Shown here: positions 1-64,000 of the stretch, one piece after another
Position numbering within the stretch: the first letter of the stretch is position 1
Layout of the letters: every line of letters begins with the position of its first letter
Assembly: GCF_004362805.1 (NCBI RefSeq)
Contig: NZ_SNYF01000005.1
Span: 62,001-126,000, forward strand
DNA from: Algoriphagus boseongensis
GTDB taxonomy: Bacteria > Bacteroidota > Bacteroidia > Cytophagales > Cyclobacteriaceae
DNA: 64,000 nucleotides
Reading direction: 5' to 3'
The notes under the pieces: generated by a model
The model's database searches: none
Told to the model about the DNA's origin: nothing
What the model saw: only the letters and a program-made list of their open reading frames with translations
Position numbers and translations under genes: made by a program

Positions 1-475
1 TATCTCCTGTGCCGGGCTCAAAGCTTACTTCAAAAGCTTCATAACTAACTCCATTCAATAGTTTCGGATCTGTTTTTTTCACAATCACTCCCGGGTCGGT
101 AAAAATGTAAGGGATGCTGTAAAAGTAGAAATACAGATTATGGTAAAAGCGAACGGATTGACCCTGAAATGCCTGTCTGTTTGGGCTAATCCATACATTT
201 TGTCCATCGTTCCCGATCTGCCAAGTGTCCCCATCAATTCTCACTTTTCTTCCGACCAAATCTATGTAATGATTTTCCCAAGCAAGGTTGGTTTCGTGCA
301 CCATATTGAAGGAAAAGGATTTGGCATCAATCCATTGTTTCCAGTCCCCATGAGCATCCAAAAGCTTTTTGAACTCTTCAGGCTGTTCTAATCTAGGATT
401 AGGGGTTGATGGCTCCTGCTTGCAGGAAAAGGCAAAAATTAAAAGAATTGCTAAAAGGCTTTGGGTGAATTTCAT
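1..475 (-). CDS. Putative lipoprotein, DUF6503-like, truncated by window edge
   Basis: The reading frame is open from an ATG at 473-475 to the left edge, so the C-terminus is missing. The product begins MKFTQSLLAI and carries a lipobox ending FAFSC near residue 18, so it should be exported and lipidated. About 158 residues are visible, rich in aromatic residues (for example a FYHNLYFYFYSIP stretch). This pattern resembles the Bacteroidota DUF6503 family; that match is from memory and not certain. No enzymatic role can be assigned. It is transcribed away from the PepSY gene at 663, and the two share a 187-bp divergent spacer. Confidence 0.75.
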   Translation of the reverse strand, partial: MKFTQSLLAILLIFAFSCKQEPSTPNPRLEQPEEFKKLLDAHGDWKQWIDAKSFSFNMVHETNLAWENHYIDLVGRKVRIDGDTWQIGNDGQNVWISPNRQAFQGQSVRFYHNLYFYFYSIPYIFTDPGVIVKKTDPKLLNGVSYEAFEVSFEPGTGD

Positions 476-580
476 GGATTTCTGTTTGAATCAGCAAGGT
501 AAATAAACCCAAAATTTTTCCTAGAAAAAGTCCTTTCAAAAATTAGAGATCCAGAAGCATTAAGATTTTTATAAATTTTC

Positions 581-622
581 TTTAGACTAATTCTAAATAA
601 TAAGAATCCTTTTTTACTTTTG
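581..622 (+). promoter_or_regulatory. Promoter with Fur-like palindrome
   Basis: TACTTTTG at 615-622 matches the Bacteroidota minus-7 consensus TAnnTTTG. Just upstream is a perfect inverted repeat, TTTAGA (581-586), 5-nt spacer, TCTAAA (592-597), which overlaps the expected minus-33 region. The AT-rich palindrome resembles Fur-type iron boxes, and the gene it serves is a PepSY protein of a kind linked to iron uptake. Iron control is inference. Confidence 0.55.
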
Positions 623-662
623 TCCAGTCGTTAAGTCTAAGTCCTAGCAAACCAAACCTATT

Positions 663-1886
663 ATGTGGAAACCGATCCGAAAATTTTTAAATGACATTCA
701 CCTATACGCTGGATTGATCAGTGGATTGATTGTGATTGCAGTTTGTCTTAGCGGGACGATTTATGTCTACAATACAGAAATCCGTGAATTTGCAGATTCG
801 GAAAGGTATTTCGTCCAAAAGGGAGGAAACCGCTTATCCTTGGATAAGCTAAAAAGTGAAGTTGAGCAGCAACTTGGAGCCGAGGTGGTAGGAGTGAACG
901 TCTATGAATCAGATGATCGATCAGTTCAATTCAGTGTCAAATTGGAAGGTGAGGAGAGACCTGTTACCTATTTTGTAAATCCCTATTCTGCAGCGATTTT
1001 AGCTGATTCCAAAGAAAGGACTGCATCAGAAGAATTCATGGGATACATGTTTTCCCTACATCGTTGGTTGCTTTTAGATCGGGTAGAGGAACCGATTTTA
1101 GAAAGCATGGGAAATCGTGATTTGGGAAGATTTATCAATGGAATTGCTACGCTTTTGTTTCTCTTGGGAGTGATTACAGGAATAGTAATTTGGTTTCCTC
1201 AAAAAGTGAAGAATTGGAAGCAAGGATTAAAAATCAAGTGGTCTGGAAATTGGAAAAGAGTAAACCATGACCTTCACAATACCATGGCTTTTTATTCCCT
1301 TTTGACTTTGTTTTTGATGGCGGTGACCGGTCCGTTTTGGTCCTACCAATGGTATAGAGAAGGTTGGCAAAAGACCTGGGATATTTACCAAGCTCCCAGC
1401 AATCCTGCCCCCCAGAGTAAGTCTGAAGAAATTTCCACTGCTGAGATTGTAGAAGAAGAAACAGTTCTTCCACTGATTTCATTGGACGAGGTTTTGCAGG
1501 TGAGCAATCAAAATTTGGATTACGCTGGCTTCGTTCGAATCTCCCTTCCTTCAGATGGAAAAGGAGAAGTTTCCATCAGTAAATCCAGAACAGGTTTTTT
1601 TGCTAAATCCGGATCAGATCAATTGACGCTTGATCCCAATAGCCTTGCAGTAAAGGAGACTAAATTATTTTCAGATCTTCCTGTTAGACAACAGATTGGG
1701 AGATCAGTGAAGGCTTTGCATACTGGCGAAATATTCGGTCAGTTTACCAAATTCCTCTGGTTCCTCGGCTGTCTAATTGCCACCTCGCTTCCAATCACGG
1801 GTACCCTGATTTGGTGGAATAAGAGAGGTAAGAAAAAATCATCCCAAAGAAAGAAGGCTCAATCTTCTGCTATGGAAGTAGCCTAA
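663..1886 (+). CDS. PepSY-associated transmembrane protein (iron/siderophore reductase-like)
   Basis: This 407-residue inner membrane protein has the PepSY_TM layout. A first helix follows the motif DIHLYAGL (about 10-35), a periplasmic PepSY-like region follows, and further helices lie at about 152-175, 205-232 and 355-385. Histidines at the membrane boundaries (H13, the NHDLHN cluster near 205, H351 region) are typical of heme-binding members. Family members (PiuB, FoxB, FsrB-like) sit beside TonB siderophore receptors and are thought to reduce ferric siderophores. No TonB receptor lies next to it here. The Fur-like palindrome upstream supports iron regulation. The family call is firm; the substrate is not known. 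Confidence 0.85.
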   Translation: MWKPIRKFLNDIHLYAGLISGLIVIAVCLSGTIYVYNTEIREFADSERYFVQKGGNRLSLDKLKSEVEQQLGAEVVGVNVYESDDRSVQFSVKLEGEERPVTYFVNPYSAAILADSKERTASEEFMGYMFSLHRWLLLDRVEEPILESMGNRDLGRFINGIATLLFLLGVITGIVIWFPQKVKNWKQGLKIKWSGNWKRVNHDLHNTMAFYSLLTLFLMAVTGPFWSYQWYREGWQKTWDIYQAPSNPAPQSKSEEISTAEIVEEETVLPLISLDEVLQVSNQNLDYAGFVRISLPSDGKGEVSISKSRTGFFAKSGSDQLTLDPNSLAVKETKLFSDLPVRQQIGRSVKALHTGEIFGQFTKFLWFLGCLIATSLPITGTLIWWNKRGKKKSSQRKKAQSSAMEVA

Positions 1887-1930
1887 TTTCTAGGAGCGAT
1901 TCCCCTGATTTAAGAATAAATTTCATTTCA

Positions 1931-1979
1931 AAAGGAGAAACTGATTCCCATATCTTTGGGAATTAAGATTCTCTTTTTT
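1931..1979 (+). terminator. Rho-independent terminator after the PepSY gene
   Basis: A stem ATTCCCA (1944-1950) and TGGGAAT (1957-1963) is nested in a weaker outer pairing of GGAGAA with TTCTC. It ends in a T run at 1974-1979. Confidence 0.6.
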
Positions 1980-1985
1980 GTTGAT

Positions 1986-2052
1986 TTACGGGAATTTTAA
2001 GAATATTTTAAGGCTAATAATTATTTGAATCTGATCTAAAAGGTCAATTTTG
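1986..2052 (+). promoter_or_regulatory. Promoter of the GT2-ArnT-RR-HK operon with response-regulator boxes
   Basis: Three boxes start exactly 11 bp apart: TTACG (1986), TTAAG (1997) and TTAAG (2008). A TTTG at 2024-2027 and CAATTTTG at 2045-2052 look like minus-33 and minus-7 elements. Direct repeats at 11-bp spacing are the usual target of OmpR/PhoB-type regulators, and the operon encodes one. Matching TTAAG boxes occur upstream of the RND pump at 7119. Autoregulation is inference. Confidence 0.6.
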
Positions 2053-2070
2053 TTTTCAAATTTTCAATCT

Positions 2071-2811
2071 ATGGAATCACTTTGTATTATCGTTCCGATC
2101 TTCAATGAGGAAGAAGCGATTCCAGAGTTTCCCCAGGCATTTTCATCCTATTTTCAATCCAGTGCCTTAAATCCAACAGTATTATTGGTAAATGACGGAT
2201 CAAAAGATTCGAGTTTGCAGAGAATTAAAGAGCTCTGTGCTTCGAACGATCGTTTCCAATACATTTCTCTAGAAAAGAATTCAGGCCTGAGTGCAGCTAT
2301 TAAGGCTGGATTCGATGTAGCCACTTCCAGCTATGTGGGCTATATCGACGCAGATTTGCAAACAGTTCCGAATGACTTCTTAAAGTTGGAGCCCTTTCTC
2401 AATGAGTTTGACTTGGTTTTAGGAGATAGGTCGGCTAGCAGAAAGGATTCTTTTGTGAAAAATCTTTCTTCAAGGATAGCCAACAATTTCAGGGATTTTA
2501 TGCTCAATGATGGAGTAAATGATTCCGGTTGTCCTCTTAAAATTCTCAAAAGAGATCTTGCGGTTTCCCTGCCTTTCTTCAAGGGAATGCACCGATTCAT
2601 TCCAGCCTTAGTACTGATTTATGGAGGAAAAGTAAAGCAGGTTCCAGTTTCGCATTTTCCAAGAATGACCGGTAAAAGCAAGTTCAATTTATGGAATAGA
2701 CTTTTGTCTCCTTTGCAAGATACCTTTGCGGTCTGGTGGATGTCCAAAAGGAAAATATCCTATAAGGTTGCCGAGTCAAATCTACCTACAGACGCCAAGG
2801 TTAAGCAATGA
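2071..2811 (+). CDS. Glycosyltransferase family 2 (dolichol-/undecaprenyl-phosphate sugar transferase-like)
   Basis: The product is 246 residues with a GT-A fold. It has IIVPIFNEEEAI at the N-terminus, a NDGSKD nucleotide-binding segment and the metal-binding YIDADLQ motif. It resembles DPM1/ArnC-type enzymes that move a sugar onto a polyprenyl phosphate carrier. I chose the ATG at 2071; an upstream in-frame TTG at 2050 falls inside the promoter. The gene overlaps the next by 4 nt (ATGA), so the two are translationally coupled. The ArnC-like plus ArnT-like pairing suggests that the enzyme loads the lipid-linked sugar used by the downstream fusion protein to modify lipid A or another envelope glycan. 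The exact sugar is not deducible. Confidence 0.85.
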   Translation: MESLCIIVPIFNEEEAIPEFPQAFSSYFQSSALNPTVLLVNDGSKDSSLQRIKELCASNDRFQYISLEKNSGLSAAIKAGFDVATSSYVGYIDADLQTVPNDFLKLEPFLNEFDLVLGDRSASRKDSFVKNLSSRIANNFRDFMLNDGVNDSGCPLKILKRDLAVSLPFFKGMHRFIPALVLIYGGKVKQVPVSHFPRMTGKSKFNLWNRLLSPLQDTFAVWWMSKRKISYKVAESNLPTDAKVKQ

Positions 2812-5069
2812 AAGGTTCAATTCTATTGGGTTTAGGCTTTCTCGCTCAGGGTTTGTTTTCCGCCAGATTCCTGATCCAATTAGTCAAATCCGAGAAAAAG
2901 GGAGAGGTACTTTCACCTTCTATTTTTTGGCAATTGAGTTTGGTTGCCTCTGCTTTATTGATGATTTATGGCGCTTTTAGGCATGATTTAGCCATATTCG
3001 GAGGTCAGATATTAGGTTATTTTGTCTATATCCGAAACCTTCAGATCCAAGGTGAATGGAAGAAATTCCCTAAACTTCTTCAGGCTTTTTTCTTTAGCCT
3101 GCCAGTTCTCTTTACCCTTTATTTCATTTTCTTTTGGAATTCAGAATTTTTACTCCTTCTCAATAATCCGGATATCAGCTATTTTCTGCTGACTTGGGGA
3201 AGTTTGGGACAGTTGGTTTTTACTTCCCGATTCCTGATCCAATGGTATTATTCTGAGAAAAGTGGAAAGTCCTATTTCCCTCCAAGCTTTTGGTACATCA
3301 GTATTTTCGGGGCTTTGCTGATCACCAGTTATGCGATAATTAGAAAAGATGCTGTCCTATTCATCGGGCAGGCATTTGGCTTGATTGTCTACCTGAGAAA
3401 TATCATGATCCACTTCGGGTATCAGAATAGAAGTAAGGTCAACTTTTTGGAAAAGATCATCCAGTACAGAATGGGGCTGTTTTTAGGAGTCACTTCTTTC
3501 TTTTTGTTTTTCAACCTGAACGTTTGGTCTGTAACAGAAACCAGCGAGGCGAGGTATTCCCAGATCAGTAAGGAAATGGTGCAAACTGGGGAATGGCTGC
3601 ATCCTCAATTGATGGGAATTTATCATTACCATAAGCCTCCGATGACTTATTGGATCACTGCAGTTTCCTATCAGCTTTTTGGGATCAATTCGTTTGCGGC
3701 CAGATTTTTCCTTCAAATAGCAGTTCTCCTTCAGATTTTGCTCATTTATCAACTGGGGAAAATGGTTTTTGAAGATAAAAGTAAAGCCTTCAAATCGGCC
3801 CTGCTTTATGCTTCTTTCCCGGTGGTAATTATTGGTTCAAGGGCTCTGACCACTGATACCTATTTGGCCACTTTCTTATTGGCGGCGATTTATTTCTGGT
3901 TTAGGTATAGTAAAACTGGGAGAAAGTCAGATAATCTGCTCTTCTACCTTTTCCTAGGCCTAGGATTTCTAACCAAAGGACCGGTGATTTTACTCGTTCC
4001 TGTTTCCCTTTGGGCTTATCGGGTTTTTACTACCAGAAAATTCCAAGTCGATTCTAATACCCTTTTCGGAATTCTAGTTTTCTTGGTTATAGGACTTTCG
4101 TGGTTCCTGATGTTATTCCGAGAGGATTCTAGGTTTTTTGACTACTTCGTCTTGAGGCAAACCGTGGAGCGCTTTTCCAGTGATGTTTTCCACAGAACCA
4201 AGCCTTTTTGGTATTACATTCCAATTCTCTTGCTTGCAGCTTTTCCTTGGTTTTTGATTTTGTTGTATAAGACAAAGTCGATTTTTTCAGGGAAAATCCC
4301 TATCGCTGCCAAGTTTTGGGTTTGGGTATTTGTCCCTCTTTTGATCTTTTCCCTAAGTCATTCTAAACTGATCCTTTACATTCTTCCCTTGTTTGGCGGT
4401 TTAGCCATTGCCTCTATCGCAATTTGGGATAAAATGAATAAACGTGTTCAGAAGAAATGGGGAATAGCTCAGACCATTTTTCAGGTGATTGTGATTCTTA
4501 CGCTATTCCTTTCGCCGTATTTCGTGGAAGGTCTCTATCTGAATTTGAAATTTTATTTTCTAGGAGTAATTCTATTGTGTTTGCTTTTGGGAATGTACCT
4601 GTCTGGGATAAAAAATTCAGATCGAGTTTTGATCAGTACATGGATTTTTACCATGATGCTTACCGGTATGTCGACTTATGTCTTCAGCAATAATTCCAAA
4701 TTGGTCAATGACACAAAAAAAGTCACAGCTTGGATTGAAGAGCATACTGATGATTCGACGAGGATTGTGATTTTTGACAAAATCCTACCTTCTGTTCCTT
4801 TTGAAACAGAAAGATCGGTAATTTCAATCTACTACGGTGATGAGAGTTTGAATAGAGAAACTCAATTTCAAAGAGACGATTCCTGGAAGAATTCATTGAT
4901 CGATCTGAAAAATCAGCCTGAATGGATTACTCAAAAATCAAATCAGGAGGGACTTTGGATAGCCAAAGCAACTAAGACATTGCCCGCGCTTCCGGATTCT
5001 TTAGACTGGAAAGTCTTGGAAGAAGTTGATGGGTGGAAGATTATGGAAATAGCCCGAAAAGAGCCATGA
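2808..5069 (+). CDS. Fusion of two lipid-A-biosynthesis N-terminal domains with an ArnT-like GT39 transferase
   Basis: The protein is 753 residues. Residues about 4-80 and 113-200 are two copies of the LAB_N small-membrane-protein domain: each has the pattern GQ-FSARFLIQ...SEK followed by an FGGQ/IGQ-Y-RN signature. From about residue 220 it is a multi-helix PMT/ArnT-type glycosyltransferase with an acidic loop ETSEARY near residue 243, where these enzymes keep their catalytic Asp/Glu. Members move a sugar from a polyprenyl-phosphate donor to a lipid or protein acceptor in the periplasm. The gene overlaps its neighbours by 4 nt on both sides. Fusion of LAB_N repeats to the transferase suggests lipid-A targeting. 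The acceptor is inference. Confidence 0.85.
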   Translation: MKGSILLGLGFLAQGLFSARFLIQLVKSEKKGEVLSPSIFWQLSLVASALLMIYGAFRHDLAIFGGQILGYFVYIRNLQIQGEWKKFPKLLQAFFFSLPVLFTLYFIFFWNSEFLLLLNNPDISYFLLTWGSLGQLVFTSRFLIQWYYSEKSGKSYFPPSFWYISIFGALLITSYAIIRKDAVLFIGQAFGLIVYLRNIMIHFGYQNRSKVNFLEKIIQYRMGLFLGVTSFFLFFNLNVWSVTETSEARYSQISKEMVQTGEWLHPQLMGIYHYHKPPMTYWITAVSYQLFGINSFAARFFLQIAVLLQILLIYQLGKMVFEDKSKAFKSALLYASFPVVIIGSRALTTDTYLATFLLAAIYFWFRYSKTGRKSDNLLFYLFLGLGFLTKGPVILLVPVSLWAYRVFTTRKFQVDSNTLFGILVFLVIGLSWFLMLFREDSRFFDYFVLRQTVERFSSDVFHRTKPFWYYIPILLLAAFPWFLILLYKTKSIFSGKIPIAAKFWVWVFVPLLIFSLSHSKLILYILPLFGGLAIASIAIWDKMNKRVQKKWGIAQTIFQVIVILTLFLSPYFVEGLYLNLKFYFLGVILLCLLLGMYLSGIKNSDRVLISTWIFTMMLTGMSTYVFSNNSKLVNDTKKVTAWIEEHTDDSTRIVIFDKILPSVPFETERSVISIYYGDESLNRETQFQRDDSWKNSLIDLKNQPEWITQKSNQEGLWIAKATKTLPALPDSLDWKVLEEVDGWKIMEIARKEP

Positions 5070-5731
5070 AAATCCTTGTTGTAGAAGACGAACCCGGAAT
5101 TTCCAATTTCCTAAAGCAGGGATTGGAAGAGGAAGCATTTGTCGTGGACGTGGCAGATAATGGAAAAACCGGATTAGACCTTGCCCTTACAGGAAATTAC
5201 GACTTGCTGCTTTTGGACTGGATGGTGCCGGGGATCAGCGGCATTGAATTGACACGTCAGTTTAGAAAAGAATATCCACAGACCCCCATCATTTTCCTGA
5301 CCGCCAAGGACACTTTGGATGAAACGGTGTTTGGATTGCAGACTGGTGCGAATGATTACATCAAAAAGCCATTTCATTTCGAAGAGCTTTTGGCTAGAAT
5401 CCAAGTCCAGCTAAGGTTGAAGACCAATTCTGAGCAAAAATTAACCATAGGCGATGTGGTGATGTATCCTGAAAAGTTTCAGGTTTTTAAAGGGGAAAAG
5501 GAGATTCAATTGACCCAGAAGGAATTTGCTCTTTTGGAATTTTTGATCAGGCATAAAAATCAAGTTTGCAGAAGAACCAGAATCATTGAAAGCGTTTGGG
5601 ATATCCACTTCGAGTACAATACCGGTGTGATCGATGTTTTCATCAATTCCCTTCGGAAAAAACTGGAATTGCAAAAAGACGAGGATTTCATCCACACGAT
5701 TCGTGGGGTCGGTTACATGGCTAAAGAATGA
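5066..5731 (+). CDS. OmpR/PhoB-family response regulator
   Basis: The product is 221 residues. The receiver domain (1-118) has the acidic pocket E7/D8, phospho-acceptor D51 in LLLLDWMVP and K101 in YIKKPF. It is followed by a winged-helix DNA-binding domain ending in VGYMAKE. The ATG at 5066 overlaps the stop of the preceding gene. A start further upstream (5033) would add a non-conserved leader, so I reject it. The gene overlaps the kinase gene by 4 nt. Phased TTAAG boxes lie before this operon and before the RND pump, which are likely targets. It resembles CusR/CopR-type metal regulators in context, but the signal is unknown. Confidence 0.92.
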   Translation: MKILVVEDEPGISNFLKQGLEEEAFVVDVADNGKTGLDLALTGNYDLLLLDWMVPGISGIELTRQFRKEYPQTPIIFLTAKDTLDETVFGLQTGANDYIKKPFHFEELLARIQVQLRLKTNSEQKLTIGDVVMYPEKFQVFKGEKEIQLTQKEFALLEFLIRHKNQVCRRTRIIESVWDIHFEYNTGVIDVFINSLRKKLELQKDEDFIHTIRGVGYMAKE

Positions 5732-7113
5732 ATCAGCAATCTTTTAAAATCCGCATGGCCCGCAGACTTACGGCGGTGACAGCATTTTTGGTGCTGATTG
5801 TCTTTGCTTTGATTTATTGGGTTGTGGAATTGACCGTAGTCAACAGAATAGATCAGGAAATCCAGCTAGAACTGGATAAGCACAAGGGGCAGATTTTTTT
5901 GGTGGATGGGCAGATCAAGTTTTTGCATAAAGGGGAGTGGCAGGAAGAAGAGCATAGACAAATTCAGCTCAAACCCATTTTCATTGAGATCGTGGATATG
6001 GAAGGGAATTCCATGGATCGATCTCCCAATCTGAGGGAAAATCATTTAAGCTTTTTCCCAGATCGGGCTAACTCCGGAAAAGCATGGACGGTCAAACTTG
6101 GAGCGGAAGAAGTAAGGCAGATGCAGATTCTTCTAACCAATGCTGGACAAAATGAAGGATATCTGCTCATCGCCCAATCCTTTGAGGATGCTAGACATAT
6201 CCTGACCAACCTGAGAAATATCCTTCTCCTGCTTTACCCGGGGATATTAATTTCCCTGTTCTTGACCATGAGATATTTGGCTGGAAAAAGCATTCAGCCA
6301 ATTCAGCAGATAATCGACCAAACCAATCAGATTTCCCAAACCAACCTCAACCAGCGAGTTTCTACCCAAGAGACCAATGAGGAAATATCTGCCCTGACCC
6401 AGTCCATCAATCAGCTTCTTCAAAGACTCGAAAAGGCTATGGTTCGGGAGAAGCAATTTACTTCCGATGCCTCTCATGAGCTCAGAACTCCCTTGTCTGT
6501 CCTTAGAGGGACTTTGGAAGTATTGATTCGCAAGCCGAGAACCCAAGAGGAATACGTCCAGAAAATCCAAACTGCCTTGGGAAGCATTGATAAAATGTCG
6601 GAGCTGACAAATCAGTTGTTGACTTTGGCTAGGGTGGAAAATGGTCCAAACATCATTAAAGAGGAGATCGAATTGATCACCTTTTTGGAAGAAATTGCTG
6701 ACGAAAAATCCCAGGAATCAGGAAGAAAAGTTCGGTTTGAGACTGAATCAGGTACCCCCATTTACCTGATGAGCAGTGAAAAGTCCTTGCGGATTATTCT
6801 CTCTAATTTATTGGATAATGCCATCAAATATTCAGGACCGGATCAGGATGTGATTTTGAGAACTGGCAGGGAAGGAAATCGGGCTTTTATTGCGGTTAAA
6901 GACCAAGGCCTTGGTATTTCAGAAGAGTCGAAAGGAAGTGTTTTTGATCCATTTTTTAGAGAACAACAAGTCGGAGGAGAGCCGATTCAGGGGATGGGCT
7001 TGGGCTTGGCAATTGTCCAAAAACTGGCCGAAGAAGCCCAAATTCAAATCGAATTAGAAAGCGAAAAAGGCAAGGGAACTCAGTTTACCCTCTGGCTTCA
7101 AATTGCCGATTAA
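5728..7113 (+). CDS. Membrane sensor histidine kinase, partner of the upstream regulator
   Basis: The product is 461 residues. Helices at about 11-33 and 165-187 enclose a periplasmic sensor of roughly 130 residues, followed by a HAMP linker. The dimerisation and phospho-acceptor segment is SDASHELRTPLS with H250. ATP-binding motifs are NLLDNAIKYS (N box), DQGLGIS (G1) and GMGLGLAIV (G2). It overlaps the regulator gene by 4 nt. Its position between envelope-modification genes and a metal-efflux pump suggests that it senses metal or envelope stress; this is inference from context. Confidence 0.92.
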   Translation: MNQQSFKIRMARRLTAVTAFLVLIVFALIYWVVELTVVNRIDQEIQLELDKHKGQIFLVDGQIKFLHKGEWQEEEHRQIQLKPIFIEIVDMEGNSMDRSPNLRENHLSFFPDRANSGKAWTVKLGAEEVRQMQILLTNAGQNEGYLLIAQSFEDARHILTNLRNILLLLYPGILISLFLTMRYLAGKSIQPIQQIIDQTNQISQTNLNQRVSTQETNEEISALTQSINQLLQRLEKAMVREKQFTSDASHELRTPLSVLRGTLEVLIRKPRTQEEYVQKIQTALGSIDKMSELTNQLLTLARVENGPNIIKEEIELITFLEEIADEKSQESGRKVRFETESGTPIYLMSSEKSLRIILSNLLDNAIKYSGPDQDVILRTGREGNRAFIAVKDQGLGISEESKGSVFDPFFREQQVGGEPIQGMGLGLAIVQKLAEEAQIQIELESEKGKGTQFTLWLQIAD

Positions 7114-7118
7114 AGATT

Positions 7119-7174
7119 TTAAGCAAATCTTAAGAATTGGTTAAGCCTCGTCTAAGTCTGGCAGTTCAATTTTG
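7119..7174 (+). promoter_or_regulatory. Four 11-bp-phased TTAAG boxes and promoter of the RND operon
   Basis: TTAAG starts at 7119, 7130 and 7141, and CTAAG at 7152, each exactly 11 bp from the last. CAATTTTG at 7167-7174 resembles the minus-7 box and lies 21 bp before the ATG. The boxes at 7119/7130 stand at the same distance from the minus-7 box as those at 1997/2008 do in the upstream operon. This is a strong candidate binding site for the adjacent response regulator. Confidence 0.7.
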
Positions 7175-7194
7175 AGGAAATCTTCCTTTTCCTC

Positions 7195-10100
7195 ATGCTA
7201 GATAAGATCATCCATTGGAGTATTTCCAATAAACTGATAATCGGAATTTTTATTGCTGTTTGGATTGGCTTCGGCATTTATTCACTGGGAAATATCCCGA
7301 TCGGTGCAGTTCCTGATGTCACCAACAACCAAGTTCAGGTCATCACTACCTCTCGAAACCTTGCCACAGAAGATGTGGAAAAATACTTGACCTATCCGGT
7401 CGAATTGGAAATGGCTAATCTCCCCGGGGTAAAGGAGATCAGATCAATCTCAAAGTTTGGACTTTCTGTGGTTACCATCGTTTTTGAGGAAGACTTGGGA
7501 ACCTACCTTCCTCGTCAGCTTATCGCTGAAAGGTTAAAAATTGCGGAGGAAAAAATTCCAGCTGGTTTTGGAAAACCTTTCATGGGGCCGATTTCCACAG
7601 GACTTGGGGAGATTTATCAATATGTCATTGATGTCAAGCCGGGATATGAGGATAAATACAGCATAACGGATCTTCGGACAATCCAGGATTGGGTAGTGAG
7701 AAGACAGCTTGCCGGGATTTCTGGTGTGGTGGAGATCAATACTTGGGGAGGATTTTTAAAACAATATGAAGTCTCTGTCAATCCCGAAAGACTCAAGGGA
7801 ATGGGCATCTCCCTTCAGCAAATTTATTTGGCCCTTCAAACCAACAATTCCATTGCCGGAGGTAGCTATATCGAGAAAACCAACGAGAGCTTTTTCATCC
7901 GAGGTGAAGGTCAGATCAATAACCTGGAAGACATTGGCAATATCGTCTTGGAGGTCAGAGAAGGCACTCCGGTTTATGTCCGGGATGTTGCAGAAATAAA
8001 ATATGGTGCTGCCAATCGCTTTGGTGCGATCACAGCCAATGGAGAAGGAGAGAAGGTCCTCGGTCAGATCATGATGCTCAAAGGAGCTGATGGGAAAAGA
8101 ACCATTGATGCCGTTAAAGCGCGAATTGCGGAAATGGAAAACACCCTTCCTGAAGGCATTGTGATCAATGGGTTTTTGGATAGATCTGAGCTAATCGGCA
8201 AAACCACATTCACCATCGCTGAAAACTTGATTTTGGGATGTTTGATTGTGGTATTTGTGGTGGTTTTGCTTTTGGGAAATTTCCGCTCAGGACTGGTCGT
8301 CGCTTCGGTAATTCCATTGAGCTTATTTTTCGCACTTTCAATGATGTACGTTTTTGGGGTGGATGCCAACTTGATGAGCTTAGGTGCCATTGACTTCGGG
8401 ATCATCATTGATGGCGCAGTGATCATCGTAGAATACATTGCTTTTCAATTCACCAAATCAGGAAGTTTATTAACCGGGCTTTCTAAAAAAGAGCTTCAGA
8501 CTGAAAAGGATAAGATTTCATTCAACGGATCTTCCAAGATGATGCATTCGGCCATTTTTGGACAGATTATCATCATCATCGTATTTATCCCGATTTTATC
8601 TCTTTCTGGAGTTGAAGGGAAAATGTTCCGCCCAATGGCTGAAGTATTCAGTTTTGCCTTGATCGGGGCCATGATTTTGGGAATGACTTACGTGCCGGTA
8701 GTTTCTTCTATTTTTCTAAAATCTGAGGCACCTGGACCAAAGAACGTTTCCGTTCGAATCATCAATTTTTTAAATGGATTGTACGAGCCAACCTTAAAGT
8801 TTGCCTTGAATCATTCCAAAGCAATCCTTGCTGCAGCAGGGGCGTTGTTGATTGCCACTGTACTCATTTTTAGCAGAATGGGTTCTGAATTTGTTCCCAC
8901 TTTGGACGAAGGAGATTTTGTAATTCAACCGGTTTTGAAAACTGGAACTCCACTAACAAATACCGTAGAAACTATCACCCAAATCGAGAAAATCCTCAAG
9001 CAGTTTCCTGAAGTGAAGCAAGTTGTGACCAGAATTGGTGCGGCAGAAATCCCCACCGATCCTATGTCCATGGAAGAAAGCGATGTGATTGTGACCTTAA
9101 ATCCTCCTTCGGAATGGACTACCGTAGAAACCAAAGACGAATTGGCAGACAAGTTCAAAGAGGCTTTGGAAGTGATTCCTGGATTGGACTATGAATTCAC
9201 CCAGCCAATCGAAATGCGATTCAATGAATTGATCACCGGGGTAAGAGCTGACTTGGCTATCAAGGTATTCGGGGAGGATTTGGATGTTTTGTTAAAAACT
9301 GCCGAAGATATAGAGTCTGCAATTCAAGGGGTAGAAGGAGCTGCTGATATCATTTTGGAAAAAGTGGATGGCTTGCCTCAAATGAAAATTGAATTTGACC
9401 GGAAGAAAATAGCCCAGTTTGGATTGAATGTTTCTGACCTGAATGATGTGGTGGAAATGGGATTTGCAGGAATGACAGCAGGAAGTGTTTTTGAAGGGGA
9501 AAAGCAATTTGATCTGGTGGTTAGATTTTCAGAGCCTTACAGAAAAGATATTACTCACTTGGAAAATGCAACCATTCAATTACCGAATGGAGGCAGTGTT
9601 CCGCTTTCACAATTAGCTAAAATCACCTACACCAAAGGTCCTGCAAAAATCTCCAGAGATAACACCCAAAGAAGAATTGTAATCGGAGTTAATGTGAGAA
9701 ATCGAGATCTCCAATCAGTGGTGGACGATGTGCAAGCCATTGTGAAAAATCAGGTGACCATTCCTGAGGGGTACCGAGTGGCCTATGGTGGTCAATTTGA
9801 AAACTTACAGCAAGCCAGAAGTAGGCTGATGATCGCTGTTCCTATTGCCCTGATCTTGATTTTCATTCTCCTCTATTTCGCTTTCTCTTCTTCTAGAGAA
9901 GCTTTGATGATTTATTCCGCGATTCCGCTTTCTGCTATCGGTGGGGTTGCCCTCTTGTGGGTAAGGGATATGCCTTTCAGTATTTCGGCGGGTGTTGGCT
10001 TTATCGCTCTATTTGGTATTGCTGTACTAAATGGAATCGTGATGATCGAACACTTTAAATCCATGAAACATAAGTTTACTGACATTCGGGACTTGGTGAT

Positions 10101-11520
10101 TACCGGTGCGAAAGAAAGGATGCGACCGGTGTTGTTGACAGCTTCTGCGGCTGCAATGGGCTTTTTGCCTATGGCGATCTCCCAATCTGCCGGAGCTGAG
10201 GTGCAGAGACCTTTGGCAACTGTGGTAGTTGGAGGTTTGATTTCAGCCACGGTTTTGACCTTGGTAGTTCTACCGGTTTTATATGTGATGTTTAATGAAA
10301 AGTCTTTCTCCTTCAAGCCTGGGAAACACCTTTCTATCATTCTTTTCCTTGGTCTATTCTTGTCTTTTTCCAGTAGCTATGCGCAGGAAATCTCCCAGCC
10401 TTTGACCTTAGAGCAGGCTCTTGATCGAGCTTTGCAGCAAAATCTATCTATTCAGGCAGCTAGAAAGAGTTTGGATGTTGCTGATGCGCAAAGCAAAGCA
10501 GGTTGGACCATAGATAAAACAGAGGTCTACTACGGTTTTGACAAAAATGATATTGCAGAGAACGGGGACTATAACCGAAAAATAGGAGTCCGTCAAAGAT
10601 TCGATTTCCCAAGTCTGTATTCCGCCCAAAAGAACACGCTCCAAGCTGCAGCCGAAGCCCAAAAAGCTCAGGTAGATTTGGCTGAAATGAGATTGAAAAA
10701 GGAGGTTTCCAAAGCCTTCATTACCGCAGTTTACTGGCAAAATCTCGAAAAAGACTATGGCTATTTGGATAGTTTGTATGGGGAATTTGCTCGGGCTTCG
10801 AGAAGAAAGTTTGAAACCGGAGAAAGCAACCTTCTGGAAAAACTCACCGGAGAAAGTAAACAAAGGGAAATCGGACTAAAACGAGCCGAGGCTTCTCAAA
10901 ATGTGGCTATTGCCTTGAATCAACTCAGACAATTGCTCAATTGGGAAGGTGATCTAAAGCTGGTGGAGGAAGAACTTTCCCCTTTAGAATCGGAAGAAAC
11001 GCTTCATCCCGGTTTGGCGGTTTATCAGGCTCATTTGAGTCTGGCGGAAAATCGGGTAAAAGTGGAAAGACGAACCTTGCTCCCGGATTTGAATTTGGAT
11101 TTCTTCAGAGGAACCAACCCGTCTATTAATTCACAAATATATCCAGGCTTTCAGGCTGGTATCGGGATCCCGCTTTTCTTTGGCTCCCAAAGTGCAAAAA
11201 TCAAGGCTGGAAAATTCTATCAAGAGCAACTTACTCTGGAATCTGAGGCCTTTTCCCAGCAATTGGAAACCCGGAAAGCTACTATTGAAAGAGCTTTAGC
11301 CCAGAATAAAACAGTCATCGATTATTATGAAAAGGAAGGCAGGGTTCTTTCCCAACAGTTGCTGGATCAAGCCGGAAGATCCTATAAGGAAGGGGAAATT
11401 GACTTTCTCCAATACGTTCAGTTGGTCGAAAACTCAAAAAATCTGGCCTTACAATACCTCCAAAGCAAATTGGATTATCAATTAAATCTACTCGAAATCA
11501 CATACCTAACTTTGCCATGA
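7195..11520 (+). CDS. CzcA/CusA-type heavy-metal RND permease fused to a TolC-type outer membrane channel
   Basis: The protein is 1441 residues. About 1-1035 is a full HME-RND permease with 12 helices and two large periplasmic loops. Helix 4 carries DFGIIIDG (D400, D406), the arrangement seen in divalent-metal (Czc/Cnr-type) pumps rather than the DA-type of CusA. Residues about 1036-1441 are a complete TolC/CzcC-like outer membrane efflux protein. The join contains a hydrophobic stretch ending SSSYAQ that looks like a signal peptide with an Ala-x-Ala-like cleavage site. The fusion may be cut into two proteins, or an in-frame ATG at 10288 may start the second part. The gene overlaps the adaptor gene by 4 nt. 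Zn/Co/Cd/Ni export is the likeliest role. Confidence 0.9.
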   Translation: MLDKIIHWSISNKLIIGIFIAVWIGFGIYSLGNIPIGAVPDVTNNQVQVITTSRNLATEDVEKYLTYPVELEMANLPGVKEIRSISKFGLSVVTIVFEEDLGTYLPRQLIAERLKIAEEKIPAGFGKPFMGPISTGLGEIYQYVIDVKPGYEDKYSITDLRTIQDWVVRRQLAGISGVVEINTWGGFLKQYEVSVNPERLKGMGISLQQIYLALQTNNSIAGGSYIEKTNESFFIRGEGQINNLEDIGNIVLEVREGTPVYVRDVAEIKYGAANRFGAITANGEGEKVLGQIMMLKGADGKRTIDAVKARIAEMENTLPEGIVINGFLDRSELIGKTTFTIAENLILGCLIVVFVVVLLLGNFRSGLVVASVIPLSLFFALSMMYVFGVDANLMSLGAIDFGIIIDGAVIIVEYIAFQFTKSGSLLTGLSKKELQTEKDKISFNGSSKMMHSAIFGQIIIIIVFIPILSLSGVEGKMFRPMAEVFSFALIGAMILGMTYVPVVSSIFLKSEAPGPKNVSVRIINFLNGLYEPTLKFALNHSKAILAAAGALLIATVLIFSRMGSEFVPTLDEGDFVIQPVLKTGTPLTNTVETITQIEKILKQFPEVKQVVTRIGAAEIPTDPMSMEESDVIVTLNPPSEWTTVETKDELADKFKEALEVIPGLDYEFTQPIEMRFNELITGVRADLAIKVFGEDLDVLLKTAEDIESAIQGVEGAADIILEKVDGLPQMKIEFDRKKIAQFGLNVSDLNDVVEMGFAGMTAGSVFEGEKQFDLVVRFSEPYRKDITHLENATIQLPNGGSVPLSQLAKITYTKGPAKISRDNTQRRIVIGVNVRNRDLQSVVDDVQAIVKNQVTIPEGYRVAYGGQFENLQQARSRLMIAVPIALILIFILLYFAFSSSREALMIYSAIPLSAIGGVALLWVRDMPFSISAGVGFIALFGIAVLNGIVMIEHFKSMKHKFTDIRDLVITGAKERMRPVLLTASAAAMGFLPMAISQSAGAEVQRPLATVVVGGLISATVLTLVVLPVLYVMFNEKSFSFKPGKHLSIILFLGLFLSFSSSYAQEISQPLTLEQALDRALQQNLSIQAARKSLDVADAQSKAGWTIDKTEVYYGFDKNDIAENGDYNRKIGVRQRFDFPSLYSAQKNTLQAAAEAQKAQVDLAEMRLKKEVSKAFITAVYWQNLEKDYGYLDSLYGEFARASRRKFETGESNLLEKLTGESKQREIGLKRAEASQNVAIALNQLRQLLNWEGDLKLVEEELSPLESEETLHPGLAVYQAHLSLAENRVKVERRTLLPDLNLDFFRGTNPSINSQIYPGFQAGIGIPLFFGSQSAKIKAGKFYQEQLTLESEAFSQQLETRKATIERALAQNKTVIDYYEKEGRVLSQQLLDQAGRSYKEGEIDFLQYVQLVENSKNLALQYLQSKLDYQLNLLEITYLTLP

Positions 11521-12665
11521 AGCGAATTCTTCAAGTACACGTTTTTGTTTTTGCCCTGATTCTTTTGGGAACCGGATGTGGTTCTGGTGAAAGTGGAGGA
11601 GATTCTTCCATCGAGGTTGGAGAGGCTGCGGGAAATGACTCGGAAGTCTTTGTGACCTCAGACCAGTTTAATGCCATGAACATGGAATGGGGCAAGCCTG
11701 AAAAGGAGACATTTTCGGAAGAAGTAAATCTCCAAGCAATGGTGAAAGTTCCTGTAGAGGGAATGGTTGAGGTTTCTGCTTATTTCGGGGGATTTGTCAG
11801 TGATTTCAAATTGGTAGAAGGTCAGCCGGTTAGAAAAGGGGAAGTGCTCTTTAATTTGGAAAACCCTGATTTCATCCGAATTCAGCAGGATTATCTGGAG
11901 ACCAGCAGTCAATTGGCTTACCTCAAATCAGAATTTGAAAGACAGAAAACTCTTTATGGGGAGCAAATCGCTTCGCAAAAGAACTTCCTAAAAGCTGAGG
12001 CAGATTACCAAGCAAGCTTGGCTAAGACCCAAAGTCTTAAAAAACAGCTTTCCTTGATTCAAATCAATGCAGATCAGCTAACTCCACAAACTATCCGCTC
12101 AAAGGTTCCAGTGGTTTCGCCGATTACAGGATTTGTGGATCAGTTTTTCGTGGTTCCTGGAGCTTTTTTACCCGCTTCAGGAAAGGCTGTTTCCCTGATC
12201 AGTAAGGAGCATTTACATGTGGAGTTGATGGTTTTTGAAAAGGATGTTACTAAAATTCACAAAGGACAAAAGGTGAAATTGAGTTCAATAGATATCCCCG
12301 GTGAAATGATGGAAGCCGAAGTCTATATGGTGGGGCAGGTAATCAATGAAAGCCGCCAGACTATGGTCCATTGCCATATTTTGGACGAAAGCAAGGAGGA
12401 AAAATTGGTTCCTGGAATGTACTTGGAAGCCAAACTCCAACTCGAGCCTACTGAGAGATGGTCTGTTCCTACCCGAGCTATCATCGAAGTAGAAGGTGAG
12501 CAATTCATCTTAGTAAAAATGACTCAGGAAGCAGGAGGAATCAGAATGAAGAAAATTAAGGTTCAGACCTTTGAAACTAATCCCGAGGTGACTGCAATCG
12601 AACTCCCAGCAGGAATGGATCCTGAAGTTGAGGTTTTGGTGAGGGGCGCTTTTTACCTGATGTAA
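11517..12665 (+). CDS. RND periplasmic adaptor (membrane fusion) lipoprotein, CusB/CzcB-like
   Basis: The product is 382 residues with a lipobox LLGTGCGSG (Cys near 21), so it is anchored to a membrane in the periplasm. A biotinyl-lipoyl-like half (VRKGEVLFNLENPD) precedes an alpha-hairpin (about 120-185). The second lipoyl half (VVSPITGFVDQFFVVPGAF), a beta-barrel and a membrane-proximal domain follow. It bridges the permease and the outer membrane channel fused in the preceding gene, so this operon encodes a whole tripartite pump in two genes. No histidine- or methionine-rich metal-chaperone extension is visible. Confidence 0.88.
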   Translation: MKRILQVHVFVFALILLGTGCGSGESGGDSSIEVGEAAGNDSEVFVTSDQFNAMNMEWGKPEKETFSEEVNLQAMVKVPVEGMVEVSAYFGGFVSDFKLVEGQPVRKGEVLFNLENPDFIRIQQDYLETSSQLAYLKSEFERQKTLYGEQIASQKNFLKAEADYQASLAKTQSLKKQLSLIQINADQLTPQTIRSKVPVVSPITGFVDQFFVVPGAFLPASGKAVSLISKEHLHVELMVFEKDVTKIHKGQKVKLSSIDIPGEMMEAEVYMVGQVINESRQTMVHCHILDESKEEKLVPGMYLEAKLQLEPTERWSVPTRAIIEVEGEQFILVKMTQEAGGIRMKKIKVQTFETNPEVTAIELPAGMDPEVEVLVRGAFYLM

Positions 12666-12748
12666 TTCGGAGATTGATTTTAAAATTCAATGGATTGAAA
12701 AAAGGAATTCGGAAGGTATCTTTTATCTTACCCTAAATTCCTTCCGTC

Positions 12749-13840
12749 ATGTTAAAAATGCGCTTATTCTGGTTTCTGGGTTTATTCTTTTTAGGGTTAA
12801 ATTCTTTTGCTCAAAAGACCACCCAAACAGAAAATATCATTCTGATCACCTTTGATGGACTTCGTTGGCAGGAGCTTTTTACCGGAGCAGATTCTTTACT
12901 GGTGGACGATACAGGATTGATTGAAACTCCGGGTTCGCTTTTGAAGGATTTTTGGCACCCTGATCCCCAAAAAAGAAGGGAAATGTTGTTTCCGTTTTTC
13001 TGGAATACAATTGCTCAACATGGACAAATCTATGGCAATCGAGCTTATGGAAATAAGGTAGACAACTCCAACAAAATGTGGTTTTCCTACCCGGGCTATA
13101 ATGAGATTTTGAGCGGTTTTGCAGATGATGAACGAATTACCTCCAATTCGAAAATCAACAATCCCAATGTGACCTTCCTGGAATACCTCAACCGAATGCC
13201 AGAATACCGGGGAAAAGTGATGGCTTTTGGAAGCTGGGATGTTTTCCCTTATATCATCAATAAGCAAAGAAGCGGGATACCTGTCAATGCTGGATTTGAT
13301 TTGGCAGAGGGAGAAAATCTTACCGAAGTAGAGAAAACCCTCAATCGCTTACAGCAAGAGATCCGAGGTCCTTGGGGAGAGGTTCGATTAGATCCATTTA
13401 CGCATCATTATGCCTTGGAAGCGATCCGAACCAAAAAGCCAAAAGTGCTTTACATCGCTTATGGAGAGACGGATGATTGGGCCCATGGAGGGAAATATGA
13501 CCAATACCTTTGGTCTGCGAGACAAACGGGGAAGTATATCCAGGAGATTTGGGAGACGATCCAAAAAGATCCTCATTACAAGGATAAAACCACACTTTTA
13601 ATCGGAGTAGACCACGGAAGGGGAATTACCAAGACAAGTTGGAAAGGTCATGGGGAATCCATTCCCCAGGCTGGTCAAATTTGGCTGATGGCCATGGGGC
13701 CTGACACTCCCGCAACAGGGGAAATGAAAATGGAAGGTCAATGGAATTCTTCCATGGTCGCCAGAACAGTTTTCAAACTGCTTGGATTAGATTATCCCGA
13801 CCCAAAGGCAGCGCCTTTTGTCAAGGAAATGGTGAAGTAG
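12749..13840 (+). CDS. Secreted alkaline-phosphatase-superfamily hydrolase (phosphodiesterase/sulfatase-like)
   Basis: The product is 363 residues with an N-terminal signal peptide ending NSFAQ. Metal-binding landmarks of the alkaline phosphatase fold are present: TFDGLRW with D36 near the N-terminus, GETDDWAHGGKYD in the middle, and VDHGRG plus KGHGES near residue 290. The substrate could be a phosphate monoester, diester or sulfate ester; the sequence does not decide. A second in-frame ATG lies 9 nt downstream and could be used. The gene stands alone between the efflux operon and the sigma-factor cluster. Confidence 0.78.
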   Translation: MLKMRLFWFLGLFFLGLNSFAQKTTQTENIILITFDGLRWQELFTGADSLLVDDTGLIETPGSLLKDFWHPDPQKRREMLFPFFWNTIAQHGQIYGNRAYGNKVDNSNKMWFSYPGYNEILSGFADDERITSNSKINNPNVTFLEYLNRMPEYRGKVMAFGSWDVFPYIINKQRSGIPVNAGFDLAEGENLTEVEKTLNRLQQEIRGPWGEVRLDPFTHHYALEAIRTKKPKVLYIAYGETDDWAHGGKYDQYLWSARQTGKYIQEIWETIQKDPHYKDKTTLLIGVDHGRGITKTSWKGHGESIPQAGQIWLMAMGPDTPATGEMKMEGQWNSSMVARTVFKLLGLDYPDPKAAPFVKEMVK

Positions 13841-13871
13841 GAGATTTTTTTCATCCATTTTCTCGAAAGAG

Positions 13872-13898
13872 ATAGGGGTATCTTCAGTTTCAGTTGTC
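13872..13898 (+). promoter_or_regulatory. Candidate ECF-sigma promoter (autoregulated sigma gene)
   Basis: ATAGGGGTA (13872-13880), 13-nt spacer, TTGTC (13894-13898). The same two blocks with the same 13-nt spacing stand before the gene at 17267. A GTC-ending minus-10 is typical of ECF sigma promoters. The shared architecture suggests that the sigma factor recognises both sites. It lies 52 nt before the chosen start codon. Confidence 0.6.
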
Positions 13899-13950
13899 TT
13901 TTTTAAAAGAGAACCAAACCCGTAACTTGCAGGAAAGCATCCCACTTTTC

Positions 13951-14532
13951 ATGCAAGGTTCAGATCATTTGGTTTTTTCTGCCATTCGTACCGGAGATAT
14001 TTCTTCCTTTGAGATGCTATTCAAGACGCATTATTCCCCCTTATGCAGGTTTGCCCAGTCCTATCTTCAGGATTCTGAAGATGCCGAGGAAATCGTTCAG
14101 TCTACTTTTATCGGGTTTTGGGAGAAAAGGGAGAGTATCGCAATAGATACTTCATTGAAGGCCTATTTGTATCGAAGCGTACGGAATGCCTGCCTGAATG
14201 AATTGAAGCGTCAAAAAGTAAGAAAGCTACATGCAGATGAAATAGTGAAAGACGGGGAGCCTCAATCGGAAGCCTCCGACCAAATTGCCATGAAGCAGGA
14301 GTTGGAAGTGAAAATCCAGGAAGCCATCAGCAAACTTCCGGAGCAATGTCAGTTGATTTTTAGGATGAGTCGATTTGAGGAATTGAAATACCAGGAAATC
14401 GCGGACCAATTGGGGCTTTCCATCAAGACTGTAGAAAATCAAATGGGAAAAGCTTTGCGAATAATGAGGGAGCAGTTGAAGGAGTATTTACCATTAATTA
14501 TCGTCCTGATGAGGGGATTTTTGGATCTATGA
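13951..14532 (+). CDS. ECF RNA polymerase sigma-70 factor (Bacteroidota FecI-like)
   Basis: The product is 193 residues. Region 2 (about 25-95) includes HYSPLCRFAQSYLQDSEDAEEIVQ, and region 4 (about 125-175) has LPEQCQLIFRMSRFEELKYQEIA and the helix-turn-helix LGLSIKTVENQMGKA. I chose the ATG at 13951, preceded by an AGGAAAG ribosome site. A TTG at 13894 overlaps the proposed minus-10 and is rejected. The gene overlaps the FecR gene by 4 nt, the usual layout of a surface-signalling sigma/anti-sigma pair. Confidence 0.9.
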   Translation: MQGSDHLVFSAIRTGDISSFEMLFKTHYSPLCRFAQSYLQDSEDAEEIVQSTFIGFWEKRESIAIDTSLKAYLYRSVRNACLNELKRQKVRKLHADEIVKDGEPQSEASDQIAMKQELEVKIQEAISKLPEQCQLIFRMSRFEELKYQEIADQLGLSIKTVENQMGKALRIMREQLKEYLPLIIVLMRGFLDL

Positions 14533-15497
14533 GCGAGCAAGAGTACATCGAGGACCTGGTGGTGAAATTCCTTCTGGGTGAAGCAAATCCTGAGGAAATC
14601 AAGGAGGTGGAAACTTGGTGTGCCCAAAGTTCAGCAAATCAAAAGTACCTCGAGGATACCAAGTTGATCATTGAAAAATCTCAGCTCCCTTCCTCTGCCG
14701 AATTCGATCCGGAAAAAGCCTGGTCTAAGGTTGGTCCCAAACTTCGGGATACCAGAAAAGAAGTCCGCTCCATTATCAGTTTGTGGAAAATCGCTGCCAG
14801 TTTGATCCTCGTGGCAGTTGTGGCCTACTTGTTTTATTGGTATATGGCGCCGGGAGAGGAATTTGTCTATTTGAGCGAGAATGAAGTTTTGACCCAGACT
14901 TTACCTGACCAAACAGAAATCTCCCTCAATCGGGAATCCGAAATAAAGGTAGACTATAACCCAAGAAAGAAGACTGGAACAATTCAGTTGAAGGGAGAGG
15001 CTACTATCAGTATTGGAAAAGAAAAAGACATTCAATGGATAGTGGAGGCTGAAAACTTACTGATCAAGGATATTGGGACTGTTTTTAATGTCAAAGCCTA
15101 TCCCGAGGATCAAATGATTGAAGTCTCAGTTTTGGAAGGTGCCGTTCAGTTTTATGAAAAAGGAGAAGAAGGAATTCTGCTTAAGGCTGGAGAAATGGGA
15201 GTTTATGATAAGATTTCCAAGCAATACAGCAAAACTCAAGCTGATACCAATGTAGTTTCCTTCAAGACCCGATCTTTCCAGTTTACAGAAGAAAACCTAC
15301 AAGAGGTGGTGGATTTGATCAGCGAGGTGTATGACCAGGAAATTATCCTTTCCGGCCCTGTAGGTTCCTGTAAAGTGACCGTTGGATTTGAAAATGAGGA
15401 TATGGATACCATTTTGGAAATTTTATCCGAAACCATGGGCTTAGAAATTCGAAAAGTTGGGAATCAAATAATTCTCCAAGGAGAAGGCTGTTTTTAA
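14529..15497 (+). CDS. FecR-family anti-sigma factor with DUF4974 tail
   Basis: The product is 322 residues. The cytoplasmic N-terminal part (1-80) should hold the sigma factor, one helix (about 85-106, KIAASLILVAVVAYLFYWYM) crosses the inner membrane, and a periplasmic FecR domain follows (about 115-215). The C-terminal domain (about 250-322) has the STN-like DUF4974 pattern. In Fec-type systems the periplasmic part contacts the STN domain of an outer membrane transducer. Here the next gene, only 2 nt downstream, encodes an STN domain on a protein that is not a TonB receptor. Confidence 0.9.
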   Translation: MSEQEYIEDLVVKFLLGEANPEEIKEVETWCAQSSANQKYLEDTKLIIEKSQLPSSAEFDPEKAWSKVGPKLRDTRKEVRSIISLWKIAASLILVAVVAYLFYWYMAPGEEFVYLSENEVLTQTLPDQTEISLNRESEIKVDYNPRKKTGTIQLKGEATISIGKEKDIQWIVEAENLLIKDIGTVFNVKAYPEDQMIEVSVLEGAVQFYEKGEEGILLKAGEMGVYDKISKQYSKTQADTNVVSFKTRSFQFTEENLQEVVDLISEVYDQEIILSGPVGSCKVTVGFENEDMDTILEILSETMGLEIRKVGNQIILQGEGCF

Positions 15498-15499
15498 CC

Positions 15500-17176
15500 A
15501 TGAGGCGAATTCTACCCTTTGTAATTTTTCTTCTGATGGTGATAGGGAATGTCTTTTCCCAAAGTGTTCCTCTTTTGGAAAAAAGGGTAAGCATCCAGGC
15601 TCAAAATGAACGAATCGATCTTTTTTTAAAAAGACTTTCCGGAGAGGTTGGCTGCGTTTTTTCCTACAGTTCATCAGCCATTGATGTCAGCAAGAATTTT
15701 TCCGGAAGCTTTACTAATCAAAGTACCCGGGAGGTTTTGGAAGGGGTTTTTCAGGGGTCAGTTTTGTACAAAGAGAGGGGAGTGTATCTTATTTTGACAC
15801 CGGCTCCAGTTTCTGAAAAGGAAGTAACCATCAGCGGCTACGTGGTTAATGAGTCCACAGGGGAGCGTGTCCGAAATGCAACGATTTATAATCCGATTAC
15901 CTTACGATCTTCCACTACAGATGAGTTTGGATTTTTTGAATTTCAGGTGAAAAACCCTGCTGAAGAGGATTTTCAGCTGATTGTGAAAAAAGAAAACTAT
16001 GCAGATACCTTGGTTTTTGCGAAAAGTAAACGCTCCTATTTTCAAAATATCTCCTTAAAAATTGATCCTGAAAAGCTTCTGGCTTGGACAAAAGATTCCA
16101 CAGGCCAAACCAAGGATTTTTGGCTTTGGAATAAGAATTCTGCTGGAGCAAAGAATATCGCTAACATGGGCGATACCATTTACCGTGATTTTCAACTTTC
16201 CCTTTTACCCTTTTTAGGAACCAATAGAAAGCTGAGTGGAAGCGTGGTCAATGATTGGTCAGTCAATGTCCTTGGGGGGTATTCAGGAGGAACCAAGAAA
16301 GCGGAAATCGGGGGCTTATTTAATATCGATCGGGGAGAGGTTGGGAAATTCCAAGCGGCAGGACTTTTTAACTACAATGGGGGATTAGTTCGAGGTTTTC
16401 AGGCAGCAGGTCTTGCAAACGTCAATCTGGATTCTTCCAAGGCCTTTCATGCTGCTGGGCTTGCAAACTTGGTTGCTGGAAATTTGGAAGGGGCTCAAGT
16501 GGCTGGGGTGGTGAATATTTCCACAGGAAGTACCACTGGAGCCCAAGTGGCTGGTGTGGCAAATTATACTCATCAGGATGTGACAGGAACACAGGTCTCA
16601 GCTGTTCTTAATGTTGGTAGGAAAGTCACCGGAAGTCAAATCGCTTTGCTTAATTATGCGGATAGCATTTCGGATGGGGTTCCTGTCGGATTGATCAGTT
16701 TTGTGAGAACTGGCTATCACGTGGTAGAACTCAGCTCCAATGAAGTTTTGCCAATGTCTTTGGCGCTTAGGACGGGTACCCGACCCTTTTATAATTTATT
16801 ATTTGCAGGAATCAGGCCTGAATCTACAGGTCCTACCACTTGGTCTTTTGGTTATGGGATTGGAACATCTCCCCGTCTTGGGAAAAAACTCTATTTGAAT
16901 ATAGACTTCAGCTCTGAGCAACTGAATCAGGGAACAGTATCAGCACTGAATTTAATCAATCGGGCTAATCTTGCTTTGGAATATCAAGTAGCAAGAAAGG
17001 TGGCTGTTTTTGCAGGGCCGACTATAAATTATCGGGTTTACGAGGCTGATTATCTTTTCCACCCGGATTTATTTACGGGTTATTTCCCCAAATTTTTGAA
17101 AGAGAGAGTCCAAACCGATAGTCAAATCGGAGAGCAAGTCTGGTGGGGATTCAAGGCTGGAATCCGCTTTTTCTAA
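15500..17176 (+). CDS. STN + carboxypeptidase-regulatory-like domain + surface-repeat outer membrane protein
   Basis: The product is 558 residues. A signal peptide ends NVFSQ. An STN domain (about 27-100) is followed by a CarboxypepD_reg-like beta domain (about 105-195, ISGYVVNESTGERVRNATIY). The rest contains about six degenerate repeats of the form G-x-Q-x-AG-L/V-x-N-(x)n-G (about 278-385) and a beta-rich C-terminus ending WGFKAGIRFF, with the terminal Phe of outer membrane barrels. The repeats recall the LA_2272-type surface-repeat family; that comparison is from memory. No TonB plug or receptor barrel is present. Next to sigma/FecR genes it is the likely signal transducer, in a domain combination I do not recognise from characterised systems. 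Confidence 0.75.
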   Translation: MRRILPFVIFLLMVIGNVFSQSVPLLEKRVSIQAQNERIDLFLKRLSGEVGCVFSYSSSAIDVSKNFSGSFTNQSTREVLEGVFQGSVLYKERGVYLILTPAPVSEKEVTISGYVVNESTGERVRNATIYNPITLRSSTTDEFGFFEFQVKNPAEEDFQLIVKKENYADTLVFAKSKRSYFQNISLKIDPEKLLAWTKDSTGQTKDFWLWNKNSAGAKNIANMGDTIYRDFQLSLLPFLGTNRKLSGSVVNDWSVNVLGGYSGGTKKAEIGGLFNIDRGEVGKFQAAGLFNYNGGLVRGFQAAGLANVNLDSSKAFHAAGLANLVAGNLEGAQVAGVVNISTGSTTGAQVAGVANYTHQDVTGTQVSAVLNVGRKVTGSQIALLNYADSISDGVPVGLISFVRTGYHVVELSSNEVLPMSLALRTGTRPFYNLLFAGIRPESTGPTTWSFGYGIGTSPRLGKKLYLNIDFSSEQLNQGTVSALNLINRANLALEYQVARKVAVFAGPTINYRVYEADYLFHPDLFTGYFPKFLKERVQTDSQIGEQVWWGFKAGIRFF

Positions 17177-17212
17177 GGGCTAAAAAAAAATCAAAAATTT
17201 TTCTCCTTCCGA

Positions 17213-17239
17213 ATAGGGGTAAGGCGAAGCTGAATTGTC
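17213..17239 (+). promoter_or_regulatory. Second copy of the candidate ECF-sigma promoter
   Basis: ATAGGGGTA (17213-17221), 13-nt spacer, TTGTC (17235-17239), 27 nt before the ATG at 17267. It is the same bipartite motif as at 13872-13898. The intervening spacers differ, which argues that the motif is conserved by function rather than by recent duplication. Confidence 0.6.
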
Positions 17240-17266
17240 CTACTACTGAAAACTAAACCAAGTAGT

Positions 17267-18466
17267 ATGAAAACGATTCATAAATTTTTGATGGTGGCTG
17301 CATTTGGATTTGCACATCCTTTCCATGCAGCTGCCTTTCAATCCTCCGACAAAAGCGAGGAAAAAGTAGAAAACCAGAGATCCAGCTCCATTCAGTTCAA
17401 TCCATTCAGCAAGGATTTCTCAGATACGGTAACGGTTCCTTTTCAGTTCTCTTTTGTTCCTTTTGTCGGAACGAATGGGACAAATTCCGGAAATGTGATC
17501 AATGAGGTATCCATCAATTTCTTTGGAGGCTATTCTGCGGGTACCACATCTTTTGAGATGGCCAGTTTATTCAATATCAACCGAGGAGAGATGTCAGGAG
17601 TCCAATTGGCGGGGCTTTTTAACCAAGTAGGAGGAAAAGTCGATGGGGTGCAGCTGGCAGGACTTTTCAATTCCAATCTTGATTCGGTCAGGGGAGTTCA
17701 GCTAGCCGGATTGACCAATTTTACAACCGGTTCAGTGGAGGGGGTTCAGATTTCCGGGCTGGCAAATTTTTCTCCCAAAGCTGTAAAAGGAGTTCAATTG
17801 GCAGGATTGCTTAATTTTTCTGCAGCAGATTTAGAAGGTTCCCAAATTGCCGGGCTGGTTAATTTCACCGCTCATGAGGTGAAAGGCTCTCAGGTTGGAT
17901 TGCTGAATTTCGCTGGGAAAGTGGATGGCTTCCAACTCGGCTTGTTTAACTATGCGGATAGCATGAGTGGAGTGCCAGTCGGCTTGATGAGTTTTGTGCG
18001 TGGAGGATACCATACGGTTGAGTTTGGAGCCACGGATATTCTGCCCTTTAATTTGGCTTTGAGAAGTGGGAAGCGGGAATTTTACACCTTTTTTCAGGCT
18101 GGAATCCGTCCTGATTTGGACAGAGAAGTAACCTGGTCTTTTGGATATGGCGTGGGTACCTCTCCCAGACTTGGCCAAAAACTCTTTTTGAATATTGAGG
18201 TAAGTTCAGAGCAATTGAATAAGGGAAATGTCCAAGCGGTAAACCTGATCAATAGATTTTATGTAGGAGGGGAATGGCAGGCGACCAAGCGGTTTGCGAT
18301 TTATGCGGGCCCGACCATCAATTTTAGAGTTTATGAAACTGACTTTGAAGGGCATCCCGACCTTTTTACCTATTCCTTTCCGACTATACGAAATGAAAAA
18401 TTCTATGCTGAAAACATAGGCAGCCAAATGTGGTATGGCTTCAAGGCTGGATTCCGGTTCTTTTAA
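17267..18466 (+). CDS. Surface-repeat outer membrane protein, paralogue lacking the STN domain
   Basis: The product is 399 residues with a signal region (about 1-24). It closely parallels the second half of the preceding protein: the FVPFVGTN segment, seven or so repeats such as GVQLAGLFN and GVQISGLANF (about 100-228), the shared NYADS-SGVPVG-L-SFVR block, and a barrel-like end WYGFKAGFRFF. It lacks the STN and regulatory-like domains. Its own promoter carries the motif shared with the sigma gene, so it is probably the regulon target or a co-receptor. The function is unknown. Confidence 0.75.
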   Translation: MKTIHKFLMVAAFGFAHPFHAAAFQSSDKSEEKVENQRSSSIQFNPFSKDFSDTVTVPFQFSFVPFVGTNGTNSGNVINEVSINFFGGYSAGTTSFEMASLFNINRGEMSGVQLAGLFNQVGGKVDGVQLAGLFNSNLDSVRGVQLAGLTNFTTGSVEGVQISGLANFSPKAVKGVQLAGLLNFSAADLEGSQIAGLVNFTAHEVKGSQVGLLNFAGKVDGFQLGLFNYADSMSGVPVGLMSFVRGGYHTVEFGATDILPFNLALRSGKREFYTFFQAGIRPDLDREVTWSFGYGVGTSPRLGQKLFLNIEVSSEQLNKGNVQAVNLINRFYVGGEWQATKRFAIYAGPTINFRVYETDFEGHPDLFTYSFPTIRNEKFYAENIGSQMWYGFKAGFRFF

Positions 18467-18477
18467 AATAAAACAAT

Positions 18478-18505
18478 AAAAAAGGGGAGCTAACTCCTCT
18501 TTTTT
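18478..18505. terminator. Bidirectional terminator between convergent genes
   Basis: An A run, GGGGAG (18484-18489), loop CTAA, CTCCTC (18494-18499) and a T run form a stem with one G-T wobble. It serves the gene ending at 18466 and, on the other strand, the gene whose stop codon is at 18504-18506. Confidence 0.75.
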
Positions 18506-18932
18506 AGGATACCGGCTTTCTGAATGCCTGTCGGGCCAGAAGCTTCCAGCTTCCGTCTTCTTTGATCCAGACCATGAGCAAACCTAAGTCGAGCTTATTG
18601 ACATTGGTTTGGTTGGCAATTTCTCCATGGACATTGTAGCGGACCATCGCAAGATTTTCTCCATGAAAAGCCACCCAAAGGTCACTGACATCCCAAACCT
18701 GATAATCCTGACTTTTGGTCTCAAAGACTTTTAGAAATTCCTCCTGAGTTTCAATTTGTCCACTGGAATGTCCATAGCTGAGATCTTTTGAGGTTAGGGT
18801 TCTCAAAGTGACATGATCCTCCGCCAGCATGGCTACCCGGAGTTTTTCCACTGCGGTAATTACTTCCATTTGAGATTGAGAAAAAGCCAATTGACTTATC
18901 AGACAAAAACAAGTGATCAAGAAATATTTCAT
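18504..18932 (-). CDS. Secreted DUF4440 / NTF2-like protein
   Basis: The product is 142 residues with a signal peptide ending LAFSQS. The mature part matches the SnoaL/DUF4440 cone fold: an N-terminal helix (VEKLRVAMLAEDHVTLRTL), DLSYGHSSG, and a C-terminal strand pattern MVWIKEDGSWKLLARQA. Such domains bind small ligands or have minor hydrolase or isomerase activities; no function can be assigned. It is the last gene of a minus-strand run beginning at 21044 or further upstream. Confidence 0.75.
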   Translation of the reverse strand: MKYFLITCFCLISQLAFSQSQMEVITAVEKLRVAMLAEDHVTLRTLTSKDLSYGHSSGQIETQEEFLKVFETKSQDYQVWDVSDLWVAFHGENLAMVRYNVHGEIANQTNVNKLDLGLLMVWIKEDGSWKLLARQAFRKPVS

Positions 18933-18971
18933 GGGTTTTGGGTTTGCGTTAGAAGGTTGAGAATCGATAGC

Positions 18972-19406
18972 TTATTTGGTTTTGGGGCTGCTAGTTCGTT
19001 TTGCCCCAGCTAGTGAAGCGCCTATAAATGCCATTGGAAAATAAGCTCCCAAAAGGTCTACCACATTAAACCAAAGTGGAGCCGGTAAGCTCATCACATT
19101 TATTGTTCCTCCGATAAAGAACATCAAGCCAATAAACATGGCCAAATACCATTTATAGCTAGCAGCAATTTTTGCAGTCAAAAAAGCCCCAACCAAGGTT
19201 CCTAAGGCATGTGCTAAAAATGGAAAAAGGAAATGCTTTGGCTCCATAAGTGGCATGGCAGCAGTGAGTCCTTCCATTGTAGTCAGATCTGCTCCTTCCG
19301 GTGGGGGAATGATAGATCCACTGATTAGAATAAGTCCCATGTTTACCGTAGCGCCTACCAAAAGGCCTACAAGTACTGCCGCGAAGTTTTTGAGGATTGG
19401 ATTCAT
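18972..19406 (-). CDS. Four-helix membrane protein of unknown function
   Basis: The product is 144 residues with four hydrophobic segments at about 8-30, 62-82, 87-107 and 112-135. It has glycine-rich small-residue helices (VLVGLLVGATVNMGL). I do not recognise a named family. It follows the DUF1003 gene by 4 nt and is probably cotranscribed with it. Confidence 0.65.
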   Translation of the reverse strand: MNPILKNFAAVLVGLLVGATVNMGLILISGSIIPPPEGADLTTMEGLTAAMPLMEPKHFLFPFLAHALGTLVGAFLTAKIAASYKWYLAMFIGLMFFIGGTINVMSLPAPLWFNVVDLLGAYFPMAFIGASLAGAKRTSSPKTK

Positions 19407-19410
19407 AGGG

Positions 19411-20106
19411 TTAGGCCTTTTTTTCTTTGACTTTATTCAAAAGATCTTCCAAATAGTCGATTTGGACTTCTTGGATCTCGAGTAATTTTTTGTTTTGGTG
19501 AACAAGCAAATGGTCCATTTTTTCGCTGAGGAGTTTGATTTCCAGTTCGGCCTTGAGGTTGATTTGGTAATCATGTTCTGCTCGCTTCCTGTCCTTGGAT
19601 TCTTGTCTGTTTTGGCTCATCATAATAATCGGAGCCTGGATAGCTGCCAGACAGGACAAGATTAGATTAAGCAAAATGAAAGGATAAGGATCAAATGGTT
19701 TGCTGACCAAAATAAAAATATTGATCGCCATCCAGATAAACAGGAAGCTAAAGAAGATCGTGATAAAGGTCCAACTCCCACCAAAGGAAGCAATCTTATC
19801 CGCCAATCTATCCCCAAAAGTCAGGGCTTCTTCCTCTTCCTGGATTTTTTCCGAAAGCGTGGAATTGTTCCTGATCGCTTCCATCACATTTCTATCGATC
19901 AGGGCAAGTTCTCCTTTTTCCTGCTCAATGAGAGTAGTCAGATAGAGTCTTCTGTAATGGTTTAATTCACTCAGGGAAATATAATCGCTGGCCTGAAACC
20001 CGGGATGCTCCAGCTGTATCAGTTCAAAAATTCCTGATCGGATATCACTTCCCAAAACAGCCTCCCCGTTGGGAATGTGCGCCTTACTGAGGTAGCTAAG
20101 TTTCAC
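19411..20106 (-). CDS. DUF1003 family membrane protein (GTG start)
   Basis: The product is 231 residues. The DUF1003 core (about 95-200) has GDRLADKIASFGGSWTFI, two close transmembrane helices separated by FDPYPFILLN, and MSQNRQESKDRKRAEHDY. The start is the GTG at 20104-20106, preceded by AAGGAAA on the coding strand; no nearby in-frame ATG keeps the N-terminal region. The role of DUF1003 is unknown. The C-terminal helix-rich tail may form a coiled coil. Confidence 0.8.
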   Translation of the reverse strand: MKLSYLSKAHIPNGEAVLGSDIRSGIFELIQLEHPGFQASDYISLSELNHYRRLYLTTLIEQEKGELALIDRNVMEAIRNNSTLSEKIQEEEEALTFGDRLADKIASFGGSWTFITIFFSFLFIWMAINIFILVSKPFDPYPFILLNLILSCLAAIQAPIIMMSQNRQESKDRKRAEHDYQINLKAELEIKLLSEKMDHLLVHQNKKLLEIQEVQIDYLEDLLNKVKEKKA

Positions 20107-20112
20107 AGGTGC

Positions 20113-20466
20113 TTATTTCCTTTTTCCTTTGAAAGTTCCTTTTGCCATCCCCGCCAAATCCACGGTGCCGCTGATTTCATCTTGAGTGGCTTTCCCATCG
20201 TAAGTGATCTTGTTTCCCTGAATTTCAAATTCCAGGTGAAGGACATCTCCTTTCAAAGTCCCTTTTACCTGGGATTCTCCAAGGCTTCCGTTGTAGGTTC
20301 CGGTGATGTTTTCTCCTGTTTGCTTCAGGACAAAACTAGGGGAGCCGCTTCCCATATCGGTTTCCACCTCTACCACCCAGGCTCCGGTAAGGTCAATGTC
20401 TTTTTGCGTAAATGATGATAAAACTAGGAGTGAGGCGAGTAAAAAACTCAAACTTAAAGCTTTCAT
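20113..20466 (-). CDS. Small secreted beta-rich protein of unknown function
   Basis: The product is 117 residues if the ATG at 20464-20466 is used, which places a clean signal peptide (MKALSLSFLLASLLVLSSFT) at the start. A start further upstream at 20508 would add 14 residues of leader and is less likely. The mature part has alternating strands with TGxWxxxxxT at the start and repeated GT.. turns (ENITGTYNG, QVKGTLKGD, DEISGTVDLAG), a lipocalin-like or META-like sandwich. The function is unknown. Confidence 0.65.
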   Translation of the reverse strand: MKALSLSFLLASLLVLSSFTQKDIDLTGAWVVEVETDMGSGSPSFVLKQTGENITGTYNGSLGESQVKGTLKGDVLHLEFEIQGNKITYDGKATQDEISGTVDLAGMAKGTFKGKRK

Positions 20467-20504
20467 AAGTTCTTGATTTAGTATTAAAAAGGTAAGCAAA
20501 AAAA

Positions 20505-21044
20505 TCAAAAAAGAGGTATCTGGCCCTGAGGTTGTGCAGATTTGGCTCCTTCCAGTTTCAAAAGTTTTTTCTTCGCATCCAGTCCACCGGCATAACCGAC
20601 CAGACTTCCATCCGAACCTATAATTCGATGACAGGGGATCAGGATAGAAATTGCATTGGCTCCATTGGCAGAAGCAACGGCTCGAATGGCATCAGGATTT
20701 CCAAGGTCTTGGGAAAGCTGGAGGTAACTTCTGGTTTCTCCAAAAGGAATTGCTAGCAGGCTATCCCAAACACTTTTCTGAAAATCTGTCCCCACAGTTA
20801 ACAAGGGAATTGAAAAGTCTTTTCTTTTTCCGGTGAAAAATTCATCCAATTGAGAAATGGTTTGTTCTAAAACCGGGTGGGAACCTTCCTCCATTTCAGC
20901 ATTTAGACCCTTTTTGAGACGCTCATCCACAGCCTGTCTCATCTTGCGAAATTTCCAGTCGCAGAGGCAAAGCCGATCTTGAAACACCCCTAAAACCAAT
21001 TCCCCCAAGGGACTTTTGTAGGATTGGGTTAGGATTTTTTCCAT
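20505..21044 (-). CDS. ogt: Methylated-DNA--protein-cysteine S-methyltransferase
   Basis: The product is 179 residues. It has an N-terminal ribonuclease-like domain and a C-terminal DNA-binding domain with a helix-turn-helix, then the active-site motif IPCHRIIGSDGSLVGYAGG. The Cys of PCHR takes the methyl group from O6-methylguanine in a suicide reaction. It stands in a minus-strand run between the AKR-RidA fusion and small membrane proteins. The family call is firm; ogt rather than ada is chosen because no AraC domain is present. Confidence 0.92.
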   Translation of the reverse strand: MEKILTQSYKSPLGELVLGVFQDRLCLCDWKFRKMRQAVDERLKKGLNAEMEEGSHPVLEQTISQLDEFFTGKRKDFSIPLLTVGTDFQKSVWDSLLAIPFGETRSYLQLSQDLGNPDAIRAVASANGANAISILIPCHRIIGSDGSLVGYAGGLDAKKKLLKLEGAKSAQPQGQIPLF

Positions 21045-21106
21045 GAGTTTTAATGGGTTGAATGGATCGAAAGGTACCTAAAAGAAAGTCGGGACCTCGT
21101 TTGACT

Positions 21107-22561
21107 TTAATTTTCTACGACAGCTTCTGCCTCGATTTCTACCAGATAATCATCTCCGATCAGGTCAGCTCTAACCATGGTATTTGCGGGTTGAATTCCG
21201 GCAAAACGCTGTCCATGTGCTCGGGAGATAGGTTCCCACTGATCTACATTTCGGATAAAGATGCGTGTTCTGATGACCTGATCCATTTTTCCACCCAAGG
21301 AAAGAATGGCTCCTTCAATTTTATCCAAGATAAAATGAGTTTGAGCTCCTGGATCCGATCCGCCCATTGCCCTTGAGCCATGTGTGGCGGTAGTTCCGGA
21401 GACCAGGATTCGATTCCCTTTTCGAACTGCTCTGCTAAACCCCGCGATGTCCTCCCAAATCGTACCACTCAAAGCCTTGGTTCTTCCATCTCCCCCAGCT
21501 TGGGTAGGGTAGGGAGCGGGAAAGCTTTCTACATGATGGCTTAAATCTCCTGAGGCAGTAAGGAATGGAGGTTTTCTATATTCATCTCCACAATCTCCGG
21601 GGATTTTATGCAGGGTTTCCAATTGTTCTTTGATCATTTTTTGATCTTCCTGATTCAGGGAAATTGAGAAAAGTTTTTCCTGATCGGTAATGTGCTCACT
21701 TTGCCCCAGTCTTGCCCCGATAATTACTCCTCCAACTGATGGCTGATTTAAAATGTAATGACTTGCCAAGGTGGCAATGCTTACCTGATGCTTTTGAGCT
21801 AATTGATGTAGGGTTCTTAGCAAACTTTGAAATGAAGCCCATCCGCCCGCCTGATCGATAAATCGTTTGTACTTCATCTGAGACCAAGTCAAAGATTCGT
21901 CAAGCTTCGGCTCAGCTTTATCCAGCCACTTTTCAGATAAAAATCCTCCGGCAACTGTCCCGAAAGCTAAAATTTTCACTCCATGCTTGAGGCATAATTG
22001 GGTCATTTCCCCAGCAGCTCTTTGGTCGAGAAGGGAGTAGCAAATCTGATTTGAAACCACCTCGATCCCTGAATTCAAGACAATGCTCAAGTGTGCAGTA
22101 TCAAAATTGGTCAGACCCAAATGCTTGATTTTTCCTTCCTTTTTCAATTCCTGAAGCCAAAACAGACAATCCACCCAACTGGGATGAGCATATTGCCAGG
22201 CGTGAAATTGCATCAAATCGATTTGATCGGTTTTCATCCGGATAAGCGCAGTTTCCACTGCCTTTTTCACCTGATCTTGGGTGATTCGATCTGGAGAAGG
22301 CACCCATTTGGTGAAGAATTGGGCTGAGTTTTTCCCATAGGTCTGGCGATAGACTCCGGCGATTTCTTCAGACGATCCATAGTGATCGGCCATGTCAAAG
22401 GTGGTGAAGCCAGCTTCAACATAGGCGTGCATGGCCTTAGCTGCCAGATTTGGGTCCACTTTTGTCCCATCACGCTCCATATCGGCGATCTGCCAAAGTC
22501 CATTGAGCACTCTGCTGATTTTAAGTCCAGGGGCTAATTCTGTATATCGATTTGCTGTCAT
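21107..22561 (-). CDS. Aldo/keto reductase fused to a RidA-like domain
   Basis: The product is 484 residues. Residues 1-330 form an aldo/keto reductase barrel with the catalytic tetrad D56, Y61, K85 and H120. About 355-484 is a full RidA/YjgF domain (GNRILVSGTTATHG to VEIEAEAVVEN). The Arg that RidA deaminases keep in a PAR motif is replaced by Asn (PAN, N460), so 2-aminoacrylate deaminase activity is doubtful. The gene starts 1 nt after the stop of the APC permease, implying one transcript and perhaps a shared catabolic substrate such as an amine, amino acid or aldehyde. A second, secreted RidA with the Arg intact lies at 61227. Confidence 0.88.
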   Translation of the reverse strand: MTANRYTELAPGLKISRVLNGLWQIADMERDGTKVDPNLAAKAMHAYVEAGFTTFDMADHYGSSEEIAGVYRQTYGKNSAQFFTKWVPSPDRITQDQVKKAVETALIRMKTDQIDLMQFHAWQYAHPSWVDCLFWLQELKKEGKIKHLGLTNFDTAHLSIVLNSGIEVVSNQICYSLLDQRAAGEMTQLCLKHGVKILAFGTVAGGFLSEKWLDKAEPKLDESLTWSQMKYKRFIDQAGGWASFQSLLRTLHQLAQKHQVSIATLASHYILNQPSVGGVIIGARLGQSEHITDQEKLFSISLNQEDQKMIKEQLETLHKIPGDCGDEYRKPPFLTASGDLSHHVESFPAPYPTQAGGDGRTKALSGTIWEDIAGFSRAVRKGNRILVSGTTATHGSRAMGGSDPGAQTHFILDKIEGAILSLGGKMDQVIRTRIFIRNVDQWEPISRAHGQRFAGIQPANTMVRADLIGDDYLVEIEAEAVVEN

Positions 22562-22562
22562 G

Positions 22563-24044
22563 TTAATTTTCCGGTAGTTCTTTGAAGCTTTTTTCCAGCT
22601 CAGGATTTTCTTGTTTTAACTTTTTCCATCGGTAAAAAAAGTAAAGGGAAGCCGTTCCCATCACGAGCAGCCAAACCCAAGTGGAATGAAAATACCACTC
22701 AGACACATCCGCTTTGAGGTCTTTACTCACGTGAATGATTAAGAAGGAAGTCAAGAAAAGAATTCCTCCGATTCCAATCAGCAGCTGAAGAGAGTCGCTT
22801 TTGAATACTGAAACTCGGGCATGAAGGGAGGGATTTCTTTTTTTGAAAAAAACCAAAGCCAAACACATGAGCAGAAAGTTGACCAGCATGGAAGTGACCA
22901 TGATGTCGATTCCCAGAAAAAAGTCTCCGGCAAAATGACTTCCCAAAACTCCAATTGTTGAGACCGAACCGCTGACTACAATGGCTCTGGCTGGAGTTTG
23001 GTTTTTGGAGGAAATTTTGGCCAAGGATCTCGGGAAAATTCCATCCTCAGCCCAAGAAAATACCAGCCTGGAAACGGATAAAATCATTGCAGGTAGATCG
23101 TTCAATAAAGCAATAGCTGCTCCCAAAAGAATTACAACTCCAAGAGACGAAGGTAGCAAGTAGGCCAAAAGACCCGCGGCACTCAGGTCTTTTTCCAAAG
23201 CTTCCGAGGCTACAAATTCCCAAGGAATGGCATGGTACACTGCACTGGTAAAACTGAAATAAAATATCCCAACTCCGAAAATGGCCAATCCAATGGCTCT
23301 AGGGAGATTTTTACTAGGATTTTTTGCCTCTCCTCCTGCCTGTGCAATGGCATCAAAACCGATGAAACTTGAAAAAAGCAAGGCTGAAGCTGACAGGAAA
23401 GTACCCCAATCGAAAACAGCAGGAAGGGAAATGACCTCCCGGTTTTCCTTGGTTTTTAAGACTTCTATAAAATCATTCTGATTAAAAAAGAAACCGGAAA
23501 TGATCACCAACCCTCCCAAAACAAACATCAGAATCATCAGGGGAATCAGGGTTTTTTCGTAGGATTTGATTCCTTTTAGGTTGATCCCCACAAAAGTCCA
23601 AAGCAAAAGGAGTGAGAGCGTCACTCGAATTGTTCCTATTTCCAGCCAATCACCAATCTCTGCCCAGCCTAAAGCCAAGGCCACATCCCTGAAAAAGGGA
23701 ACGACCACGTAGGCGATTACGCCAATGACTATGGATAATCCGAACCATTGGGAAAAGCTGGCCACAAATCCCCAAAATGGATGCAAGGCCCGACTGGCAT
23801 AGAGGTAGGAGCCACCGGCTCTTGGCATGGCCGAGGATAAAACCGTGTAGGCAAAAGCCGCAAAAACCGCAGGAATAGCTGCAAAAAGAAAAGCCGGTAA
23901 AACGTAGGGGCCAATCCCGGGAACATTTCTCTGGATCATAAATGGCACCACATAGATGGATGCCCCAATCATGGAGCAGATTCCGGTGGCGGTTAATCCA
24001 AGAAGTCCGAGTTGTCGGGAAAGGGTAGGAGAAGCTTGACTCAT
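22563..24044 (-). CDS. APC-family amino acid permease
   Basis: The product is 493 residues with 12 predicted helices. The first contains GLTATGICSMIGASIYVVPF, the APC signature with its unwound GxG-like helix. SxxFIGFDAIAQAGGEAKNPSKNLPRAI is the helix 6-7 region of the family. It transports amino acids or amines by proton or sodium symport or exchange; the substrate is unknown. It leads an operon with the AKR-RidA fusion. It is divergent from pta, with a 184-bp spacer. Confidence 0.88.
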   Translation of the reverse strand: MSQASPTLSRQLGLLGLTATGICSMIGASIYVVPFMIQRNVPGIGPYVLPAFLFAAIPAVFAAFAYTVLSSAMPRAGGSYLYASRALHPFWGFVASFSQWFGLSIVIGVIAYVVVPFFRDVALALGWAEIGDWLEIGTIRVTLSLLLLWTFVGINLKGIKSYEKTLIPLMILMFVLGGLVIISGFFFNQNDFIEVLKTKENREVISLPAVFDWGTFLSASALLFSSFIGFDAIAQAGGEAKNPSKNLPRAIGLAIFGVGIFYFSFTSAVYHAIPWEFVASEALEKDLSAAGLLAYLLPSSLGVVILLGAAIALLNDLPAMILSVSRLVFSWAEDGIFPRSLAKISSKNQTPARAIVVSGSVSTIGVLGSHFAGDFFLGIDIMVTSMLVNFLLMCLALVFFKKRNPSLHARVSVFKSDSLQLLIGIGGILFLTSFLIIHVSKDLKADVSEWYFHSTWVWLLVMGTASLYFFYRWKKLKQENPELEKSFKELPEN

Positions 24045-24228
24045 AGTTCGGAGGGGAAAATAAAAGATTTGTCAGGCAAAACATAACGATACCTGATTTG
24101 CCGAGAGTAAATTCTTTCGCAAGGAGGATTTGATCATTATTTTTTCCTGAACTGACCTTTGTCAGCTTTTTTTTACCCTTCTTTCCTGTACTTTGGGCAC
24201 TGAAGTTTTACGTTTAAATCTTCAAAAA

Positions 24229-26328
24229 ATGACCAATGCTATTTATTTAACTACCACCGAACCCTACTCAGGAAAATCAATTTTTGCCTTGGGTTTGATG
24301 AATTTTCTAGCTTCCAAAACCGATCGCTTAGCCTATTTCAAGCCGATAATTTCCGGAAATAAGACGGAAAAAGACCGAAGATTGGAATTGATCGGGAAGC
24401 ATTTCAACCTGCCTCAAGGCTATGAGGAAATGTATGCCTTCACCAGGAAAAAGGCGATCAAAGAAATCAACAAAGGCAATGAGTCTTTTTTGATCGATAC
24501 CATCATCGATAAGTTTAAAAACCTTCAGGATCAGGCTGATTTTGTGGTAGTCGAGGGCACAGACTTTACCGATGTGAATACCAATGTGGAGTTTGACGGA
24601 AATGTGGCTATCGCAAAAAATCTGGGAATACCTGCTGCCATTATCTTGAATTGTGCAGGAAGAACTCCTTCAGAAATCTTGGATTTGGCTATGGCAACCA
24701 CCAATAGCTTTATGGTCAAGGGAGTTCAGGTGTTGACAGTGGTCGCGAATAAGGTCGAAAAAACAAAACTGGAAGAAGTGCTGAGAAGATTGAATCATGT
24801 CTTGCCTTCCAGTATTTTGGTTACCGCTATTCCAACCCATGAATCCTTGAGTAATCCCACCTTGGAAGAGATTCGGGAATCCTTGGGTGCAAAATTGCTT
24901 TTTGGAGAAAAGCTGCTGACGAACCGTGTGGATCACTCCATTGTTGGGGCCATGCAGTTGCATAATTTTTTGGAAAGGCTGAAAAACAATACCTTGGTTG
25001 TGACTCCCGGAGACCGTGGAGATATCATTATTGGGGCACTTCAGGCCAATGTTTCCAGGAATTTTGGAAAGGTGGCGGGTATCATTGTTTCCGGAGGGAT
25101 GTATCCTGAGCCTTCCATTGTGAAGTTGATCGAGGGGCTGGAAACCATCGTTCCGATTCTTCAGGTGGAAGATGGGACCTTCATGGTAGTCACTCAGGTG
25201 AATCAAATCAGGGCAAGGATTTCAGCTTCGGACAAGGAAAAAATTGCTTTGGCTATCCGTCTTTTCGAAGAAAATGTAGACGAAAAAGCCCTTTCTGATC
25301 GGATAGTGAATTTCAATTCTGAAATCATGACTCCGAGAATGTTCCAATACCAAATAGTCAAAAGGGCTAAAGAACAAAAGAAACATATTGTATTGCCGGA
25401 GGGGACAGATGAGAGAATCCTGATCGCAGCTGATATGCTAATTCGGCAAAAGGTGGTAGATCTGACGATTTTGGGAGATCGGGAAGAAATAGAAGTAGCC
25501 GTCAAGAAACTCAACCTTTCCCTTGATTTGGATCAGGTGAATATTGAAAATCCTACCGATTCTCCAAGATTTGAAGCCTATGCACAGACGCTTTACGAAC
25601 TCCGAAAAAGCAAGGGAGTCACCTTGGAAATGGCCAAAGACCTGATGCAGGATGTATCCTATTTTGGGACCATGATGGTTTACAAAGGTGAAGCAGATGG
25701 GATGGTTTCTGGAGCGGTTCACACAACCCAGCACACCATTCGACCCGCCCTTCAGTTTGTCAAGACAAAACCCGGGGTAAATACGGTTTCTTCCGTGTTT
25801 TTCATGTGCCTGCCAAATCGTGTTTCGGTATTCGGAGATTGCGCCGTGGTTCCGAATCCTACTTCAGAGCAATTGGCGGATATAGCGATTTCTTCTGCGG
25901 AATCTGCAATGATGTTTGGGATTGAACCGAAAATCGCCATGCTTTCCTACTCATCAGGTACCTCGGGAGAAGGGGAGGAAGTGGAAAAAGTTCGAAAAGC
26001 CACCCTTTTGGTAAAAGAAAGAAGACCTGATCTAAAAGTAGAGGGGCCAATTCAATACGATGCCGCGGTGGATCCAGGAGTGGGAAGGCAAAAGCTCCCC
26101 AATTCAGAAGTGGCTGGTCAGGCTAGCGTGCTTATTTTCCCGGATTTAAATACAGGAAATAATACTTACAAAGCTGTTCAGCGGGAGACAGGGGCCATTG
26201 CCATTGGTCCAATGCTTCAGGGACTCAATAAACCCGTAAATGACCTGAGCCGAGGCTGTACTGTGATTGACGTTTTCAATACGGTGGTGATTACGGCGAT
26301 TCAAGCGCAAGAGTCAAGTGTGAAATGA
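24229..26328 (+). CDS. pta: Phosphate acetyltransferase, long form
   Basis: The product is 699 residues and converts acetyl-CoA and phosphate to acetyl phosphate. The three-part long form is seen: a P-loop AAA/CobQ-like domain (about 2-210, TTTEPYSGKS), a DRTGG domain (about 218-330) and the catalytic PTA_PTB domain (about 374-695), with LPEGTDERI and the SYSSGTSGEG segment. I use the ATG at 24229; an upstream TTG at 24193 lies in the promoter region. Acetate kinase follows 302 bp downstream. The usual tight pta-ackA spacing is broken by a repeat island. Confidence 0.93.
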   Translation: MTNAIYLTTTEPYSGKSIFALGLMNFLASKTDRLAYFKPIISGNKTEKDRRLELIGKHFNLPQGYEEMYAFTRKKAIKEINKGNESFLIDTIIDKFKNLQDQADFVVVEGTDFTDVNTNVEFDGNVAIAKNLGIPAAIILNCAGRTPSEILDLAMATTNSFMVKGVQVLTVVANKVEKTKLEEVLRRLNHVLPSSILVTAIPTHESLSNPTLEEIRESLGAKLLFGEKLLTNRVDHSIVGAMQLHNFLERLKNNTLVVTPGDRGDIIIGALQANVSRNFGKVAGIIVSGGMYPEPSIVKLIEGLETIVPILQVEDGTFMVVTQVNQIRARISASDKEKIALAIRLFEENVDEKALSDRIVNFNSEIMTPRMFQYQIVKRAKEQKKHIVLPEGTDERILIAADMLIRQKVVDLTILGDREEIEVAVKKLNLSLDLDQVNIENPTDSPRFEAYAQTLYELRKSKGVTLEMAKDLMQDVSYFGTMMVYKGEADGMVSGAVHTTQHTIRPALQFVKTKPGVNTVSSVFFMCLPNRVSVFGDCAVVPNPTSEQLADIAISSAESAMMFGIEPKIAMLSYSSGTSGEGEEVEKVRKATLLVKERRPDLKVEGPIQYDAAVDPGVGRQKLPNSEVAGQASVLIFPDLNTGNNTYKAVQRETGAIAIGPMLQGLNKPVNDLSRGCTVIDVFNTVVITAIQAQESSVK

Positions 26329-26630
26329 TTTTGAAGAAGAAATTCATTTACGAGTTACGATTTACGAATTACGAGGCTTTCTTTATGATTTAAGGTTAAT
26401 CTTTATTCAAACCATCTCTTTGACAAGAAATCTCGATATCGACTATTTGAGAACATTCAAAACCAAAAATCCCACATCCAACACTGGTCATCGGTCATCC
26501 GACTTCGATTTCGAGACTCTCGTCTCTCAAGTGCTCAGTCTTACAAATTACTTCCGTCCTCCGTCTCCTATCTTCCGTCATCCGTCTCCCGTCTCCTATC
26601 TTCCGTCTTCCCTCTTCAAACTCAATCCCC
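26329..26630. repeat. Two phased-word repeat islands between pta and ackA
   Basis: TTACGA starts at 26348, 26355, 26362 and 26369, exactly 7 bp apart. Further on, CCGTC starts at 26554, 26561, 26575, 26582, 26589 and 26603, all multiples of 7 bp apart, with related words filling the gaps. A TCATC/GGTCATC pair with the same period lies near 26490. No convincing gene is present. The ackA promoter and ribosome site must lie in or just after the CCGTC island. Confidence 0.85.
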
Positions 26631-27833
26631 ATGAACATCTTCGTCATCAATTCAGGTAGCAGCTCGATCAAGTACCAACTGATTTCCATGCCGGAAGCTC
26701 GGGTGATCTGTTCGGGAATGGTAGATCGAATCGGTCAGGAAAGTTCAAGGCTGGACTATCATGCATTTTTGCCTTCAGGCGAGGTGAATCAAAGCAGGGA
26801 AATCCCAATTCCAGATCATGCAGCGGGTTTAAAGGCCGTTGCAGAATTATTGACAGATGCGCAAATAGGGGTGATTGCTGATCCGGATCAGGTGGAAGTG
26901 GTGGGGCATCGGGTAGTTCATGGAGGAGAAAAATTCGCCTCTACCCAATTGATTACTCCGGCTGTAAAGGCAAAAATCCGGGAGCTCTTTCCTCTTGCTC
27001 CCCTGCACAATCCGCCCAATTATTTGGGAATAGAAGTGGCTGAGGAGATTTTTTCCAAGGCCAAGCAGGTGGCGGTTTTTGATACGGCCTTTCATCAGAC
27101 CATGCCTCCGGTCGCTTTTCGAATGGCGATTCCCAATGAATTGTATGAAAAAGAGGGGATCCGATCTTATGGATTTCATGGCACCAGCCACAAATATGTT
27201 TCCGAGCAGGCAGTAGCCTATTTGGGAAAAGAAAACTCAAAAATCATAACCATTCACCTAGGAAATGGCTGTAGCATGGCTGCGATTCAGGATGGGAAAT
27301 GCGTGGATACCAGCATGGGTTTGGGTCCGATGAATGGGTTGATCATGGGAACCCGGGCGGGAGATATAGACCAGTCGGTTATTTTTCATTTGGTGAAGGA
27401 ACTGGGATATTCCCTTGAGGAAGTCAATATTCTCTTGAATAAAAAGAGCGGGATGCTGGGGCTCACCGGCTACAGCGATATGCGGGACATCGGAAAGTTG
27501 GTTCGGGAAGGAGATCCCAATGCCAAACTTGCTTACGAACTCTATGCCTACCGAATCAAAAAATATATCGGCTCTTTTGCTGCGATTCTGAATGGCTTGG
27601 ATGGGATTGTTTTCACAGCGGGAGTCGGGGAAAATGATCCCCTAACCCGAAAACTGGTCTGCGAAAACCTGGACTATCTGGGAATCCAACTGGATAAAAA
27701 GGCCAATGAAACTCGAGGTTCCGGAATCAGAGAAATCCAGTCTGCGCACTCCAAAGTCAAAATCCTGATTATCCCAACCAATGAGGAATTGGAGATTGCC
27801 AGACAGAGTTTTGGGGTGGTGGGGAAGGATTAA
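26631..27833 (+). CDS. ackA: Acetate kinase
   Basis: The product is 400 residues and makes acetate and ATP from acetyl phosphate and ADP. Visible signatures are FVINSGSSSIKYQL at the N-terminus, GHRVVHGG, AVFDTAFHQTMP, YGFHGTSHKYV, the phosphate-binding HLGNGCS and FTAGVGEND near the C-terminus. It works with pta in overflow acetate metabolism. The length is normal for the family. Confidence 0.95.
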   Translation: MNIFVINSGSSSIKYQLISMPEARVICSGMVDRIGQESSRLDYHAFLPSGEVNQSREIPIPDHAAGLKAVAELLTDAQIGVIADPDQVEVVGHRVVHGGEKFASTQLITPAVKAKIRELFPLAPLHNPPNYLGIEVAEEIFSKAKQVAVFDTAFHQTMPPVAFRMAIPNELYEKEGIRSYGFHGTSHKYVSEQAVAYLGKENSKIITIHLGNGCSMAAIQDGKCVDTSMGLGPMNGLIMGTRAGDIDQSVIFHLVKELGYSLEEVNILLNKKSGMLGLTGYSDMRDIGKLVREGDPNAKLAYELYAYRIKKYIGSFAAILNGLDGIVFTAGVGENDPLTRKLVCENLDYLGIQLDKKANETRGSGIREIQSAHSKVKILIIPTNEELEIARQSFGVVGKD

Positions 27834-27858
27834 TTTCAAAAACGCCTAGTCTGGGTCT

Positions 27859-27907
27859 GGGTGAAGTTTGCAACTTCACCCTTATATCCTTCCCAATTTG
27901 CAATTGG
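27859..27907. repeat. REP-like hairpins beside the RAYT gene
   Basis: GGGTGAAGTT, loop TGC, AACTTCACCC is a perfect 10-bp stem at 27859-27881. CCAATT, loop TGC, AATTGG is a second at 27893-27907. Both lie at the 3' end of the transposase-like gene. Four more 10-bp stems with 3-nt loops lie on its other side. One of the two could act as a terminator for ackA. Confidence 0.8.
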
Positions 27908-27921
27908 CTTAGAAACTTTTA

Positions 27922-28467
27922 TTACCAATAATCAACTTCTATCAAACCCTTCAAGCCAGAATAATTCCTAGCACTCGAGTATAAATATTCTTCCTCCTTT
28001 TCGACAATTCCTGCCCTAACTGGATTCTCATGAATATACTTCATCCTACTTTCAATCATTTCGGGCTGATACAATTCAATCGCATGGTTGTCATGAGTCC
28101 AAAACTGCAAATCGCCTGATCGCTTATTAAACTCAGCATGGTACTCAAAAATCATTTTCATCCATTCTCGCCTGCTTTCTTGTGGATTTTCTAGAACCAA
28201 TTTCAATAATTTTTTACTTGTAAACTTTTTGAAATCCCGTACCCAATCCGAAAGCTTACCGTCTTTTTGCTGAACGACCAAATGGATATGATTGCTCATG
28301 ATCACATACCCATATAAGTACAAACCTTTTTCTAACCGGCAAAAAGAAAGGTTCTCCAAAATCAAATCCCGATATACTTTTCGGGTAAAAACATCTGCCC
28401 AACCCACCACCTGAAAAGTAAGGAAATAGGGCATTTCTTGATCCCGAATCTGATAGGCCTCCCCCAT
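27922..28467 (-). CDS. REP-associated tyrosine transposase (RAYT, Y1/HUH)
   Basis: The product is 181 residues. The HUH motif is SNHIHLVVQ, and the helix with the RAYT signature is MKYIHENPVRAGIVEKEEEYLYSSARNY. IS200-like Y1 enzymes nick single-stranded hairpin DNA through a Tyr. RAYTs are domesticated or non-autonomous relatives that disperse REP palindromes. Five hairpins with matching 10-bp stems flank this gene, as expected for a RAYT and its REP substrates. The gene appears intact. Confidence 0.88.
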   Translation of the reverse strand: MGEAYQIRDQEMPYFLTFQVVGWADVFTRKVYRDLILENLSFCRLEKGLYLYGYVIMSNHIHLVVQQKDGKLSDWVRDFKKFTSKKLLKLVLENPQESRREWMKMIFEYHAEFNKRSGDLQFWTHDNHAIELYQPEMIESRMKYIHENPVRAGIVEKEEEYLYSSARNYSGLKGLIEVDYW

Positions 28468-28487
28468 AAAACAATTTTATCGATAGA

Positions 28488-28690
28488 AGCAAATTACAAA
28501 TTTGTTTGTATAGAAAGGTGTAGTTGCAAACTACACCTAGTCCTAATCAAGTTATTCTACTCCCAGAGGGGACAGCCTAAATTGAATAAGGTTTCAAAGT
28601 TCTCCCGGCCTAGAGAAACCAAATTACAAATTTGGAAAAAATAGAAAGGCGTAGTTTCAAACTACGCCTAGTCCTAATTCTATTTTGACT
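28488..28690. repeat. REP pair block A
   Basis: Two perfect hairpins: AGGTGTAGTT, loop GCA, AACTACACCT (28516-28538) and AGGCGTAGTT, loop TCA, AACTACGCCT (28647-28669). They lie 131 bp apart, each followed by AGTCCTAA. A CAAATT/AATTTG mini-palindrome precedes each. The segment around 28571-28683 is nearly identical to 29134-29240. Confidence 0.85.
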
Positions 28691-28705
28691 ACACTCAGAG
28701 GGGTC

Positions 28706-29026
28706 AAGGCCTCAAGATTGATAGGTAGTGTATCAAGGTTTATACAAATAGTATCAAGCTTGAGGAAAAAAGACTCAACGTTTATACAAAAAGAGTCAAG
28801 CTTGAGGAAAAAAGCCTCATCGTTGATACAAAAAGACTCAAAGTTCATACTCCGGGTATCAAGCTTAATATAAAAAGACTCAAGCCTGAGGAAAAAAGAC
28901 TCAACGGTTATACAAAAAGAATCAAGGTTGATAGTTCAAGTATCAAGCTTAATACTAAAAGACTCAACATATAGGAAAAAAGAATCAACCTTGAGGTAAA
29001 AAGGCTCTCTTGTAGACCTAGGAAGT
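28706..29026. repeat. Perfectly phased 21-bp minisatellite
   Basis: The word TCAA (or TCAT/TCTC/TATC-type variants) occurs at 28712 plus multiples of 21 up to 29006, 15 units with no insertion or deletion. Units alternate between forms such as ACTCAAGCTTGAGGAAAAAG and ACTCAACGTTTATACAAAAAG-like words. Both strands stay open for 60 codons or more because the unit is 7 codons, but there is no ribosome site or conserved protein, so I treat it as noncoding. Confidence 0.85.
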
Positions 29027-29059
29027 GGGGTGAAGGGGAATTTGACCATTACAAATTCC

Positions 29060-29250
29060 TGAAAAATAAAAGGGTGTAGTTAGAAACTACACCCAGTCCT
29101 AAATCTATTTTGACTACGCTCAAAGGGGACAACTTAAATTGAATAAGGTTTCAAAGTTCTCCCGGCCTATAGAAACCAAATTACAAATTAGGAAAAAATA
29201 GAAAGGCGTAGTTTCAAACTACGCCTAGTCCTAATCAAGTTATTCTACTC
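29060..29250. repeat. REP pair block B
   Basis: Hairpins GGGTGTAGTT, loop AGA, AACTACACCC (29072-29094) and AGGCGTAGTT, loop TCA, AACTACGCCT (29204-29226), 132 bp apart. This is the same paired layout as block A. The two blocks flank the 21-bp minisatellite as a long direct repeat. The tails again read AGTCCTAA. Confidence 0.85.
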
Positions 29251-29298
29251 CCAGAGGGGGGGCTTTCGAAGCACCATCTGTCAAGCTACCACTAATGT

Positions 29299-29931
29299 TT
29301 ATTCGGAGCCGAAAAGTTTCTGTAACCACGTCCGCCCCGCTTTTGGCAAGGTGCTGTTAGGCACAGTAGTTTCTTCTCCATATAGTTCTGGATATTTTGT
29401 CTGTGAAATACAACAAACACTATTCTCCAATGATTTGTCAATGATTTTTTGCCAACCTAAATTGTCAAATTGTTTTTCTAATTCAATACAAACTTTCAGG
29501 TCGTCTTCTGTTACATCATAACGGTTGTCGTCACGTGTCCCTGAAATAGCTATTTGAAATGAATTGTCGTGAACCCAAATAAACGCTTTGTGTCCCAAAA
29601 TTACTGAATGTCCAGGTTGTTCCAAGTCAGTGAATTGTTTTATGTCACTTTTAAATTTATTGAATTCGTCTGCTGGGTATGATTGTCCTATTACTGGTCT
29701 TGGAAAGTCGTCTGGTATTGTGTGTAAAGTCAAACCAAGTTGTTCAATCTTATTTATTAGGTCTTGTCGATCTGTAAATGAAAAGGCAACTTGAAATTCG
29801 TCACCGTCTCCTGCATGTCCGCCCCAAGCTCGTTTAAAATAAAAATACCGCAATTGTCGTAACCACTCTCTAATTGTCTGTTTAGAGTGTCGTTCAAAAA
29901 GCCAATTGTCTGATAGTTTTTCTATTTGCAT
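29299..29931 (-). CDS. Hypothetical protein in an integron-like cassette
   Basis: The product is 210 residues with no family I recognise. It is acidic and soluble with no signal peptide; segments such as RYFYFKRAWGGHAGDGDEF and HKAFIWVHDNSFQIAISGTRDDN suggest a globular alpha/beta protein. The ATG lies about 20 nt after GTTAGGC on the coding strand, as in integron cassettes. The last 20 or so codons run through GTGCCTAAC and beyond, so the true C-terminus may have been altered when the downstream recombination site was lost. The base composition (AT-rich, many GTC/GTCG words) differs from the neighbours and suggests transfer. Confidence 0.6.
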   Translation of the reverse strand: MQIEKLSDNWLFERHSKQTIREWLRQLRYFYFKRAWGGHAGDGDEFQVAFSFTDRQDLINKIEQLGLTLHTIPDDFPRPVIGQSYPADEFNKFKSDIKQFTDLEQPGHSVILGHKAFIWVHDNSFQIAISGTRDDNRYDVTEDDLKVCIELEKQFDNLGWQKIIDKSLENSVCCISQTKYPELYGEETTVPNSTLPKAGRTWLQKLFGSE

Positions 29932-29948
29932 TGTGTCGTCTTACTATT

Positions 29949-30083
29949 GTGCCTAACGGTTTGGCTATGGCAAGTGCGGGATTTTGAAACCGAATCTTTG
30001 TCCGCCAGACCGAATATTATTTAGTTGTAATATCTTCATATTTAAGCAGTCAACCCGCATTTGCTATAGCCGATGTTGGCGTG
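29949..30083 (-). other. attC-like recombination site between two cassettes
   Basis: This 135-nt imperfect palindrome has arms that pair as GGCTATGGCAAGTGCGGG (near 29963) against the complement of CCCGCATTTGCTATAGCC (near 30054). It is bounded on the coding strand by CGCCAAC at one end and the perfect core GTTAGGC at the other. The size and layout fit integron attC sites (RYYYAAC...GTTRRRY). No integrase gene is in the window. Confidence 0.55.
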
Positions 30084-30098
30084 TCGTGTTTTTTTCTT

Positions 30099-30686
30099 TT
30101 AATAGTGTGCCCAAATCAATTTTATGTCTTGTCCAAGTATTTCCTTTAGATTTTTAGTCAAGTCAATATTCTGATCGTCATTTATGTCAGGGTCAATTAA
30201 CTCAATTACATACTTTGAAAACCCCATAGGCAGGTCGTATTCTAAGTCGTTAAGGCTCGTCATTTTATGGCAGCAAGGTGTTAAAAAAGTCAAGTCTGAA
30301 AACGAAGTCTGATAGGCTTTGTCCATCACTTCTTGCCAATTTTCGATTTCTATTGTCTGTCCACAAAGGTTACAATTGACTGATTCAAAATTTTCACCTG
30401 AGTCTATGAATTCAACATTTTTCGTTAGAACTGAACTTATCTCATTTTTCGAAAATATAGTCGCCAAATATTTTATTGCTCCTTTCTGTTGTTCAGTTGA
30501 CGGTTCGTAATTGGGATTTGTCGGGATAATCTTTAATTGATTTCCTGAAAATGTCGATGATTCAGGTTTATAGATTAACTCGGATTTGTCGTCCGTCTGA
30601 TTTTCAATTATGTCCATAGACTTTGTGTTTTGTCCACAAGCAAAAAGTAATTGCGTAATTGTCAATATGAGTATGATTCTAGTCAT
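30099..30686 (-). CDS. Hypothetical lipoprotein in an integron-like cassette
   Basis: The product is 195 residues from the ATG at 30684-30686, giving a lipoprotein signal MTRIILILTITQLLFACGQ. A longer start at 30731 would put non-signal residues in front and is rejected. The mature part has a CNLCGQ motif and a later TPCCHKMTSL segment, four Cys that could bind metal. No family is recognised. The coding strand begins about 9 nt after GTTGGCGTG, and the complement of that 9-mer follows the gene, the arrangement seen in integron cassettes. Confidence 0.6.
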   Translation of the reverse strand: MTRIILILTITQLLFACGQNTKSMDIIENQTDDKSELIYKPESSTFSGNQLKIIPTNPNYEPSTEQQKGAIKYLATIFSKNEISSVLTKNVEFIDSGENFESVNCNLCGQTIEIENWQEVMDKAYQTSFSDLTFLTPCCHKMTSLNDLEYDLPMGFSKYVIELIDPDINDDQNIDLTKNLKEILGQDIKLIWAHY

Positions 30687-30948
30687 TTTACATGCACGCC
30701 AACGTTTGTATATGCGAAACCCGTTTCGCAAAGCATTCCAATAGGCACGCTATACGAAACTGGTTTCGGGTATTTCTCAATTAAATCCGTATTCAGATTT
30801 TCTAGGTCTTTTGTATAAGGAATGAGACCCTTCCAAAAATGCCTATTTGGCTTTCCCCTAAAAATCTATCTTCAAGATAAATGCTGTTCCCATTTCTTCC
30901 AAACTAATCCTGTAAAAGAGGAGGAATTATTTTTATCTGATTCCAATT
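30687..30948. other. Intergenic stretch with degenerate recombination-site-like palindromes
   Basis: No gene is seen. TGCGAAAC, CC, GTTTCGCA (30713-30730) is a perfect palindrome, with a related CGAAAC/GTTTCG pair about 40 nt on. The cassette boundary GTTGGCGTG (coding strand) is at 30695-30703. This may be the remnant of the attC site of a lost cassette. The region to 30948 then holds only the 3' flank of the CDF gene. Confidence 0.4.
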
Positions 30949-31815
30949 TTAGCTTGGCTCAATATGAATCAGTACATGTCCCAGCTGTGGGATTTCTCTG
31001 CGCAGCGTATCCTTGAGCACATGGGCTATATGGTGGCCTTCCTTGACGGAGAGTTTCCCGTCTACATTGGCGTGGAGGTCCACATGGTATTTCATCCCGG
31101 CTTTTCGGATAAAGCATTTTTCGGTTCCGCTGATTCCCGGGACAGTAAGGGCTACCGTTCTGATTTCTTCAATCAGGTCTTCATGGTTGTTTTCATCCAT
31201 GACTTCTCCAAGGGCCGGACGAAAGATCCCATAGCAGTTGTAAAGGATAAATCCGCAAGCCACCAAAGCCGCGTAATCATCTGCTACCTCGTATCCCTTG
31301 CCACCAAATAAGGCGATGGAAATCCCGATCAAAGCAGCCACTGAAGTGATGGCATCGGACCGGTGATGCCAGGCTTCGGCTTTTAGGGCAGAGCTTTTCA
31401 ATTTTTTGCTTCTCCGTAACACGATATGGTAGGATAATTCCTTCCAAAGAATAATGGCTCCCAAAACGATCAAAGTCCAGGATTTGGGTAGTTCGTGGGG
31501 AGTCTGGATATTTTCGATAGCTTGAGTGGCAATCGTTCCAGCTGAAAAAATCAAAAATCCAACCACCAAAAAAGTAATCAGAGGTTCGGCTTTTCCATGT
31601 CCATAGGGGTGATTGTCGTCAGCAGGTCTGGCAGAATACCTCAAGCCCACCAAGACTAAAATCGAGGAAAAAATATCCACCGTAGACTCAATGGCATCCG
31701 CAATCAATGCGTAGGAATTCCCGAAAACGCCTGCGAGGAATTTGATACCGGCTAAGAACACATTCCCAACCAGACTGAAAATCACAGTTCGGATGGCGAG
31801 ATTGGGGGAGGACAT
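30949..31815 (-). CDS. Cation diffusion facilitator (CDF) family transporter
   Basis: The product is 288 residues with six helices and a cytoplasmic C-terminal ferredoxin-like domain (about 205-288) with its HVDLHANVDG segment. Metal-site residues are seen in YALIADAIESTVD (helix 2) and AWHHRSDAITS (helix 5). CDF proteins export Zn, Mn, Fe or similar divalent ions in exchange for protons. The Glu after DAI in helix 2, where zinc exporters often have His, leaves the ion unclear. Confidence 0.9.
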   Translation of the reverse strand: MSSPNLAIRTVIFSLVGNVFLAGIKFLAGVFGNSYALIADAIESTVDIFSSILVLVGLRYSARPADDNHPYGHGKAEPLITFLVVGFLIFSAGTIATQAIENIQTPHELPKSWTLIVLGAIILWKELSYHIVLRRSKKLKSSALKAEAWHHRSDAITSVAALIGISIALFGGKGYEVADDYAALVACGFILYNCYGIFRPALGEVMDENNHEDLIEEIRTVALTVPGISGTEKCFIRKAGMKYHVDLHANVDGKLSVKEGHHIAHVLKDTLRREIPQLGHVLIHIEPS

Positions 31816-31825
31816 TGTTAAAAAT

Positions 31826-32005
31826 AGAAATTATTGAGTTACGATTTAAGAATTACGATTTACGAGGGGCTGAGGGACCTCAAGGGCATTATTCAAGAGG
31901 AGGACATTTAAGGGGAAATCTGGAGTTTAAAGAATTACGAGTTACCAGTTACGATTTACGAGGGGGTGAGGAACCTCATGGGCTTTTTCAGAAGGATACC
32001 TTTAG
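31826..32005. repeat. Tandem TTACGA repeat island
   Basis: TTACGA at 31839, 31853 and 31860 with TTAAGA at 31846 keeps a 7-bp phase. The block from about 31854 is repeated from about 31946 (TTTACGAGGGGNTGAGGNACCTCANGGGC type). Each copy includes a small hairpin TGAGG/CCTCA. No gene is seen in this 232-bp spacer. Confidence 0.8.
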
Positions 32006-32047
32006 CTAACGTGGGATATTCAATGTCGAATTTTTAGATTCCGGCGA

Positions 32048-33352
32048 TCAACGCTCAGCTTTTTTTCCAATCCAATACAGCGCGGTTCCGATTCCTAATA
32101 AAACCGCAGTGAGCCATACTGAGGTGAAACTTACCTGAAGCATCAACCACAAGCAGGCTAAAATCCCAAGAATTGGAACAATGTATCCGCCTTTCAGGAT
32201 AAAACGGCCAGCTCCTTTGAATCTCGGACGAAGTTTGGGAATGGAAGCGCAGGTCATGATAAAGAGCAAAAGTCTGGAAAGCACGGTCATGGCTGCCAAG
32301 AATCGAAATGAACCCATGGCCGCTAATGAAAATGCCGCCAAACCAAAGAATAAAACGGAATTTGCCGGAGTCAAAAAGCGTGAATGGACTTCACCAAACC
32401 ATTTTGGGAGAGACTTTTCCAAAGAAAGTGCGTAGGTAATTCTGGTGGCGGAAAACATGGAACTTACCAAGTTGGCCAATACAGATGTAGCCACCCCAAC
32501 CATCAAAATCACAGCTCCTGTTTGTCCAAATAAGTTGGAGGAGGCATCCAAAAGAGGGGCCTTGGAATCGGCCAAGTTCGGAACCGCCGCCTGAGCGACC
32601 AGCTGTACTAAAATGTAAAGCAAGGCAACGACACCCAGGCCTAGCAATAAACCAAGAGGCATGTCTCGCTCAGGTCTTTTGGCTTCTCCGGCTGGAACTA
32701 CCGCTCCTTCAAACCCCACAAAGGCATAGATCAGGAGTAGGGCAGCTTTTCCCAAATCAGAACTATCCGGTACAGGACTTTGGAAAGCCGGAATAACCTC
32801 CGAACCCAATAAGACAAATCCTCCAAAAACCAGCCCGATCAATACCCCAAATTTGATAATGGTGAAAATGGTCATCGAGCGGATGGACTCCACAGAACCC
32901 AAAATATTGATCAGGGAAAGAAATCCGCAGGTCAGGGCCAAAGAAATCAATCGCCCAGTTCCTGAATCTGCTATTGGAAGAAAATAGGCAATGCTGTCTG
33001 TGAGCAAAACCGTGTTTGCTGAAAAGGAAATTAATCTTGCGAGGTAATACAGCCAGCCTCCTTGAAAGCCAATGAAGGACCCAAAGGCTTCTTTTCCATA
33101 TTTGATTGGACCTCCTGTGCCTCTGAAATAACTTCCTACTTCCGCAAAACTTAAAATAACGGGAAGCATGAGAAGTCCGCAAAAGACATAAATCAAAACG
33201 CTGTATTCCCCTGCCAAGGCATAAGCCCCGCTAGGTAAACCAAAAATTCCAGCACCGATCAGCCCATTTACCACCAGCATCCAAACTCCCCAAAGGCCGA
33301 GGTTGCGGGGTAGTTTTTCTTGGGTATCTTCTGGGTTTTTCAGTTCGGGCAT
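32048..33352 (-). CDS. APC-superfamily amino acid permease
   Basis: The product is 434 residues with about 12 helices. Helix 1 has LVVNGLIGAGIFGLPSGAY, the GxGxFxxP signature, and helix 6 is FVGFEGAVVPAGEAKRPERDMPLGL. It is a different subfamily from the permease at 22563 and shorter. The substrate is unknown. Its upstream region is the large palindromic repeat array, so its promoter may lie within repeat DNA. Confidence 0.88.
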   Translation of the reverse strand: MPELKNPEDTQEKLPRNLGLWGVWMLVVNGLIGAGIFGLPSGAYALAGEYSVLIYVFCGLLMLPVILSFAEVGSYFRGTGGPIKYGKEAFGSFIGFQGGWLYYLARLISFSANTVLLTDSIAYFLPIADSGTGRLISLALTCGFLSLINILGSVESIRSMTIFTIIKFGVLIGLVFGGFVLLGSEVIPAFQSPVPDSSDLGKAALLLIYAFVGFEGAVVPAGEAKRPERDMPLGLLLGLGVVALLYILVQLVAQAAVPNLADSKAPLLDASSNLFGQTGAVILMVGVATSVLANLVSSMFSATRITYALSLEKSLPKWFGEVHSRFLTPANSVLFFGLAAFSLAAMGSFRFLAAMTVLSRLLLFIMTCASIPKLRPRFKGAGRFILKGGYIVPILGILACLWLMLQVSFTSVWLTAVLLGIGTALYWIGKKAER

Positions 33353-33424
33353 AAAATCAATTTGGGCTAAAATCGGAAGAGTCTTTCAGAGTACCCACGG
33401 ATTTTCTAAGAATTTTAAAAAAGA

Positions 33425-34092
33425 AATATCTGTGTTCATCTGCGTTATCTGTGAGCTAAAAAGATTTCTCACAGACCTGCCCGTATCAGGCGGGTGTCAC
33501 GGATCACCACAGATATAAAAACTGAAAAAATCATCTGTGTACATCTGCGCAATCTGTGAGCTAAAAAGATTTCTCACAGACCTGCCCGTATCAGGCGGGT
33601 GTCACGGATTCCCACAGATAAAAAACTCTCACAGACCTGCCCGTATCAGGCGGGTGTCACGGATTCCCACAGATAATTAATAGAAAAGTATCTGTGCTTA
33701 TCTGAGTTATTTGTGAGAAAACTAATCTCTCACAGACCTGCCCGTATCAGGCGGGTGTCACGGATCACCACAGATAAGAAACTCTCACAGACCTGCCCGT
33801 ATCAGGCGGGTGTCACGGATTCCCACAGATAATTAATAGAAAAGTATCTGTGCTTATCTGAGTTATTTGTGAGAAAACTAATCTCTCACAGACCTGCCCG
33901 TATCAGGCGGGTGTCACGGATCACCACAGATAAAAAACTCTCACAGACCTGCCCGTATCAGGCGGGTGTCACGGATTCCCACAGATAATTAATAGAAAAG
34001 TATCTGTGTTCATCTGCGTAATCTGTGAGCTAATAAAGCGTCTCTCACAGACCTGCCCGTATCAGGCGGGTGTCACGGATTCTCTCAGATAT
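33425..34092. repeat. Long palindromic repeat array, left part (8 copies)
   Basis: A unit beginning CTCACAGACCTGCCCG and continuing TATCAGGCGGGTGTCACGGAT starts at 33468, 33573, 33628, 33729, 33784, 33885, 33940 and 34044. Spacings alternate 55 and 101-105 bp. The segments 33628-33783 and 33784-33939 are a near-perfect 156-bp tandem duplication. Between units lie ATCTGTG/CACAGAT words. Each unit has an internal GC-rich stem (CCCG...CGGG). Confidence 0.92.
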
Positions 34093-34099
34093 AAAAAAA

Positions 34100-34477
34100 T
34101 CAATTAATTATTCGAATAATAGTCTCTTTTTCAACTAATCTAATGGAATTGAAATTTATGAGTAACCCAAGTTTCTTATCGGAAAGTCTCAGGTAGGTGA
34201 GCAGTTGTTTTTTGTGGACGTCGTGAAGTAGCTCGATAGATTTTATTTCTACGATGACCGAATCCTCCACTAATAAATCAATTCGAAATCCGAGGTCTAG
34301 TTTGATTTCCTTGTAAACCACTGGTAGCGGAACTTGGGTTCTTACATTCAGACCTAGGTTTATCAGCTCATACGCCAAAGTGGCTTCATAAACACTTTCA
34401 AGTAAACCGGGTCCTAGTTCATTGTGAACAGTAAAAGCAGCCCTTCGTATTTTGAAAGTTAGATCATTTAAATCCAT
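34100..34477 (-). CDS. GxxExxY protein (PD-(D/E)XK nuclease fold)
   Basis: The product is 125 residues. The name-giving motif is G24-L-L-E27-S-V-Y30. The nuclease core is seen as D67, E77 and K79 in FRIDLLVEDSVIVEIKS. Members are small proteins of unknown role with an apparently intact PD-(D/E)XK site. The gene is intact and lies inside the palindromic array: 8 copies on one side, 2 on the other, with repeat DNA ending 8 nt before its stop codon. That intimacy suggests that gene and repeats move or are maintained together, which is inference. Confidence 0.85.
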   Translation of the reverse strand: MDLNDLTFKIRRAAFTVHNELGPGLLESVYEATLAYELINLGLNVRTQVPLPVVYKEIKLDLGFRIDLLVEDSVIVEIKSIELLHDVHKKQLLTYLRLSDKKLGLLINFNSIRLVEKETIIRIIN

Positions 34478-34549
34478 AAAAAAGCAATTGAAAAGTGAAT
34501 CAGATCAATCTAATAAATGTCGATAGGATTTAAGAAATTTTTCTATAAA

Positions 34550-34790
34550 AATCATCTGTGTTCATCCGTGTAATCTGTGAGAAAACTAATCTCTCACAGA
34601 CCTGCCCGTATCAGGCGGGTGGCACAGATTCCCACAGATTAATTAATAAAAAGTATCTGTGCTTATCTGAGTTATCTGTGAGAAAACTAATCTCTCACAG
34701 ACCTTCCCGTATCAGGCGGGTGTCACGGATCACCACAGATTAATTAATAAAAAGTATCTGTGCTTATCTGAGTTATTTGTGAGAAACTAA
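34550..34790. repeat. Long palindromic repeat array, right part (2 copies)
   Basis: Units begin at 34593 and 34694, 101 bp apart, with small changes (GGCACAG for GTCACGG in the first; ACCTTCCC for ACCTGCCC in the second). ATCTGTG words begin at 34554. The array runs into the end of the P-type ATPase gene: the last codons of that gene (LVSHK, stop at 34773) are read from repeat sequence. Confidence 0.9.
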
Positions 34791-37349
34791 TTTCCGCACG
34801 ATTTTTTCCAATTCTACTGCATGAAAGACCACCAAAGCCATCCCAAGAGCAAATCCCAGCTCTTTTAAGTTTAAGGCTTGAGTATGGAAAATCTCATTGA
34901 AAAATGGAAGGTAAACAACCGATAGTTGTAGAATAAACGTGAAAATAACAGAAAGGAGTAATGGCTTATTGCTAAAAAATCCCTGACGGAAAAGGAGGGT
35001 TCTGTTACTTCTGACAGCCATTACATGGCCAAGTTGGGACATGGAAAGAACTGTAAAAACCATGGTTTGCCAATGCCAACCCTGACGAATCGCCCAGAAT
35101 TGGGTGAACAAGGTAACTCCTGCCATTAAAACCCCTACCCACAGAATATGATAGCCGACTCCATCTGAAAAGAGACTTTGTTTGGGTGGTCTGGGAGGTC
35201 TTTTCATGATGTCTTTTTCAGACCGCTCCCCGGCAAGAGCAAGTGCAGGAAGACCGTCAGTTACTAGATTTATCCAAAGAATGTGGATAGGAAGTAGGGG
35301 AATAGGAAGACCTAAAAATGGAGCCAAAGTGATGGTCCAAATTTCAGCTCCATTACAGGTCATGATGTATTTGATGAATTTGACGATGTTGTCAAAAATC
35401 CTCCGTCCTTCCTTTACGGCATTGACAATGGTTGAAAAATTATCATCCAGCAAAATCATATGTGCGGCTTCCTTGCTCACGTCCGTGCCGGAGATTCCCA
35501 TCGCGACACCGATATTGGAGGCCTTAAGTGATGGCGCGTCATTTACCCCATCTCCGGTCATGGATACGAAATGACCTTTTTGTTGAAGTGCTTTGACGAT
35601 ATGCAATTTTTGTTCTGGTGCTACCCGGGCATAGACCGTTACCTTTTCCACTTGATTGGAAAAATCAAGATCGGATAGAGCTGTTAGTTCTTTTCCAGTC
35701 AAGACCACATCGCCTGGTTTCCAAATTCCTACTTGTTCAGCGATTGCCTTTGCCGTCTCCGGGTGATCCCCTGTGATCATCACCACCTTAATTCCTGCAG
35801 TTTGACATTCCTGAATGGAATCCTTCACTTCATCTCGGGCTGGGTCAATGAGACCGATTATTCCAAAAAGTTCAAGCTTAGACTCTAAATCGCTAAGGGA
35901 TTCGGGGAGTTTTGAGACAATTTTCCCTGCGAATGCAAGTACTCTTTGCCCTTTTTGGGCGAAATCCTTTGAGGCTTTTTCCAGGGACTGAGCATCATCT
36001 TTCTTTTCAAGAATTTCGCTGATTGCTTCCGAAGCTCCCTTGCAAAGAATCAAAAATTTCTCTCCCAAAGGATGAATAGTCGTCATTCTCTTCCGGCTCG
36101 AATCGAAAGGGATTTCCTCTTCTCTAGGGAATTGCTCCTGGATTTTTTGGAAGCTTTCTTTTGATTTTTCTTTGATAAAAAACTCCACCAAGGCTAATTC
36201 AGTAGATTCCCCTTCTGGATTTCCTTCTTCTCCGAAATGAATGTCATGGTTCAGAGCAAGGCAAAGTTCAAATGGAGAGAAGGCCGGAGCCTCCGCTATA
36301 TTTTTCCAAAACCCTTCCTTCTCAAATTTCTGAGAAGTGACCACAGACATTTTATTTTGGGTCAGGGTACCTGTCTTATCCGTGCAGATAAAAGTTACTG
36401 AACCAAGGCTCTCAACGGCGGGAAGTTTTCGGATAAGCGCATGTTTCTTAGCCAATCTTGCCGCTCCTAAAGAAAGAGAAATGGTAATCAAGGCAGGAAG
36501 TGCTTCAGGAATAGCTGCAACTGCCAAGCTCACGGAAAGCAATAAAACCGGAAAAATTTCCTCTCCTCTGAGAATTCCAGTAATAAATAACACCGCACAA
36601 ATTCCCAGAATCAAGTAGGAAATTACCTTTCCAAAACGCTGCATACGCTGTTGGAGAGGAGTTTTTGGGGTCTCCTCTTGAAGCAGGTCTGCAATTTTCC
36701 CGATTTGGGTATCCATTCCCGTGGCTACTGCGATTCCTGTTGCTCTACCGTTGGTGACCAAGGTCCCTTTAAAAGCCATATTCAGTTGATCCCCTGGACT
36801 TAAGCTTGGTGATTCAAGGACTTCAGGTGATTTATCAATGGCAACGGACTCCCCAGTCAGGGAGGATTCATCAATTTTTAAGGAAAAGGTGTCAATTAAT
36901 CGTAAATCCGCAGGCACCATGTTTCCCGCCTCCAAAATGACCAAGTCTCCCGGGACTATTTCCAAAGAGGAAATGGAAAGTGTTTTCCCTGATCGAATAA
37001 CCTTACTTTGAGTTTCTGTCAGCTTTTTGAGGGATTCCATGGCCTTTTCGGCCCGGTATTCCTGAACAAATCCCAAGACGGCATTGAGTAAAATAATTAC
37101 GAGAATGATGATCGTATCCGTCAGATCTCCGACTATTCCAGAGATGATCGCTGCTGCGGCCAAAATCAGTATCATGAAATCCTTGAATTGGCCTAAAAAC
37201 AAAAGCCAAGTCGGTTTTTTCTTTTTTTCCTGAAGTTGGTTGGGGCCGTATTCCTGAAGTTTTTTTTCCGCAAGGTCTTCGGTCAGTCCGGTTTTTCCTG
37301 TTTGGAATTCTTTAAAAATGGTTTCAGGAGAAGACTGGTAAAATGACAT
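34773..37349 (-). CDS. P-type cation ATPase, Ca-transporting type
   Basis: The product is 858 residues. The actuator TGES motif is in IDESSLTGESVAIDK, the phosphorylated Asp is D324 in ICTDKTGTLTQNKM, and the hinge is MITGDHPETA with TGDGVNDAPSLK. The M4 motif AAIPEALPA and M6 NLVTDGLPALAL match P2-type Ca2+ pumps. A C-terminal cation-ATPase region completes the protein. It should export Ca2+ (or possibly Mn2+ or Na+) from the cytoplasm. Its last few codons come from the adjacent repeat array, so the natural C-terminus may have been replaced. Confidence 0.92.
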   Translation of the reverse strand: MSFYQSSPETIFKEFQTGKTGLTEDLAEKKLQEYGPNQLQEKKKKPTWLLFLGQFKDFMILILAAAAIISGIVGDLTDTIIILVIILLNAVLGFVQEYRAEKAMESLKKLTETQSKVIRSGKTLSISSLEIVPGDLVILEAGNMVPADLRLIDTFSLKIDESSLTGESVAIDKSPEVLESPSLSPGDQLNMAFKGTLVTNGRATGIAVATGMDTQIGKIADLLQEETPKTPLQQRMQRFGKVISYLILGICAVLFITGILRGEEIFPVLLLSVSLAVAAIPEALPALITISLSLGAARLAKKHALIRKLPAVESLGSVTFICTDKTGTLTQNKMSVVTSQKFEKEGFWKNIAEAPAFSPFELCLALNHDIHFGEEGNPEGESTELALVEFFIKEKSKESFQKIQEQFPREEEIPFDSSRKRMTTIHPLGEKFLILCKGASEAISEILEKKDDAQSLEKASKDFAQKGQRVLAFAGKIVSKLPESLSDLESKLELFGIIGLIDPARDEVKDSIQECQTAGIKVVMITGDHPETAKAIAEQVGIWKPGDVVLTGKELTALSDLDFSNQVEKVTVYARVAPEQKLHIVKALQQKGHFVSMTGDGVNDAPSLKASNIGVAMGISGTDVSKEAAHMILLDDNFSTIVNAVKEGRRIFDNIVKFIKYIMTCNGAEIWTITLAPFLGLPIPLLPIHILWINLVTDGLPALALAGERSEKDIMKRPPRPPKQSLFSDGVGYHILWVGVLMAGVTLFTQFWAIRQGWHWQTMVFTVLSMSQLGHVMAVRSNRTLLFRQGFFSNKPLLLSVIFTFILQLSVVYLPFFNEIFHTQALNLKELGFALGMALVVFHAVELEKIVRKLVSHK

Positions 37350-37468
37350 CTTAGGGATGATTGACTATTCCTAAAAGTACAAATTACTTGCTTACAGTAC
37401 TAGTGAAAAAGCCCTTGAATGGACCAAAGTTGGAATGAATAATAAGCCAAGCCCAAGAAAAATCTCCA

Positions 37469-38008
37469 TTAGTTAGGAGACATAAAAATCCTCTGTTGGT
37501 AGCTGAAATTGAGCAAACTCAAAACCTCTCCAAAAGCATCGGCAGCACTCAACTGTTTTTCTTCTACTTTCTTTCCCAAAAGTCTGCAAAGTAAAAGTCC
37601 ATAGACTCCATTGAGACAGATTTGAATTTCGGAACCCAGATTTTCTCCATTGGCAGCTGTAATTGCATCCAAAATATGAGGCTTGGCTTTATGGTAAGTT
37701 TCGAAGTAGCTACGATCAGTTTTTACCAATTCGTAATGCAGTTGGGTGAGATTTTTTACCAACTCATTCAATTCATTCAAATGTCCTTTTTCAAGAATTC
37801 CATGAGCTTTCATTTTCTGAACCAAACCTTCAAACCAGCCTAAGATTTCTTCCTTTTCTTCATCAGAAACAGGATAATGAGAAATCACATATTGCTGAAT
37901 TTCATCCAAATTGCCCTGGTAGGATCGGATCAAATCCTCCATTTGGTACATGTAAATGAGGTATTCCCCGATGTTTTGAGATTTTTTCTTTTCGGCAACA
38001 GATTTCAT
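37469..38008 (-). CDS. DUF4924 family protein
   Basis: The product is 179 residues, predicted all-helical, cytoplasmic. The N-terminus KKKSQNIGEYLIYMYQMEDLIRSY and the central LHYELVKTDRSYFETYHKAKPHI block match the Bacteroidota-specific DUF4924 family. The function is unknown. It is monocistronic between the ATPase and a hairpin-rich spacer. Confidence 0.8.
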   Translation of the reverse strand: MKSVAEKKKSQNIGEYLIYMYQMEDLIRSYQGNLDEIQQYVISHYPVSDEEKEEILGWFEGLVQKMKAHGILEKGHLNELNELVKNLTQLHYELVKTDRSYFETYHKAKPHILDAITAANGENLGSEIQICLNGVYGLLLCRLLGKKVEEKQLSAADAFGEVLSLLNFSYQQRIFMSPN

Positions 38009-38045
38009 TGAAATGAGGTTGATTAGGTGGTAAAGTTAGGAAACA

Positions 38046-38215
38046 ATGGAAATACAGTCGAAATACGATAGAAATACTATGGAAATAAACCTCGCTGCGC
38101 GAGGTGAAATAAGTTTCGCGAATCGGCTCAAATCTGGAGCTGTTAGGCGAAATTATTTCGCCGAAGGCGTTTTTCTTTTTGCATCGCAAAAAGTATTTCC
38201 AATGTATTTCTTAAG
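38046..38215. repeat. Gene-less GAAATA/TATTTC inverted element with hairpins
   Basis: GAAATA starts at 38049, 38060, 38071 and 38082, exactly 11 bp apart. The inverted word TATTTC starts at 38194 and 38205, also 11 bp apart. Between them lie three perfect stems: ACCTCGC/GCGAGGT with loop TGC, GGCGAAA/TTTCGCC with loop TTA, and CTTTTTGC/GCAAAAAG with loop ATC. The element resembles the flanks of the four-helix-bundle gene at 59937 without the gene, like a miniature derivative. Confidence 0.8.
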
Positions 38216-38274
38216 TATTGGCGTATAGATTGGTCAATTTCCATATCCGTATCAATCAAACCCTTCTTTTTTCC

Positions 38275-38282
38275 TACTTTTG
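38275..38282 (+). promoter_or_regulatory. Minus-7 promoter box of lepA
   Basis: TACTTTTG fits TAnnTTTG exactly and lies 15 nt before the ATG at 38298. No clear minus-33 TTG is seen. Confidence 0.55.
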
Positions 38283-38297
38283 CCGCACGAAAAGCTT

Positions 38298-40085
38298 ATG
38301 AAAAACATTAGAAACTTCTGTATCATCGCCCATATTGATCATGGGAAGAGTACGTTGGCGGATAGGTTGTTGCAGTTTACCAATACGATCTCCGATCGGG
38401 AAATGCAAAACCAAGTGTTGGACGATATGGATCTCGAGCGTGAACGTGGCATCACGATCAAGTCTCATGCGATTCAAATGAAGTACACTTACCAAGGTGA
38501 AGAATATACCCTCAACCTGATCGATACCCCTGGTCACGTTGACTTTTCTTATGAAGTTTCCCGATCCATTGCTGCCTGTGAAGGGGCATTGTTGATTGTA
38601 GATGCATCTCAGGGAATTGAGGCTCAAACTATTTCCAACTTGTATTTGGCTTTGGGTCATGATCTTGAAATCATCCCTGTTTTAAATAAAATCGATTTAC
38701 CGGGTGCTGATCCTGAAAGCCGTGCTGATGAGGTTATTGACCTGATCGGTTGCAGCAGAGAGGATATTATTTTGGCCTCAGGAAAAGAAGGAATCGGTAT
38801 TGAAGATATTCTAAATGCGGTGGTAGAGCGAATTCCAGCTCCAAAGGGAGATCCTGAAGCCCCACTTCAGGCTATGATCTTTGACTCTCAATTCAACTCA
38901 TTTAGAGGTGTTGAGGTAATTTTCCGCGTTTTCAACGGAACCATCAACAAAGGAGATAAGATCAAATTTGTCAATACAGGAAAAGAATATTTTGCCGACG
39001 AAATCGGCATCTTGGGGATCAATCAAATTCCTCAGCAGACAATGGCTGCCGGAAATGTTGGTTACCTGATTTCAGGTATCAAGGTGGCTAAGGAAGTCAA
39101 GGTTGGTGATACAATCACTCACGTGAAAAACCCATGCAAAGAGGCGATCAAAGGTTTTGAAAACGTAAAACCAATGGTTTTCGCGGGGATTTATCCCGTT
39201 GATACTACCGAGTTTGAGGAGCTTCGAGCCTCCATGGAAAAGCTCCAATTGAATGATGCATCCTTGGTTTGGGAACCTGAAACCTCTGCTGCTTTGGGCT
39301 TCGGTTTCCGTTGTGGTTTCTTAGGAATGCTTCATATGGAGATTGTTCAGGAGCGTTTGGAGCGCGAGTTTGATATGACGGTAATCACTACTGTGCCATC
39401 GGTTCAGTTCAGAGCGATCATGACCAATGGGTCTGTTCAGCTGATCAATGCGCCAAGTGATATGCCAGATCCAACCAAAATGGATCATATTGAAGAGCCT
39501 TTTGTAAAAGCCTCAATTATTACAGCTTCTGACTATGTAGGTCCTGTTATTCAGCTTTGTATGGAAAAAAGAGGCCAGATCAAAAATCAGGTTTACTTGA
39601 CAGCTGATCGGGTGGAACTCCAGTTTGATATGCCTTTGGCGGAAATCGTATTTGACTTTTTTGACAAACTGAAGACAATTTCCCGAGGATATGCATCCTT
39701 GGATTACGAGATGAAAGGCTTTCAGCAGTCTCACATGGTTCGTTTGGATATCATGTTGAACGGAGAGCCTGTCGATGCACTTTCTGCAGTAGTTCACCGC
39801 GATAAAGCTTACGAATGGGGTAAGAGACTTTGCGAAAAGCTTCGTGAATTGGTTCCAAGACAGATGTTTGAGATTGCAATCCAAGCGGCTATCGGGCAAA
39901 AAATCATTGCCAGGGAAACTATCAAAGCTTTAAGGAAAAACGTTTTGGCGAAGTGTTATGGTGGTGATATTTCCCGAAAGAGAAAGCTTCTCGAAAAGCA
40001 GAAAAAAGGTAAAAAGAGAATGAGACAAGTCGGCAACGTCGAGGTCCCTCAGGAGGCGTTTATGGCGGTGCTTAAATTAGACTAG
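38298..40085 (+). CDS. lepA: Elongation factor 4 (LepA) translational GTPase
   Basis: The product is 595 residues. GTPase motifs are AHIDHGKST (G1), RGITIKS (G2), DTPGHVD (G3) and NKIDLPGA (G4). The LepA-specific C-terminal domain ends [18 protein letters not shown] and AFMAVLKLD. LepA binds ribosomes and acts in elongation or ribosome assembly. An upstream TTG at 38280 falls in the promoter and is not used. The length matches the family. Repeat islands lie both upstream and downstream. Confidence 0.96.
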
Positions 40086-40086
40086 G

Positions 40087-40117
40087 GATTTACGAGTTAC
40101 GAATTACGATTTACGAG
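40087..40117. repeat. Left TTACGA array of the 40149 element
   Basis: TTACGA starts at 40090, 40097, 40104 and 40111, exactly 7 bp apart. It begins 5 nt after the lepA stop codon. The mirror-image array lies on the far side of the next gene. Confidence 0.88.
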
Positions 40118-40148
40118 CTGATTTTGAACTTCAAAACTTATTTCCACT

Positions 40149-40502
40149 ATGAAACAGGATATGAATTTGAGGACAAAACAGTTCGCAATTGATGTTTGGT
40201 TACTTTGTTCAAAAATCCCTCATTCTCGAGAATACACTAATTATGTCAATCAGCTTTTGCGGTGTTCAAGTTCGGTTGGTGCAAATTTCCGGGCAGTTGG
40301 AAGGGCGAAATCGAAGGCTGATTTCATCAATAAATTGAAAATTGTGGAAGAAGAGGCTGATGAGAGTCAGTTCTTCCTGGAGCTTATTTTAAAAGTAAAT
40401 TCTAATCCTGAATTGGTTGTTGAAATTGAGCGATTGATCAAGGAAATAAATGAGATTATAGCAATTGTGGTTTCTAGTTTAAAGACAGCAAGGACTTCTT
40501 AA
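40149..40502 (+). CDS. Four-helix-bundle protein (S23/IVP family)
   Basis: The product is 117 residues, all-helical. The family pattern is clear: NLRTKQFAIDVWLLC at the N-terminus, NQLLRCSSSVGANFRAVGRAKSKADFINKLKIVEEEADESQFFLELI in the middle. Relatives are found in 23S rRNA intervening sequences and as Avd-like accessory proteins of diversity-generating retroelements, but most have no known role. Here no reverse transcriptase or rRNA is near. An in-frame ATG at 40161 is an alternative start. The gene is bracketed by four TTACGA units on the left and four TCGTAA units on the right. Confidence 0.85.
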   Translation: MKQDMNLRTKQFAIDVWLLCSKIPHSREYTNYVNQLLRCSSSVGANFRAVGRAKSKADFINKLKIVEEEADESQFFLELILKVNSNPELVVEIERLIKEINEIIAIVVSSLKTARTS

Positions 40503-40522
40503 AAATTTGAGGTTCAGGTAGA

Positions 40523-40553
40523 CTTCGTAACTCGTAACTCGTAACTCGTAATT
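40523..40553. repeat. Right TCGTAA array of the 40149 element
   Basis: TCGTAA starts at 40525, 40532, 40539 and 40546, exactly 7 bp apart, inverted relative to the left array. It ends 6 nt before the folD ATG, so the element has inserted tightly between lepA and folD. Confidence 0.88.
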
Positions 40554-40556
40554 AAA

Positions 40557-41438
40557 ATGATATTAATCGACGGTAAAAAAACATCCTCCGAAATAAAAAA
40601 TGAAATCGCCACCCGTGTAGCTGAAATCAAATCCGAAGGCGGCAAGACTCCACATTTGGCGGCTGTTTTGGTGGGAAATGATGGTGCTAGCCAAACCTAT
40701 GTTGGAGCCAAGGTGAAAGCCTGCGAAGAAGTTGGGTTTAAGTCTACTCTTGTTCGCTTAGAAGAAACCGTTTCTGAGGCCGAATTACTTCAAGTCGTGG
40801 AGGACATCAACAACAATCCGGATATCGATGGATTGATTGTTCAGCTTCCTTTGCCCAAGCATATTTCTGTAGATAAAGTGACCAATAAAATCCGTCCTGA
40901 AAAGGATGTGGATGGTTTTACTCCAGCCAACGTGGGAAGAATGACGCTCAATTGGCCAGCCTATGTAGCTGCGACTCCCTATGGAATCGTGGAATTATTG
41001 AAGCGATACAATATTGAAACTTCTGGAAAGCATTGTGTGGTCATTGGTCGAAGCCATATCGTGGGAAGTCCAATGAGTATTTTGATGGCTAGAAATGGCT
41101 ATCCCGGAAATGCAACGGTAACTTTGACACATAGCCGAACCAAAAATCTTTCAGAAATCACCAAAACCGCCGATATTCTTATAGTAGCAATTGGAAAACC
41201 TGAATTCGTGACGGGAGATATGGTGAAGCCAGGAGCAGTGGTAATCGATGTGGGAATTCACCGAATTGAGGATTCCAGCAAAAAGTCAGGTTTCCGTTTG
41301 ATTGGAGATGTGAAGTTTGACGAAGTAGCTCCTTTGGCTTCAGCAATTACCCCTGTTCCGGGTGGAGTCGGTCCAATGACCATTGCAGCTTTGCTCTATA
41401 ATACCCTTCAATCTGCAGAAAAGAAGGTTTTTGGTTGA
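40557..41438 (+). CDS. folD: Bifunctional methylenetetrahydrofolate dehydrogenase/cyclohydrolase
   Basis: The product is 293 residues. FolD signatures: [17 protein letters not shown] with the catalytic Tyr and Lys, [21 protein letters not shown] and the NADP-binding [10 protein letters not shown]; the C-terminus has [12 protein letters not shown]. It interconverts methylene-, methenyl- and formyl-tetrahydrofolate in the cytoplasm for purine and formyl-Met synthesis. The start ATG lies 6 nt after a repeat array, so its translation signals are within or beside inserted DNA. Confidence 0.95.
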
Positions 41439-41473
41439 AATCAAAAAAAACTGGAGAAAAGCTTTGGCAGCAG

Positions 41474-41504
41474 TTGCTTCCAATAGGCTGACTTTCTACT
41501 TTTG
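41474..41504 (+). promoter_or_regulatory. tRNA-Leu promoter
   Basis: TTG (41474-41476), 20-nt spacer and TACTTTTG (41497-41504) match the Bacteroidota minus-33/minus-7 layout. The mature tRNA begins 13 nt downstream. Confidence 0.7.
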
Positions 41505-41516
41505 CAGACCCCAAAC

Positions 41517-41600
41517 GCGCATGTGGTGAAACTGGTAGACACGCCACTTTGAGGGGGTGGTGCCCGTTCGGGTGTGGAAGTTCGAATCTTCTCATGCGCA
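41517..41600 (+). tRNA. tRNA-Leu (GAG)
   Basis: A class II tRNA with acceptor halves GCGCATG (41517-41523) and CATGCGC (41593-41599) and discriminator A. The anticodon stem is CCACT/GGTGG, with a 7-nt loop holding anticodon GAG at 41551-41553. A long variable arm GCCCG/CGGGT and T-loop TTCGAAT are present. The genome-encoded 3' end is not a full CCA, so CCA must be added by the nucleotidyltransferase. Confidence 0.95.
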
Positions 41601-41601
41601 C

Positions 41602-41633
41602 AAAGCCCAATCGATTTTTCGGTTGGGCTTTTT
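41602..41633 (+). terminator. Terminator after tRNA-Leu
   Basis: A 12-bp stem begins AAGCCCAA (41603-41610) and closes with TTGGGCTT (41623-41630). A T run follows. Confidence 0.85.
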
Positions 41634-41693
41634 CTTTGAGCGGCCTAGTTCAGGGAGGATTTTTTTTTACCTTTTGGCATCAATTCTATTGCT

Positions 41694-42236
41694 ATGAAAA
41701 TTTATTCCAAAATCGCTCTGTTGGCATTTGCCCTCTTCCTTTCCATTGACGCCTTTTCTCAAACCCCACAGTATCCAATAGTGAAAGGTTATGGAGGAAT
41801 CTATGAAATTCCGGAAGCTACTGAGCGTCCTGATCCAACCATAGAATATAAAATCATCGTGGACTTGACCAGTGCTGCGGAAGACAATAAGCAAATTTCT
41901 CGATGGGTGGATAATGTGGCAAGAATGATGAATCTTCACGGCCTAGCTGGTGTGCCTAAGGAAAAAATTAAAGTGAAAGTAGTGGTTCATGGAGGTGGAA
42001 TTTTCACACTTTTGAATGACGAGAATTACAAAGAAAGATTTGAAGTAGATAATCCCAATATTAAAGTTTATGAGGCTTTAAAAGAAGCTGGAGCAGATAT
42101 TATGGTTTGTGGACAGTCATTGATCGCCAGAAATTTGAAGCAGGATGATCTATGGCCGGGGGTAAGAATCGCCCATTCTGCTTTGACAACTATCACTACC
42201 TACGTTCAACAAGGGTACGTTCCTTTGAAGTTTTAA
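41694..42236 (+). CDS. Secreted DsrE-family protein
   Basis: The product is 180 residues with a signal peptide ending IDAFSQ. The DsrE/F-like alpha/beta fold is seen in YKIIVDLTSAAEDNKQISRWVDNVARMMN, KVKVVVHGGGIFTLL and ADIMVCGQSLIARNL. The single Cys in VCGQS sits where DsrE-type sulfur carriers keep their active Cys. Exported single-gene members are of unknown role. It is flanked by terminators and is probably monocistronic. Confidence 0.85.
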   Translation: MKIYSKIALLAFALFLSIDAFSQTPQYPIVKGYGGIYEIPEATERPDPTIEYKIIVDLTSAAEDNKQISRWVDNVARMMNLHGLAGVPKEKIKVKVVVHGGGIFTLLNDENYKERFEVDNPNIKVYEALKEAGADIMVCGQSLIARNLKQDDLWPGVRIAHSALTTITTYVQQGYVPLKF

Positions 42237-42317
42237 CAAAACATATTGATTCTCAGAGGAGTTGTTTTAAAAAATCGAAAGACAAAAAAATCCAAATTTT
42301 ATGTCTTGCATCCGGGG

Positions 42318-42347
42318 ATTTGGAACTTTTATTCCAAATTTTCTTTT
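42318..42347 (+). terminator. Terminator after the DsrE gene
   Basis: The stem ATTTGGAA (42318-42325) and TTCCAAAT (42332-42339) has a 6-nt loop and is followed by a T-rich tail. Confidence 0.65.
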
Positions 42348-42357
42348 AAAAAGTCAT

Positions 42358-42365
42358 TAAATTTG
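42358..42365 (+). promoter_or_regulatory. Minus-7 box of the purF-like gene
   Basis: TAAATTTG matches TAnnTTTG exactly and lies 28 nt before the ATG at 42394. No clear minus-33 element. Confidence 0.45.
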
Positions 42366-42393
42366 AACTCCAATATAACTTCCCCTCTCCCAG

Positions 42394-44277
42394 ATGAGTG
42401 ATGCCATCAAACATGAATGTGGAATCGCAATGATCCGCCTTCGAAAGCCTCTTCAGTATTACATCGACAAATACGGGACGGCTTCCTACGCAGCCAACAG
42501 GCTGTATGTCCTGATGCAAAAGCAAATCAACCGTGGTCAAGATGGCGCTGGTGTGGCCAATATCAAAATTGACACCAAGCCTGGAACCCGGTATATCAGC
42601 CGATATCGATCTGTGGAGTCCTCAGCTGCCAATGATATTTTTGATAAGATCAACAAGAAATATAGAAAGGCGAAAAAACTGGGAGGAAGTGATGCACTTT
42701 ATGATGCAGAATGGCTCAAAGAAAATATCGCTTTCTCCGGTGAGGTTTGGTTGGGACACCTGAGGTATGGAACTCATGGGGAAAACAGCATCGAGACCTG
42801 CCATCCATTTTTGAAACAAAATAACTGGAGAAGTAGAAATTTGGTCATGGCGGGTAACTTCAACATGACAAACAATGAAGAACTTTTTAGCAAGCTGGTC
42901 CAATTAGGTCAGCACCCTAAAGAAAAAACCGACACCGTAACCGTAATGGAAAAAGTCGGACACTTTTTGGATGAAGAAAATCAGCGACTTTTCGACAAAT
43001 ACAAGCATCACTATACCAACGAGCAAATCACTCACCTGATTGAAGATGAGTTGGACGTAGCGAGAATTCTCCGAAGATCATGCAGGGATTTTGATGGTGG
43101 ATATGCAATGGCTGGAATGATTGGTAACGGTTCGGCCTTCGTAGTAAGAGATCCTTCTGGGATCCGGCCTGCATTTTATTATGCTGATGATGAAGTGGTG
43201 GTGATTGCTTCAGAGAAACCGGCTATCAAATCTGCCTTCAACATCGACTTCAAGGCAATCAAAGAAATCAAGCCCGGACATGCGATTGTAATCAATAAAG
43301 ATGGATCGTACTCCGAGGATGAGATTTTGCCTGCAAGAGAAAAGAAATCCTGCTCATTCGAGCGAATCTATTTCTCCAGAGGAACTGATCCGAATATCTA
43401 TCAAGAAAGAAAAAATTTAGGAAAAGCGCTGATTCCTCAGATCCTAAAGGCCATTGATTTTGATCTCAAAAACACAGTTTTCTCTTATATCCCAAACACT
43501 GCAGAAACAGCCTTTTTGGGAATGATTGAGGGCTTGGATGAGTATTTGGTTTCCAAAAGGAAAGAAGTTTTATTGGACGGAAAACCTCATGTTGGTGACT
43601 TGGATGAACTTTTAAGTTTCCGTCCAAGGGTGGAAAAATTGGTTAGCAAGGACGTCAAGCTTCGAACCTTTATCACCAATGATGAAGATCGAGATACCAT
43701 GGTGGCCAGTGTCTACGATACTACCTATGAAGTGATCCGTCCGGGTGTAGATACCTTGGTGGTGATAGACGATAGTATTGTTCGTGGCACAACCTTGGAG
43801 AAAAGCATCTTGACCACTTTAGATAAGTTGAATCCAAAAAGAATTGTCATCGTGTCTTCGGCTCCACAGATTCGATTCCCAGATTGCTATGGAATTGACA
43901 TGTCCAAAATGAAGGAATTCATCGCCTTCCGTGCTGCGATTGCCTTGATCAAGGAGAGAAAGATGGAAAATGTGCTGGATGCAGTCTATGAGCAATGCGT
44001 GGCTCAGCCAAACTCCATGGAGAATTTTGTAAAGGGAGTTTACAGCAATTTTACTGATGAGGAAATTTCAGACAAAGTTGCAGATATTGTGACTACCCCG
44101 GAAATCCGAGCTGAGGTAAAAGTGATTTTCCAAACTGTAGAAAACCTACACAAGTGTATTCCAAATCACTTGGGCGACTGGTATTTTACAGGAGATTATC
44201 CTACAACAGGCGGCATGCGAGTCGTTAACCGTGCCTTTGTGAATTACATGGAGGGCAAGACGGTGAGGGCTTATTAA
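42394..44277 (+). CDS. purF: Amidophosphoribosyltransferase-like enzyme (long PurF)
   Basis: The product is 627 residues, longer than the usual 470-510. The N-terminal glutamine amidotransferase has its nucleophile in KHECGIAM (C9), which implies removal of a short propeptide. The C-terminal phosphoribosyltransferase has the PRPP loop VVIDDSIVRGTTLEKSI. It would make phosphoribosylamine for purine synthesis. Bacteroidota often carry a long form like this beside a standard PurF; whether this is the main enzyme cannot be told from the window. Confidence 0.85.
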   Translation: MSDAIKHECGIAMIRLRKPLQYYIDKYGTASYAANRLYVLMQKQINRGQDGAGVANIKIDTKPGTRYISRYRSVESSAANDIFDKINKKYRKAKKLGGSDALYDAEWLKENIAFSGEVWLGHLRYGTHGENSIETCHPFLKQNNWRSRNLVMAGNFNMTNNEELFSKLVQLGQHPKEKTDTVTVMEKVGHFLDEENQRLFDKYKHHYTNEQITHLIEDELDVARILRRSCRDFDGGYAMAGMIGNGSAFVVRDPSGIRPAFYYADDEVVVIASEKPAIKSAFNIDFKAIKEIKPGHAIVINKDGSYSEDEILPAREKKSCSFERIYFSRGTDPNIYQERKNLGKALIPQILKAIDFDLKNTVFSYIPNTAETAFLGMIEGLDEYLVSKRKEVLLDGKPHVGDLDELLSFRPRVEKLVSKDVKLRTFITNDEDRDTMVASVYDTTYEVIRPGVDTLVVIDDSIVRGTTLEKSILTTLDKLNPKRIVIVSSAPQIRFPDCYGIDMSKMKEFIAFRAAIALIKERKMENVLDAVYEQCVAQPNSMENFVKGVYSNFTDEEISDKVADIVTTPEIRAEVKVIFQTVENLHKCIPNHLGDWYFTGDYPTTGGMRVVNRAFVNYMEGKTVRAY

Positions 44278-44300
44278 AAAATATGAGATGAACATCTTGA

Positions 44301-44335
44301 AAAGGCGCAAAGATTTTTTCTTTGTGCCTTTTTCC
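44301..44335 (+). terminator. Terminator after the purF-like gene
   Basis: AAAGGCGCAAAG (44301-44312), a T-rich loop and CTTTGTGCCTTT (44320-44331) form a 12-bp stem with one wobble, ending in T residues. Confidence 0.8.
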
Positions 44336-44400
44336 ATTTTTGGCCGTGGTACTTGGATTCAAAATTTCTATTTTCAACCAAAATTGAATCATTAATTATT

Positions 44401-45453
44401 ATGGAAATAAACGTCCCCCTTCTTAAACAAATCTGTGAAATCGCCGGTGCTCCTGGTTTTGAAAAACGAGTTCGTGATCTGGTAATTGAGTTAGTCACTC
44501 CTCTCGCAGATGAAGTCAAAACCGATAATCTGGGCAATGTCATTGCTATTAAAAAAGGCAAAAGAAACCCAGACGGTAAGCGGGTGATGGTCGCTGCTCA
44601 CTTGGATGAGATCGGGTTTATGGTCACCCATATCGATGAGCAGGGTTTTTTGAGATTTCATACGCTGGGAGGATTTGACCCAAAGACCTTGACTGCACAG
44701 CGGGTGATTGTCCATGGGAAAAAGGACTTGGTTGGCGTGATGGGAAGTAAACCAATCCACGTGATGACTCAAGAAGAAAGAGCCAAACTTCCTAAAACCA
44801 CTGACTTTTTTATCGATTTGGGAATGTCCAAAGAAGAAGTTGAAAAGTATGTGACCATTGGCGATCCGGTGACTCGGGATCGGGAATTGATTGAGATGGG
44901 GGATTGCGTGAATTGCAAGTCTATCGATAACCGAGTGGCTGTATTTATCCTGATTGAGGCCTTGAAAAAGCTTGAAAATCCAGCTTACGATGTTTATGCG
45001 ACCTTTACTGTACAGGAAGAAGTTGGGATTAGGGGAGCCAATGTGGCAGCTCACGGGATTAATCCCGACTTTGGAATTGCCTTGGATACTACGATTGCTT
45101 TTGATGTACCGGGAGCATCTCCACATGAGAAAGTCACCGAACTAGGAAAAGGAACTGCCATTAAAATTATGGATGCGATGACGATCTGTGATTACCGTAT
45201 GGTGGAGTTTATGAAGCAAACTGCTACCAAGGAAGCCATTACTTGGCAACCGGAAATCCTGACCGCTGGAGGCACAGATACCGCTGGTGTGCAGCGAATG
45301 GGTAAGCAAGGAGCAATTGCCGGAGCGATTTCCATCCCGACCCGTCATTTGCATCAGGTAATAGAGATGGCGCATAAAAAAGATATTGCGGATTCAATTT
45401 CGCTTTTGGTGGCTTGTTTGGAACAAGTCGACAGCTACGATTGGAGTCATTGA
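44401..45453 (+). CDS. M42-family metallo-aminopeptidase
   Basis: The product is 350 residues from the ATG at 44401; a longer in-frame start at 44353 adds non-conserved residues. Metal and catalytic motifs are AHLDEIGFMV, SIDNRVAVFILIEAL, VQEEVGIRGA (general base Glu) and ALDTT. M42 enzymes (glutamyl aminopeptidase/PepA-like) trim peptides in the cytoplasm as large tetrahedral assemblies. The gene stands alone. Confidence 0.92.
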   Translation: MEINVPLLKQICEIAGAPGFEKRVRDLVIELVTPLADEVKTDNLGNVIAIKKGKRNPDGKRVMVAAHLDEIGFMVTHIDEQGFLRFHTLGGFDPKTLTAQRVIVHGKKDLVGVMGSKPIHVMTQEERAKLPKTTDFFIDLGMSKEEVEKYVTIGDPVTRDRELIEMGDCVNCKSIDNRVAVFILIEALKKLENPAYDVYATFTVQEEVGIRGANVAAHGINPDFGIALDTTIAFDVPGASPHEKVTELGKGTAIKIMDAMTICDYRMVEFMKQTATKEAITWQPEILTAGGTDTAGVQRMGKQGAIAGAISIPTRHLHQVIEMAHKKDIADSISLLVACLEQVDSYDWSH

Positions 45454-45464
45454 TCAAAACCTAC

Positions 45465-45556
45465 TTCAATATTCATCATTTAGCGTTTGGTGTTCGATAT
45501 TTTAAAGTCTTTAATTTCGAATATCGAATAAAGAATATCGAATATCGAAGTAGTTT
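45465..45556. repeat. GAATATC phased-word island
   Basis: GAATA starts at 45519, 45526, 45533 and 45540, with a GAAG at 45547, exactly 7 bp apart. Related TTCGATATT words lie upstream. No gene. Confidence 0.78.
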
Positions 45557-45565
45557 AAAAATCTC

Positions 45566-45591
45566 AGTGGTCTGTGTCCTCACAGACCACT
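45566..45591 (+). terminator. Perfect 11-bp hairpin between M42 and DUF1080 genes
   Basis: AGTGGTCTGTG, loop TCCT, CACAGACCACT. A short TTTACTT follows. It could terminate the M42 transcript, but it lies only 13 nt before the next ATG and could instead fold in that gene's leader. Confidence 0.55.
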
Positions 45592-45604
45592 TTACTTCCG
45601 ACCT

Positions 45605-46399
45605 ATGAAAATCCACATTTCATTTATCGTAATCCTTTTCTTTTTCTCCTGCCAAAAGGCCGAGAAAGAAGCTGCTTCATCCCAAGCTGAGGAACCTGAT
45701 TGGCAAGAGCTATTCAATGGAAAGGATCTCACAGGCTGGACTCCCAAAATCCATCACCATGATTTAGGGGACAATTACGCTAATACCTTCCGCGTAGAAA
45801 ATGGAGCAATAGCCGTGAATTATGAGGAGTATGATCAGTTTGAAGATCGCTTTGGACACTTGTTTTATGAGAAGTCCTTTGCAAGTTTTCATTTAGTTTG
45901 GGAGTATCGGTTTACGGATCAATTTCTGGAATCAGCCCCTAGCTATACCTATCGGAATTCCGGGGTAATGTTTCATTCCCAGGCTCCAGAGACGATTTTG
46001 AAAGAACAGGACTGGCCGATTTCTGTAGAATATCAGATGCTGGCAGAGGAAAAAGAAGGAGAAACAAGACCAACCGGAAATATGTGTAGTCCCGGCACAG
46101 ATGTGGTTTTTGAAGGAAAAATCGACGAGCGACATTGCATCAATTCCAGTTCTCCAACTTTCAAATGGGACGAATGGGTGAAAGCCGAATTGATCGTCTA
46201 TGGAGATTCAATTGTTCATCATTTGGTCAATGGGGATACTGTTTTGACCTACAGCTTTCCGCAGATCGGCGGAGGCGTGGCCAATCGGTTTGACCCGGCA
46301 ATTAAGGTAGATGGCACTCCACTCAAATCAGGCTATATCGGTTTACAAAGCGAGGGTCAGGGAGTACTGTTTAAAAATATCCGAATCCGGGAGCTTTGA
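45605..46399 (+). CDS. DUF1080 (3-keto-disaccharide hydrolase-like) lipoprotein
   Basis: The product is 264 residues with a lipobox FFFSCQ. The DUF1080 concanavalin-like sandwich begins WQELFNGKDLTGWTPK and includes YRNSGVMFHSQ, SVEYQMLAEE, PTGNMCSP and the C-terminal GYIGLQSEGQGVLFKNIRIREL. Members split 3-keto-glycosides or bind glycans. An acid pair in the middle could serve catalysis, but no residue is certain. It is monocistronic. Confidence 0.88.
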   Translation: MKIHISFIVILFFFSCQKAEKEAASSQAEEPDWQELFNGKDLTGWTPKIHHHDLGDNYANTFRVENGAIAVNYEEYDQFEDRFGHLFYEKSFASFHLVWEYRFTDQFLESAPSYTYRNSGVMFHSQAPETILKEQDWPISVEYQMLAEEKEGETRPTGNMCSPGTDVVFEGKIDERHCINSSSPTFKWDEWVKAELIVYGDSIVHHLVNGDTVLTYSFPQIGGGVANRFDPAIKVDGTPLKSGYIGLQSEGQGVLFKNIRIREL

Positions 46400-46402
46400 T
46401 TG

Positions 46403-46732
46403 TCATGCTTCTATTTTCAGTGAGTTTTTCTTGAAAAAAGTCTTTCCGACTCTTTCGATATGCCCTAGCAAATCCTTACTGGAAGATAGGAAATGAAAAA
46501 GGGATAAGTCGATCTGGTAGGGAAGCAGCAGTTCGTCTAATTCATTTTCAATCTCAAGCAATTCTGAAAAATTTACGTTTTCACCTTGGATCACCAGATC
46601 GATATCTGAATTAGGGAGAAAATTACCCTTTGCTCTGGAGCCATAAATGATTACTCTCTCCACATTGGGATGGAGTTGAAAAACTCTATTTAAGCTTTTG
46701 ATGACTTTATCTGTAAGACCAAATCTAATCAC
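46403..46732 (-). CDS. MNT-type nucleotidyltransferase (antitoxin-like)
   Basis: The product is 109 residues. The minimal nucleotidyltransferase motif GS-x10-D-x-D is complete: G31-S32, D43 and D45 in YGSRAKGNFLPNSDIDLVI. It overlaps the HEPN gene by 8 nt. In HEPN/MNT pairs the transferase adds AMP groups to the HEPN partner and blocks its RNase activity. Whether this one works as a toxin-antitoxin system is inference. Confidence 0.88.
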   Translation of the reverse strand: MIRFGLTDKVIKSLNRVFQLHPNVERVIIYGSRAKGNFLPNSDIDLVIQGENVNFSELLEIENELDELLLPYQIDLSLFHFLSSSKDLLGHIERVGKTFFKKNSLKIEA

Positions 46733-47147
46733 TTTCCTGACTTTTAATTGCCATAAGCTTGTTTTCCAAATCTTTAAATAAAGAAAAATAAGTGGATTTA
46801 ATTTTATCAGTTATTTCAGATGCGATTTCTTCATTGTAGGTATGGGAAGATTGGTTTCTACTTTTAATCATTTCCATCCAACCTTCTCCATCCTTAATTA
46901 ATCCTCTTCTGAAAGCCTCCCTCGAAGCATCTCTAGAACCGGTAATTGTCGGGTTCCCCTGATAAGTAAAATAATCCTTGAGCACATTCCAGGCTAATTC
47001 ATGCGTGAATTCAAAGGCCTGAATTAATCCTTGTTCTTCCAGTGAACTTAATTTTCGACTTGCCGACAGGGTCACACCTTCCTCTAGTTGAATGAGTGCT
47101 TTTGAAAAATGACTAAGCCTCTGGTGCCAGCGAATATCTTCCATCAT
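46725..47147 (-). CDS. HEPN-domain nucleotidyltransferase partner (HI0074-like)
   Basis: The product is 140 residues, all-helical. The HEPN Rx4-6H motif is R97-N-Q-S-S-H102 in MIKSRNQSSHTYNE. The rest matches the HI0074/TIGR01987 nucleotidyltransferase substrate-binding family (ALIQLEEGVTL, FEFTHELAWNVLKDYF). It is the first gene of the pair, as usual for HEPN/MNT modules. The two adjacent Met codons leave the start ambiguous by one residue. Confidence 0.88.
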   Translation of the reverse strand: MMEDIRWHQRLSHFSKALIQLEEGVTLSASRKLSSLEEQGLIQAFEFTHELAWNVLKDYFTYQGNPTITGSRDASREAFRRGLIKDGEGWMEMIKSRNQSSHTYNEEIASEITDKIKSTYFSLFKDLENKLMAIKSQESD

Positions 47148-47313
47148 AAATGAAATTTAAAGGTTTTATTCTTGGCTTTCCAGTTTTGCATCAAAAAGAA
47201 ATTGATTCAATAACACACAAAATTGGATAACTTAAGACTTGAAAAACTATTTGATTTAGCGAAAAGCCAATTCGAAAACGACCGCTGTAACTGAAACAAA
47301 CTTATTCTAAAAT

Positions 47314-48951
47314 ATGAAAAGAATTCTTCCAATCGCCTTTTTGGCTATAGCAGCTTTATCGGGCTGCGCCAAAGAGGAAACACACTATCAATTTCAGGTT
47401 TCTGATCTTGAGCCCAACCTGATCAAACTCGCCTCAGATGAATTTCAGGGGCGTAGACCTTTCACCGAAGGGGAAAAAATCACCACATCTTTTCTGGAAA
47501 CAGAATTCAAAAATCTGGGACTGGAGCCCGGAAATGGAGATTCTTACTATCAGGATGTGCCAATGGTATCCATCGTCAGCAAGTCTGCTGAGACAATGGA
47601 GCTGAAGAATTCAAGTTCTTCCGTATCGCTAAACGGTTTCCAGGACTTTGTGATTTGGACCCAAAAAACCGATTCTTTGGTAGAAATCAAAGATGCGGAA
47701 GTAGTATTTGCGGGTTTTGGGATCGTAGCACCAGAGTATGGATGGAATGACTATGCAGGACTGGATGTCAAAGGAAAAATCGTAGTCGTACTCGTCAATG
47801 ACCCTGGTTTTGGAACCGAGGACGCCACCTTTTTCAAAGGAAATACCATGACTTACTATGGACGCTGGACTTACAAGTATGAGGAAGCCGCCCGTCAAGG
47901 AGCTTTGGGTTGCCTGATCGTGCACAATACCATCCCTGCTGGCTATGGTTTCAATGTAGTTCAGGGAAAACATCATCAACCGATTTTATACCTAGATGAT
48001 CGAGGAAAGGAAAATTACAAGCTTGGATTTGAGGGTTGGTTGACTTTGCCTTCAGCCAAGAAGCTTTTTGAATTGGCCGGAAAAAATGACTCTGAACTTT
48101 TAGCAGCAGCCAGAAAGCAAGGTTTTCAAGGTGAGTCTTTGGGAGTGAATTTGACCACTTCCATCCAAGTTGAAGCTGAATATAATGTTTCCCAGAATGT
48201 GGTTGCGAAATTGACTGGAAAGACCAAACCGGAGGAATACATCATTTACACCGCGCATTGGGATCATTTCGGAATTGGAAAGCCGGATGAAACAGGAGAT
48301 AGCATCTACAACGGAGCATTGGATAATGCCTCTGGAACTGCGGCGCTTTTAGCTTTGGCCAAGGCCTATGCAACAGATGAAAAGCCAGATCGTTCAGTCA
48401 TTTTCTTGGCAGTTACCGCAGAGGAGCAAGGACTTTGGGGTTCGGCCTACTATGCCGAAAACCCGATTTATCCTCTGGAAAAGACCGTAGCCAATATCAA
48501 CATGGATGGAATCAATCCTTACGGAAAAATGAAGGATGTCTCAATTTTCGGTGTAGGTCAATCCGAAATGGAAGATTTGCTCAATGTGGAATTGGAAAAA
48601 TTAGGTAGATATAGCGCTCCTGAACCTAATCCGGTGGCAGGTTATTACTTCCGTTCAGATCATTTCAACTTTGCCAAAGTCGGTGTGCCAGCCCTTTATT
48701 TTGGAACTGGAATAGACCATTTCGAAAAAGGAAAAGAATACGGCAAGCAGCTTCAGGAGGAGTATGTGGCGGTTTACTACCACAAACCATCCGATCAATA
48801 CGATACCAGCCGCTGGAATCTGGATGGGGCAGTAGACGATGTGCAGGTGCTTTACAACGTCGGTAAAAGTCTAGCCAATTCGGACAAATGGCCAAATTGG
48901 AAAGCTGGCTCCGAATTCAAAGCCATCCGCGATGGATACATGAAGAAATAA
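47314..48951 (+). CDS. M28-family metallopeptidase lipoprotein with PA domain
   Basis: The product is 545 residues with a lipobox ALSGCAKEE. A PA-type insertion (about 130-260) precedes the zinc peptidase core. Zinc ligands and catalytic residues are visible: AHWDHFG (His/Asp), NGALDNASG (Asp), TAEEQGLWGS (Glu-Glu) and a late SDHFNFA His. It probably releases amino acids from peptides at the cell surface or periplasm. The gene is monocistronic with a strong terminator. Confidence 0.9.
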   Translation: MKRILPIAFLAIAALSGCAKEETHYQFQVSDLEPNLIKLASDEFQGRRPFTEGEKITTSFLETEFKNLGLEPGNGDSYYQDVPMVSIVSKSAETMELKNSSSSVSLNGFQDFVIWTQKTDSLVEIKDAEVVFAGFGIVAPEYGWNDYAGLDVKGKIVVVLVNDPGFGTEDATFFKGNTMTYYGRWTYKYEEAARQGALGCLIVHNTIPAGYGFNVVQGKHHQPILYLDDRGKENYKLGFEGWLTLPSAKKLFELAGKNDSELLAAARKQGFQGESLGVNLTTSIQVEAEYNVSQNVVAKLTGKTKPEEYIIYTAHWDHFGIGKPDETGDSIYNGALDNASGTAALLALAKAYATDEKPDRSVIFLAVTAEEQGLWGSAYYAENPIYPLEKTVANINMDGINPYGKMKDVSIFGVGQSEMEDLLNVELEKLGRYSAPEPNPVAGYYFRSDHFNFAKVGVPALYFGTGIDHFEKGKEYGKQLQEEYVAVYYHKPSDQYDTSRWNLDGAVDDVQVLYNVGKSLANSDKWPNWKAGSEFKAIRDGYMKK

Positions 48952-48956
48952 GGACT

Positions 48957-48988
48957 AAAAAACCGGGCTCTGAGGTCCGGTTTTTTTT
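48957..48988. terminator. Terminator between convergent genes
   Basis: AAAAAACCGG and CCGGTTTTTTTT pair around a 10-nt loop (48957-48988). It serves the M28 gene and could work in both directions. Confidence 0.85.
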
Positions 48989-48991
48989 GCT

Positions 48992-49552
48992 TCATCCAAT
49001 CTTAATCCCCCATTTCCCCAACAATCCCGGTAATCCTTCCAGATCAAATCTTGCTCCTTTGACTTTGTTGGTTTCAGGGTCTAGGCGGTAATGGATAGCT
49101 TCCCGGAAATCGGCTTTTTCCAGATTGGTGCGGTCAAAGACTGTTCCGCTGAGATCTGAACCCAAAAAACTAGCTCCGCTGAGGTCAGTTTGGGAAAAGT
49201 CTACTTCCAAGAGTCGACAGTTTTGGAAGATGGATTTTTTGAGTTGGAGGTTGAAGAAATTGCAGTAGTCCAACTGGCAGTTTTGGAAGTTGAATTCCAA
49301 CAAAAAAGGATTGGCTGAATTGAAGTGCACACCCAAGACTTTGCATCGCTCCATCTTGACTTGTTGAAAACTTACTCCCGAAACTTTAGCATTGCTTAAG
49401 TCACAATCTCTGAAGGTGCAGTTCTCGAAACTGGCTCCATGAAAATTGAAGTTGGAGAAATTGCAGCCCACAAACGAACAGGAATCATACTCCCCGATCT
49501 GGAAATCAGCAGCGTTTTGGTTTTGAAATATCTTATCTGAGAAAAACAGCAT
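48992..49552 (-). CDS. Pentapeptide-repeat protein (Qnr/MfpA-like shape)
   Basis: The product is 186 residues without a signal peptide. Repeats of A/C-(D/N)-(L/F)-X-X run through the protein (CSFVGCNFSNFNFHGASFENCTFRDCDLSNA ... LSGASFLGSDLSG). They would fold into a right-handed quadrilateral helix. The C-terminal HYRLDPETNKVKGARF...GLPGLLGKWGIKI tail is like that of Qnr-type proteins that mimic DNA and protect gyrase; that role is only a possibility here. Confidence 0.82.
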   Translation of the reverse strand: MLFFSDKIFQNQNAADFQIGEYDSCSFVGCNFSNFNFHGASFENCTFRDCDLSNAKVSGVSFQQVKMERCKVLGVHFNSANPFLLEFNFQNCQLDYCNFFNLQLKKSIFQNCRLLEVDFSQTDLSGASFLGSDLSGTVFDRTNLEKADFREAIHYRLDPETNKVKGARFDLEGLPGLLGKWGIKIG

Positions 49553-49605
49553 GAGTATAGTTTGAAGCCTTCAGCGTTGGGAGATAAGCTTTGAATTTGG
49601 GTAAT

Positions 49606-49632
49606 GCCTCGTAAATCGTAATTCGTAAATCT
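49606..49632. repeat. Solo TCGTAA array
   Basis: TCGTAA starts at 49609, 49616 and 49623, exactly 7 bp apart. It is the right-end orientation of the family bracketing the gene at 40149, here without a gene or a left partner. Confidence 0.8.
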
Positions 49633-49637
49633 TATTT

Positions 49638-50447
49638 CTACAATCCCGCCAAATCCCACTTCCTAATCGTTTCCTGAATCAGCTTCAGCACTTTTGCATT
49701 CACTTTTTCGAAGTATTCCTTGGCTTGTTTTTCGTCAAAGTTGGGATAGCCCTGGCTCTCCTGATACAATCCTATGGAAGAAGGAAAGGGCACGGCCGAC
49801 CAAGTTCCGGTTTTAGGATAAGCAGTGGCTTGATCTGGGTTATATCTTTCTTTATGAACCAAAGTGGGGTCGATGGCTTGGATATAGGCCGTTTCATTCA
49901 ATCCGGCATGTCCTCCGTCTTCTTTGAAAACCTCCAAAGTCACATCGGAAGCATAAGACCACCAATTGATTACTAGGGTTCGTACGCCTAGTTCATTAGC
50001 CACTTCAGCCGCCACTTTTTGTAGAACTGCTGTTTGTCCGCCCCCATGTCCATTGAGAATAATGATGTTTTTGAATTTGTTTTTTGCCAGGCCTTTTAAA
50101 ATATCCTTGATAAATGGAGCATAGGCCTCTTCTGTGATTTGAAAAGCACCGGGAAAAGCGGCCATCGAACCGGTAATTCCATAATTAAGCGTTGGAGCAA
50201 TCAGTGCATTGAGGTCATTGGCCATCGCTTTTGCCATGGCAAAAGGAGCGGTGTTATCGGCTCCATTGTTCACTACTCCATGTGGTTCTAGGGTCCCCGT
50301 TGGCAGAAGCACGGTGTTGATTTTTTCCGGGACAAATTCCGCAAACTCCATCCAATTAATTCGATCCATTTCTCGGGTGGATGGACCTTGAGCAAATATT
50401 GGAGTAGAAAAAATACAAAGTAGAAGAATGGAGAAAAGTGTTTTCAT
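49638..50447 (-). CDS. Secreted creatininase-family amidohydrolase
   Basis: The product is 269 residues from the ATG at 50447, giving the signal peptide MKTLFSILLLCIFSTPIFAQ; a longer start at 50468 is unlikely. Creatininase-fold signatures are LPTGTLEPHG, GADNTA, GITGSMAAFPG, ILNGHGGGQ and EDGGHAGLNETA, which supply the metal-binding Glu, His and Asp. Family members hydrolyse cyclic amides such as creatinine, or cofactor-like substrates. The exported location is unusual for assigned members; the substrate is unknown. Confidence 0.88.
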   Translation of the reverse strand: MKTLFSILLLCIFSTPIFAQGPSTREMDRINWMEFAEFVPEKINTVLLPTGTLEPHGVVNNGADNTAPFAMAKAMANDLNALIAPTLNYGITGSMAAFPGAFQITEEAYAPFIKDILKGLAKNKFKNIIILNGHGGGQTAVLQKVAAEVANELGVRTLVINWWSYASDVTLEVFKEDGGHAGLNETAYIQAIDPTLVHKERYNPDQATAYPKTGTWSAVPFPSSIGLYQESQGYPNFDEKQAKEYFEKVNAKVLKLIQETIRKWDLAGL

Positions 50448-50671
50448 AGTTGTGGTTTTTTGGAGCAAAATAAGGTTTTATCCTGTTTTCGCCTAGCTAT
50501 CATTTTACCTATCCAATTCGAGTTTCATTTTTCCCGCAAAATAAAATCTGATTTTTTTCAAGTGGAGGTCAATCCAAGCTTTTACTCCACTTCGTAGATC
50601 TTTCCAAATCGGTCAATGATCAGATTTTTCCATGGAATTCTAAACCGGATTTTAACCTAAACATAAGACCA

Positions 50672-51367
50672 ATGAAAAACGAATTATTTATGCCGGAAGG
50701 GCTGAAGACAGCCAATCCCCGGAGACAATTTCTCAAAATGAGCGGACTGACCGTAGCGGGAGCTGGCTTGCTGCTAATGGGATGTGATGATGAGGACCGC
50801 ATGCCAATGATGAGCGGAAAAGTGAGCTTAGGCTCTGGAGACACTGGGATCTTGAATTATGCCTATGCTTTGGAGCAACTGGAAGCTGCATTTTATGCCC
50901 AGGTGATGATGGGAAGTTTCTTTGCCAATGCCTCAGCCGAGGAAAAAATCATTTTCGGAGACTTGGAAAAGCATGAGCGTGCCCACAGAGAATTTTTCAA
51001 AGTGGCTTTGGGAGCTAGCGCAATTGCGGATTTGGAAGTGGATTTTAGCAGTATTGATTTCAGCAGTAGAAATTCTGTTTTGGCCGCAGCTAAGACTTTT
51101 GAAGACTTGGGAGTAGCTGCCTACAACGGAGCAGGTCAATTTTTGGAAAGCGCAGACTTGCTTTTGATTGCCGGAAAAATAGTTTCTGTGGAGGCAAGGC
51201 ATGCCGCTGCCATCCGTGATTTGATCAATCCTAACTCTGTGGACTTTGCCGGGGATGATCTGATTGATGTAAATGGTTTGGAACGGACTCTGAATTTTCA
51301 GCAGGTTTTGACCGCTGCAAGTACCTATGTGAAGACTGAAATCGACTTCAGCCAACTTCCAAGTTAA
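50672..51367 (+). CDS. Tat-exported ferritin-like lipoprotein
   Basis: The product is 231 residues. The N-terminus has a twin-arginine motif NPRRQFLKMSG and a lipobox LLLMGCDD, so it should be folded in the cytoplasm, exported by Tat and lipidated. The rest is a Ferritin_2-type helical bundle with metal-like residues in ALEQLEAAFYAQ, LEKHERAHREFF, AAKTFEDLGVAAY and SVEARHAAAIRDL. It is followed after 24 nt by a second member. The role (iron binding, oxygen or peroxide defence) is not established. Confidence 0.85.
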   Translation: MKNELFMPEGLKTANPRRQFLKMSGLTVAGAGLLLMGCDDEDRMPMMSGKVSLGSGDTGILNYAYALEQLEAAFYAQVMMGSFFANASAEEKIIFGDLEKHERAHREFFKVALGASAIADLEVDFSSIDFSSRNSVLAAAKTFEDLGVAAYNGAGQFLESADLLLIAGKIVSVEARHAAAIRDLINPNSVDFAGDDLIDVNGLERTLNFQQVLTAASTYVKTEIDFSQLPS

Positions 51368-51391
51368 TCTTTTCACCAAAACACTAAAGAC

Positions 51392-52216
51392 ATGAATTTG
51401 ATCAAACTATTGGACAGCATTTGTCCAGATACGAATACCCCAGAAGAGAAAGACCGATTTTATTCCCGGAGGGATGCCTTTCGGCAGTTTGGAGATTTTA
51501 GTAAAAAAGTCGCCTTGGGTGCTGTTCCACTTTCGATCCTTACCGCTCTTCCAAAGGTCGCAAAAGCAGATACTGCTTCTCTGATTGGGGTGCTGAATTA
51601 TGCCTTGACCTTGGAACATTTGGAATACCGCTATTATCAAATGGGATTAGACTCAGGGGTGATTATGGCTTCTGAAAGACCGATTTTCCAGAAAATAAGA
51701 GATCATGAATTGGCTCATGTGAAGTTTTTGACTGAGGTGATTGCCAATGTGCTGAATGGCACTCCGGTGACAGAGCCGAAATTCGATTTTACTGTGGGAG
51801 GGGCATTTGCACCATTCTCGGATTATCCGACCTTTTTGGCCTTAGCGCAGGCATTTGAAGATACTGGGGTAAGAGCCTATAAAGGACAAGCCGCCAATGT
51901 GATGGAAAGCGATGTGGTGTTGACGGCGGCTTTGTCCATTCATTCGGTGGAGGCAAGACATGCTTCCATGGTAAGAAGACTAAGGACTAAAAAGGGATTG
52001 GATACCCAAAAGGGTTGGGTGACTAATGCCTCTATTGGAAGTCTTCCAGCAGCTACACAAGCGATCTATGCAGGTGAGGAAAATGTTAGCCATGCAGGGG
52101 TGAATGTGGTCAATTTGACCGGAATTGATGCCGGAGCTGTTTCAGAGGCTTGGGATGAGCCTTTGTCCATGAACGAAGTGCTAGGAATAGCAGGATTATT
52201 TTTAAGTACCAACTAA
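51392..52216 (+). CDS. Ferritin-like exported protein, second of a pair
   Basis: The product is 274 residues. The N-terminus has SRRDAFRQFGDFSKK followed by a hydrophobic segment (VALGAVPLSILTAL) ending in AKA, consistent with Tat or Sec export. The bundle repeats the pattern of its neighbour: LTLEHLEYRYYQ, RDHELAHVKFL, LAQAFEDTGVRAY and SVEARHASMVRRL. The two probably form one transcript and perhaps a hetero-oligomer. Confidence 0.85.
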   Translation: MNLIKLLDSICPDTNTPEEKDRFYSRRDAFRQFGDFSKKVALGAVPLSILTALPKVAKADTASLIGVLNYALTLEHLEYRYYQMGLDSGVIMASERPIFQKIRDHELAHVKFLTEVIANVLNGTPVTEPKFDFTVGGAFAPFSDYPTFLALAQAFEDTGVRAYKGQAANVMESDVVLTAALSIHSVEARHASMVRRLRTKKGLDTQKGWVTNASIGSLPAATQAIYAGEENVSHAGVNVVNLTGIDAGAVSEAWDEPLSMNEVLGIAGLFLSTN

Positions 52217-52235
52217 GTTGGGTGGTAGTTGGGCT

Positions 52236-52267
52236 AAAGCCATCTTCGAAAGAGGGTGGCTTTTTTT
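52236..52267 (+). terminator. Terminator after the ferritin-like pair
   Basis: AAAGCCA (52236-52242) pairs with TGGCTTT (from 52257), followed by a T run to 52267. Confidence 0.8.
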
Positions 52268-52300
52268 CGTAATTATGAATGAGGAATAGGAAAATTCGGT

Positions 52301-52831
52301 TTAGAACTGAATTCGATAAAGACTGCAACGCTGGATATCAGGATGGTTTTTAAGGTCAGGATGGTCAAAATCTTTCCAGTAACTCATGCCGATTTTTTTC
52401 ATGACTTGAATTGAAGCAAGATTTCCGGTGGAGGCCATAGATAGTACTTCCTGGATTTGTTTCTCCTTTGCAAAATCCAAACAGGCTTTTGCCCCTTCGG
52501 AACTTAGTCCCTTATTCCACCACTTTTTCCCGATTCTCCAGCCTATATCCACGCAAGGTGTAAAGTCAGACTCGAACGTTTTCCAACCCAAACCAATAGC
52601 TCCGATAAGCTCTTTGGTCTCCAAAAGATCAACAGCAAAATAGCAATACCCCTTTTCTTCAAACATGTTTTGCATGCGTTCCATCATGGCTTGGGTATCC
52701 TCTCGAGTGTAGGGTTTTTGAAAAAAGCGCATCACCTCAGGGTCTGCATTGATGGCGGCAAAGTCATCTAAGTCAAATTCTTTCCATGTCCGAAATCCAA
52801 GTCTGGGTGTGGTGAAAAGGTAGGCGCTCAT
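52301..52831 (-). CDS. GNAT N-acetyltransferase (RimJ/RimL-like)
   Basis: The product is 176 residues from the ATG at 52831; a TTG further upstream would add seven residues and is less likely. It begins LFTTPRLGFRTWKEFDLDDF, typical of the RimJ/RimL group, with IGWRIGKKWWNKGLSSEGAKACLDFA as the acetyl-CoA binding segment and a late STGNLASIQVMKKIGM. The substrate, a protein N-terminus or a small molecule, is unknown. Confidence 0.88.
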   Translation of the reverse strand: MSAYLFTTPRLGFRTWKEFDLDDFAAINADPEVMRFFQKPYTREDTQAMMERMQNMFEEKGYCYFAVDLLETKELIGAIGLGWKTFESDFTPCVDIGWRIGKKWWNKGLSSEGAKACLDFAKEKQIQEVLSMASTGNLASIQVMKKIGMSYWKDFDHPDLKNHPDIQRCSLYRIQF

Positions 52832-52906
52832 CAGGAGTTTGGGGATTTTCAAAAATAGAACCTGAGCGTTCTTTAAACAAGTGCTTATAAAACGTGTTTT
52901 GATAAT

Positions 52907-53317
52907 ATGAATGCTTTGATTTTCAGTTTGCTACTACATATGAGTGTGTTTTCACCACCTAAGTCACCAGAGGATTTCCGATGGCAAAAGCGGATTATCG
53001 TGAATTATTCCTCTGAGGGATTTGATTCAGAATTTCTTTCCAATCACCGGCAGGAAATACGGGACAGGAAATTGTTATTGGTTCATCTGGTTGGGAAAAA
53101 TTTGATATGGACCAATGCAGAGGAAAGTCTCGACGTATCAGGCTTTATGGAATTAAAGGAAAAAATTCGTCCGACTTCTACCTGGGCATTGGTAGGTTTA
53201 GATGGAGGAGTAAAAAGTCAAGGGGGAAGCGAACTTCCAATGGAGGAGCTATTCCGTTTGATTGACTCTATGCCCATGCGACAATCAGAAATGAGAAAGG
53301 ACAATAAACAAAAATGA
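52907..53317 (+). CDS. DUF4174 domain protein
   Basis: The product is 136 residues. An N-terminal hydrophobic segment is followed by FRWQKRIIVNYS, ...LLLVHLVGKN, TWALVGLDGGVKS and LFRLIDSMPMRQSEM, the pattern of DUF4174. This thioredoxin-like fold family of unknown function is often exported. The stop codon lies inside the following terminator stem. Confidence 0.82.
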   Translation: MNALIFSLLLHMSVFSPPKSPEDFRWQKRIIVNYSSEGFDSEFLSNHRQEIRDRKLLLVHLVGKNLIWTNAEESLDVSGFMELKEKIRPTSTWALVGLDGGVKSQGGSELPMEELFRLIDSMPMRQSEMRKDNKQK

Positions 53318-53340
53318 GGAGCTTAAACTCCTCATTTTTT
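53311..53340. terminator. Bidirectional terminator
   Basis: TGAGGAG (53315-53321), loop CTTAAA and CTCCTCA (53328-53334), with A and T runs on either side, between convergent genes. Confidence 0.85.
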
Positions 53341-53351
53341 ATGTAAGACTT

Positions 53352-55790
53352 TTAATTCTCCACTTCGATCCATTCCAAATTTCCGGAGTACTTGTGGGAA
53401 ACCTTTCCGGTTTCATCCAGTGCCAGAAGGAAAATCCATTTATTGTCAAAGAGATTTCTGATGTTTTGATGCTTGGCAAGAATTCCGTTGATGGCTTCAA
53501 GAGGAGCATTAATGACTACATTTAATCTGGCAGGTTCGTGCTGGAATTTTTCCCCATCGTGGATGGACTGCATGGGTAATCCAACTCTCAAATCTCCTGA
53601 GAATCCTTCCAAGACTCCAATTCCTCCGGTGACATTGTGAAGGGTTTTGTTTCCTGCGCCGAGATGTGTATTGTCTACCGTTGAGGCGAAATATTGCAAA
53701 TTAATCCAGCTGGTAACCACCATCGGAGCGGTCATGATCACTTCCAAAATCTGGAAGCCTGGATCTTTTTCCCAAGTGTAAGAATGTAGGAAGGATTTCC
53801 CTTCAAGGTTCAGAGATTTGGTTTTTTCTCTTGGAGCAATAACGAAGGCAGAACATCCAGCCAATCCCCATTCTGGTCTTACCTGCGACCAGTCCACACT
53901 TCTGGAAATTAAACCTTGGTCTGAATTTTTGTCTGAATTCAATCGAAGTCCTCTTTCCAATCTGGTAAGTTTCCCTGCCTGCTCCAATGAAGCTTGCAAA
54001 GATTGGAATTCCTCTTTCTGATTTGGTGAAACTAATTCCGAATTTAGAATGCTTACCTCATCCGTCACCGTATTGTGAAGTGCAGCTAAGAAAACGGTGT
54101 CTTCAGGAATGTGAATACCTAATGATTTCAAGTTTTCCCGAACCTGAGGATTATTCAAAACGGCAGCAGCAACTTGGGAATTTACTTCTCCAGAATGACC
54201 ACCGCAGGCTCCACAATCCAACCCAGATGCATGCGGGTTGTTTACCGAATGGGATCCATGTCCCACGATCAAGACAAATTTTGCGAGTTGATCAGGCAGA
54301 GACATGGCTTTCAAGGCGCTTTGGGCCATTTTCACCTGTTGCTCCAAGGGAATTCCAAGAGCCATTCCGTTTTTGACTTCCTCGTTTAGGCTGATTTTGG
54401 TACTCGCAATAGCTGCAGATTTCCCTTTCAAATTGGATACCTGAAGTCCGAACTTTGACATTCTGAGGCTGGCTGCAAAAAGTCTGAACAGGTAGAAAAT
54501 TCCTAAAGGACTTACAAAGCTAAAGCAGGTAACTGCTCCAGATTTGAAGCTTTTCCAAAGCTTGCCCAATTGGAATTTTCTGATTTTGCTATTTAAGAGG
54601 CTTTGCTCTTGTTCAGCTTGAGAGGCAGTTTCTGAAATTTGGATTCCTGCAGGAATAAGAACCGGGCACAAGGACTCGCTATGTTCGTGGCCGAAAGGAA
54701 TATATTGAATAGGGAAGCCAAAGAAGCCTGCGAAGCCGAAGGTTTCTATTTCTGAGTCTGCTGCTTCTAGGTTTCTTCTATAGACTTCTGATCTCACATC
54801 GATACAGAAAACAGCTTGGGCTTTCGGCCTGGAGGCAGGAATTGGGGATAAAAGTGGCGCAGATTTGAATTTGGAAATCAATTTTTGCTGAGTAGCCCGA
54901 TCAAAGGACTCTTGAAGCTTTAGCCTTTCTGTTAATTGCTGAGGAACCAGTTTCTCCGGTTCGCATTTTTGATGCTGATGCTTCGCTTTTTCCCAAAGTA
55001 GAGAAAGAGCAGGAGTATTTAGTGAAAGTTTCATGCTTGCCTCCCAGCACACCAGAATGGTCAAGAATTCGGAAAGTTTTCCTCCTTTTTCCCCATAAAG
55101 TTCACTTTCCCAATCCAACTGCGCAATGTATCCTGACCAACCTCCAACTTTCAGTAAAAGTCGGTGGAGATAGGTTGGAAGGCTTTTTTCAGGAATATCC
55201 AGTATTTGTAAGGCTTCCTGAAGGGCTTTATTGGGATTATCAGAAAAGGATTTTACCTGTTTTCTGAAATTTTTTAAGCCGGCGATCTCCGGGCTAAGAT
55301 CTATAGAGGCTTCTGTTTTCCAGGCTTGAAAAATTCCAGTGTTTTGATTTGCCGCAACCCAGTTGGCCTGACCTTGATCAAAATAAGCCGAAGCCCAAGA
55401 CGTGATTCTTGTAATTAGGTAATGATTCCAGTCATGGCCAGTTTTTAAGGATGCCACATCGCTGAAATTTTGTAATTCTGGCAGTTTTGTATTCTCCTTA
55501 TTTGTGGGGTCGACAGAAAACCCATTCAGTTGAAGGTCTTCAACTCCGATTTGTCCTTCCTTGATTTTTTGCAAGTAAAAATCCTTAGGCAAGGTTAGGC
55601 TAATTCCTCCAACTTGAGCCAAATAATTTGCGGCAGTTTCAAATTTCATCTCGGTAAGTCCCAGAAAAGGATTCACGGCAACGAAATTCTTTAGAGGCCA
55701 AAGCGGCGCAATTTTTTTGCAAGTCTTTGCAAGAATTTCTTCCAGCTGAGGCGATAAACTATCCGATGTTTTTGAGAAGTTAGAATTCAT
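53352..55790 (-). CDS. dabA: DabA inorganic-carbon transporter subunit (DUF2309/UPF0753)
   Basis: The product is 812 residues, usual for the family. DabA has a beta-carbonic-anhydrase-like zinc site: here C329 and D331 in FCIDVRSE, H511 in GHGSHS and C526 in SGLDCGACGG. The H-to-C spacing of 15 residues is as I remember for characterised DabA. With DabB it couples an ion gradient to one-way conversion of CO2 to bicarbonate in the cytoplasm. It follows dabB by 28 nt. A LysR gene is divergent. In a presumed heterotroph it would supply bicarbonate to carboxylases. Confidence 0.92.
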   Translation of the reverse strand: MNSNFSKTSDSLSPQLEEILAKTCKKIAPLWPLKNFVAVNPFLGLTEMKFETAANYLAQVGGISLTLPKDFYLQKIKEGQIGVEDLQLNGFSVDPTNKENTKLPELQNFSDVASLKTGHDWNHYLITRITSWASAYFDQGQANWVAANQNTGIFQAWKTEASIDLSPEIAGLKNFRKQVKSFSDNPNKALQEALQILDIPEKSLPTYLHRLLLKVGGWSGYIAQLDWESELYGEKGGKLSEFLTILVCWEASMKLSLNTPALSLLWEKAKHQHQKCEPEKLVPQQLTERLKLQESFDRATQQKLISKFKSAPLLSPIPASRPKAQAVFCIDVRSEVYRRNLEAADSEIETFGFAGFFGFPIQYIPFGHEHSESLCPVLIPAGIQISETASQAEQEQSLLNSKIRKFQLGKLWKSFKSGAVTCFSFVSPLGIFYLFRLFAASLRMSKFGLQVSNLKGKSAAIASTKISLNEEVKNGMALGIPLEQQVKMAQSALKAMSLPDQLAKFVLIVGHGSHSVNNPHASGLDCGACGGHSGEVNSQVAAAVLNNPQVRENLKSLGIHIPEDTVFLAALHNTVTDEVSILNSELVSPNQKEEFQSLQASLEQAGKLTRLERGLRLNSDKNSDQGLISRSVDWSQVRPEWGLAGCSAFVIAPREKTKSLNLEGKSFLHSYTWEKDPGFQILEVIMTAPMVVTSWINLQYFASTVDNTHLGAGNKTLHNVTGGIGVLEGFSGDLRVGLPMQSIHDGEKFQHEPARLNVVINAPLEAINGILAKHQNIRNLFDNKWIFLLALDETGKVSHKYSGNLEWIEVEN

Positions 55791-55818
55791 GTTTTTTTGT
55801 TTAGCTAGGAGAGGAGGA

Positions 55819-57468
55819 TTAGGCTAATGTATCTTCGAAAGACTTCTTTTTGGATTCGTTTTCTGACCATTTGGGCTCGTTTTTCAGGAGGTAGGTAGAT
55901 TTGGGTACTCTAAGTCCTCCTACCATTCGGTCAAAAAATGCATTTGCATAAAGTCCATTTCTAAAGTGTATGGCCCAAGCTAAACGAAGTGGAGAATTAG
56001 GCTTGGAAAGAGTCAGTAACTGAGCAATGACTACGAGTCCAGAGATCAAAATTATTCCAGAAGCTAGGATGATTCTCCCTGTGGTAGGCTCAGCAAAAGC
56101 TGGGATTTGAGAAGCTATAAGTTGGTGGGTAAATGATTCCAATATAAAAAAGACACCGACCAAACCAGCACTTAGCAGGGCAACCATAGGGAAGATTGAG
56201 GAATTGGCCAAACCTGAGGAAAGGAGTTGGAAAACTCCCAAGATCATGATTCCACCAAGGAATAACAGCCCCCAATCCTGCTTTGGATCTATTCCAAAAA
56301 CATACCCAATTCCACCCAAAAGCCCCAAACTTAGGATAAATCCAAATGCAAGTTGCCATGGATTTGGAGAATACTTTTTGGATTGCATTTTCCCCTTTTG
56401 GATTCCCTGAACCGCACTTCCGGAAGAAAGGAAAGCATGGGCTTTGTAAAAGGAATGAGAAACCAAGTGGACCAAAGCTGCTGAGTAAAGTCCCAATCCA
56501 CTCATCATCAAACTGAATCCCATGTGACCAACACTGGAATATCCCAAAGCTGTTTTGATGGAAGTTTGGGTGAGGTAAGCAATGGTTGCGATGATGGCTG
56601 TCAATCCTCCAATACCCAGCAAAATCAAAGGAGCGTAGGTGCTAACCTCCATGATCTGGGCCATTCGTATGATTAGGAATGGGCCTGAATTCAATAATCC
56701 GGCATGAAGCAGGGCAGAAACTGGAGTGGGAGTTTCCATCACCTCTATCAGCCATCCGTGAGTTGGGAATTGAGCCGACTTTAAGATCGCAGCAAGTGCT
56801 AGAAGACAAGTTGCTAGCTCCACTAAGCCTGAAGGGTTTTGAGCAAACTCAGTAGTGATTGAGGAAAAAATTGCTCCTAAGTTTCCTGAGCCCGTTAAAA
56901 AATATAAGATGCCAAAAGCAATCAGAAGCGTTAGGTCGGACAATCTTGCCACGATGAATTTCTTTCGGGCGGCGATTTTTGCAAGAGGTCTTTCTGGATA
57001 AAAGACTAGCAGGCGATGAAGAAAGATACTCGTCAAAATCCAGGTGAATCCAAGTAAGGCAAGGTTTCCTGAGATGACCAAAATCTGAACAGTAGCAAGA
57101 GTTGCAGCCAATCTTCCAAGGAATACGCCTTGTCGTGAGTCTCCATCCAAATAGTTGATGCTGAAGTTCAGGATGACATACCCCAGCAGAGAAATCATGC
57201 TGTAAATAATCACACTGAGCACATCAAGTCGTAGACTAAATCCCAGTTCCTCAAATCCCCAGAGCGGAGATTCCATGCTTCCCGTAGTAGCTAAAAGCGT
57301 AGCGATTCCCAGTGAAACTAATATCCCCCAGACAGCGCTTAATTTGCTGGCCATGAGTGTTGCTTTGGGTCTAATCCCTGGATAAAACCATGAAATTACT
57401 GCCGTAAGCGCGTAGCCGGCTGGGGCAAGGAGCATCAGAAATGCCAGTGGATTGCTTGGTAGATTCAT
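55819..57468 (-). CDS. dabB: DabB/NuoL-like ion-translocating subunit
   Basis: The product is 549 residues with about 14 helices. It carries the proton-translocating Mrp/NuoL family core, including THGWLIEVMETPTPVSALLHAGLLNSG and LGYSSVGHMGFSLMMSGLG, with key Lys, His and Glu residues. It is the membrane partner of DabA. No other complex I genes are adjacent, which argues against a NADH dehydrogenase role. It is the first gene of the minus-strand operon. Confidence 0.92.
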   Translation of the reverse strand: MNLPSNPLAFLMLLAPAGYALTAVISWFYPGIRPKATLMASKLSAVWGILVSLGIATLLATTGSMESPLWGFEELGFSLRLDVLSVIIYSMISLLGYVILNFSINYLDGDSRQGVFLGRLAATLATVQILVISGNLALLGFTWILTSIFLHRLLVFYPERPLAKIAARKKFIVARLSDLTLLIAFGILYFLTGSGNLGAIFSSITTEFAQNPSGLVELATCLLALAAILKSAQFPTHGWLIEVMETPTPVSALLHAGLLNSGPFLIIRMAQIMEVSTYAPLILLGIGGLTAIIATIAYLTQTSIKTALGYSSVGHMGFSLMMSGLGLYSAALVHLVSHSFYKAHAFLSSGSAVQGIQKGKMQSKKYSPNPWQLAFGFILSLGLLGGIGYVFGIDPKQDWGLLFLGGIMILGVFQLLSSGLANSSIFPMVALLSAGLVGVFFILESFTHQLIASQIPAFAEPTTGRIILASGIILISGLVVIAQLLTLSKPNSPLRLAWAIHFRNGLYANAFFDRMVGGLRVPKSTYLLKNEPKWSENESKKKSFEDTLA

Positions 57469-57552
57469 TAATTGGATTTTGAGTGGTTAGAGAGGATTAA
57501 ATTTTTTTCTAAATAAGTACGCTGCAAATTTGGGAGTTTGGGATAATAAATT

Positions 57553-57586
57553 TTTATTTATATTTACTATTTAAAGCATAAATAAA
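57553..57586. promoter_or_regulatory. Inverted repeat in the dabB-lysR spacer
   Basis: TTTATTTAT (57553-57561) and ATAAATAAA (57578-57586) form a perfect 9-bp inverted repeat with a 16-nt spacer. It lies just before the LysR start and in the divergent spacer with dabB. This suits a LysR-type operator; assignment is inference. Confidence 0.55.
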
Positions 57587-57590
57587 GTTT

Positions 57591-58484
57591 ATGAATTATA
57601 CCCTGCATCAACTGAAGATATTTCTCAAGGTGGTTCAAACTCAAAGTGTCACCCGGGCTGCTGAGGAGTTATTCATGACTCAGCCAGCTGTTTCTATTCA
57701 ATTGAAAAATTTTCAGGATCAGTTTGATTTGCCTTTAACAGAAGTGGTGGGCAGGCAACTTTATATTACTGAATTTGGAAAGGAAGTGGCCTTGATTGCA
57801 GATCGGGTTATCGAGGAACTGGAAAATATCAACTATAAATCTCAGGCCTTTAAGGGACTTTTAACCGGGAAGCTTAGCATATCCGCTGCTTCTACAGGTA
57901 AATATGTGATTCCCTATTTTTTGACCGGATTTTTAGAAAAATACAGAGGTGTTGATCTGATTCTGGATGTGACCAATAAGAGCTTGGTTATTGAAAGTTT
58001 GAAAAAAAATGAAATTGATTTTGCCCTGGTTTCGGTCTTGCCTGATAAAATCGAGGTGGAGCAGGAAATATTGCTGGAGAATAAATTGTATCTCATGGGA
58101 AATCGTCCTGTCCGGGATGAGAAAAAGCCTCTAATTTTTCGTGAGGAGGGATCTGCTACCCGAATCGCCATGGAGCAGTACCTTCAATCTCAGGAAAAAG
58201 TCCACAGAAAAAGAATAGAGTTGACCTCCAATGAGGCGGTCAAACAGGCAGTAATTGCTGGTATTGGTGATTCTATTATGCCTTTGATAGGGGTAAGAAA
58301 TGAATTACTTAATCATGAATTGCATATCATTCCAGCTCCAGGATTACCGGTCAAGTCTGATTGGAGATTGGTTTGGCTGAAAGGAAAAAAGCTATCTGTT
58401 GTGAGTCAGGCTTTTTTGGAATACCTCCGAAATGAGAAACAAAGTCTCACCCAAAAGTATTTTGATTGGTATTTGAGTTATTAA
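57591..58484 (+). CDS. LysR-family regulator, probable dabBA activator
   Basis: The product is 297 residues. The N-terminal winged helix is LHQLKIFLKVVQTQSVTRAAEELFMTQPAVSIQLKNF, followed by a periplasmic-binding-protein-like effector domain. It is divergent from dabB with a 122-bp shared spacer, in the same layout as CbbR-type regulators of carbon uptake genes. The regulatory link is inference. Confidence 0.9.
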   Translation: MNYTLHQLKIFLKVVQTQSVTRAAEELFMTQPAVSIQLKNFQDQFDLPLTEVVGRQLYITEFGKEVALIADRVIEELENINYKSQAFKGLLTGKLSISAASTGKYVIPYFLTGFLEKYRGVDLILDVTNKSLVIESLKKNEIDFALVSVLPDKIEVEQEILLENKLYLMGNRPVRDEKKPLIFREEGSATRIAMEQYLQSQEKVHRKRIELTSNEAVKQAVIAGIGDSIMPLIGVRNELLNHELHIIPAPGLPVKSDWRLVWLKGKKLSVVSQAFLEYLRNEKQSLTQKYFDWYLSY

Positions 58485-58517
58485 AATCGGGATTTAAGAT
58501 TGCTAATCAGCTTTTTC

Positions 58518-59708
58518 TCAAATCTCCATCCCATTAAAGGGATTAAACCTGCGCCTTCCTACACTCATTGCTACGGCTCTGCAGACGGTTTTATCCCCGT
58601 ATTTCACATTCAGTTTATCTAGGGCCTGATAGAGATTGATCTGCTCTTGGGTGTCTTCGAAGAGTTTGATCTGGTAATTCCCATAGACCAGGCTGCTAAA
58701 GCGAACCCCAATCAGACGAATCAGTAAGCGGCGGCTATATAGTTTTTTGAAAAGCTCCTTGACAATGGGAAGCAGCGTATGATCCGCAGAAGTATAGGGA
58801 ATGCGCTGCTGCATAGTGTGCGTCTCAAAGTCCGAATAGCGGATCTTCACGCTTACGCATGCGGTAAGTTGGCCTTTTTGGCGAAGTTTGGATGCGAGTT
58901 GTTCAGTCATCGCCACCAGCGTAGCTTCCAATAAACGAACGTCTATGGTGTCTTGCTCGAAGGTATTTTCGGAGGAAATAGACTTTGCCTCGGAGTAGGG
59001 GATAACCGGATTCTTGTCAATCCCGTTAGCTTTTTCCCAGATCATCTTCCCGTTTTTTCCAAAAGTTGCTTCCAGAAGTTGGGAGGGCATTTGCTGTAGC
59101 GTTTGGACTTTTTTCACTCCCATATTATAGAGCATCTGAGAAGTCTTTTCTCCGATCATGGGGATTTTTCGTACAGAAAGGGGAGCGAGAAAAGGCTTTT
59201 CTTCACCAAAAGGAACCTGCTTTTCATTATTGGGTTTAGCTTCTCCGGTGGCGACTTTGGAGACGGTTTTATTTTCAGAAAGTCCCAGAGAAATGGGTAG
59301 ACCAGTCTCTTTAATGATGCGTTGGCGGAGTTCATGTGCGAGTTTGAAGCAGCCAAAAAACCGATCCATTCCGGTCAGATCCATATAAAACTCATCGATA
59401 GAAGACTTTTCGAAAAGAGGCACTGACTCTTTGACGATCTCGGTGACTTCATGGGATTTTTGGCTGTACTTTTCAAAATCCCCTCTCACGATGATGGCTT
59501 CCGGACAAAGTTGTCGCGCGGTCCGCATGGGCATAGCCGAGTGTACGCCGAATTTCCTTGCCTCATAGCTACAGGAAGCTACAACTCCCCGGTCGCTTGA
59601 TCCTCCGATAAGAATAGGTTTGCCAAGTAGTCGACTATCAAAAAGCCGCTCCACCGACACAAAAAATGAATCAAGATCCATGTGCGCAATATTCCTTCTC
59701 CCCTCCAT
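58518..59708 (-). CDS. dinB: DNA polymerase IV (Y family)
   Basis: The product is 396 residues. Catalytic acidic residues are D11 in AHMDLDSFF, and D105 and E106 in SSIDEFYMDL. Helix-hairpin-helix (IPMIGEKTSQMLYNMGV) and little-finger regions follow. It carries out error-prone translesion synthesis. An S24 repressor gene lies in divergent orientation 700 bp away, separated by an inserted repeat-flanked gene. An AT-rich palindrome lies just upstream of its start. Confidence 0.94.
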   Translation of the reverse strand: MEGRRNIAHMDLDSFFVSVERLFDSRLLGKPILIGGSSDRGVVASCSYEARKFGVHSAMPMRTARQLCPEAIIVRGDFEKYSQKSHEVTEIVKESVPLFEKSSIDEFYMDLTGMDRFFGCFKLAHELRQRIIKETGLPISLGLSENKTVSKVATGEAKPNNEKQVPFGEEKPFLAPLSVRKIPMIGEKTSQMLYNMGVKKVQTLQQMPSQLLEATFGKNGKMIWEKANGIDKNPVIPYSEAKSISSENTFEQDTIDVRLLEATLVAMTEQLASKLRQKGQLTACVSVKIRYSDFETHTMQQRIPYTSADHTLLPIVKELFKKLYSRRLLIRLIGVRFSSLVYGNYQIKLFEDTQEQINLYQALDKLNVKYGDKTVCRAVAMSVGRRRFNPFNGMEI

Positions 59709-59727
59709 AATCTTTTTGTTAATTATT

Positions 59728-59745
59728 TTAACATTTATATGTTTA
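59728..59745. promoter_or_regulatory. Candidate operator upstream of dinB
   Basis: The 18-nt near-palindrome centred in TTAACATTTATATGTTTA contains AACAT, 4-nt spacer, ATGTT. It lies 20 bp before the dinB start codon. It could be the target of the S24-type repressor at 60417. A single copy only, so this is weak. Confidence 0.35.
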
Positions 59746-59804
59746 TAATTTAGACAAAAATCTTAAATTTGAATATTGAAGTGGCGGAGGTTGTCAGGAC
59801 AGGA

Positions 59805-59936
59805 GAAGAAATACGATTGAAATAAAGTGGAAATACACCTCCCTTTGGTCGGTGAAATAGGGATTGGAGAATTGGGGTAGATACACTTGTGAAATAAAAT
59901 ATACTTCGATACGCGAGTTGAAAAATTGATATCGAA
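59805..59936. repeat. Left GAAATA array of the 59937 element
   Basis: GAAATA starts at 59808, 59819 and 59830, exactly 11 bp apart, with another at 59853. An ACCT...GGT hairpin-like segment lies near 59838. The mirror-image array follows the gene. Confidence 0.78.
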
Positions 59937-60359
59937 ATGATTTTTAATGATAGACCTATGGAATCAAAAAGAAAGTTTTATCCACTTCAGGATTTAGAAG
60001 TTTATCGTTTGGCTAGGAAGCTATCATCCATGGCTTGGGAAATATATCAGAGGCTGAATTTTCAGCAGCGAAAAGTTTGGGGCGATCAGATGCTAGAGGC
60101 CGTTGATTCCGTTGGGGCAAATGTTGCAGAGGGATATGGGCGCTTTCATTATTTAGAAAAGATCCGATTTTACTATATATCCAGAGCTTCTTTATCCGAA
60201 GGTGTTGAGCATTGGATTGATTTGGGCTTTGAAAGAGGAATCGTCTCAGACCCAGAATTCGAATTATTTCATAAAATCAGAAATGATGTTCAAATCAAAT
60301 TGAATAATATGATTAAGGCTACATATTCTGCAAAAAATCAATCTAAAGGTGATGATTAG
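59937..60359 (+). CDS. Four-helix-bundle protein (S23/IVP family)
   Basis: The product is 140 residues, or 133 if the second Met at 59958 is used; neither start has a clear ribosome site. Family features are LQDLEVYRLARKLSSMAWEIY and MLEAVDSVGANVAEGYGRFHYLEKIRFYYISRASLSEGVEHWIDLG. The protein is only distantly like the one at 40149. It is bracketed by GAAATA words on the left and inverted TATTTC words on the right, and it separates dinB from an S24 repressor gene. Confidence 0.85.
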   Translation: MIFNDRPMESKRKFYPLQDLEVYRLARKLSSMAWEIYQRLNFQQRKVWGDQMLEAVDSVGANVAEGYGRFHYLEKIRFYYISRASLSEGVEHWIDLGFERGIVSDPEFELFHKIRNDVQIKLNNMIKATYSAKNQSKGDD

Positions 60360-60416
60360 CTCTGTATTTCGCCCCGCCTGCGGGGCTTATTTCCATCATA
60401 TTTCTACTGTGTTTCT
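60360..60416. repeat. Right TATTTC array of the 59937 element
   Basis: TATTTC starts at 60365, 60388 and 60399, and TGTTTC at 60410; the last three are exactly 11 bp apart. A perfect stem GCCCCGC, CT, GCGGGGC lies at 60371-60386. The array ends immediately before the ATG at 60417. Confidence 0.8.
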
Positions 60417-61112
60417 ATGACATTAAATTCTAATATCAAATTCCTCCGAAAGAAAAAAGGCTTAACTCAGGAGTCCTTGGCTGAGGCTCTGGGGATTTCC
60501 CGCTCCAAACTCGCAGGATATGAGCTGAATATTACTCCTCCGCTGGATACATTGGTAAGAATAGCTGAGTATTTCAGCATTTCTTTGGATATCCTGATAA
60601 AGGAAAATCTGGGAAGCTATACTGAATATAAGCTTCGTGAACTCTTAGAGACAGATCAATTTTTGAGGGGCCGAAAGCTCCGAATTCTTGCTACGACTGT
60701 AGATGAGCAGGGTAGGGAACTAATTGAAGTGGTATCACAACGAGCTAAAGCCAGTTATTTGGCAGGATTTTCTGATCCAGAGTTTATTTCTGAATTGCCC
60801 AAGTTTTCCTTGCCGTTCCTTCCTATGGATAAAAAGCATCGGGTTTTTCAGGTGGATGGGGATTCTATGTTGCCTATTCTGGACGGGGCTTGGATTGTTT
60901 GTGAATATGTGGAGGATTGGACTGCTATAAAGGATGGAGAACGCTATGTTATTGTCACGGAGCAAGACGGGGTGACTTTTAAAATTGCCTATAACAGAAT
61001 CAAGACCGAGCAGAAATTGCTGCTTTGCTCAGCCAACCCTATCTATCCTCCTTTCGAAGTAGAAGCAAGTCAGATTCGTGAAGTTTGGAAATATCGGTTG
61101 GCGATGAGTTAA
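60417..61112 (+). CDS. XRE-family repressor with S24 (LexA/CI-type) peptidase domain
   Basis: The product is 231 residues. The helix-turn-helix (about 5-60) is NIKFLRKKKGLTQESLAEALGISRSKLAGYE. The C-terminal S24 domain has the Ser-Lys dyad S150 (VDGDSMLPI) and K189 (GVTFKIAYN). An A116-G117 pair in SYLAGFSD is the likely self-cleavage site. It resembles LexA/CI repressors cleaved after DNA damage. It stands divergent from dinB, suggesting damage-controlled regulation, which is inference. Its ATG abuts a repeat array. Confidence 0.9.
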   Translation: MTLNSNIKFLRKKKGLTQESLAEALGISRSKLAGYELNITPPLDTLVRIAEYFSISLDILIKENLGSYTEYKLRELLETDQFLRGRKLRILATTVDEQGRELIEVVSQRAKASYLAGFSDPEFISELPKFSLPFLPMDKKHRVFQVDGDSMLPILDGAWIVCEYVEDWTAIKDGERYVIVTEQDGVTFKIAYNRIKTEQKLLLCSANPIYPPFEVEASQIREVWKYRLAMS

Positions 61113-61226
61113 TGGTTTAAGATAGCTTCGCAGATATTTTTAAGATAGCCCTGCGGGCAAATACCCTATTTAGCTGAACGAAGTGAAGCATATTTTGCCG
61201 AAGGCATATATTACTTAAGTTATCTT
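61113..61226. repeat. Hairpin-rich spacer
   Basis: Small perfect stems GCCC, TGC, GGGC and TGCC, GAA, GGCA lie near 61150 and 61195, among AT-rich words such as AAGATAGC. The first may terminate the repressor transcript. No gene is seen. Confidence 0.55.
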
Positions 61227-61739
61227 TTATTCATCCTCCAGCTCCACGATCACCTCAATCTCTACAGCAATGTTGTTTGGTAAGGCCGCAACTCCGACTG
61301 CAGATCGGGCATGCTTTCCTTTTTCTCCAAATACTTCCACCATCAAATCAGAAAATCCATTGATGACACGGGGATGTCCGGTAAAATCAGGGGCAGAGTT
61401 AACCATCCCTAAGACTTTGACAAACTGTTTGATTTTGCTGAGATCTCCGGTAGCTGCTTTCAATACGGCTATGATTTCCAGTCCAGTCAATCTTGCCGCT
61501 TCATAGCCCTGCTCCGGAGTCAGGTCTTCCCCGACTTTTCCAAACACATCCGGTCCATTCCCTGCTAAAAACAGCAAATTGCCAACCTGCTTCCATTTGA
61601 CATAATTGGCCATAGGCTGGCTCACTTCAGGTAGTTCAAGGCCAAGTTCCTTCAGTTTCTCCTCAGGACTTTGGGCAAAAGCCTGATTGAGGCCTGCAAA
61701 AACCATTACGCAAAAGAATAAAGAGAGGAGTTTTTTCAT
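61227..61739 (-). CDS. Exported RidA-family protein
   Basis: The product is 170 residues with a signal peptide ending QAFAQS. The YjgF/RidA core runs from about 30; the conserved Arg is kept in HARSAVGVAALPNNIAVEIEVIVE. Intracellular RidA deaminates reactive enamines; an exported version must have some other substrate or role. Contrast the Arg-less RidA domain fused to the aldo-keto reductase at 21107. Confidence 0.85.
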   Translation of the reverse strand: MKKLLSLFFCVMVFAGLNQAFAQSPEEKLKELGLELPEVSQPMANYVKWKQVGNLLFLAGNGPDVFGKVGEDLTPEQGYEAARLTGLEIIAVLKAATGDLSKIKQFVKVLGMVNSAPDFTGHPRVINGFSDLMVEVFGEKGKHARSAVGVAALPNNIAVEIEVIVELEDE

Positions 61740-61808
61740 AGCTAAGTGAAGTTTTACCTATCCAAGCTAATTCATTCTGTGTATTTTTCAGCCAGAAATT
61801 TCTGATTT

Positions 61809-62270
61809 ATGTCCTCGATTGCCATAGTACCTTTTCATCCCTCATTAAAAAACCATTTCGAATCCATCAATAAGCAATGGGTAATGAAGTATTTTTCCTT
61901 AGAGCCTTTTGATCTAGCTCAGCTGGAAAATCCTGAACAAACCATACTCGAAAAAGGTGGGGAAATCATTTTTGCTCAAGTTGGAGATGAGATTTTGGGA
62001 ACAGTAGCCCTGATTCCTGAAGGTGAGAATACTTGTGAAATGATCAAAATGGGGGTCTTGCCATCCGCACAGGGAAAAGGAATTGGGCTGGCACTGGGTA
62101 AGGCTATTATTCTAAAGGCGAAGGAAAGAGGCTTTTCCAAAATGGAATTGTACTCCAGTACCAAACTTGATTCAGCACTTAGGCTTTATAAAAAGTTAGG
62201 ATTTCAGGAGATTGAGGTAGGTTGTAATCCCTATGGAAGATGTGATGTCAAAATGGAACTTGCCCTTTGA
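61809..62270 (+). CDS. GNAT-family N-acetyltransferase
   Basis: The product is 153 residues. The acetyl-CoA binding signature is MGVLPSAQGKGIGLALGKAIILKAKERGF. The late SSTKLDSALRLYKKLGFQEIEVGCNPYGRCDVKMEL matches the carbon-nitrogen acetyltransferases that keep a NPYGR-like tail. The substrate is unknown. It is monocistronic. Confidence 0.88.
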   Translation: MSSIAIVPFHPSLKNHFESINKQWVMKYFSLEPFDLAQLENPEQTILEKGGEIIFAQVGDEILGTVALIPEGENTCEMIKMGVLPSAQGKGIGLALGKAIILKAKERGFSKMELYSSTKLDSALRLYKKLGFQEIEVGCNPYGRCDVKMELAL

Positions 62271-62374
62271 ATTGGTGCAAAAACCTAATTTATGTCACTT
62301 TTTAGGCTGATTTTAGGCAAGGGTTTTTGATGAAAGAATGGCCAACTTTAGGTTCAAACTAAACCCGGAAAGCC

Positions 62375-63205
62375 ATGAAAACTATTGTCGTCCCATTTGA
62401 TTTTTCAGGGTATTCATTGGAAGCACTGAAGACTGCCCAAAAAATAAGCTCCAAAACAGGAGCCAGAATTATTTGTGTAACCGTTATCCCATCTGAGATT
62501 GATTGGGATTTATTACCGGAGGAGGCTCAGCAAAAGCATCCTGAATTGATTGAGGAAAAAGAGGAGGCCATGGATATTTTACCTAATTATATCCGCATGG
62601 TAGCTCCTGCCAAGGCACCCATTGAACCCGTGGTCAAAATAGGTGTTCCTTACGAACAGATTCTTCGTATAGCGGAACATAATAAAGCAGATCTTCTAGT
62701 TGTTGGAGCTTATGGAAAGGGTTATGAGGAGGGGAAATTTGTAGGTTCAAATCTCCAGAGAGTTCTAAGAAATGCGACTTGTCCGGTTTTGGCTGTCAAG
62801 AAAGCATTGGATGGAAATTCATTTCGAAAACTTGCTTTTGCAACTGTATTTGATCAAGCTGGGAAAAAGGCTTTCGAAAAAATTCTTCCTTTGGCAAAAG
62901 CATTTAAGACTTCGATCCATTTGCTCTACATCAATACTCCTGAGCACTTTACCAATTCCTCAGAATCGGATGCTATGATGGCAGAGTTTGCTAAGGGACA
63001 TGAGCAATTTGTAATTCACAGACATGTCTACAATCATTCTGATCCGGATCATGGAATATTGGAGTTTTGCCATGCCAACGGAATCAATTTGGTTTCCCTT
63101 GTTTCCAGAGTCAAGTCTGCAAGTTCATCTTACCTGGTCGGGACTACTGAAACCTTGATATTTAAATCTGATTTTGGGGTGTTGAGTTTGAGAGTTCATG
63201 ATTAA
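62375..63205 (+). CDS. Universal stress protein with two USP domains
   Basis: The product is 276 residues with tandem USP folds (about 1-145 and 150-276). The first has the ATP-binding pattern VVGAYGKGYEEGKFVGSNLQRVLRNATCPVL. The second, with LVSRVKSASSSYLVGTTETLIFKSDFGVLSL, is degenerate. USP proteins bind nucleotides and modulate stress survival. It is monocistronic with a strong terminator. Confidence 0.9.
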   Translation: MKTIVVPFDFSGYSLEALKTAQKISSKTGARIICVTVIPSEIDWDLLPEEAQQKHPELIEEKEEAMDILPNYIRMVAPAKAPIEPVVKIGVPYEQILRIAEHNKADLLVVGAYGKGYEEGKFVGSNLQRVLRNATCPVLAVKKALDGNSFRKLAFATVFDQAGKKAFEKILPLAKAFKTSIHLLYINTPEHFTNSSESDAMMAEFAKGHEQFVIHRHVYNHSDPDHGILEFCHANGINLVSLVSRVKSASSSYLVGTTETLIFKSDFGVLSLRVHD

Positions 63206-63218
63206 ATGGGCCGAAAAT

Positions 63219-63256
63219 AAAAAAGGGCTGTTGAATAAGTTCAACAGCCCTTTTTT
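63219..63256. terminator. Bidirectional terminator
   Basis: GGGCTGTTGAA (63225-63235), loop TAAG and TTCAACAGCCC (63240-63250), an 11-bp perfect stem flanked by A and T runs, between convergent genes. Confidence 0.9.
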
Positions 63257-63264
63257 ATTTGCTT

Positions 63265-64000
63265 TTACCAGAATCTGAATCGTTTCTCATAGATTCTGTC
63301 TCGGAAAATCCAGTTGTCAAAGATGTCTCGGGATAAGTAAATTTCCACCCCGGCACTAAAAGTTAGGTATCCATCATACCGATGTGTAAGACCGGATCCT
63401 CTTCGGATTCTACCTCTGTTTTGCAGTATTTTTTGCACATCCGGTTCTCCATTATCTAAGACAAAATTTGGGTTTCGGATCGCCAGTCTCAATCGGTCCG
63501 GGTTATTTCCACTTACATAATCTTCCACTAAGTCCAAATAGAACTCGCTGACATTGTAAGCAGAAATATCATCCATGTAGTCTGTTAGGGTATACCTATA
63601 ATTTCCCTCAAACTTGAAATCCATATATACATTCAACTTGTATTTGAAGCCAAGTCCCATGGGAAATACTATGATGTATTTTTCGTACGGGTTGTTTTCA
63701 AGTTGAAAGGGGCGAAGATCTACCCACTCCCCACGCAATTGGGTTTGGGGATTATTGGTTGACATTCCTAATCCAAAAAAGATATAAGGATTCCAGAGAT
63801 GTCTGGTGATGTTATTTAGCTTGACTGGATGCCAGTAATATTCAATGATACCGGCAATTTCCATGTTTTTGGCCCGGAAAGTTAAATTTCTTGGTGTTCT
63901 ATAGGCTCTAGGATCCGAGGGTAAATCCTGACCAGACATCTTGTAATAGGTGAACTCTCCCCTGGCTTTTAGGTGGGTTCCAAATATATAATTAAAGGAA
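63265..64000 (-). CDS. Outer membrane barrel protein, DUF6089/PorG-like, truncated by window edge
   Basis: The frame stays open without a stop from 63265 to the right edge, so the N-terminus lies outside; an internal Met at 63939 is probably not the start. The visible 245 residues are rich in aromatic beta strands and include RTPRNLTFRAKNMEIAGIIEYYW, NPYIFFGLGMS and a C-terminus YEKRFRFW. This resembles the DUF6089 family, which I recall includes the type IX secretion protein PorG. The family call is moderate; the type IX role is a guess. Confidence 0.65.
   Translation of the reverse strand, partial: SFNYIFGTHLKARGEFTYYKMSGQDLPSDPRAYRTPRNLTFRAKNMEIAGIIEYYWHPVKLNNITRHLWNPYIFFGLGMSTNNPQTQLRGEWVDLRPFQLENNPYEKYIIVFPMGLGFKYKLNVYMDFKFEGNYRYTLTDYMDDISAYNVSEFYLDLVEDYVSGNNPDRLRLAIRNPNFVLDNGEPDVQKILQNRGRIRRGSGLTHRYDGYLTFSAGVEIYLSRDIFDNWIFRDRIYEKRFRFW

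Follow-up and report, generated by a model that had tools for sequence, protein, structure and literature searches.

A sigma-FecR locus of Bacteroidota in which the STN protein lacks a TonB-receptor plug and ends in a predicted eight-stranded barrel

The FecI-FecR-FecA system, like TonB-dependent transducer (CSS) systems generally, comprises an ECF sigma factor, a FecR protein with a PupR-like periplasmic domain and an outer-membrane partner bearing an STN signalling domain, encoded by adjacent genes with a promoter at the sigma operon. These features recur in a locus of Algoriphagus boseongensis, which lies in a window of 64,000 nucleotides (positions 62,001 to 126,000 of contig NZ_SNYF01000005.1, assembly GCF_004362805.1) analysed here. 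Whereas the partner is normally a receptor for iron or sugar import, the one encoded at this locus has neither a plug nor a 22-strand barrel and instead combines an NTE domain with a beta-solenoid and a predicted 8-stranded barrel, while the genes linked to the promoter include Toastrack lipoproteins and an STN-less paralog of the partner itself. Although the locus resembles FecIRA signalling, it is not classed as a TonB-dependent transducer system because the TonB receptor, one of the defining features, is missing.

The PUMA3 system of Pseudomonas aeruginosa (VreA-VreI-VreR) likewise has an STN partner without a TonB-receptor barrel, but VreA is small, largely soluble and periplasmic, and its C-terminal domain resembles TolA/TonB (PMC2729926), whereas the protein described here has a predicted outer-membrane barrel and is conserved through Bacteroidota. 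The dual membrane-spanning anti-sigma factors of Bacteroides (Dma/Das) also tie an outer-membrane beta-barrel to an ECF sigma factor; Dma, paired with ECF21, joins the anti-sigma domain, a TM helix, a disordered tether and the barrel in one polypeptide (PMC13088901), whereas in the present locus FecR and the product of a separate STN gene share the link, which includes a folded solenoid. TonB receptors of the SusC-like kind that carry STN and NTE have in common with it the N-terminal STN-CarbopepD_reg pair, including an NTE resembling that of SusCdex, but continue into a plug and TonB barrel where this protein has a solenoid and an 8-stranded barrel. Proteins of the LA_2272 / VC2662 family share the GxQxAGxxN repeats and the C-terminal barrel; they are named surface repeats, and no pairing of them with STN or FecR was found in the literature. 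Nor did the openly accessible literature yield a description of the STN-solenoid-barrel/FecR arrangement or of the promoter TAGGGGT-N15-TGTC, which is new here.

The locus consists of four genes, for the sigma factor, FecR, the STN protein and its STN-less paralog, all on the + strand (Table 1). The sigma and FecR genes overlap by 4 nt, exactly 2 nt separate FecR from the STN protein gene, and these three genes form an operon. A first-pass annotation of this DNA had placed a gene for STN plus a regulatory-like domain 2 nt after FecR and a second copy without STN beside it, and both are found as described: the paralog matches residues 329-558 of the STN protein (the query) at 56% identity (E 1.7e-78). 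The paralog also scores 38.9 bits for NF047436 (LA_2272), over the cut-off of 25; the STN protein scores 16.1, under that cut-off. The sigma gene is listed from a TTG at 13894, with an alternative start at ATG 13948. Since the TTG falls within the -10 element of the promoter it is probably not the start, and the position of the promoter and the lengths of orthologs make ATG 13948 the likely one. The start given by the first-pass annotation, 13872, is one base before the promoter.

Table 1. Features of the sigma-FecR-STN locus, in window coordinates.
Feature	Coordinates	Strand	Basis
ECF-type promoter of sigma operon, TAGGGGT-N15-TGTC	13873..13898	+	75 nt before ATG 13948; same site 5' of sigma in relatives
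ECF sigma factor (TIGR02985), 194 aa	13948..14532	+	TIGR02985 186.6 bits, cut-off 126.4
FecR-type anti-sigma gene	14529..15497	+	Matches PF04773 and PF16344 over cut-off
Proposed FecR partner in the outer membrane (558 aa; STN, NTE, solenoid and barrel)	15500..17176	+	
Signal peptide, about residues 1-22	15500..15565	+	Sequence; helix 4-18 in model
STN signalling domain, residues 27-101	15578..15802	+	Profile and model; Foldseek to PupA signalling domain 2a02
CarbopepD_reg / SusC NTE domain, residues 107-192	15818..16075	+	9hfj SusCdex NTE match
Beta-solenoid of 16-residue GxQxAGxxN repeats, residues 227-402, probably periplasmic	16178..16705	+	Period and model
8-stranded OmpA/OprF-type outer-membrane barrel, residues 403-558, C-terminal Phe	16706..17173	+	Model
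Second ECF promoter copy	17214..17239	+	53 nt before ATG of STN-less paralog
STN-less solenoid-barrel paralog, LA_2272 repeats, 399 aa	17267..18466	+	NF047436 38.9 bits, cut-off 25

Taken alone, the STN protein of the window matches both N-terminal profiles below their cut-offs, STN at 20.2 bits (Pfam cut-off 28.4) and CarbopepD_reg_2 at 26.3 bits. Of 58 family members, 52 matched STN, all 58 matched CarbopepD_reg_2 and, at E 0.1, 53 matched the LA_2272 repeat; a Pfam search found a Plug domain in none. The repeat period is exactly 16 residues, with Q at 285, 301, 317, 333, 349 and 365, one position having H instead. In a single AlphaFold2 model, computed from the 58 sequences (mean pLDDT 87.3, pTM 0.68), the N-terminal region resembles the PupA signalling domain (2a02; Foldseek probability 1.0, TMt 0.66), and VIA-align places residues 107-195 on the SusCdex NTE (9hfj; Z 12.3, rmsd 1.9 over 80 residues). 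By the same method residues 402-558 match 8-stranded barrels, namely OprF (4rlc, rmsd 3.0 over 122), NspA (1p4t, 3.2 over 132) and a designed barrel (6x9z, 2.2 over 111), and residues 227-402 match the right-handed beta-helices of HxuA (4i84, rmsd 3.6 over 169) and tapirin (6n2c, 2.8 over 161). A left-handed beta-helix of the GlmU/LpxD kind (Z 14) is not favoured for the solenoid, its rmsd being about 10 against 2.8-3.6 for the right-handed form. The strand list of the model contains no 22-stranded barrel, for which 558 aa would leave no room. Structure modelling had been proposed as a way to expose a hidden TonB receptor; it returned an OmpA-like barrel without a plug, and together with the Pfam search it rules that candidate out. 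The protein had also been described as a repeat-rich outer-membrane barrel: the repeats and a predicted barrel are both present, but as separate domains. Sequence searches of the PDB gave no match with the whole STN protein and only weak PilQ matches with the STN alignment. A weak BamP match (E 0.044) was seen in 3 of the 58 family members.

The FecR protein comprises cytoplasmic helices (residues 3-73), a TM segment (86-106), a FecR domain (110-237) and an STN-like FecR_C domain (249-317), and its periplasmic part, a FecR domain followed by an STN-like subdomain, is of the PupR type. Its profile matches the structures of BDI_1681 (4m0n, E 6e-45) and PupR (6ovk, E 5e-15), and its AlphaFold2 model matches the PupR CCSSD (6ovk, TMt 0.75) and BDI_1681 (4m0h, E 7e-21). 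The host genome, of 4.18 Mb and rated 100% complete, contains exactly one FecR_C domain, adjoining the STN protein gene, and 35 Plug matches. STN is matched only twice in that genome, in the STN protein and, weakly (E 0.9), in a TonB receptor that has no FecR in its neighbourhood. By exclusion, the STN protein is the most plausible partner of this FecR, and the two may meet through an STN-FecR contact.

This arrangement is conserved well beyond the host. The collection was scanned with a second alignment (A2), a nine-sequence alignment (A1) being too diverse; 217 relatives were found in named genomes and 78 loci returned, 76 of them with an STN protein. The order sigma-FecR-STN protein on one strand is kept in 73 of the 76, across Cytophagales, Chitinophagales, Sphingobacteriales and Fluviicola; the other three comprise one locus cut at a contig end and two Chitinophaga loci without a neighbouring sigma factor or FecR. 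Conservation throughout the phylum rules out chance or a local artefact as the origin of the gene arrangement. A survey of FecR-adjacent genes for STN on proteins other than TonB receptors had been suggested, and among 50 FecR loci of Cytophagales, the order of the host, chosen as best-scoring or hand-picked FecR matches and so giving rough fractions, FecR is followed by a TonB receptor in 29 and by an STN-solenoid protein in 14. Plug was detected in every one of those 29 receptors and in none of the 13 STN-solenoid proteins scanned. Three further loci have another STN protein without a detected plug (one with OMP_b-brl_2, L118; one with DUF5686, L120; one of unknown kind, L122), and four have no such partner after FecR. 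The proposal of the first-pass annotation that FecR is paired here with an STN protein other than a TonB receptor is borne out by the missing plug, the predicted 8-stranded barrel, the phylum-wide pairing and a promoter of its own.

Alignment of upstream regions gave the motif ATAGGGGTA...TTGTCaTA. Within the 988 kb of loci, TAGGGGT-N15-TGTC has 116 sites on the operon strand and none on the other, and when the spacing is varied from 6 to 25 the 116 sites at 15 compare with 0 or 1 at every other value. The window itself has two exact sites, 5' of the sigma gene and 5' of the paralog, where shuffling predicts 0.05. Among relatives the promoter precedes the sigma gene in 42 of 73 loci under strict matching (57 under relaxed), the STN-less paralog in 29 of 35 (some 51 nt ahead of the ATG), STN-less TonB receptors in 14 of 41, lipoproteins of the DUF2807 type, which are also called adhesins, in 11 of 28, and small outer-membrane barrels; it precedes FecR genes in none of 73. 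In the survey it is present at 8 of the 14 STN-solenoid loci, and the remaining 36 FecR loci show no more than two relaxed matches, both degenerate. Five sites in the whole host genome fit the looser pattern TAGGGGT-N16-GTC, two of them inside coding sequence; the three non-coding sites stand before the sigma gene, the paralog and a DUF4097 lipoprotein gene 350 kb from the operon, 70 nt upstream in the last case. In seven other species the motif also stands upstream of orthologs of this lipoprotein gene (41-55% identity), at unlinked loci. In genus genomes that have the operon, the motif is about as numerous as a reversed-pattern control and does not exceed it, so that the evidence for the promoter lies in position, spacing and strand and not in number. 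From these associations we infer that the sigma factor acts at TAGGGGT-N15-TGTC and may control its own operon, though another ECF factor could use the same site. DUF4097 and DUF2807 are Toastrack domains, which are tied to envelope stress responses (PMC11237479).

Taken together, we assign a probability of about 0.7 to a FecIRA-type relay in which an outer-membrane arm other than a TonB-dependent receptor signals through STN and FecR to what is apparently a small set of envelope genes. An unlikely alternative keeps the signalling TonB-dependent, by making a nearby STN-less TonB-dependent receptor the real sensor and reducing the STN-solenoid-barrel protein to an adaptor that senses the state of the receptor. 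Many loci do have such a receptor downstream on the same strand (about 781 aa, with CarbopepD_reg and Plug but no STN), it can bear the same promoter, as counted above, and VreA of PUMA3 has been proposed to act with a separate outer-membrane receptor (PMC2729926). Yet the host genome has no such receptor beside the operon, its best match elsewhere being 29% identical; many relatives keep the operon with no receptor detected within about 6 kb; and a gene under the promoter is equally likely to be an output as a sensor.

It is more doubtful still that the repeats are exposed at the surface and that the protein serves as an adhesin-like receptor binding some external ligand or surface. The LA_2272 family is named a surface repeat in NCBIfam, the first-pass annotation read the repeats in that way, and autotransporters do carry right-handed beta-helix passengers before C-terminal barrels. 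Both ends of an 8-stranded barrel, however, face the periplasm, and its lumen is too narrow for passage of a chain. The barrel comes after STN, NTE and solenoid, and STN, on the same side as the repeats, would have to be periplasmic to reach FecR; hence the modelled repeats are most likely periplasmic, contrary to the family name and to that earlier reading.

Least probable is that the STN-solenoid-barrel protein is a sigma-regulated envelope output whose STN is a relic or binds a partner other than FecR. In its favour, the STN-less paralog has its own promoter copy and conservation of STN in the window protein is weak; against it, almost every family member retains both STN and NTE, the gene stays directly 3' of FecR in nearly all loci, and STN is lost only in barrel-only paralogs.

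The preferred reading, a relay without a TonB-dependent receptor, builds on what sequence or model shows: the domains, a conserved gene order, the absence of a plug, the fold, and a promoter together with the genes linked to it. In FoxA/FoxR signalling, the signalling domain guards the anti-sigma factor from proteolysis until a signal arrives (PMC11637429). In the relay proposed here the 8-stranded barrel would anchor the STN protein in the outer membrane, and the periplasmic solenoid and NTE would extend from it so that STN is offered to inner-membrane FecR at its STN-like C-terminal domain. At rest, by analogy with FoxA/FoxR, STN docked on FecR would shield it from proteolysis and the sigma factor would stay bound. 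Were the outer-membrane module disturbed, engaged or mis-assembled, STN would let go of FecR, which would then be cleaved, and the freed sigma factor would transcribe from TAGGGGT-N15-TGTC both its own operon and the gene of the STN-less paralog, along with envelope genes. In the host these would be the DUF4097 (Toastrack) lipoprotein gene; in relatives, genes for DUF2807 (Toastrack) lipoproteins and for TonB receptors lacking STN.

Such a pathway is probably a TonB-receptor-free variant of FecIRA signalling that monitors the outer membrane; it may need no TonB, and the status of the outer membrane would be its signal. TonB-driven transport may nonetheless be linked to it, downstream or as a co-sensor, since the STN-less TonB receptor of relatives can bear the same promoter. 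More tentatively, and somewhat against the odds, the locus may represent phylum-wide surveillance of the outer membrane in Bacteroidota, in which the periplasmic solenoid, carried by the OmpA-like barrel, reads membrane state or assembly and, without TonB or any transported ligand, uses the STN-FecR handshake to switch on a Toastrack-type envelope stress regulon. If so, it would be a functional counterpart of RpoE or Rcs; to our knowledge, envelope sensors of such kind are poorly known in Bacteroidota.

Transducers examined so far use a single receptor for signalling and for TonB-driven transport, and the two are difficult to tell apart (PMC9249621). The STN-FecR module described here apparently lacks a transport barrel, and the STN handshake can therefore be studied alone, with the promoter as a direct handle for finding the signal by reporter. 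STN-solenoid proteins form a second common class of FecR partner in Cytophagales, to which the three loci with other non-TonB partners may be added, and adjacency of FecR and STN should therefore not automatically be read as nutrient import. The genes linked to the promoter (Toastrack lipoproteins, small outer-membrane barrels and STN-less TonB receptors) point to an envelope response, and the locus as a whole to a widespread, apparently undescribed route by which Bacteroidota relatives report from the outer membrane to their genes.

An operon encoding sigma factor, FecR and STN-solenoid protein, with a DUF2807 gene, is present in record CP034120.1 (locus L087) under the gammaproteobacterial name Glaciecola amylolytica, where both closely resemble their counterparts at Fluviicola loci; this record is probably mislabelled. 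In one member of the genus the STN-solenoid gene is broken by a single in-frame stop near residue 170 (loci L015 and L039, which probably represent the same species present in both collections), and two such genes from Chitinophaga (L108 and L110) have no sigma factor or FecR within about 6 kb.

The source genome encodes a TonB receptor with a weak STN-like N-terminus, alongside which FecR is absent. Elsewhere in the window, a single ORF appears to combine an RND pump resembling CusA/CzcA with an outer-membrane factor of the TolC type; a gene for an HlyD-type adaptor (PF16576) follows it.

Features by locus
Feature	Location	Description
RND pump-outer-membrane factor ORF	window 7195-11520	1441 aa, apparent fusion
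TonB receptor	L032 1324-3117 (G000:C5)	weak STN-like N-terminus
STN protein 3' of FecR	L118	STN-like region, small outer-membrane barrel (OMP_b-brl_2)
STN protein 3' of FecR	L120	STN, CarbopepD_reg, DUF5686
STN protein 3' of FecR	L122	STN, CarbopepD_reg, unknown remainder

No plug was detected in the STN proteins at the last three loci. FecR partners without TonB may form a broader class, extending beyond the STN-solenoid proteins.

Follow-up and report, generated by a model that had tools for sequence, protein, structure and literature searches.

The window analyzed here, a stretch of 64,000 nt (C1:62001-126000) of a 4.18-Mb genome whose relatives are Algoriphagus and other Cytophagales, carries on its minus strand the 3' remnant of an integrase gene, an attI-like site, a cassette with gene 2, a 135-nt attC site, a cassette with gene 1 and a truncated attC site, in that order (Table 1). 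An earlier reading of the DNA letters and open reading frames (hereafter, the sequence-only reading) had placed a 135-nt palindrome at 29949-30083, where it is indeed found, and its boundaries were correct to within 1-2 bases. It had also held that each cassette begins with the complement of the start of its own recombination site. In agreement with this, GTTGGCGTG is found at 30703-30695 (minus strand), 5' of gene 2, and its complement, CACGCCAAC, begins the palindrome at 30083; GTTAGGCAC (29957-29949) forms the 3' end of the palindrome, 5' of gene 1, and GTGCCTAAC (29364-29356) lies inside the 3' end of gene 1, which has its stop codon inside the second attC. The relationship holds for both window cassettes and recurs repeatedly, at 9/9 positions, in the arrays of other genomes.

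Table 1. Features of the window array and of related loci (window coordinates unless a contig or locus is named).
Feature	Position	Strand	Remarks
IS200-like (RAYT-type) transposase gene	27922-28467	-	95% aa identity to G705 counterpart
REP-like palindromic repeats	28500-29259		outer flank of array, adjoining the IS200-like (RAYT-type) gene; common to G705
attC site 2 (of gene 1), truncated	29260-29364	-	R'', L'' and centre kept; L'-R' replaced by REP-like sequence
Gene 1	29299-29931	-	ORF, 210-aa protein; final ~20 codons within attC; patchy homologs
attC site 1	29949-30083	-	135 nt, complete R''-L''...L'-R'; R1 65.5 bits, E 2e-14
Cassette 1 (carries gene 2)	29958-30703	-	start GTTGGCGTG, own R'' CACGCCAAC; boundaries read from sequence and model match
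Gene 2	30099-30686	-	ORF; predicted lipoprotein, 195 aa
attI-like site	30704-30775	-	AAATACCCGAAACC...GGTTTCGCATATACAAAC, up to GTT crossover 30703-30701
Integrase 3'-end remnant	30782-30817	-	YTKDLENLNTDL, cf. TKGFENLKSPL of intact homologs; remainder of gene gone
Tyrosine recombinase, 458 aa	C5 13364-11988	-	followed by ATACCCGCAACT...TTGCGCATATACAAAC/GTTGGCGGT (attI) and three cassettes, each with palindrome
Solitary attC	C1:15773-15907	-	R1, 80 bits
Solitary attC	C1:344774-344909	-	R1, 77 bits
Solitary attC	C1:1529168-1529303	-	R1, 52 bits
Multi-gene 4.6-kb cassette of G705	L244 1152-6660 (reverse-complement coordinates)		own 122.7-bit attC

The attI-like site aligns with the attI of integrase-bearing loci. 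The integrase remnant aligns with the end of an integrase on contig C5 of the same genome, and a similar stretch is kept in a genome of the same genus (G705); its tblastn match to integrase C-termini (E 0.07) is weak alone but lies at the expected position. Both genes, which the sequence-only reading had taken for orphans, are AT-rich and gave no family match in Pfam. Homologs of gene 2 (48-49% identity) occur in two other genera of the same class and are absent from the 7 genus and family genomes sampled; a related-locus search with gene 2 gave no matches. That reading had further proposed looking for either gene beside an integron elsewhere, and homologs of gene 2 do occur in arrays: in L181 one is cassette 1, next to the integrase, and in L026, from another genus, one belongs to an array of two cassettes. 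An Rfam search at gathering threshold returned one tRNA and nothing else.

At the outer flank, the REP-like palindromes end in CCTCTGGGAG exactly at the attC cut, both in the window (28500-29260) and in G705 (L244 ~6660-7330, reverse-complement coordinates), where the cut affects a different attC at a different point of the site. Insertion of REP sequence into attC, or deletion up to attC, may be recurrent. Between the REP elements of the window (28700-29010) lies a degenerate tandem stretch with repeated GACTCAA and AAAAAGACTCAAG motifs.

Structure and distribution of the attC sites

Since searching for AAC-hairpin-GTT by itself lacks specificity (it gave about half as many matches in a shuffled window as in the window), we built a covariance model, R1, from 53 aligned sites of other genomes' arrays, with the window's own genome left out. 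The alignment contains a 13-pair stem, in which 12 of the 13 pairs show compensatory changes on both sides. Scoring the region with an attC covariance model had been suggested in the sequence-only reading, and with R1 both window sites score on the gene strand (65.5 and 50.8 bits), the second with E 1e-10 over 29230-29364; its truncation was seen on alignment with intact sites. In the whole genome, the R1 sites are the three of contig C5, the two of the window and a further three that are solitary; every one of them lies on the minus strand of the stored sequence. The solitary sites are possibly single captured cassettes. A DNA search of the genome with the window palindrome gave only short matches, none convincing, because attC sites are conserved in structure and not in sequence.

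Among 80 attC sites, RYYYAAC cores were present in 7.5% and GTTRRRY cores in 5%, the fixed part being AAC/GTT and the following purine. The modal length is 135-136 nt, sites of ~198 nt also occur, and the centre is conserved and repetitive. In alignment A5 (columns ~32-102), this centre consists of about four degenerate copies of AAGTTTnGTGCT, an uncommon arrangement for an attC loop. In 66 of the 80 sites, it is the bottom strand that folds better (p 2.5e-10, a guide value, as sites of one genome or of relatives are not fully independent). Stem mispairs on the gene strand were A.C in 112 cases vs C.A in 19 and become T.G on the other strand. R1 sites were found in 216 of 295 Bacteroidia genomes, representing 126 of 156 genera.

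The complete platform, its recombinase and cassette exchange

A genome-wide search for an integron integrase and further attC sites, likewise proposed in the sequence-only reading, returned the further sites and a complete integrase platform on contig C5 (locus L060) but no classical IntI: nothing in the genome exceeded the cut-off of the IntI profile TIGR02249, and the C5 recombinase scored 219.5 bits, below the cut-off of 265, and was matched in two pieces. This profile was read at the cut-off only; below it, Xer proteins match in all control genomes. The three C5 cassettes encode an lnu(H/I)-type lincosamide nucleotidyltransferase, a 198-aa protein and a 182-aa protein, and their starts are complementary to their own R'' (GTTGGCGGT/ACCGCCAAC, 9/9; GTTAGCGGCCAC/GTGGCCGCTAAC; GTTAGTGTTT/AAACGCTAAC, one mismatch). 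Because the window sequence 5' of gene 2 aligns with the C5 integrase end and attI, we regard the window array as another copy of the platform, from which the integrase has been lost. The earlier description of an integrase-less attC cluster stands as regards the two sites and the lack of an intact local integrase, but an attI and an integrase remnant are present and an intact integrase is encoded on C5.

The catalytic residues R, K, H, R, H, and Y of the recombinase are conserved. The spacing from K to HxxR is 64-69 residues in 39 homologs, compared with 106 in IntI and 72 in the genome's own XerD; therefore, the IntI-specific domain is absent. In the tree, the family forms one clade (support 95/91) apart from the IntI clade (100/98), although, with long Xer branches and no established root, the tree does not settle sisterhood with IntI. 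The nearest solved relatives are IntI4 (2a3v, the best) and XerA. The N-terminal 155 residues are predicted to be a tandem duplication of a bb-a-bb-a-b unit. Of 38 members, 6 gave a PF07443 (HARP) match at E <= 0.01, and the genome's own protein, at 18.1 bits, stayed below the 25-bit cut-off; the profile match of the N-terminus to SMARCAL1 HARP (4o66) was weak (E 0.0045), and Foldseek with the N-terminal domain alone gave nothing significant (HARP E 0.18, rank 23). As a lead, the N-terminus is possibly HARP-like. The closest named match to a family query headed by the genome's own integrase was from Algoriphagus sp. AK58 (79% over the best segment), and, among 241 genomes of the order, 102 contain homologs at E <= 1e-40.

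With some homologs, the next feature is ssb and not attI. In many Cytophagales, ssb lies directly 3' of the recombinase gene, sometimes with an array behind it (ssb-following loci: L111-L115, L119-L121, L123, L140, L148, L151, L154, L156, and L166). These neighbours suggest a link to single-stranded DNA.

The site was compared among genomes at the genus level, CDF orthologs at the family level being too distant to reveal an empty site. G705 shares with the window the CDF gene, the remnant stretch and attI (74.5% over 1.2 kb); from the cassette junction onwards the homology is lost, and the cassettes are entirely different. Those of G705 are the 4.6-kb cassette with its own attC, followed by a nitrilase-like cassette, after which the RAYT flank resumes at 89.6% nt identity. 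The ORFs of the 4.6-kb cassette appear similar to defence proteins of the DarT and ZorAB types. In G525, also of this genus, there is no attI behind CDF, and ackA lies 220 bp behind it. As shown by comparison of these related genomes, one attI holds different cassettes.

Arrays and resistance cassettes in other genomes

Arrays were sought at 80 named loci with a blind chain test, which runs from the integrase stop codon and scores start-R'' complementarity (8-9/9), arm pairing and the next GTT. Two to seven consecutive cassettes were found behind the integrase in 19 of 80 Bacteroidota loci; the two controls, of 80 each, gave none. Single-cassette chains occurred at 11 further loci vs 6 in each control, and only chains of at least two are strong. 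Many of the 61 integrase loci without at least two consecutive cassettes fall short because the contig breaks off shortly behind the integrase, which is to be expected where arrays are repetitive; in several loci with long flanks (L137, L139, L157, and L205), the test detected no cassettes. Complementarity between start and R'' was 9/9 throughout arrays L116 and L126, and the longest ORF lay on the cassette strand in 69 of 76 cassettes. Cassette products (Pfam, PADLOC) include methylases, AAA proteins, abortive-infection proteins, a caspase domain and acetyltransferases, with no single theme.

C5 cassette 1 is identical at 1049 of 1051 positions to a cassette on Riemerella anatipestifer plasmid pRCAD0416RA-1 (NZ_CP073240.1, L282). 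Outside this cassette, identity falls to 34/97 and 42/89, both breaks lie at GTT, and the cassette follows attI in one genome and an attC in the other. This comparison shows whole cassettes to move between attI and attC, with the crossover, as read from the breaks, at GTT. The 12 R1 sites of the plasmid share one strand, and some of them lie immediately 3' of aadS, tet(X) (twice), lnu(I), blaOXA, estT and two phosphotransferase genes; at its 11 internal junctions, start and R'' match at 9/9 in nine cases, 8/9 in one and 4/9 in one. The multidrug-resistance region of an Empedobacter plasmid (NZ_CP104212.1, L283) is likewise an array of such cassettes, with at least four sites. For both plasmid arrays, no integrase is listed on the stretch examined.

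In Acinetobacter plasmids, the 'xerD' gene (tpnF) that precedes tet(X3) (L284, L285) encodes a protein 67.5% identical to the C-terminal half of the recombinase (214-456). It is followed by an attI-like sequence, tet(X3) and a truncated attC (25.9 bits); the tet(X3) cassette starts with GTTATGTGC, as do the tet(X) cassettes of Riemerella, and the R'' box does not match this start. This xerD is a truncated relative of the recombinase described here.

Interpretation and comparison with known systems

The interpretation given in the sequence-only reading is supported. It was right as to the kind of element, integron-like cassettes, although the attC sites are not of the classical IntI type: the array is a copy, now decayed, of an integron of a distinct type, whose recombinase and attC sites are different ones. 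It is very probable that the region is a cassette array of a Bacteroidota integron-type system distinct from classical IntI integrons. The platform would comprise a tyrosine recombinase of ~455 aa, with a duplicated, possibly HARP-like N-terminus, a core-binding and a catalytic domain; an attI just 3' of the recombinase stop codon; and a series of one-gene cassettes in a common orientation, with an attC of ~135 nt (or ~198 nt) at the end of each. In the window, no more than the last codons of the local integrase gene are left and the final attC is cut, so that gene 1 is probably locked, while the intact C5 integrase may still be able to excise the gene 2 cassette in trans. Given variable cores with a covarying stem, the better folding of the bottom strand and the asymmetry of A.C and C.A mispairs, we infer that the substrate would be the folded attC bottom strand. 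We would guess that the N-terminal domain helps to recognise the hairpin or fork in place of the IntI domain.

Recombination might instead proceed at duplex, GTT-centred sites, as with Xer or Cre, the palindrome being two inverted binding sites with a spacer and no single-stranded hairpin being formed. The Xer-like domain spacing of the recombinase and an attI that looks like a duplex inverted repeat fit such a mode; even so, we consider it improbable, since the stem arms covary while the core differs between cassettes, only GTT(A/G) being fixed, and since both the strong strand asymmetry of mispairs and folding and the recurrent ssb neighbours speak against it.

That the cassettes belong to classical IntI integrons, with the Xer-like recombinase a bystander, is very unlikely. 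A true IntI above the cut-off does exist in a genome of the same class (G037, C40:3592-4530, L058), but none is encoded in the window's own genome, and genomes of the class account for one among the 108 with a strong IntI match in the phylum sample, vs R1 sites in 216/295. Moreover, R1 gave weak matches (<=25 bits) around 17 IntI integrons of the phylum, and the arrays lie directly behind the other recombinase. As REP-like repeats and a RAYT-type gene adjoin the array, one might also see in the palindromes and boundaries the work of chance, or a REP- or MITE-type repeat without gene movement. To this we give next to no credence, given the match of an independently built model (E 2e-14), a cassette identical across orders with GTT-exact ends (the Riemerella junctions) and REP sequence that cuts attC and does not form it.

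The integron-type reading can be extended. It is likely that Bacteroidota possess an integron kind of their own, in which a Xer/XerA-like recombinase with a duplicated N-terminus resembling fork- or ssDNA-binding domains replaces IntI and acts on a distinct folded attC, with sites in about three-quarters of Bacteroidia genomes, and that it was the original mobiliser of the tet(X), estT, lnu(H/I), blaOXA and aminoglycoside-resistance cassettes in Flavobacteriia. The system appears to be widespread and overlooked in Bacteroidota. Integrons have been considered nearly absent from Bacteroidetes. If the reading is correct, a whole phylum would have a common cassette-capture system, missed by standard tools because they require the IntI domain and an IntI-type attC model; the IntI-specific domain, thought necessary for attC recombination, would be dispensable or replaced in nature; and resistance clusters such as xerD-tet(X3) would have a concrete origin. 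R1 allows such arrays to be tracked. IntegronFinder 2.0, where formerly only In0 elements were reported, now lists one complete integron, in Salinibacter, besides those of Chlorobi/Ignavibacteriae (PMC9024848), and the IntI-specific domain has been treated as integron-defining (PMC9668308). Our literature search, which covered freely available journal articles, found no description of the Bacteroidota system; one may exist elsewhere.

Classical integrons (IntI, attI, attC; class 1-3, Vibrio and other sedentary chromosomal integrons) share with the present system a tyrosine recombinase adjoining attI, single-gene co-directional cassettes, palindromic attC sites with R'' complementary to the cassette start, a crossover at G/TT and a strand-asymmetric hairpin, and the best solved relative of the recombinase is IntI4 (2a3v). 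An integrase-attI-array arrangement (C5 and 19/80 loci), G/TT boundaries and a stem with strand asymmetry, which are marks of an integron type, are found; of the marks of the classical form, the IntI-specific domain near patch III is absent and RYYYAAC...GTTRRRY cores are mostly lacking. Unlike its classical counterpart, the Bacteroidota recombinase is without the IntI insertion of ~37 residues (K to HxxR 64-69 vs 106), has a ~170-aa N-terminal duplication and lies upstream of the cassettes in the same direction, and the sites have GTTR as their only core, fixed A.C mispairs in the stem, a modal length of 135-136 nt and a conserved repetitive centre.

The window itself keeps only attI and the remnant of the platform. 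It resembles a CALIN in having two attC sites (R1) with no intact integrase nearby, but its attC sites are of another type, and attI and the integrase remnant are retained. The ISCR2-xerD-tet(X3)-res module is well described, and in the parts of the two papers covered here it is not called an integron (PMC7530245; PMC8635130). The xerD(tpnF)-tet(X3)-res module has a related recombinase, an attI-like sequence and the same tet(X) cassette start; unlike the Bacteroidota platform, the Acinetobacter module has a truncated integrase and is moved by ISCR2. XerC/XerD-pdif modules are similar in their Xer-like recombinase and in carrying resistance modules; however, pdif sites are 28-bp duplexes in inverse orientation, whereas the Bacteroidota sites are not 28-bp sites but 135-nt palindromes in one orientation, with cassette-specific cores.

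What the first reader, a model, noticed from the sequence alone, without database searches (positions are those of the whole stretch)
40087..40553. Four-helix-bundle gene bracketed by mirror-image arrays of a 7-bp-phased word
Four TTACGA units, exactly 7 bp apart, begin 5 nt after lepA. Four TCGTAA units, exactly 7 bp apart and inverted, end 6 nt before folD. Between them is a complete four-helix-bundle (S23/IVP-family) gene. The symmetry and the tight fit between two housekeeping genes suggest a discrete mobile element of about 470 bp with unusual ends made of short phased words rather than a classical terminal repeat. Solo arrays of the same word lie at 26348, 31839 and 49609. No characterised element of this design is known to me.
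Basis: partly seen in the sequence, partly recalled or inferred. Interest (0 to 1): 0.88.

Follow-up and report, generated by a model that had tools for sequence, protein, structure and literature searches.

The report
Heptad-armed four-helix-bundle gene element
A tiny gene for a ring-forming four-helix protein sits between two inverted rows of a repeated 7-letter DNA word, and relatives across Bacteroidota, and on some plasmids of cyanobacteria and other phyla, are mostly framed the same way by their own family-specific word, which points to an overlooked class of small, probably mobile, hairpin-forming elements.

Summary
In this Algoriphagus genome a 117-aa PF05635 (S23/IVP four-helix-bundle, "fhb") gene lies between four TTACGAN words and four inverted TCGTAAN words in the lepA-folD gap. 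Among 251 distinct fhb genes, 140 have 7-bp-period arrays on both sides (shuffled: 0); a few families use 8 bp. The two arms are reverse complements. The word follows the protein subfamily, not the genome, and an element's arms pair better with each other than with arms of same-family elements. The 474-nt transcript folds with the arms as a ~25-bp terminal stem, much like the Coxiella 23S rRNA intervening sequence (428 nt, 28-bp stem, S23 ORF). Empty lepA-folD gaps exist. Over 85 genomes the gap needs at least 28 changes of state, two unrelated fhb types alternating between close relatives while the flanks stay intact. Some solo arrays are remnants, and their word can differ between sister species at one site. 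No reverse transcriptase is present in this genome. Best reading: a compact selfish or mobile cassette whose pentameric protein reads its own heptad arms; binding and movement are inferred, not shown. No description was found in the open literature searched.

The parts
40090..40116 (+). 5' arm: four TTACGA words at 7-bp steps
   Evidence: pairs with the 3' arm in the RNA fold
40149..40502 (+). fhb gene, 117-aa PF05635 four-helix-bundle protein (type A)
   Evidence: AF2 pLDDT 94; PDB matches 2rld, 2gsc, 8ub7; dN/dS 0.03-0.07
40525..40551 (-). 3' arm: four TTACGA words on the minus strand (TCGTAA on plus)
38280..40085 (+). lepA, upstream flank
40557..41438 (+). folD, downstream flank
26348..26374 (+). 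solo array, four TTACGA words; G010 has a TTCGA-type hairpin in the same gap
31836..31865 (+). solo TTACGA-type array (one unit TTAAGA); a TTACGA array is also present in G010
31932..31961 (+). second solo TTACGA-type array, 96 bp further on
49609..49631 (-). solo array, three TTACGA words on the minus strand; G010 has a TTCGA-type hairpin in the same gap
45465..45549 (.). gene-less inverted pair of TTCGATA-type heptads (hairpin); orthologous in G010 with more units
   Evidence: RNA fold z -5.3

Best explanation
This is one member of a widespread class of compact selfish, probably mobile, cassettes: a four-helix-bundle (S23/Avd-fold) gene between two inverted arrays of a heptad word. Shown here: the unit, its recurrence over many subfamilies, family-specific words, arm-to-arm complementarity, empty sites and rapid turnover at one site. 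Inferred: the protein forms a pentameric ring, as its solved relatives do, and its subunits read the heptads of the single-stranded purine-rich arm in RNA or in opened DNA, while the two arms can also pair into a terminal hairpin. The protein-bound hairpin would be the form that is protected, excised or copied into new intergenic sites by host functions, since the element encodes no enzyme. When the gene is lost, single arms or gene-less hairpins can remain as solo arrays.
For: 140 of 251 distinct fhb genes have period-7 arrays on both sides, shuffled 0; spacers next to fhb 122/164 against other spacers 34/148. Arms are reverse complements (0.672 against 0.454 direct), and words follow the protein subfamily across genomes and not the genome (0.626; 0.478 against 0.484). 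Own arms pair at -20.2 kcal/mol, same-family arms of other elements -12.5, unrelated -7.0. Whole-element RNA z -5.0 with the arms as terminal stem. 197 of 234 genes lie in sense with both neighbours, 6 against both. Empty gaps; at least 28 changes of state on an 85-genome tree; switches confined to the spacer; type A genes fit the flank tree poorly, r 0.31. A solo arm is the remnant of a whole element in L159 against L161. The same TACGA core frames homologues in Flavobacterium and on cyanobacterial plasmids. Fold: 2rld (five chains), 2gsc, 8ub7. Arrays peak at 4-5 units.
Against: No insertion with exact ends or target duplication was caught; the collections hold one genome per species. No recent same-genome duplicates among the genes read. 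Type B genes follow the flanks (r 0.76) and some slots, such as upstream of lpdA, are shared between species, so much inheritance is vertical. Strong purifying selection would also fit a host function. The protein is not markedly basic (17 K+R, 15 D+E). About 44% of genes lack a detectable 7-bp array on one or both sides. Word-protein binding is untested.
Confidence: 0.55

Rival explanations
1. Intergenic counterpart of the 23S rRNA intervening sequence without real mobility: an RNA hairpin cassette inside an operon transcript whose arms are cut by RNase III or bound by the fhb protein; its role is post-transcriptional (stability or autoregulation) and it is inherited mainly vertically.
For: Sense orientation bias 197 to 6, stem fold, purifying selection, vertical history of type B genes, same size and stem as the Coxiella IVS.
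Against: Unrelated fhb types alternate at one site between close relatives, empty gaps exist, some genes lie antisense to both neighbours, e.g. between cas2 and cas1, and broken genes are frequent.
Confidence: 0.25
2. The arrays are operators: the fhb protein is a DNA-binding autoregulator with repeated double-stranded sites, and inverted placement simply gives control from both sides.
For: Family-specific words, shared weak grammar, purifying selection.
Against: A 7-bp step is not in phase with the DNA turn; the downstream arm lies after the stop codon; an element's own two arms match each other beyond the family word; solo arrays persist without a gene nearby.
Confidence: 0.08
3. A helper enzyme of the host genome moves the unit: reverse transcriptase with an Avd-like protein (as in DGRs) or a REP-type tyrosine transposase.
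For: The fold matches Avd in the DGR ribonucleoprotein; Y1_Tnp genes occur in this genome and many others.
Against: No RVT_1 protein in this genome or in ten or so fhb-rich genomes of 99-100% completeness. No Y1_Tnp in fhb-rich G015, G236 and G038, of which G236 is one contig. Neither enzyme lies beside the element.
Confidence: 0.07
4. Heptad arrays are a general mutational by-product of these genomes and flank fhb genes only because both collect in intergenic gaps.
For: Arrays occur in 34/148 other spacers and at solo sites; array length changes by whole units, 42 bp at 26553.
Against: Odds ratio 9.7 for spacers next to fhb, inverted orientation, word tied to protein subfamily, arm pairing.
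Confidence: 0.04

Closest known systems
23S rRNA intervening sequences with an S23 ORF (e.g. Coxiella burnetii IVS, PMC4990558)
   Same: ORF of the same Pfam family, ~430-470 nt in all, inverted ends that pair into a terminal stem of about 25-28 bp, similar folding energy (-133 against -143 kcal/mol), mobility long suspected.
   Different: Here intergenic, between protein genes, with ends made of heptad word arrays whose word is specific to the protein subfamily; not in 23S rRNA. RNase III cutting untested.
DGR accessory protein Avd
   Same: Same fold; solved in an RNA-bound reverse transcriptase complex (8ub7).
   Different: No reverse transcriptase, template or variable repeat; no RVT_1 in the genome.
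Heptamer tandem repeats: TAACTGA repeats of Beggiatoaceae, cyanobacteria and some Bacteroidetes (PMC4679880); cyanobacterial STRR (from memory)
   Same: Intergenic tandem 7-mers in overlapping phyla, scattered distribution, no known maker.
   Different: Those were described as direct repeats of one word and were not linked to a four-helix-bundle gene; here arms are inverted around a gene and words are many.
REP/RAYT elements and MITEs
   Same: Small hairpin-forming intergenic repeats with gene-bearing and gene-less forms.
   Different: No transposase needed or found next to it; ends are phased words and not palindromes or classical terminal repeats; no target duplication seen.

Membership tests
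PF05635 (23S_rRNA_IVP / S23 four-helix bundle) | Match above the curated Pfam cut-off | tested here: met
   48.2 bits against 33.8; fold matches 2rld and 2gsc
23S rRNA intervening sequence (IVS) | Located in a 23S rRNA helix | tested here: not met
   lies between lepA and folD
23S rRNA intervening sequence (IVS) | Complementary ends form a long terminal stem around the ORF | tested here: met
23S rRNA intervening sequence (IVS) | Excised from the transcript by RNase III | not testable with these tools
   needs RNA end mapping
Diversity-generating retroelement (Avd) | Reverse transcriptase with template/variable repeats nearby | tested here: not met
   no RVT_1 in the genome; neighbours are lepA and folD
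REP/RAYT | REP-type tyrosine transposase (Y1_Tnp) gene with its REP ends | tested here: not met
   none beside the element; Y1_Tnp absent in fhb-rich G015, G236, G038
Insertion sequence or MITE | Exact terminal repeats and target-site duplication | tested here: inconclusive
   close pairs and empty sites compared; spacers too diverged for exact ends
Heptameric tandem repeats (STRR / TAACTGA type) | Tandem intergenic 7-mers, several copies per array | tested here: met
   Whether known cyanobacterial words belong to fhb genes was seen only in a few plasmid loci

The most novel reading that the evidence does not exclude
A previously undescribed, phylum-crossing class of enzyme-less mobile elements, defined by a pentameric four-helix-bundle protein and its cognate heptad (or octad) word arrays, which has seeded many of the unexplained heptamer repeats of Bacteroidota and cyanobacteria and of which the 23S rRNA intervening sequences are one offshoot.
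Probability: 0.35. Interest if true: 0.93.

Novelty: new variant of a known kind. Interest (0 to 1): 0.82.

Why it matters
S23/IVP four-helix-bundle genes have had no assigned function for decades, and tandem heptamer repeats in bacterial genomes have had no known maker. This ties the two together with a specific, testable rule: each protein subfamily has its own 7-base word, placed in inverted arms around its gene. It gives a concrete binding assay, a possible origin for solo heptamer arrays and for 23S rRNA intervening sequences, and a code between a small protein ring and a repeated word that can be read from sequence data.

Tried and rejected
Reverse-transcriptase dependence: rejected for this genome, no RVT_1. 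REP transposase dependence: Y1_Tnp absent in some fhb-rich genomes. Chance or base composition: rejected by shuffles and by other periods. Word set by the genome and not the protein: rejected. Exchange at lepA-folD by homologous recombination in the flanks: no donor-like divergence near the junction. Ancestral A+B tandem with differential loss: no spacer with both genes among those read, though relic arms of the other type occur, so nested states are not excluded. Viral contigs: no confirmed relative. Literature searches for fhb genes with heptamers found no description in the open library; subscription papers and preprints could not be searched.

Full report
Observation. The genome is an Algoriphagus close to A. 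mannitolivorans (fhb 98% identical). It holds six PF05635 genes and 14 exact three-unit TTACGAN hits, none for the reversed pattern.

Generality. Eighty homologous loci have heptad arrays on both sides far more often than chance: with a strict threshold 55 upstream, 45 downstream and 36 both, only at period 7, against 0.04 segments per 200 bp elsewhere. After adding paralogues from Algoriphagus, genes from across Bacteroidota and plasmid genes from cyanobacteria, Chloroflexota and Treponema, 251 distinct genes gave 187 upstream, 162 downstream and 140 both at period 7; shuffled flanks gave 3, 5 and 0. At period 8, 13 genes had both arms, so a few families use octads (e.g. L213, L297). Intergenic spacers that do not touch fhb have arrays in 34/148 cases, those that do in 122/164: arrays are common in these genomes but concentrated at fhb. 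The sample leans toward the window's own subfamily, so the counts are not independent.

Word rule. The upstream array matches the reverse complement of the downstream array (0.672) better than its direct reading (0.454) or the arm of an unrelated element (0.465). Among 42 Algoriphagus genes in nine genomes, the word follows the protein subfamily across genomes (0.626) and is no more alike within a genome than between genomes (0.478 against 0.484). Some of the subfamily pairs are orthologous loci, so part of this is plain descent. Examples: TTACGAN (window), GTACCAA upstream of lpdA, GAAGACC, CAAGAGT, TTAGACG, TTATTGG, GTCCACG. Free of that objection, the TACGA core is kept in Flavobacterium at other loci and around a Planktothrix plasmid homologue (53% identical); Nostoc and Dolichospermum plasmid homologues (about 40%) carry it in the opposite orientation. 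A weak grammar shared by all words, read toward the gene, roughly K-T-N-V-G-A-A with C rare, stands above column-permuted controls (29 non-redundant arrays, 2.74 bits against 2.00 +/- 0.10). Arrays peak at four to five units.

RNA and protein. The 474-nt sense RNA folds at -133.3 kcal/mol, z -5.0, with the arms as the terminal stem; a single arm alone is unstructured. Own arms pair at -20.2 kcal/mol, arms of same-family elements at -12.5 and unrelated arms at -7.0, so the arms of one element stay matched through base-pairing constraint or concerted copying. This parallels the Coxiella IVS, a 428-nt element with an S23 ORF and a 28-bp terminal stem at -143 kcal/mol (PMC4990558). The protein model has four helices at pLDDT 94. 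Its neighbours in the PDB are the S23 proteins 2rld and 2gsc and the Avd-containing DGR ribonucleoprotein 8ub7; 2rld has five chains, and the Xanthomonas protein was reported as a homopentamer (cited in PMC4990558). A ring with about one heptad per subunit is my inference.

Site history. At lepA-folD, empty gaps of 17-50 bp exist, one of them in the same genus (L140), and other gaps hold arrays without a gene. Two fhb types only 25-37% identical, A (TACGA words) and B (TTCGAYA/TTCATCA words), alternate. On a lepA+folD tree of 85 genomes the five states need at least 28 changes. Close pairs differ (L117/L118, L110/L119, L125/L129, L105/L107); in L125 and L129 a near-identical A-type 5' arm and the same ten bases after it are followed by a B gene in one and an A gene in the other. 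Flanks next to the spacer are as similar in switched as in unswitched pairs, so the change is confined to the spacer. L159 keeps only a 3' arm where its sister L161 has a whole A element: a solo array as remnant. Type A genes fit the flanks poorly (r 0.31), type B genes well (r 0.76). At 26348 and 49609 the window has TACGA arrays while G010 has a TTCGA-type hairpin in the same gap, and the CTTCCGT array at 26553 differs by 42 bp, six units. Several type A genes are broken by stops, whereas the window's gene is under purifying selection (dN/dS 0.03-0.07).

Orientation and partners. 197 of 234 genes lie in the same direction as both neighbours and only 6 against both (simple ORF calls). With random insertion between co-directional genes this should be near even, so sense orientation is selected or built in, which favours an RNA-level step. 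No reverse transcriptase exists in this genome or in ten or so fhb-rich ones, and Y1 transposases are missing in some. Genomes with an intact type A gene have more TACGA arrays (median 12) than those with type B or none (6): p 0.022, or 0.006 when broken A genes join the comparison group; not corrected for kinship.

Verdict. The unit, the word rule and the site turnover are shown. Binding of the word by the protein ring, and mobility, are inferred. By architecture it works like an intergenic IVS, but it is not an IVS by location. I found no published description in the open library.

Noticed in passing
L286 and L289 (Nostoc and Anabaena plasmids): An fhb gene with AAAAGT-type heptads lies antisense between cas2 and cas1.
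   Followed up: no
L278, L280, L281, L284 (plasmids): fhb genes sit between defence or modification genes: DISARM drmD and MmeI, DUF1156 and Swt1-HEPN, helicase and DNA methyltransferase.
   Followed up: no
L213, L266, L297, L299: Some fhb families are framed by 8-bp instead of 7-bp words.
   Followed up: partly
L184 (lepA-folD gap of a related genus): A type B gene is followed by very long TCGTAAN arrays, the word of type A.
   Followed up: no
window 26553-26617: A CTTCCGT-type heptad array is 42 bp (six units) longer than in G010.
   Followed up: partly
PMC4679880: MacGregor reports protein BOGUAY_0693 with 29 close copies in a TAACTGA-rich genome; whether it is a four-helix-bundle protein was not checked.
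   Followed up: no
genome handle G305: 19 RVT_1 matches, many with identical scores, i.e. a recent retroelement expansion, beside 13 fhb matches.
   Followed up: no
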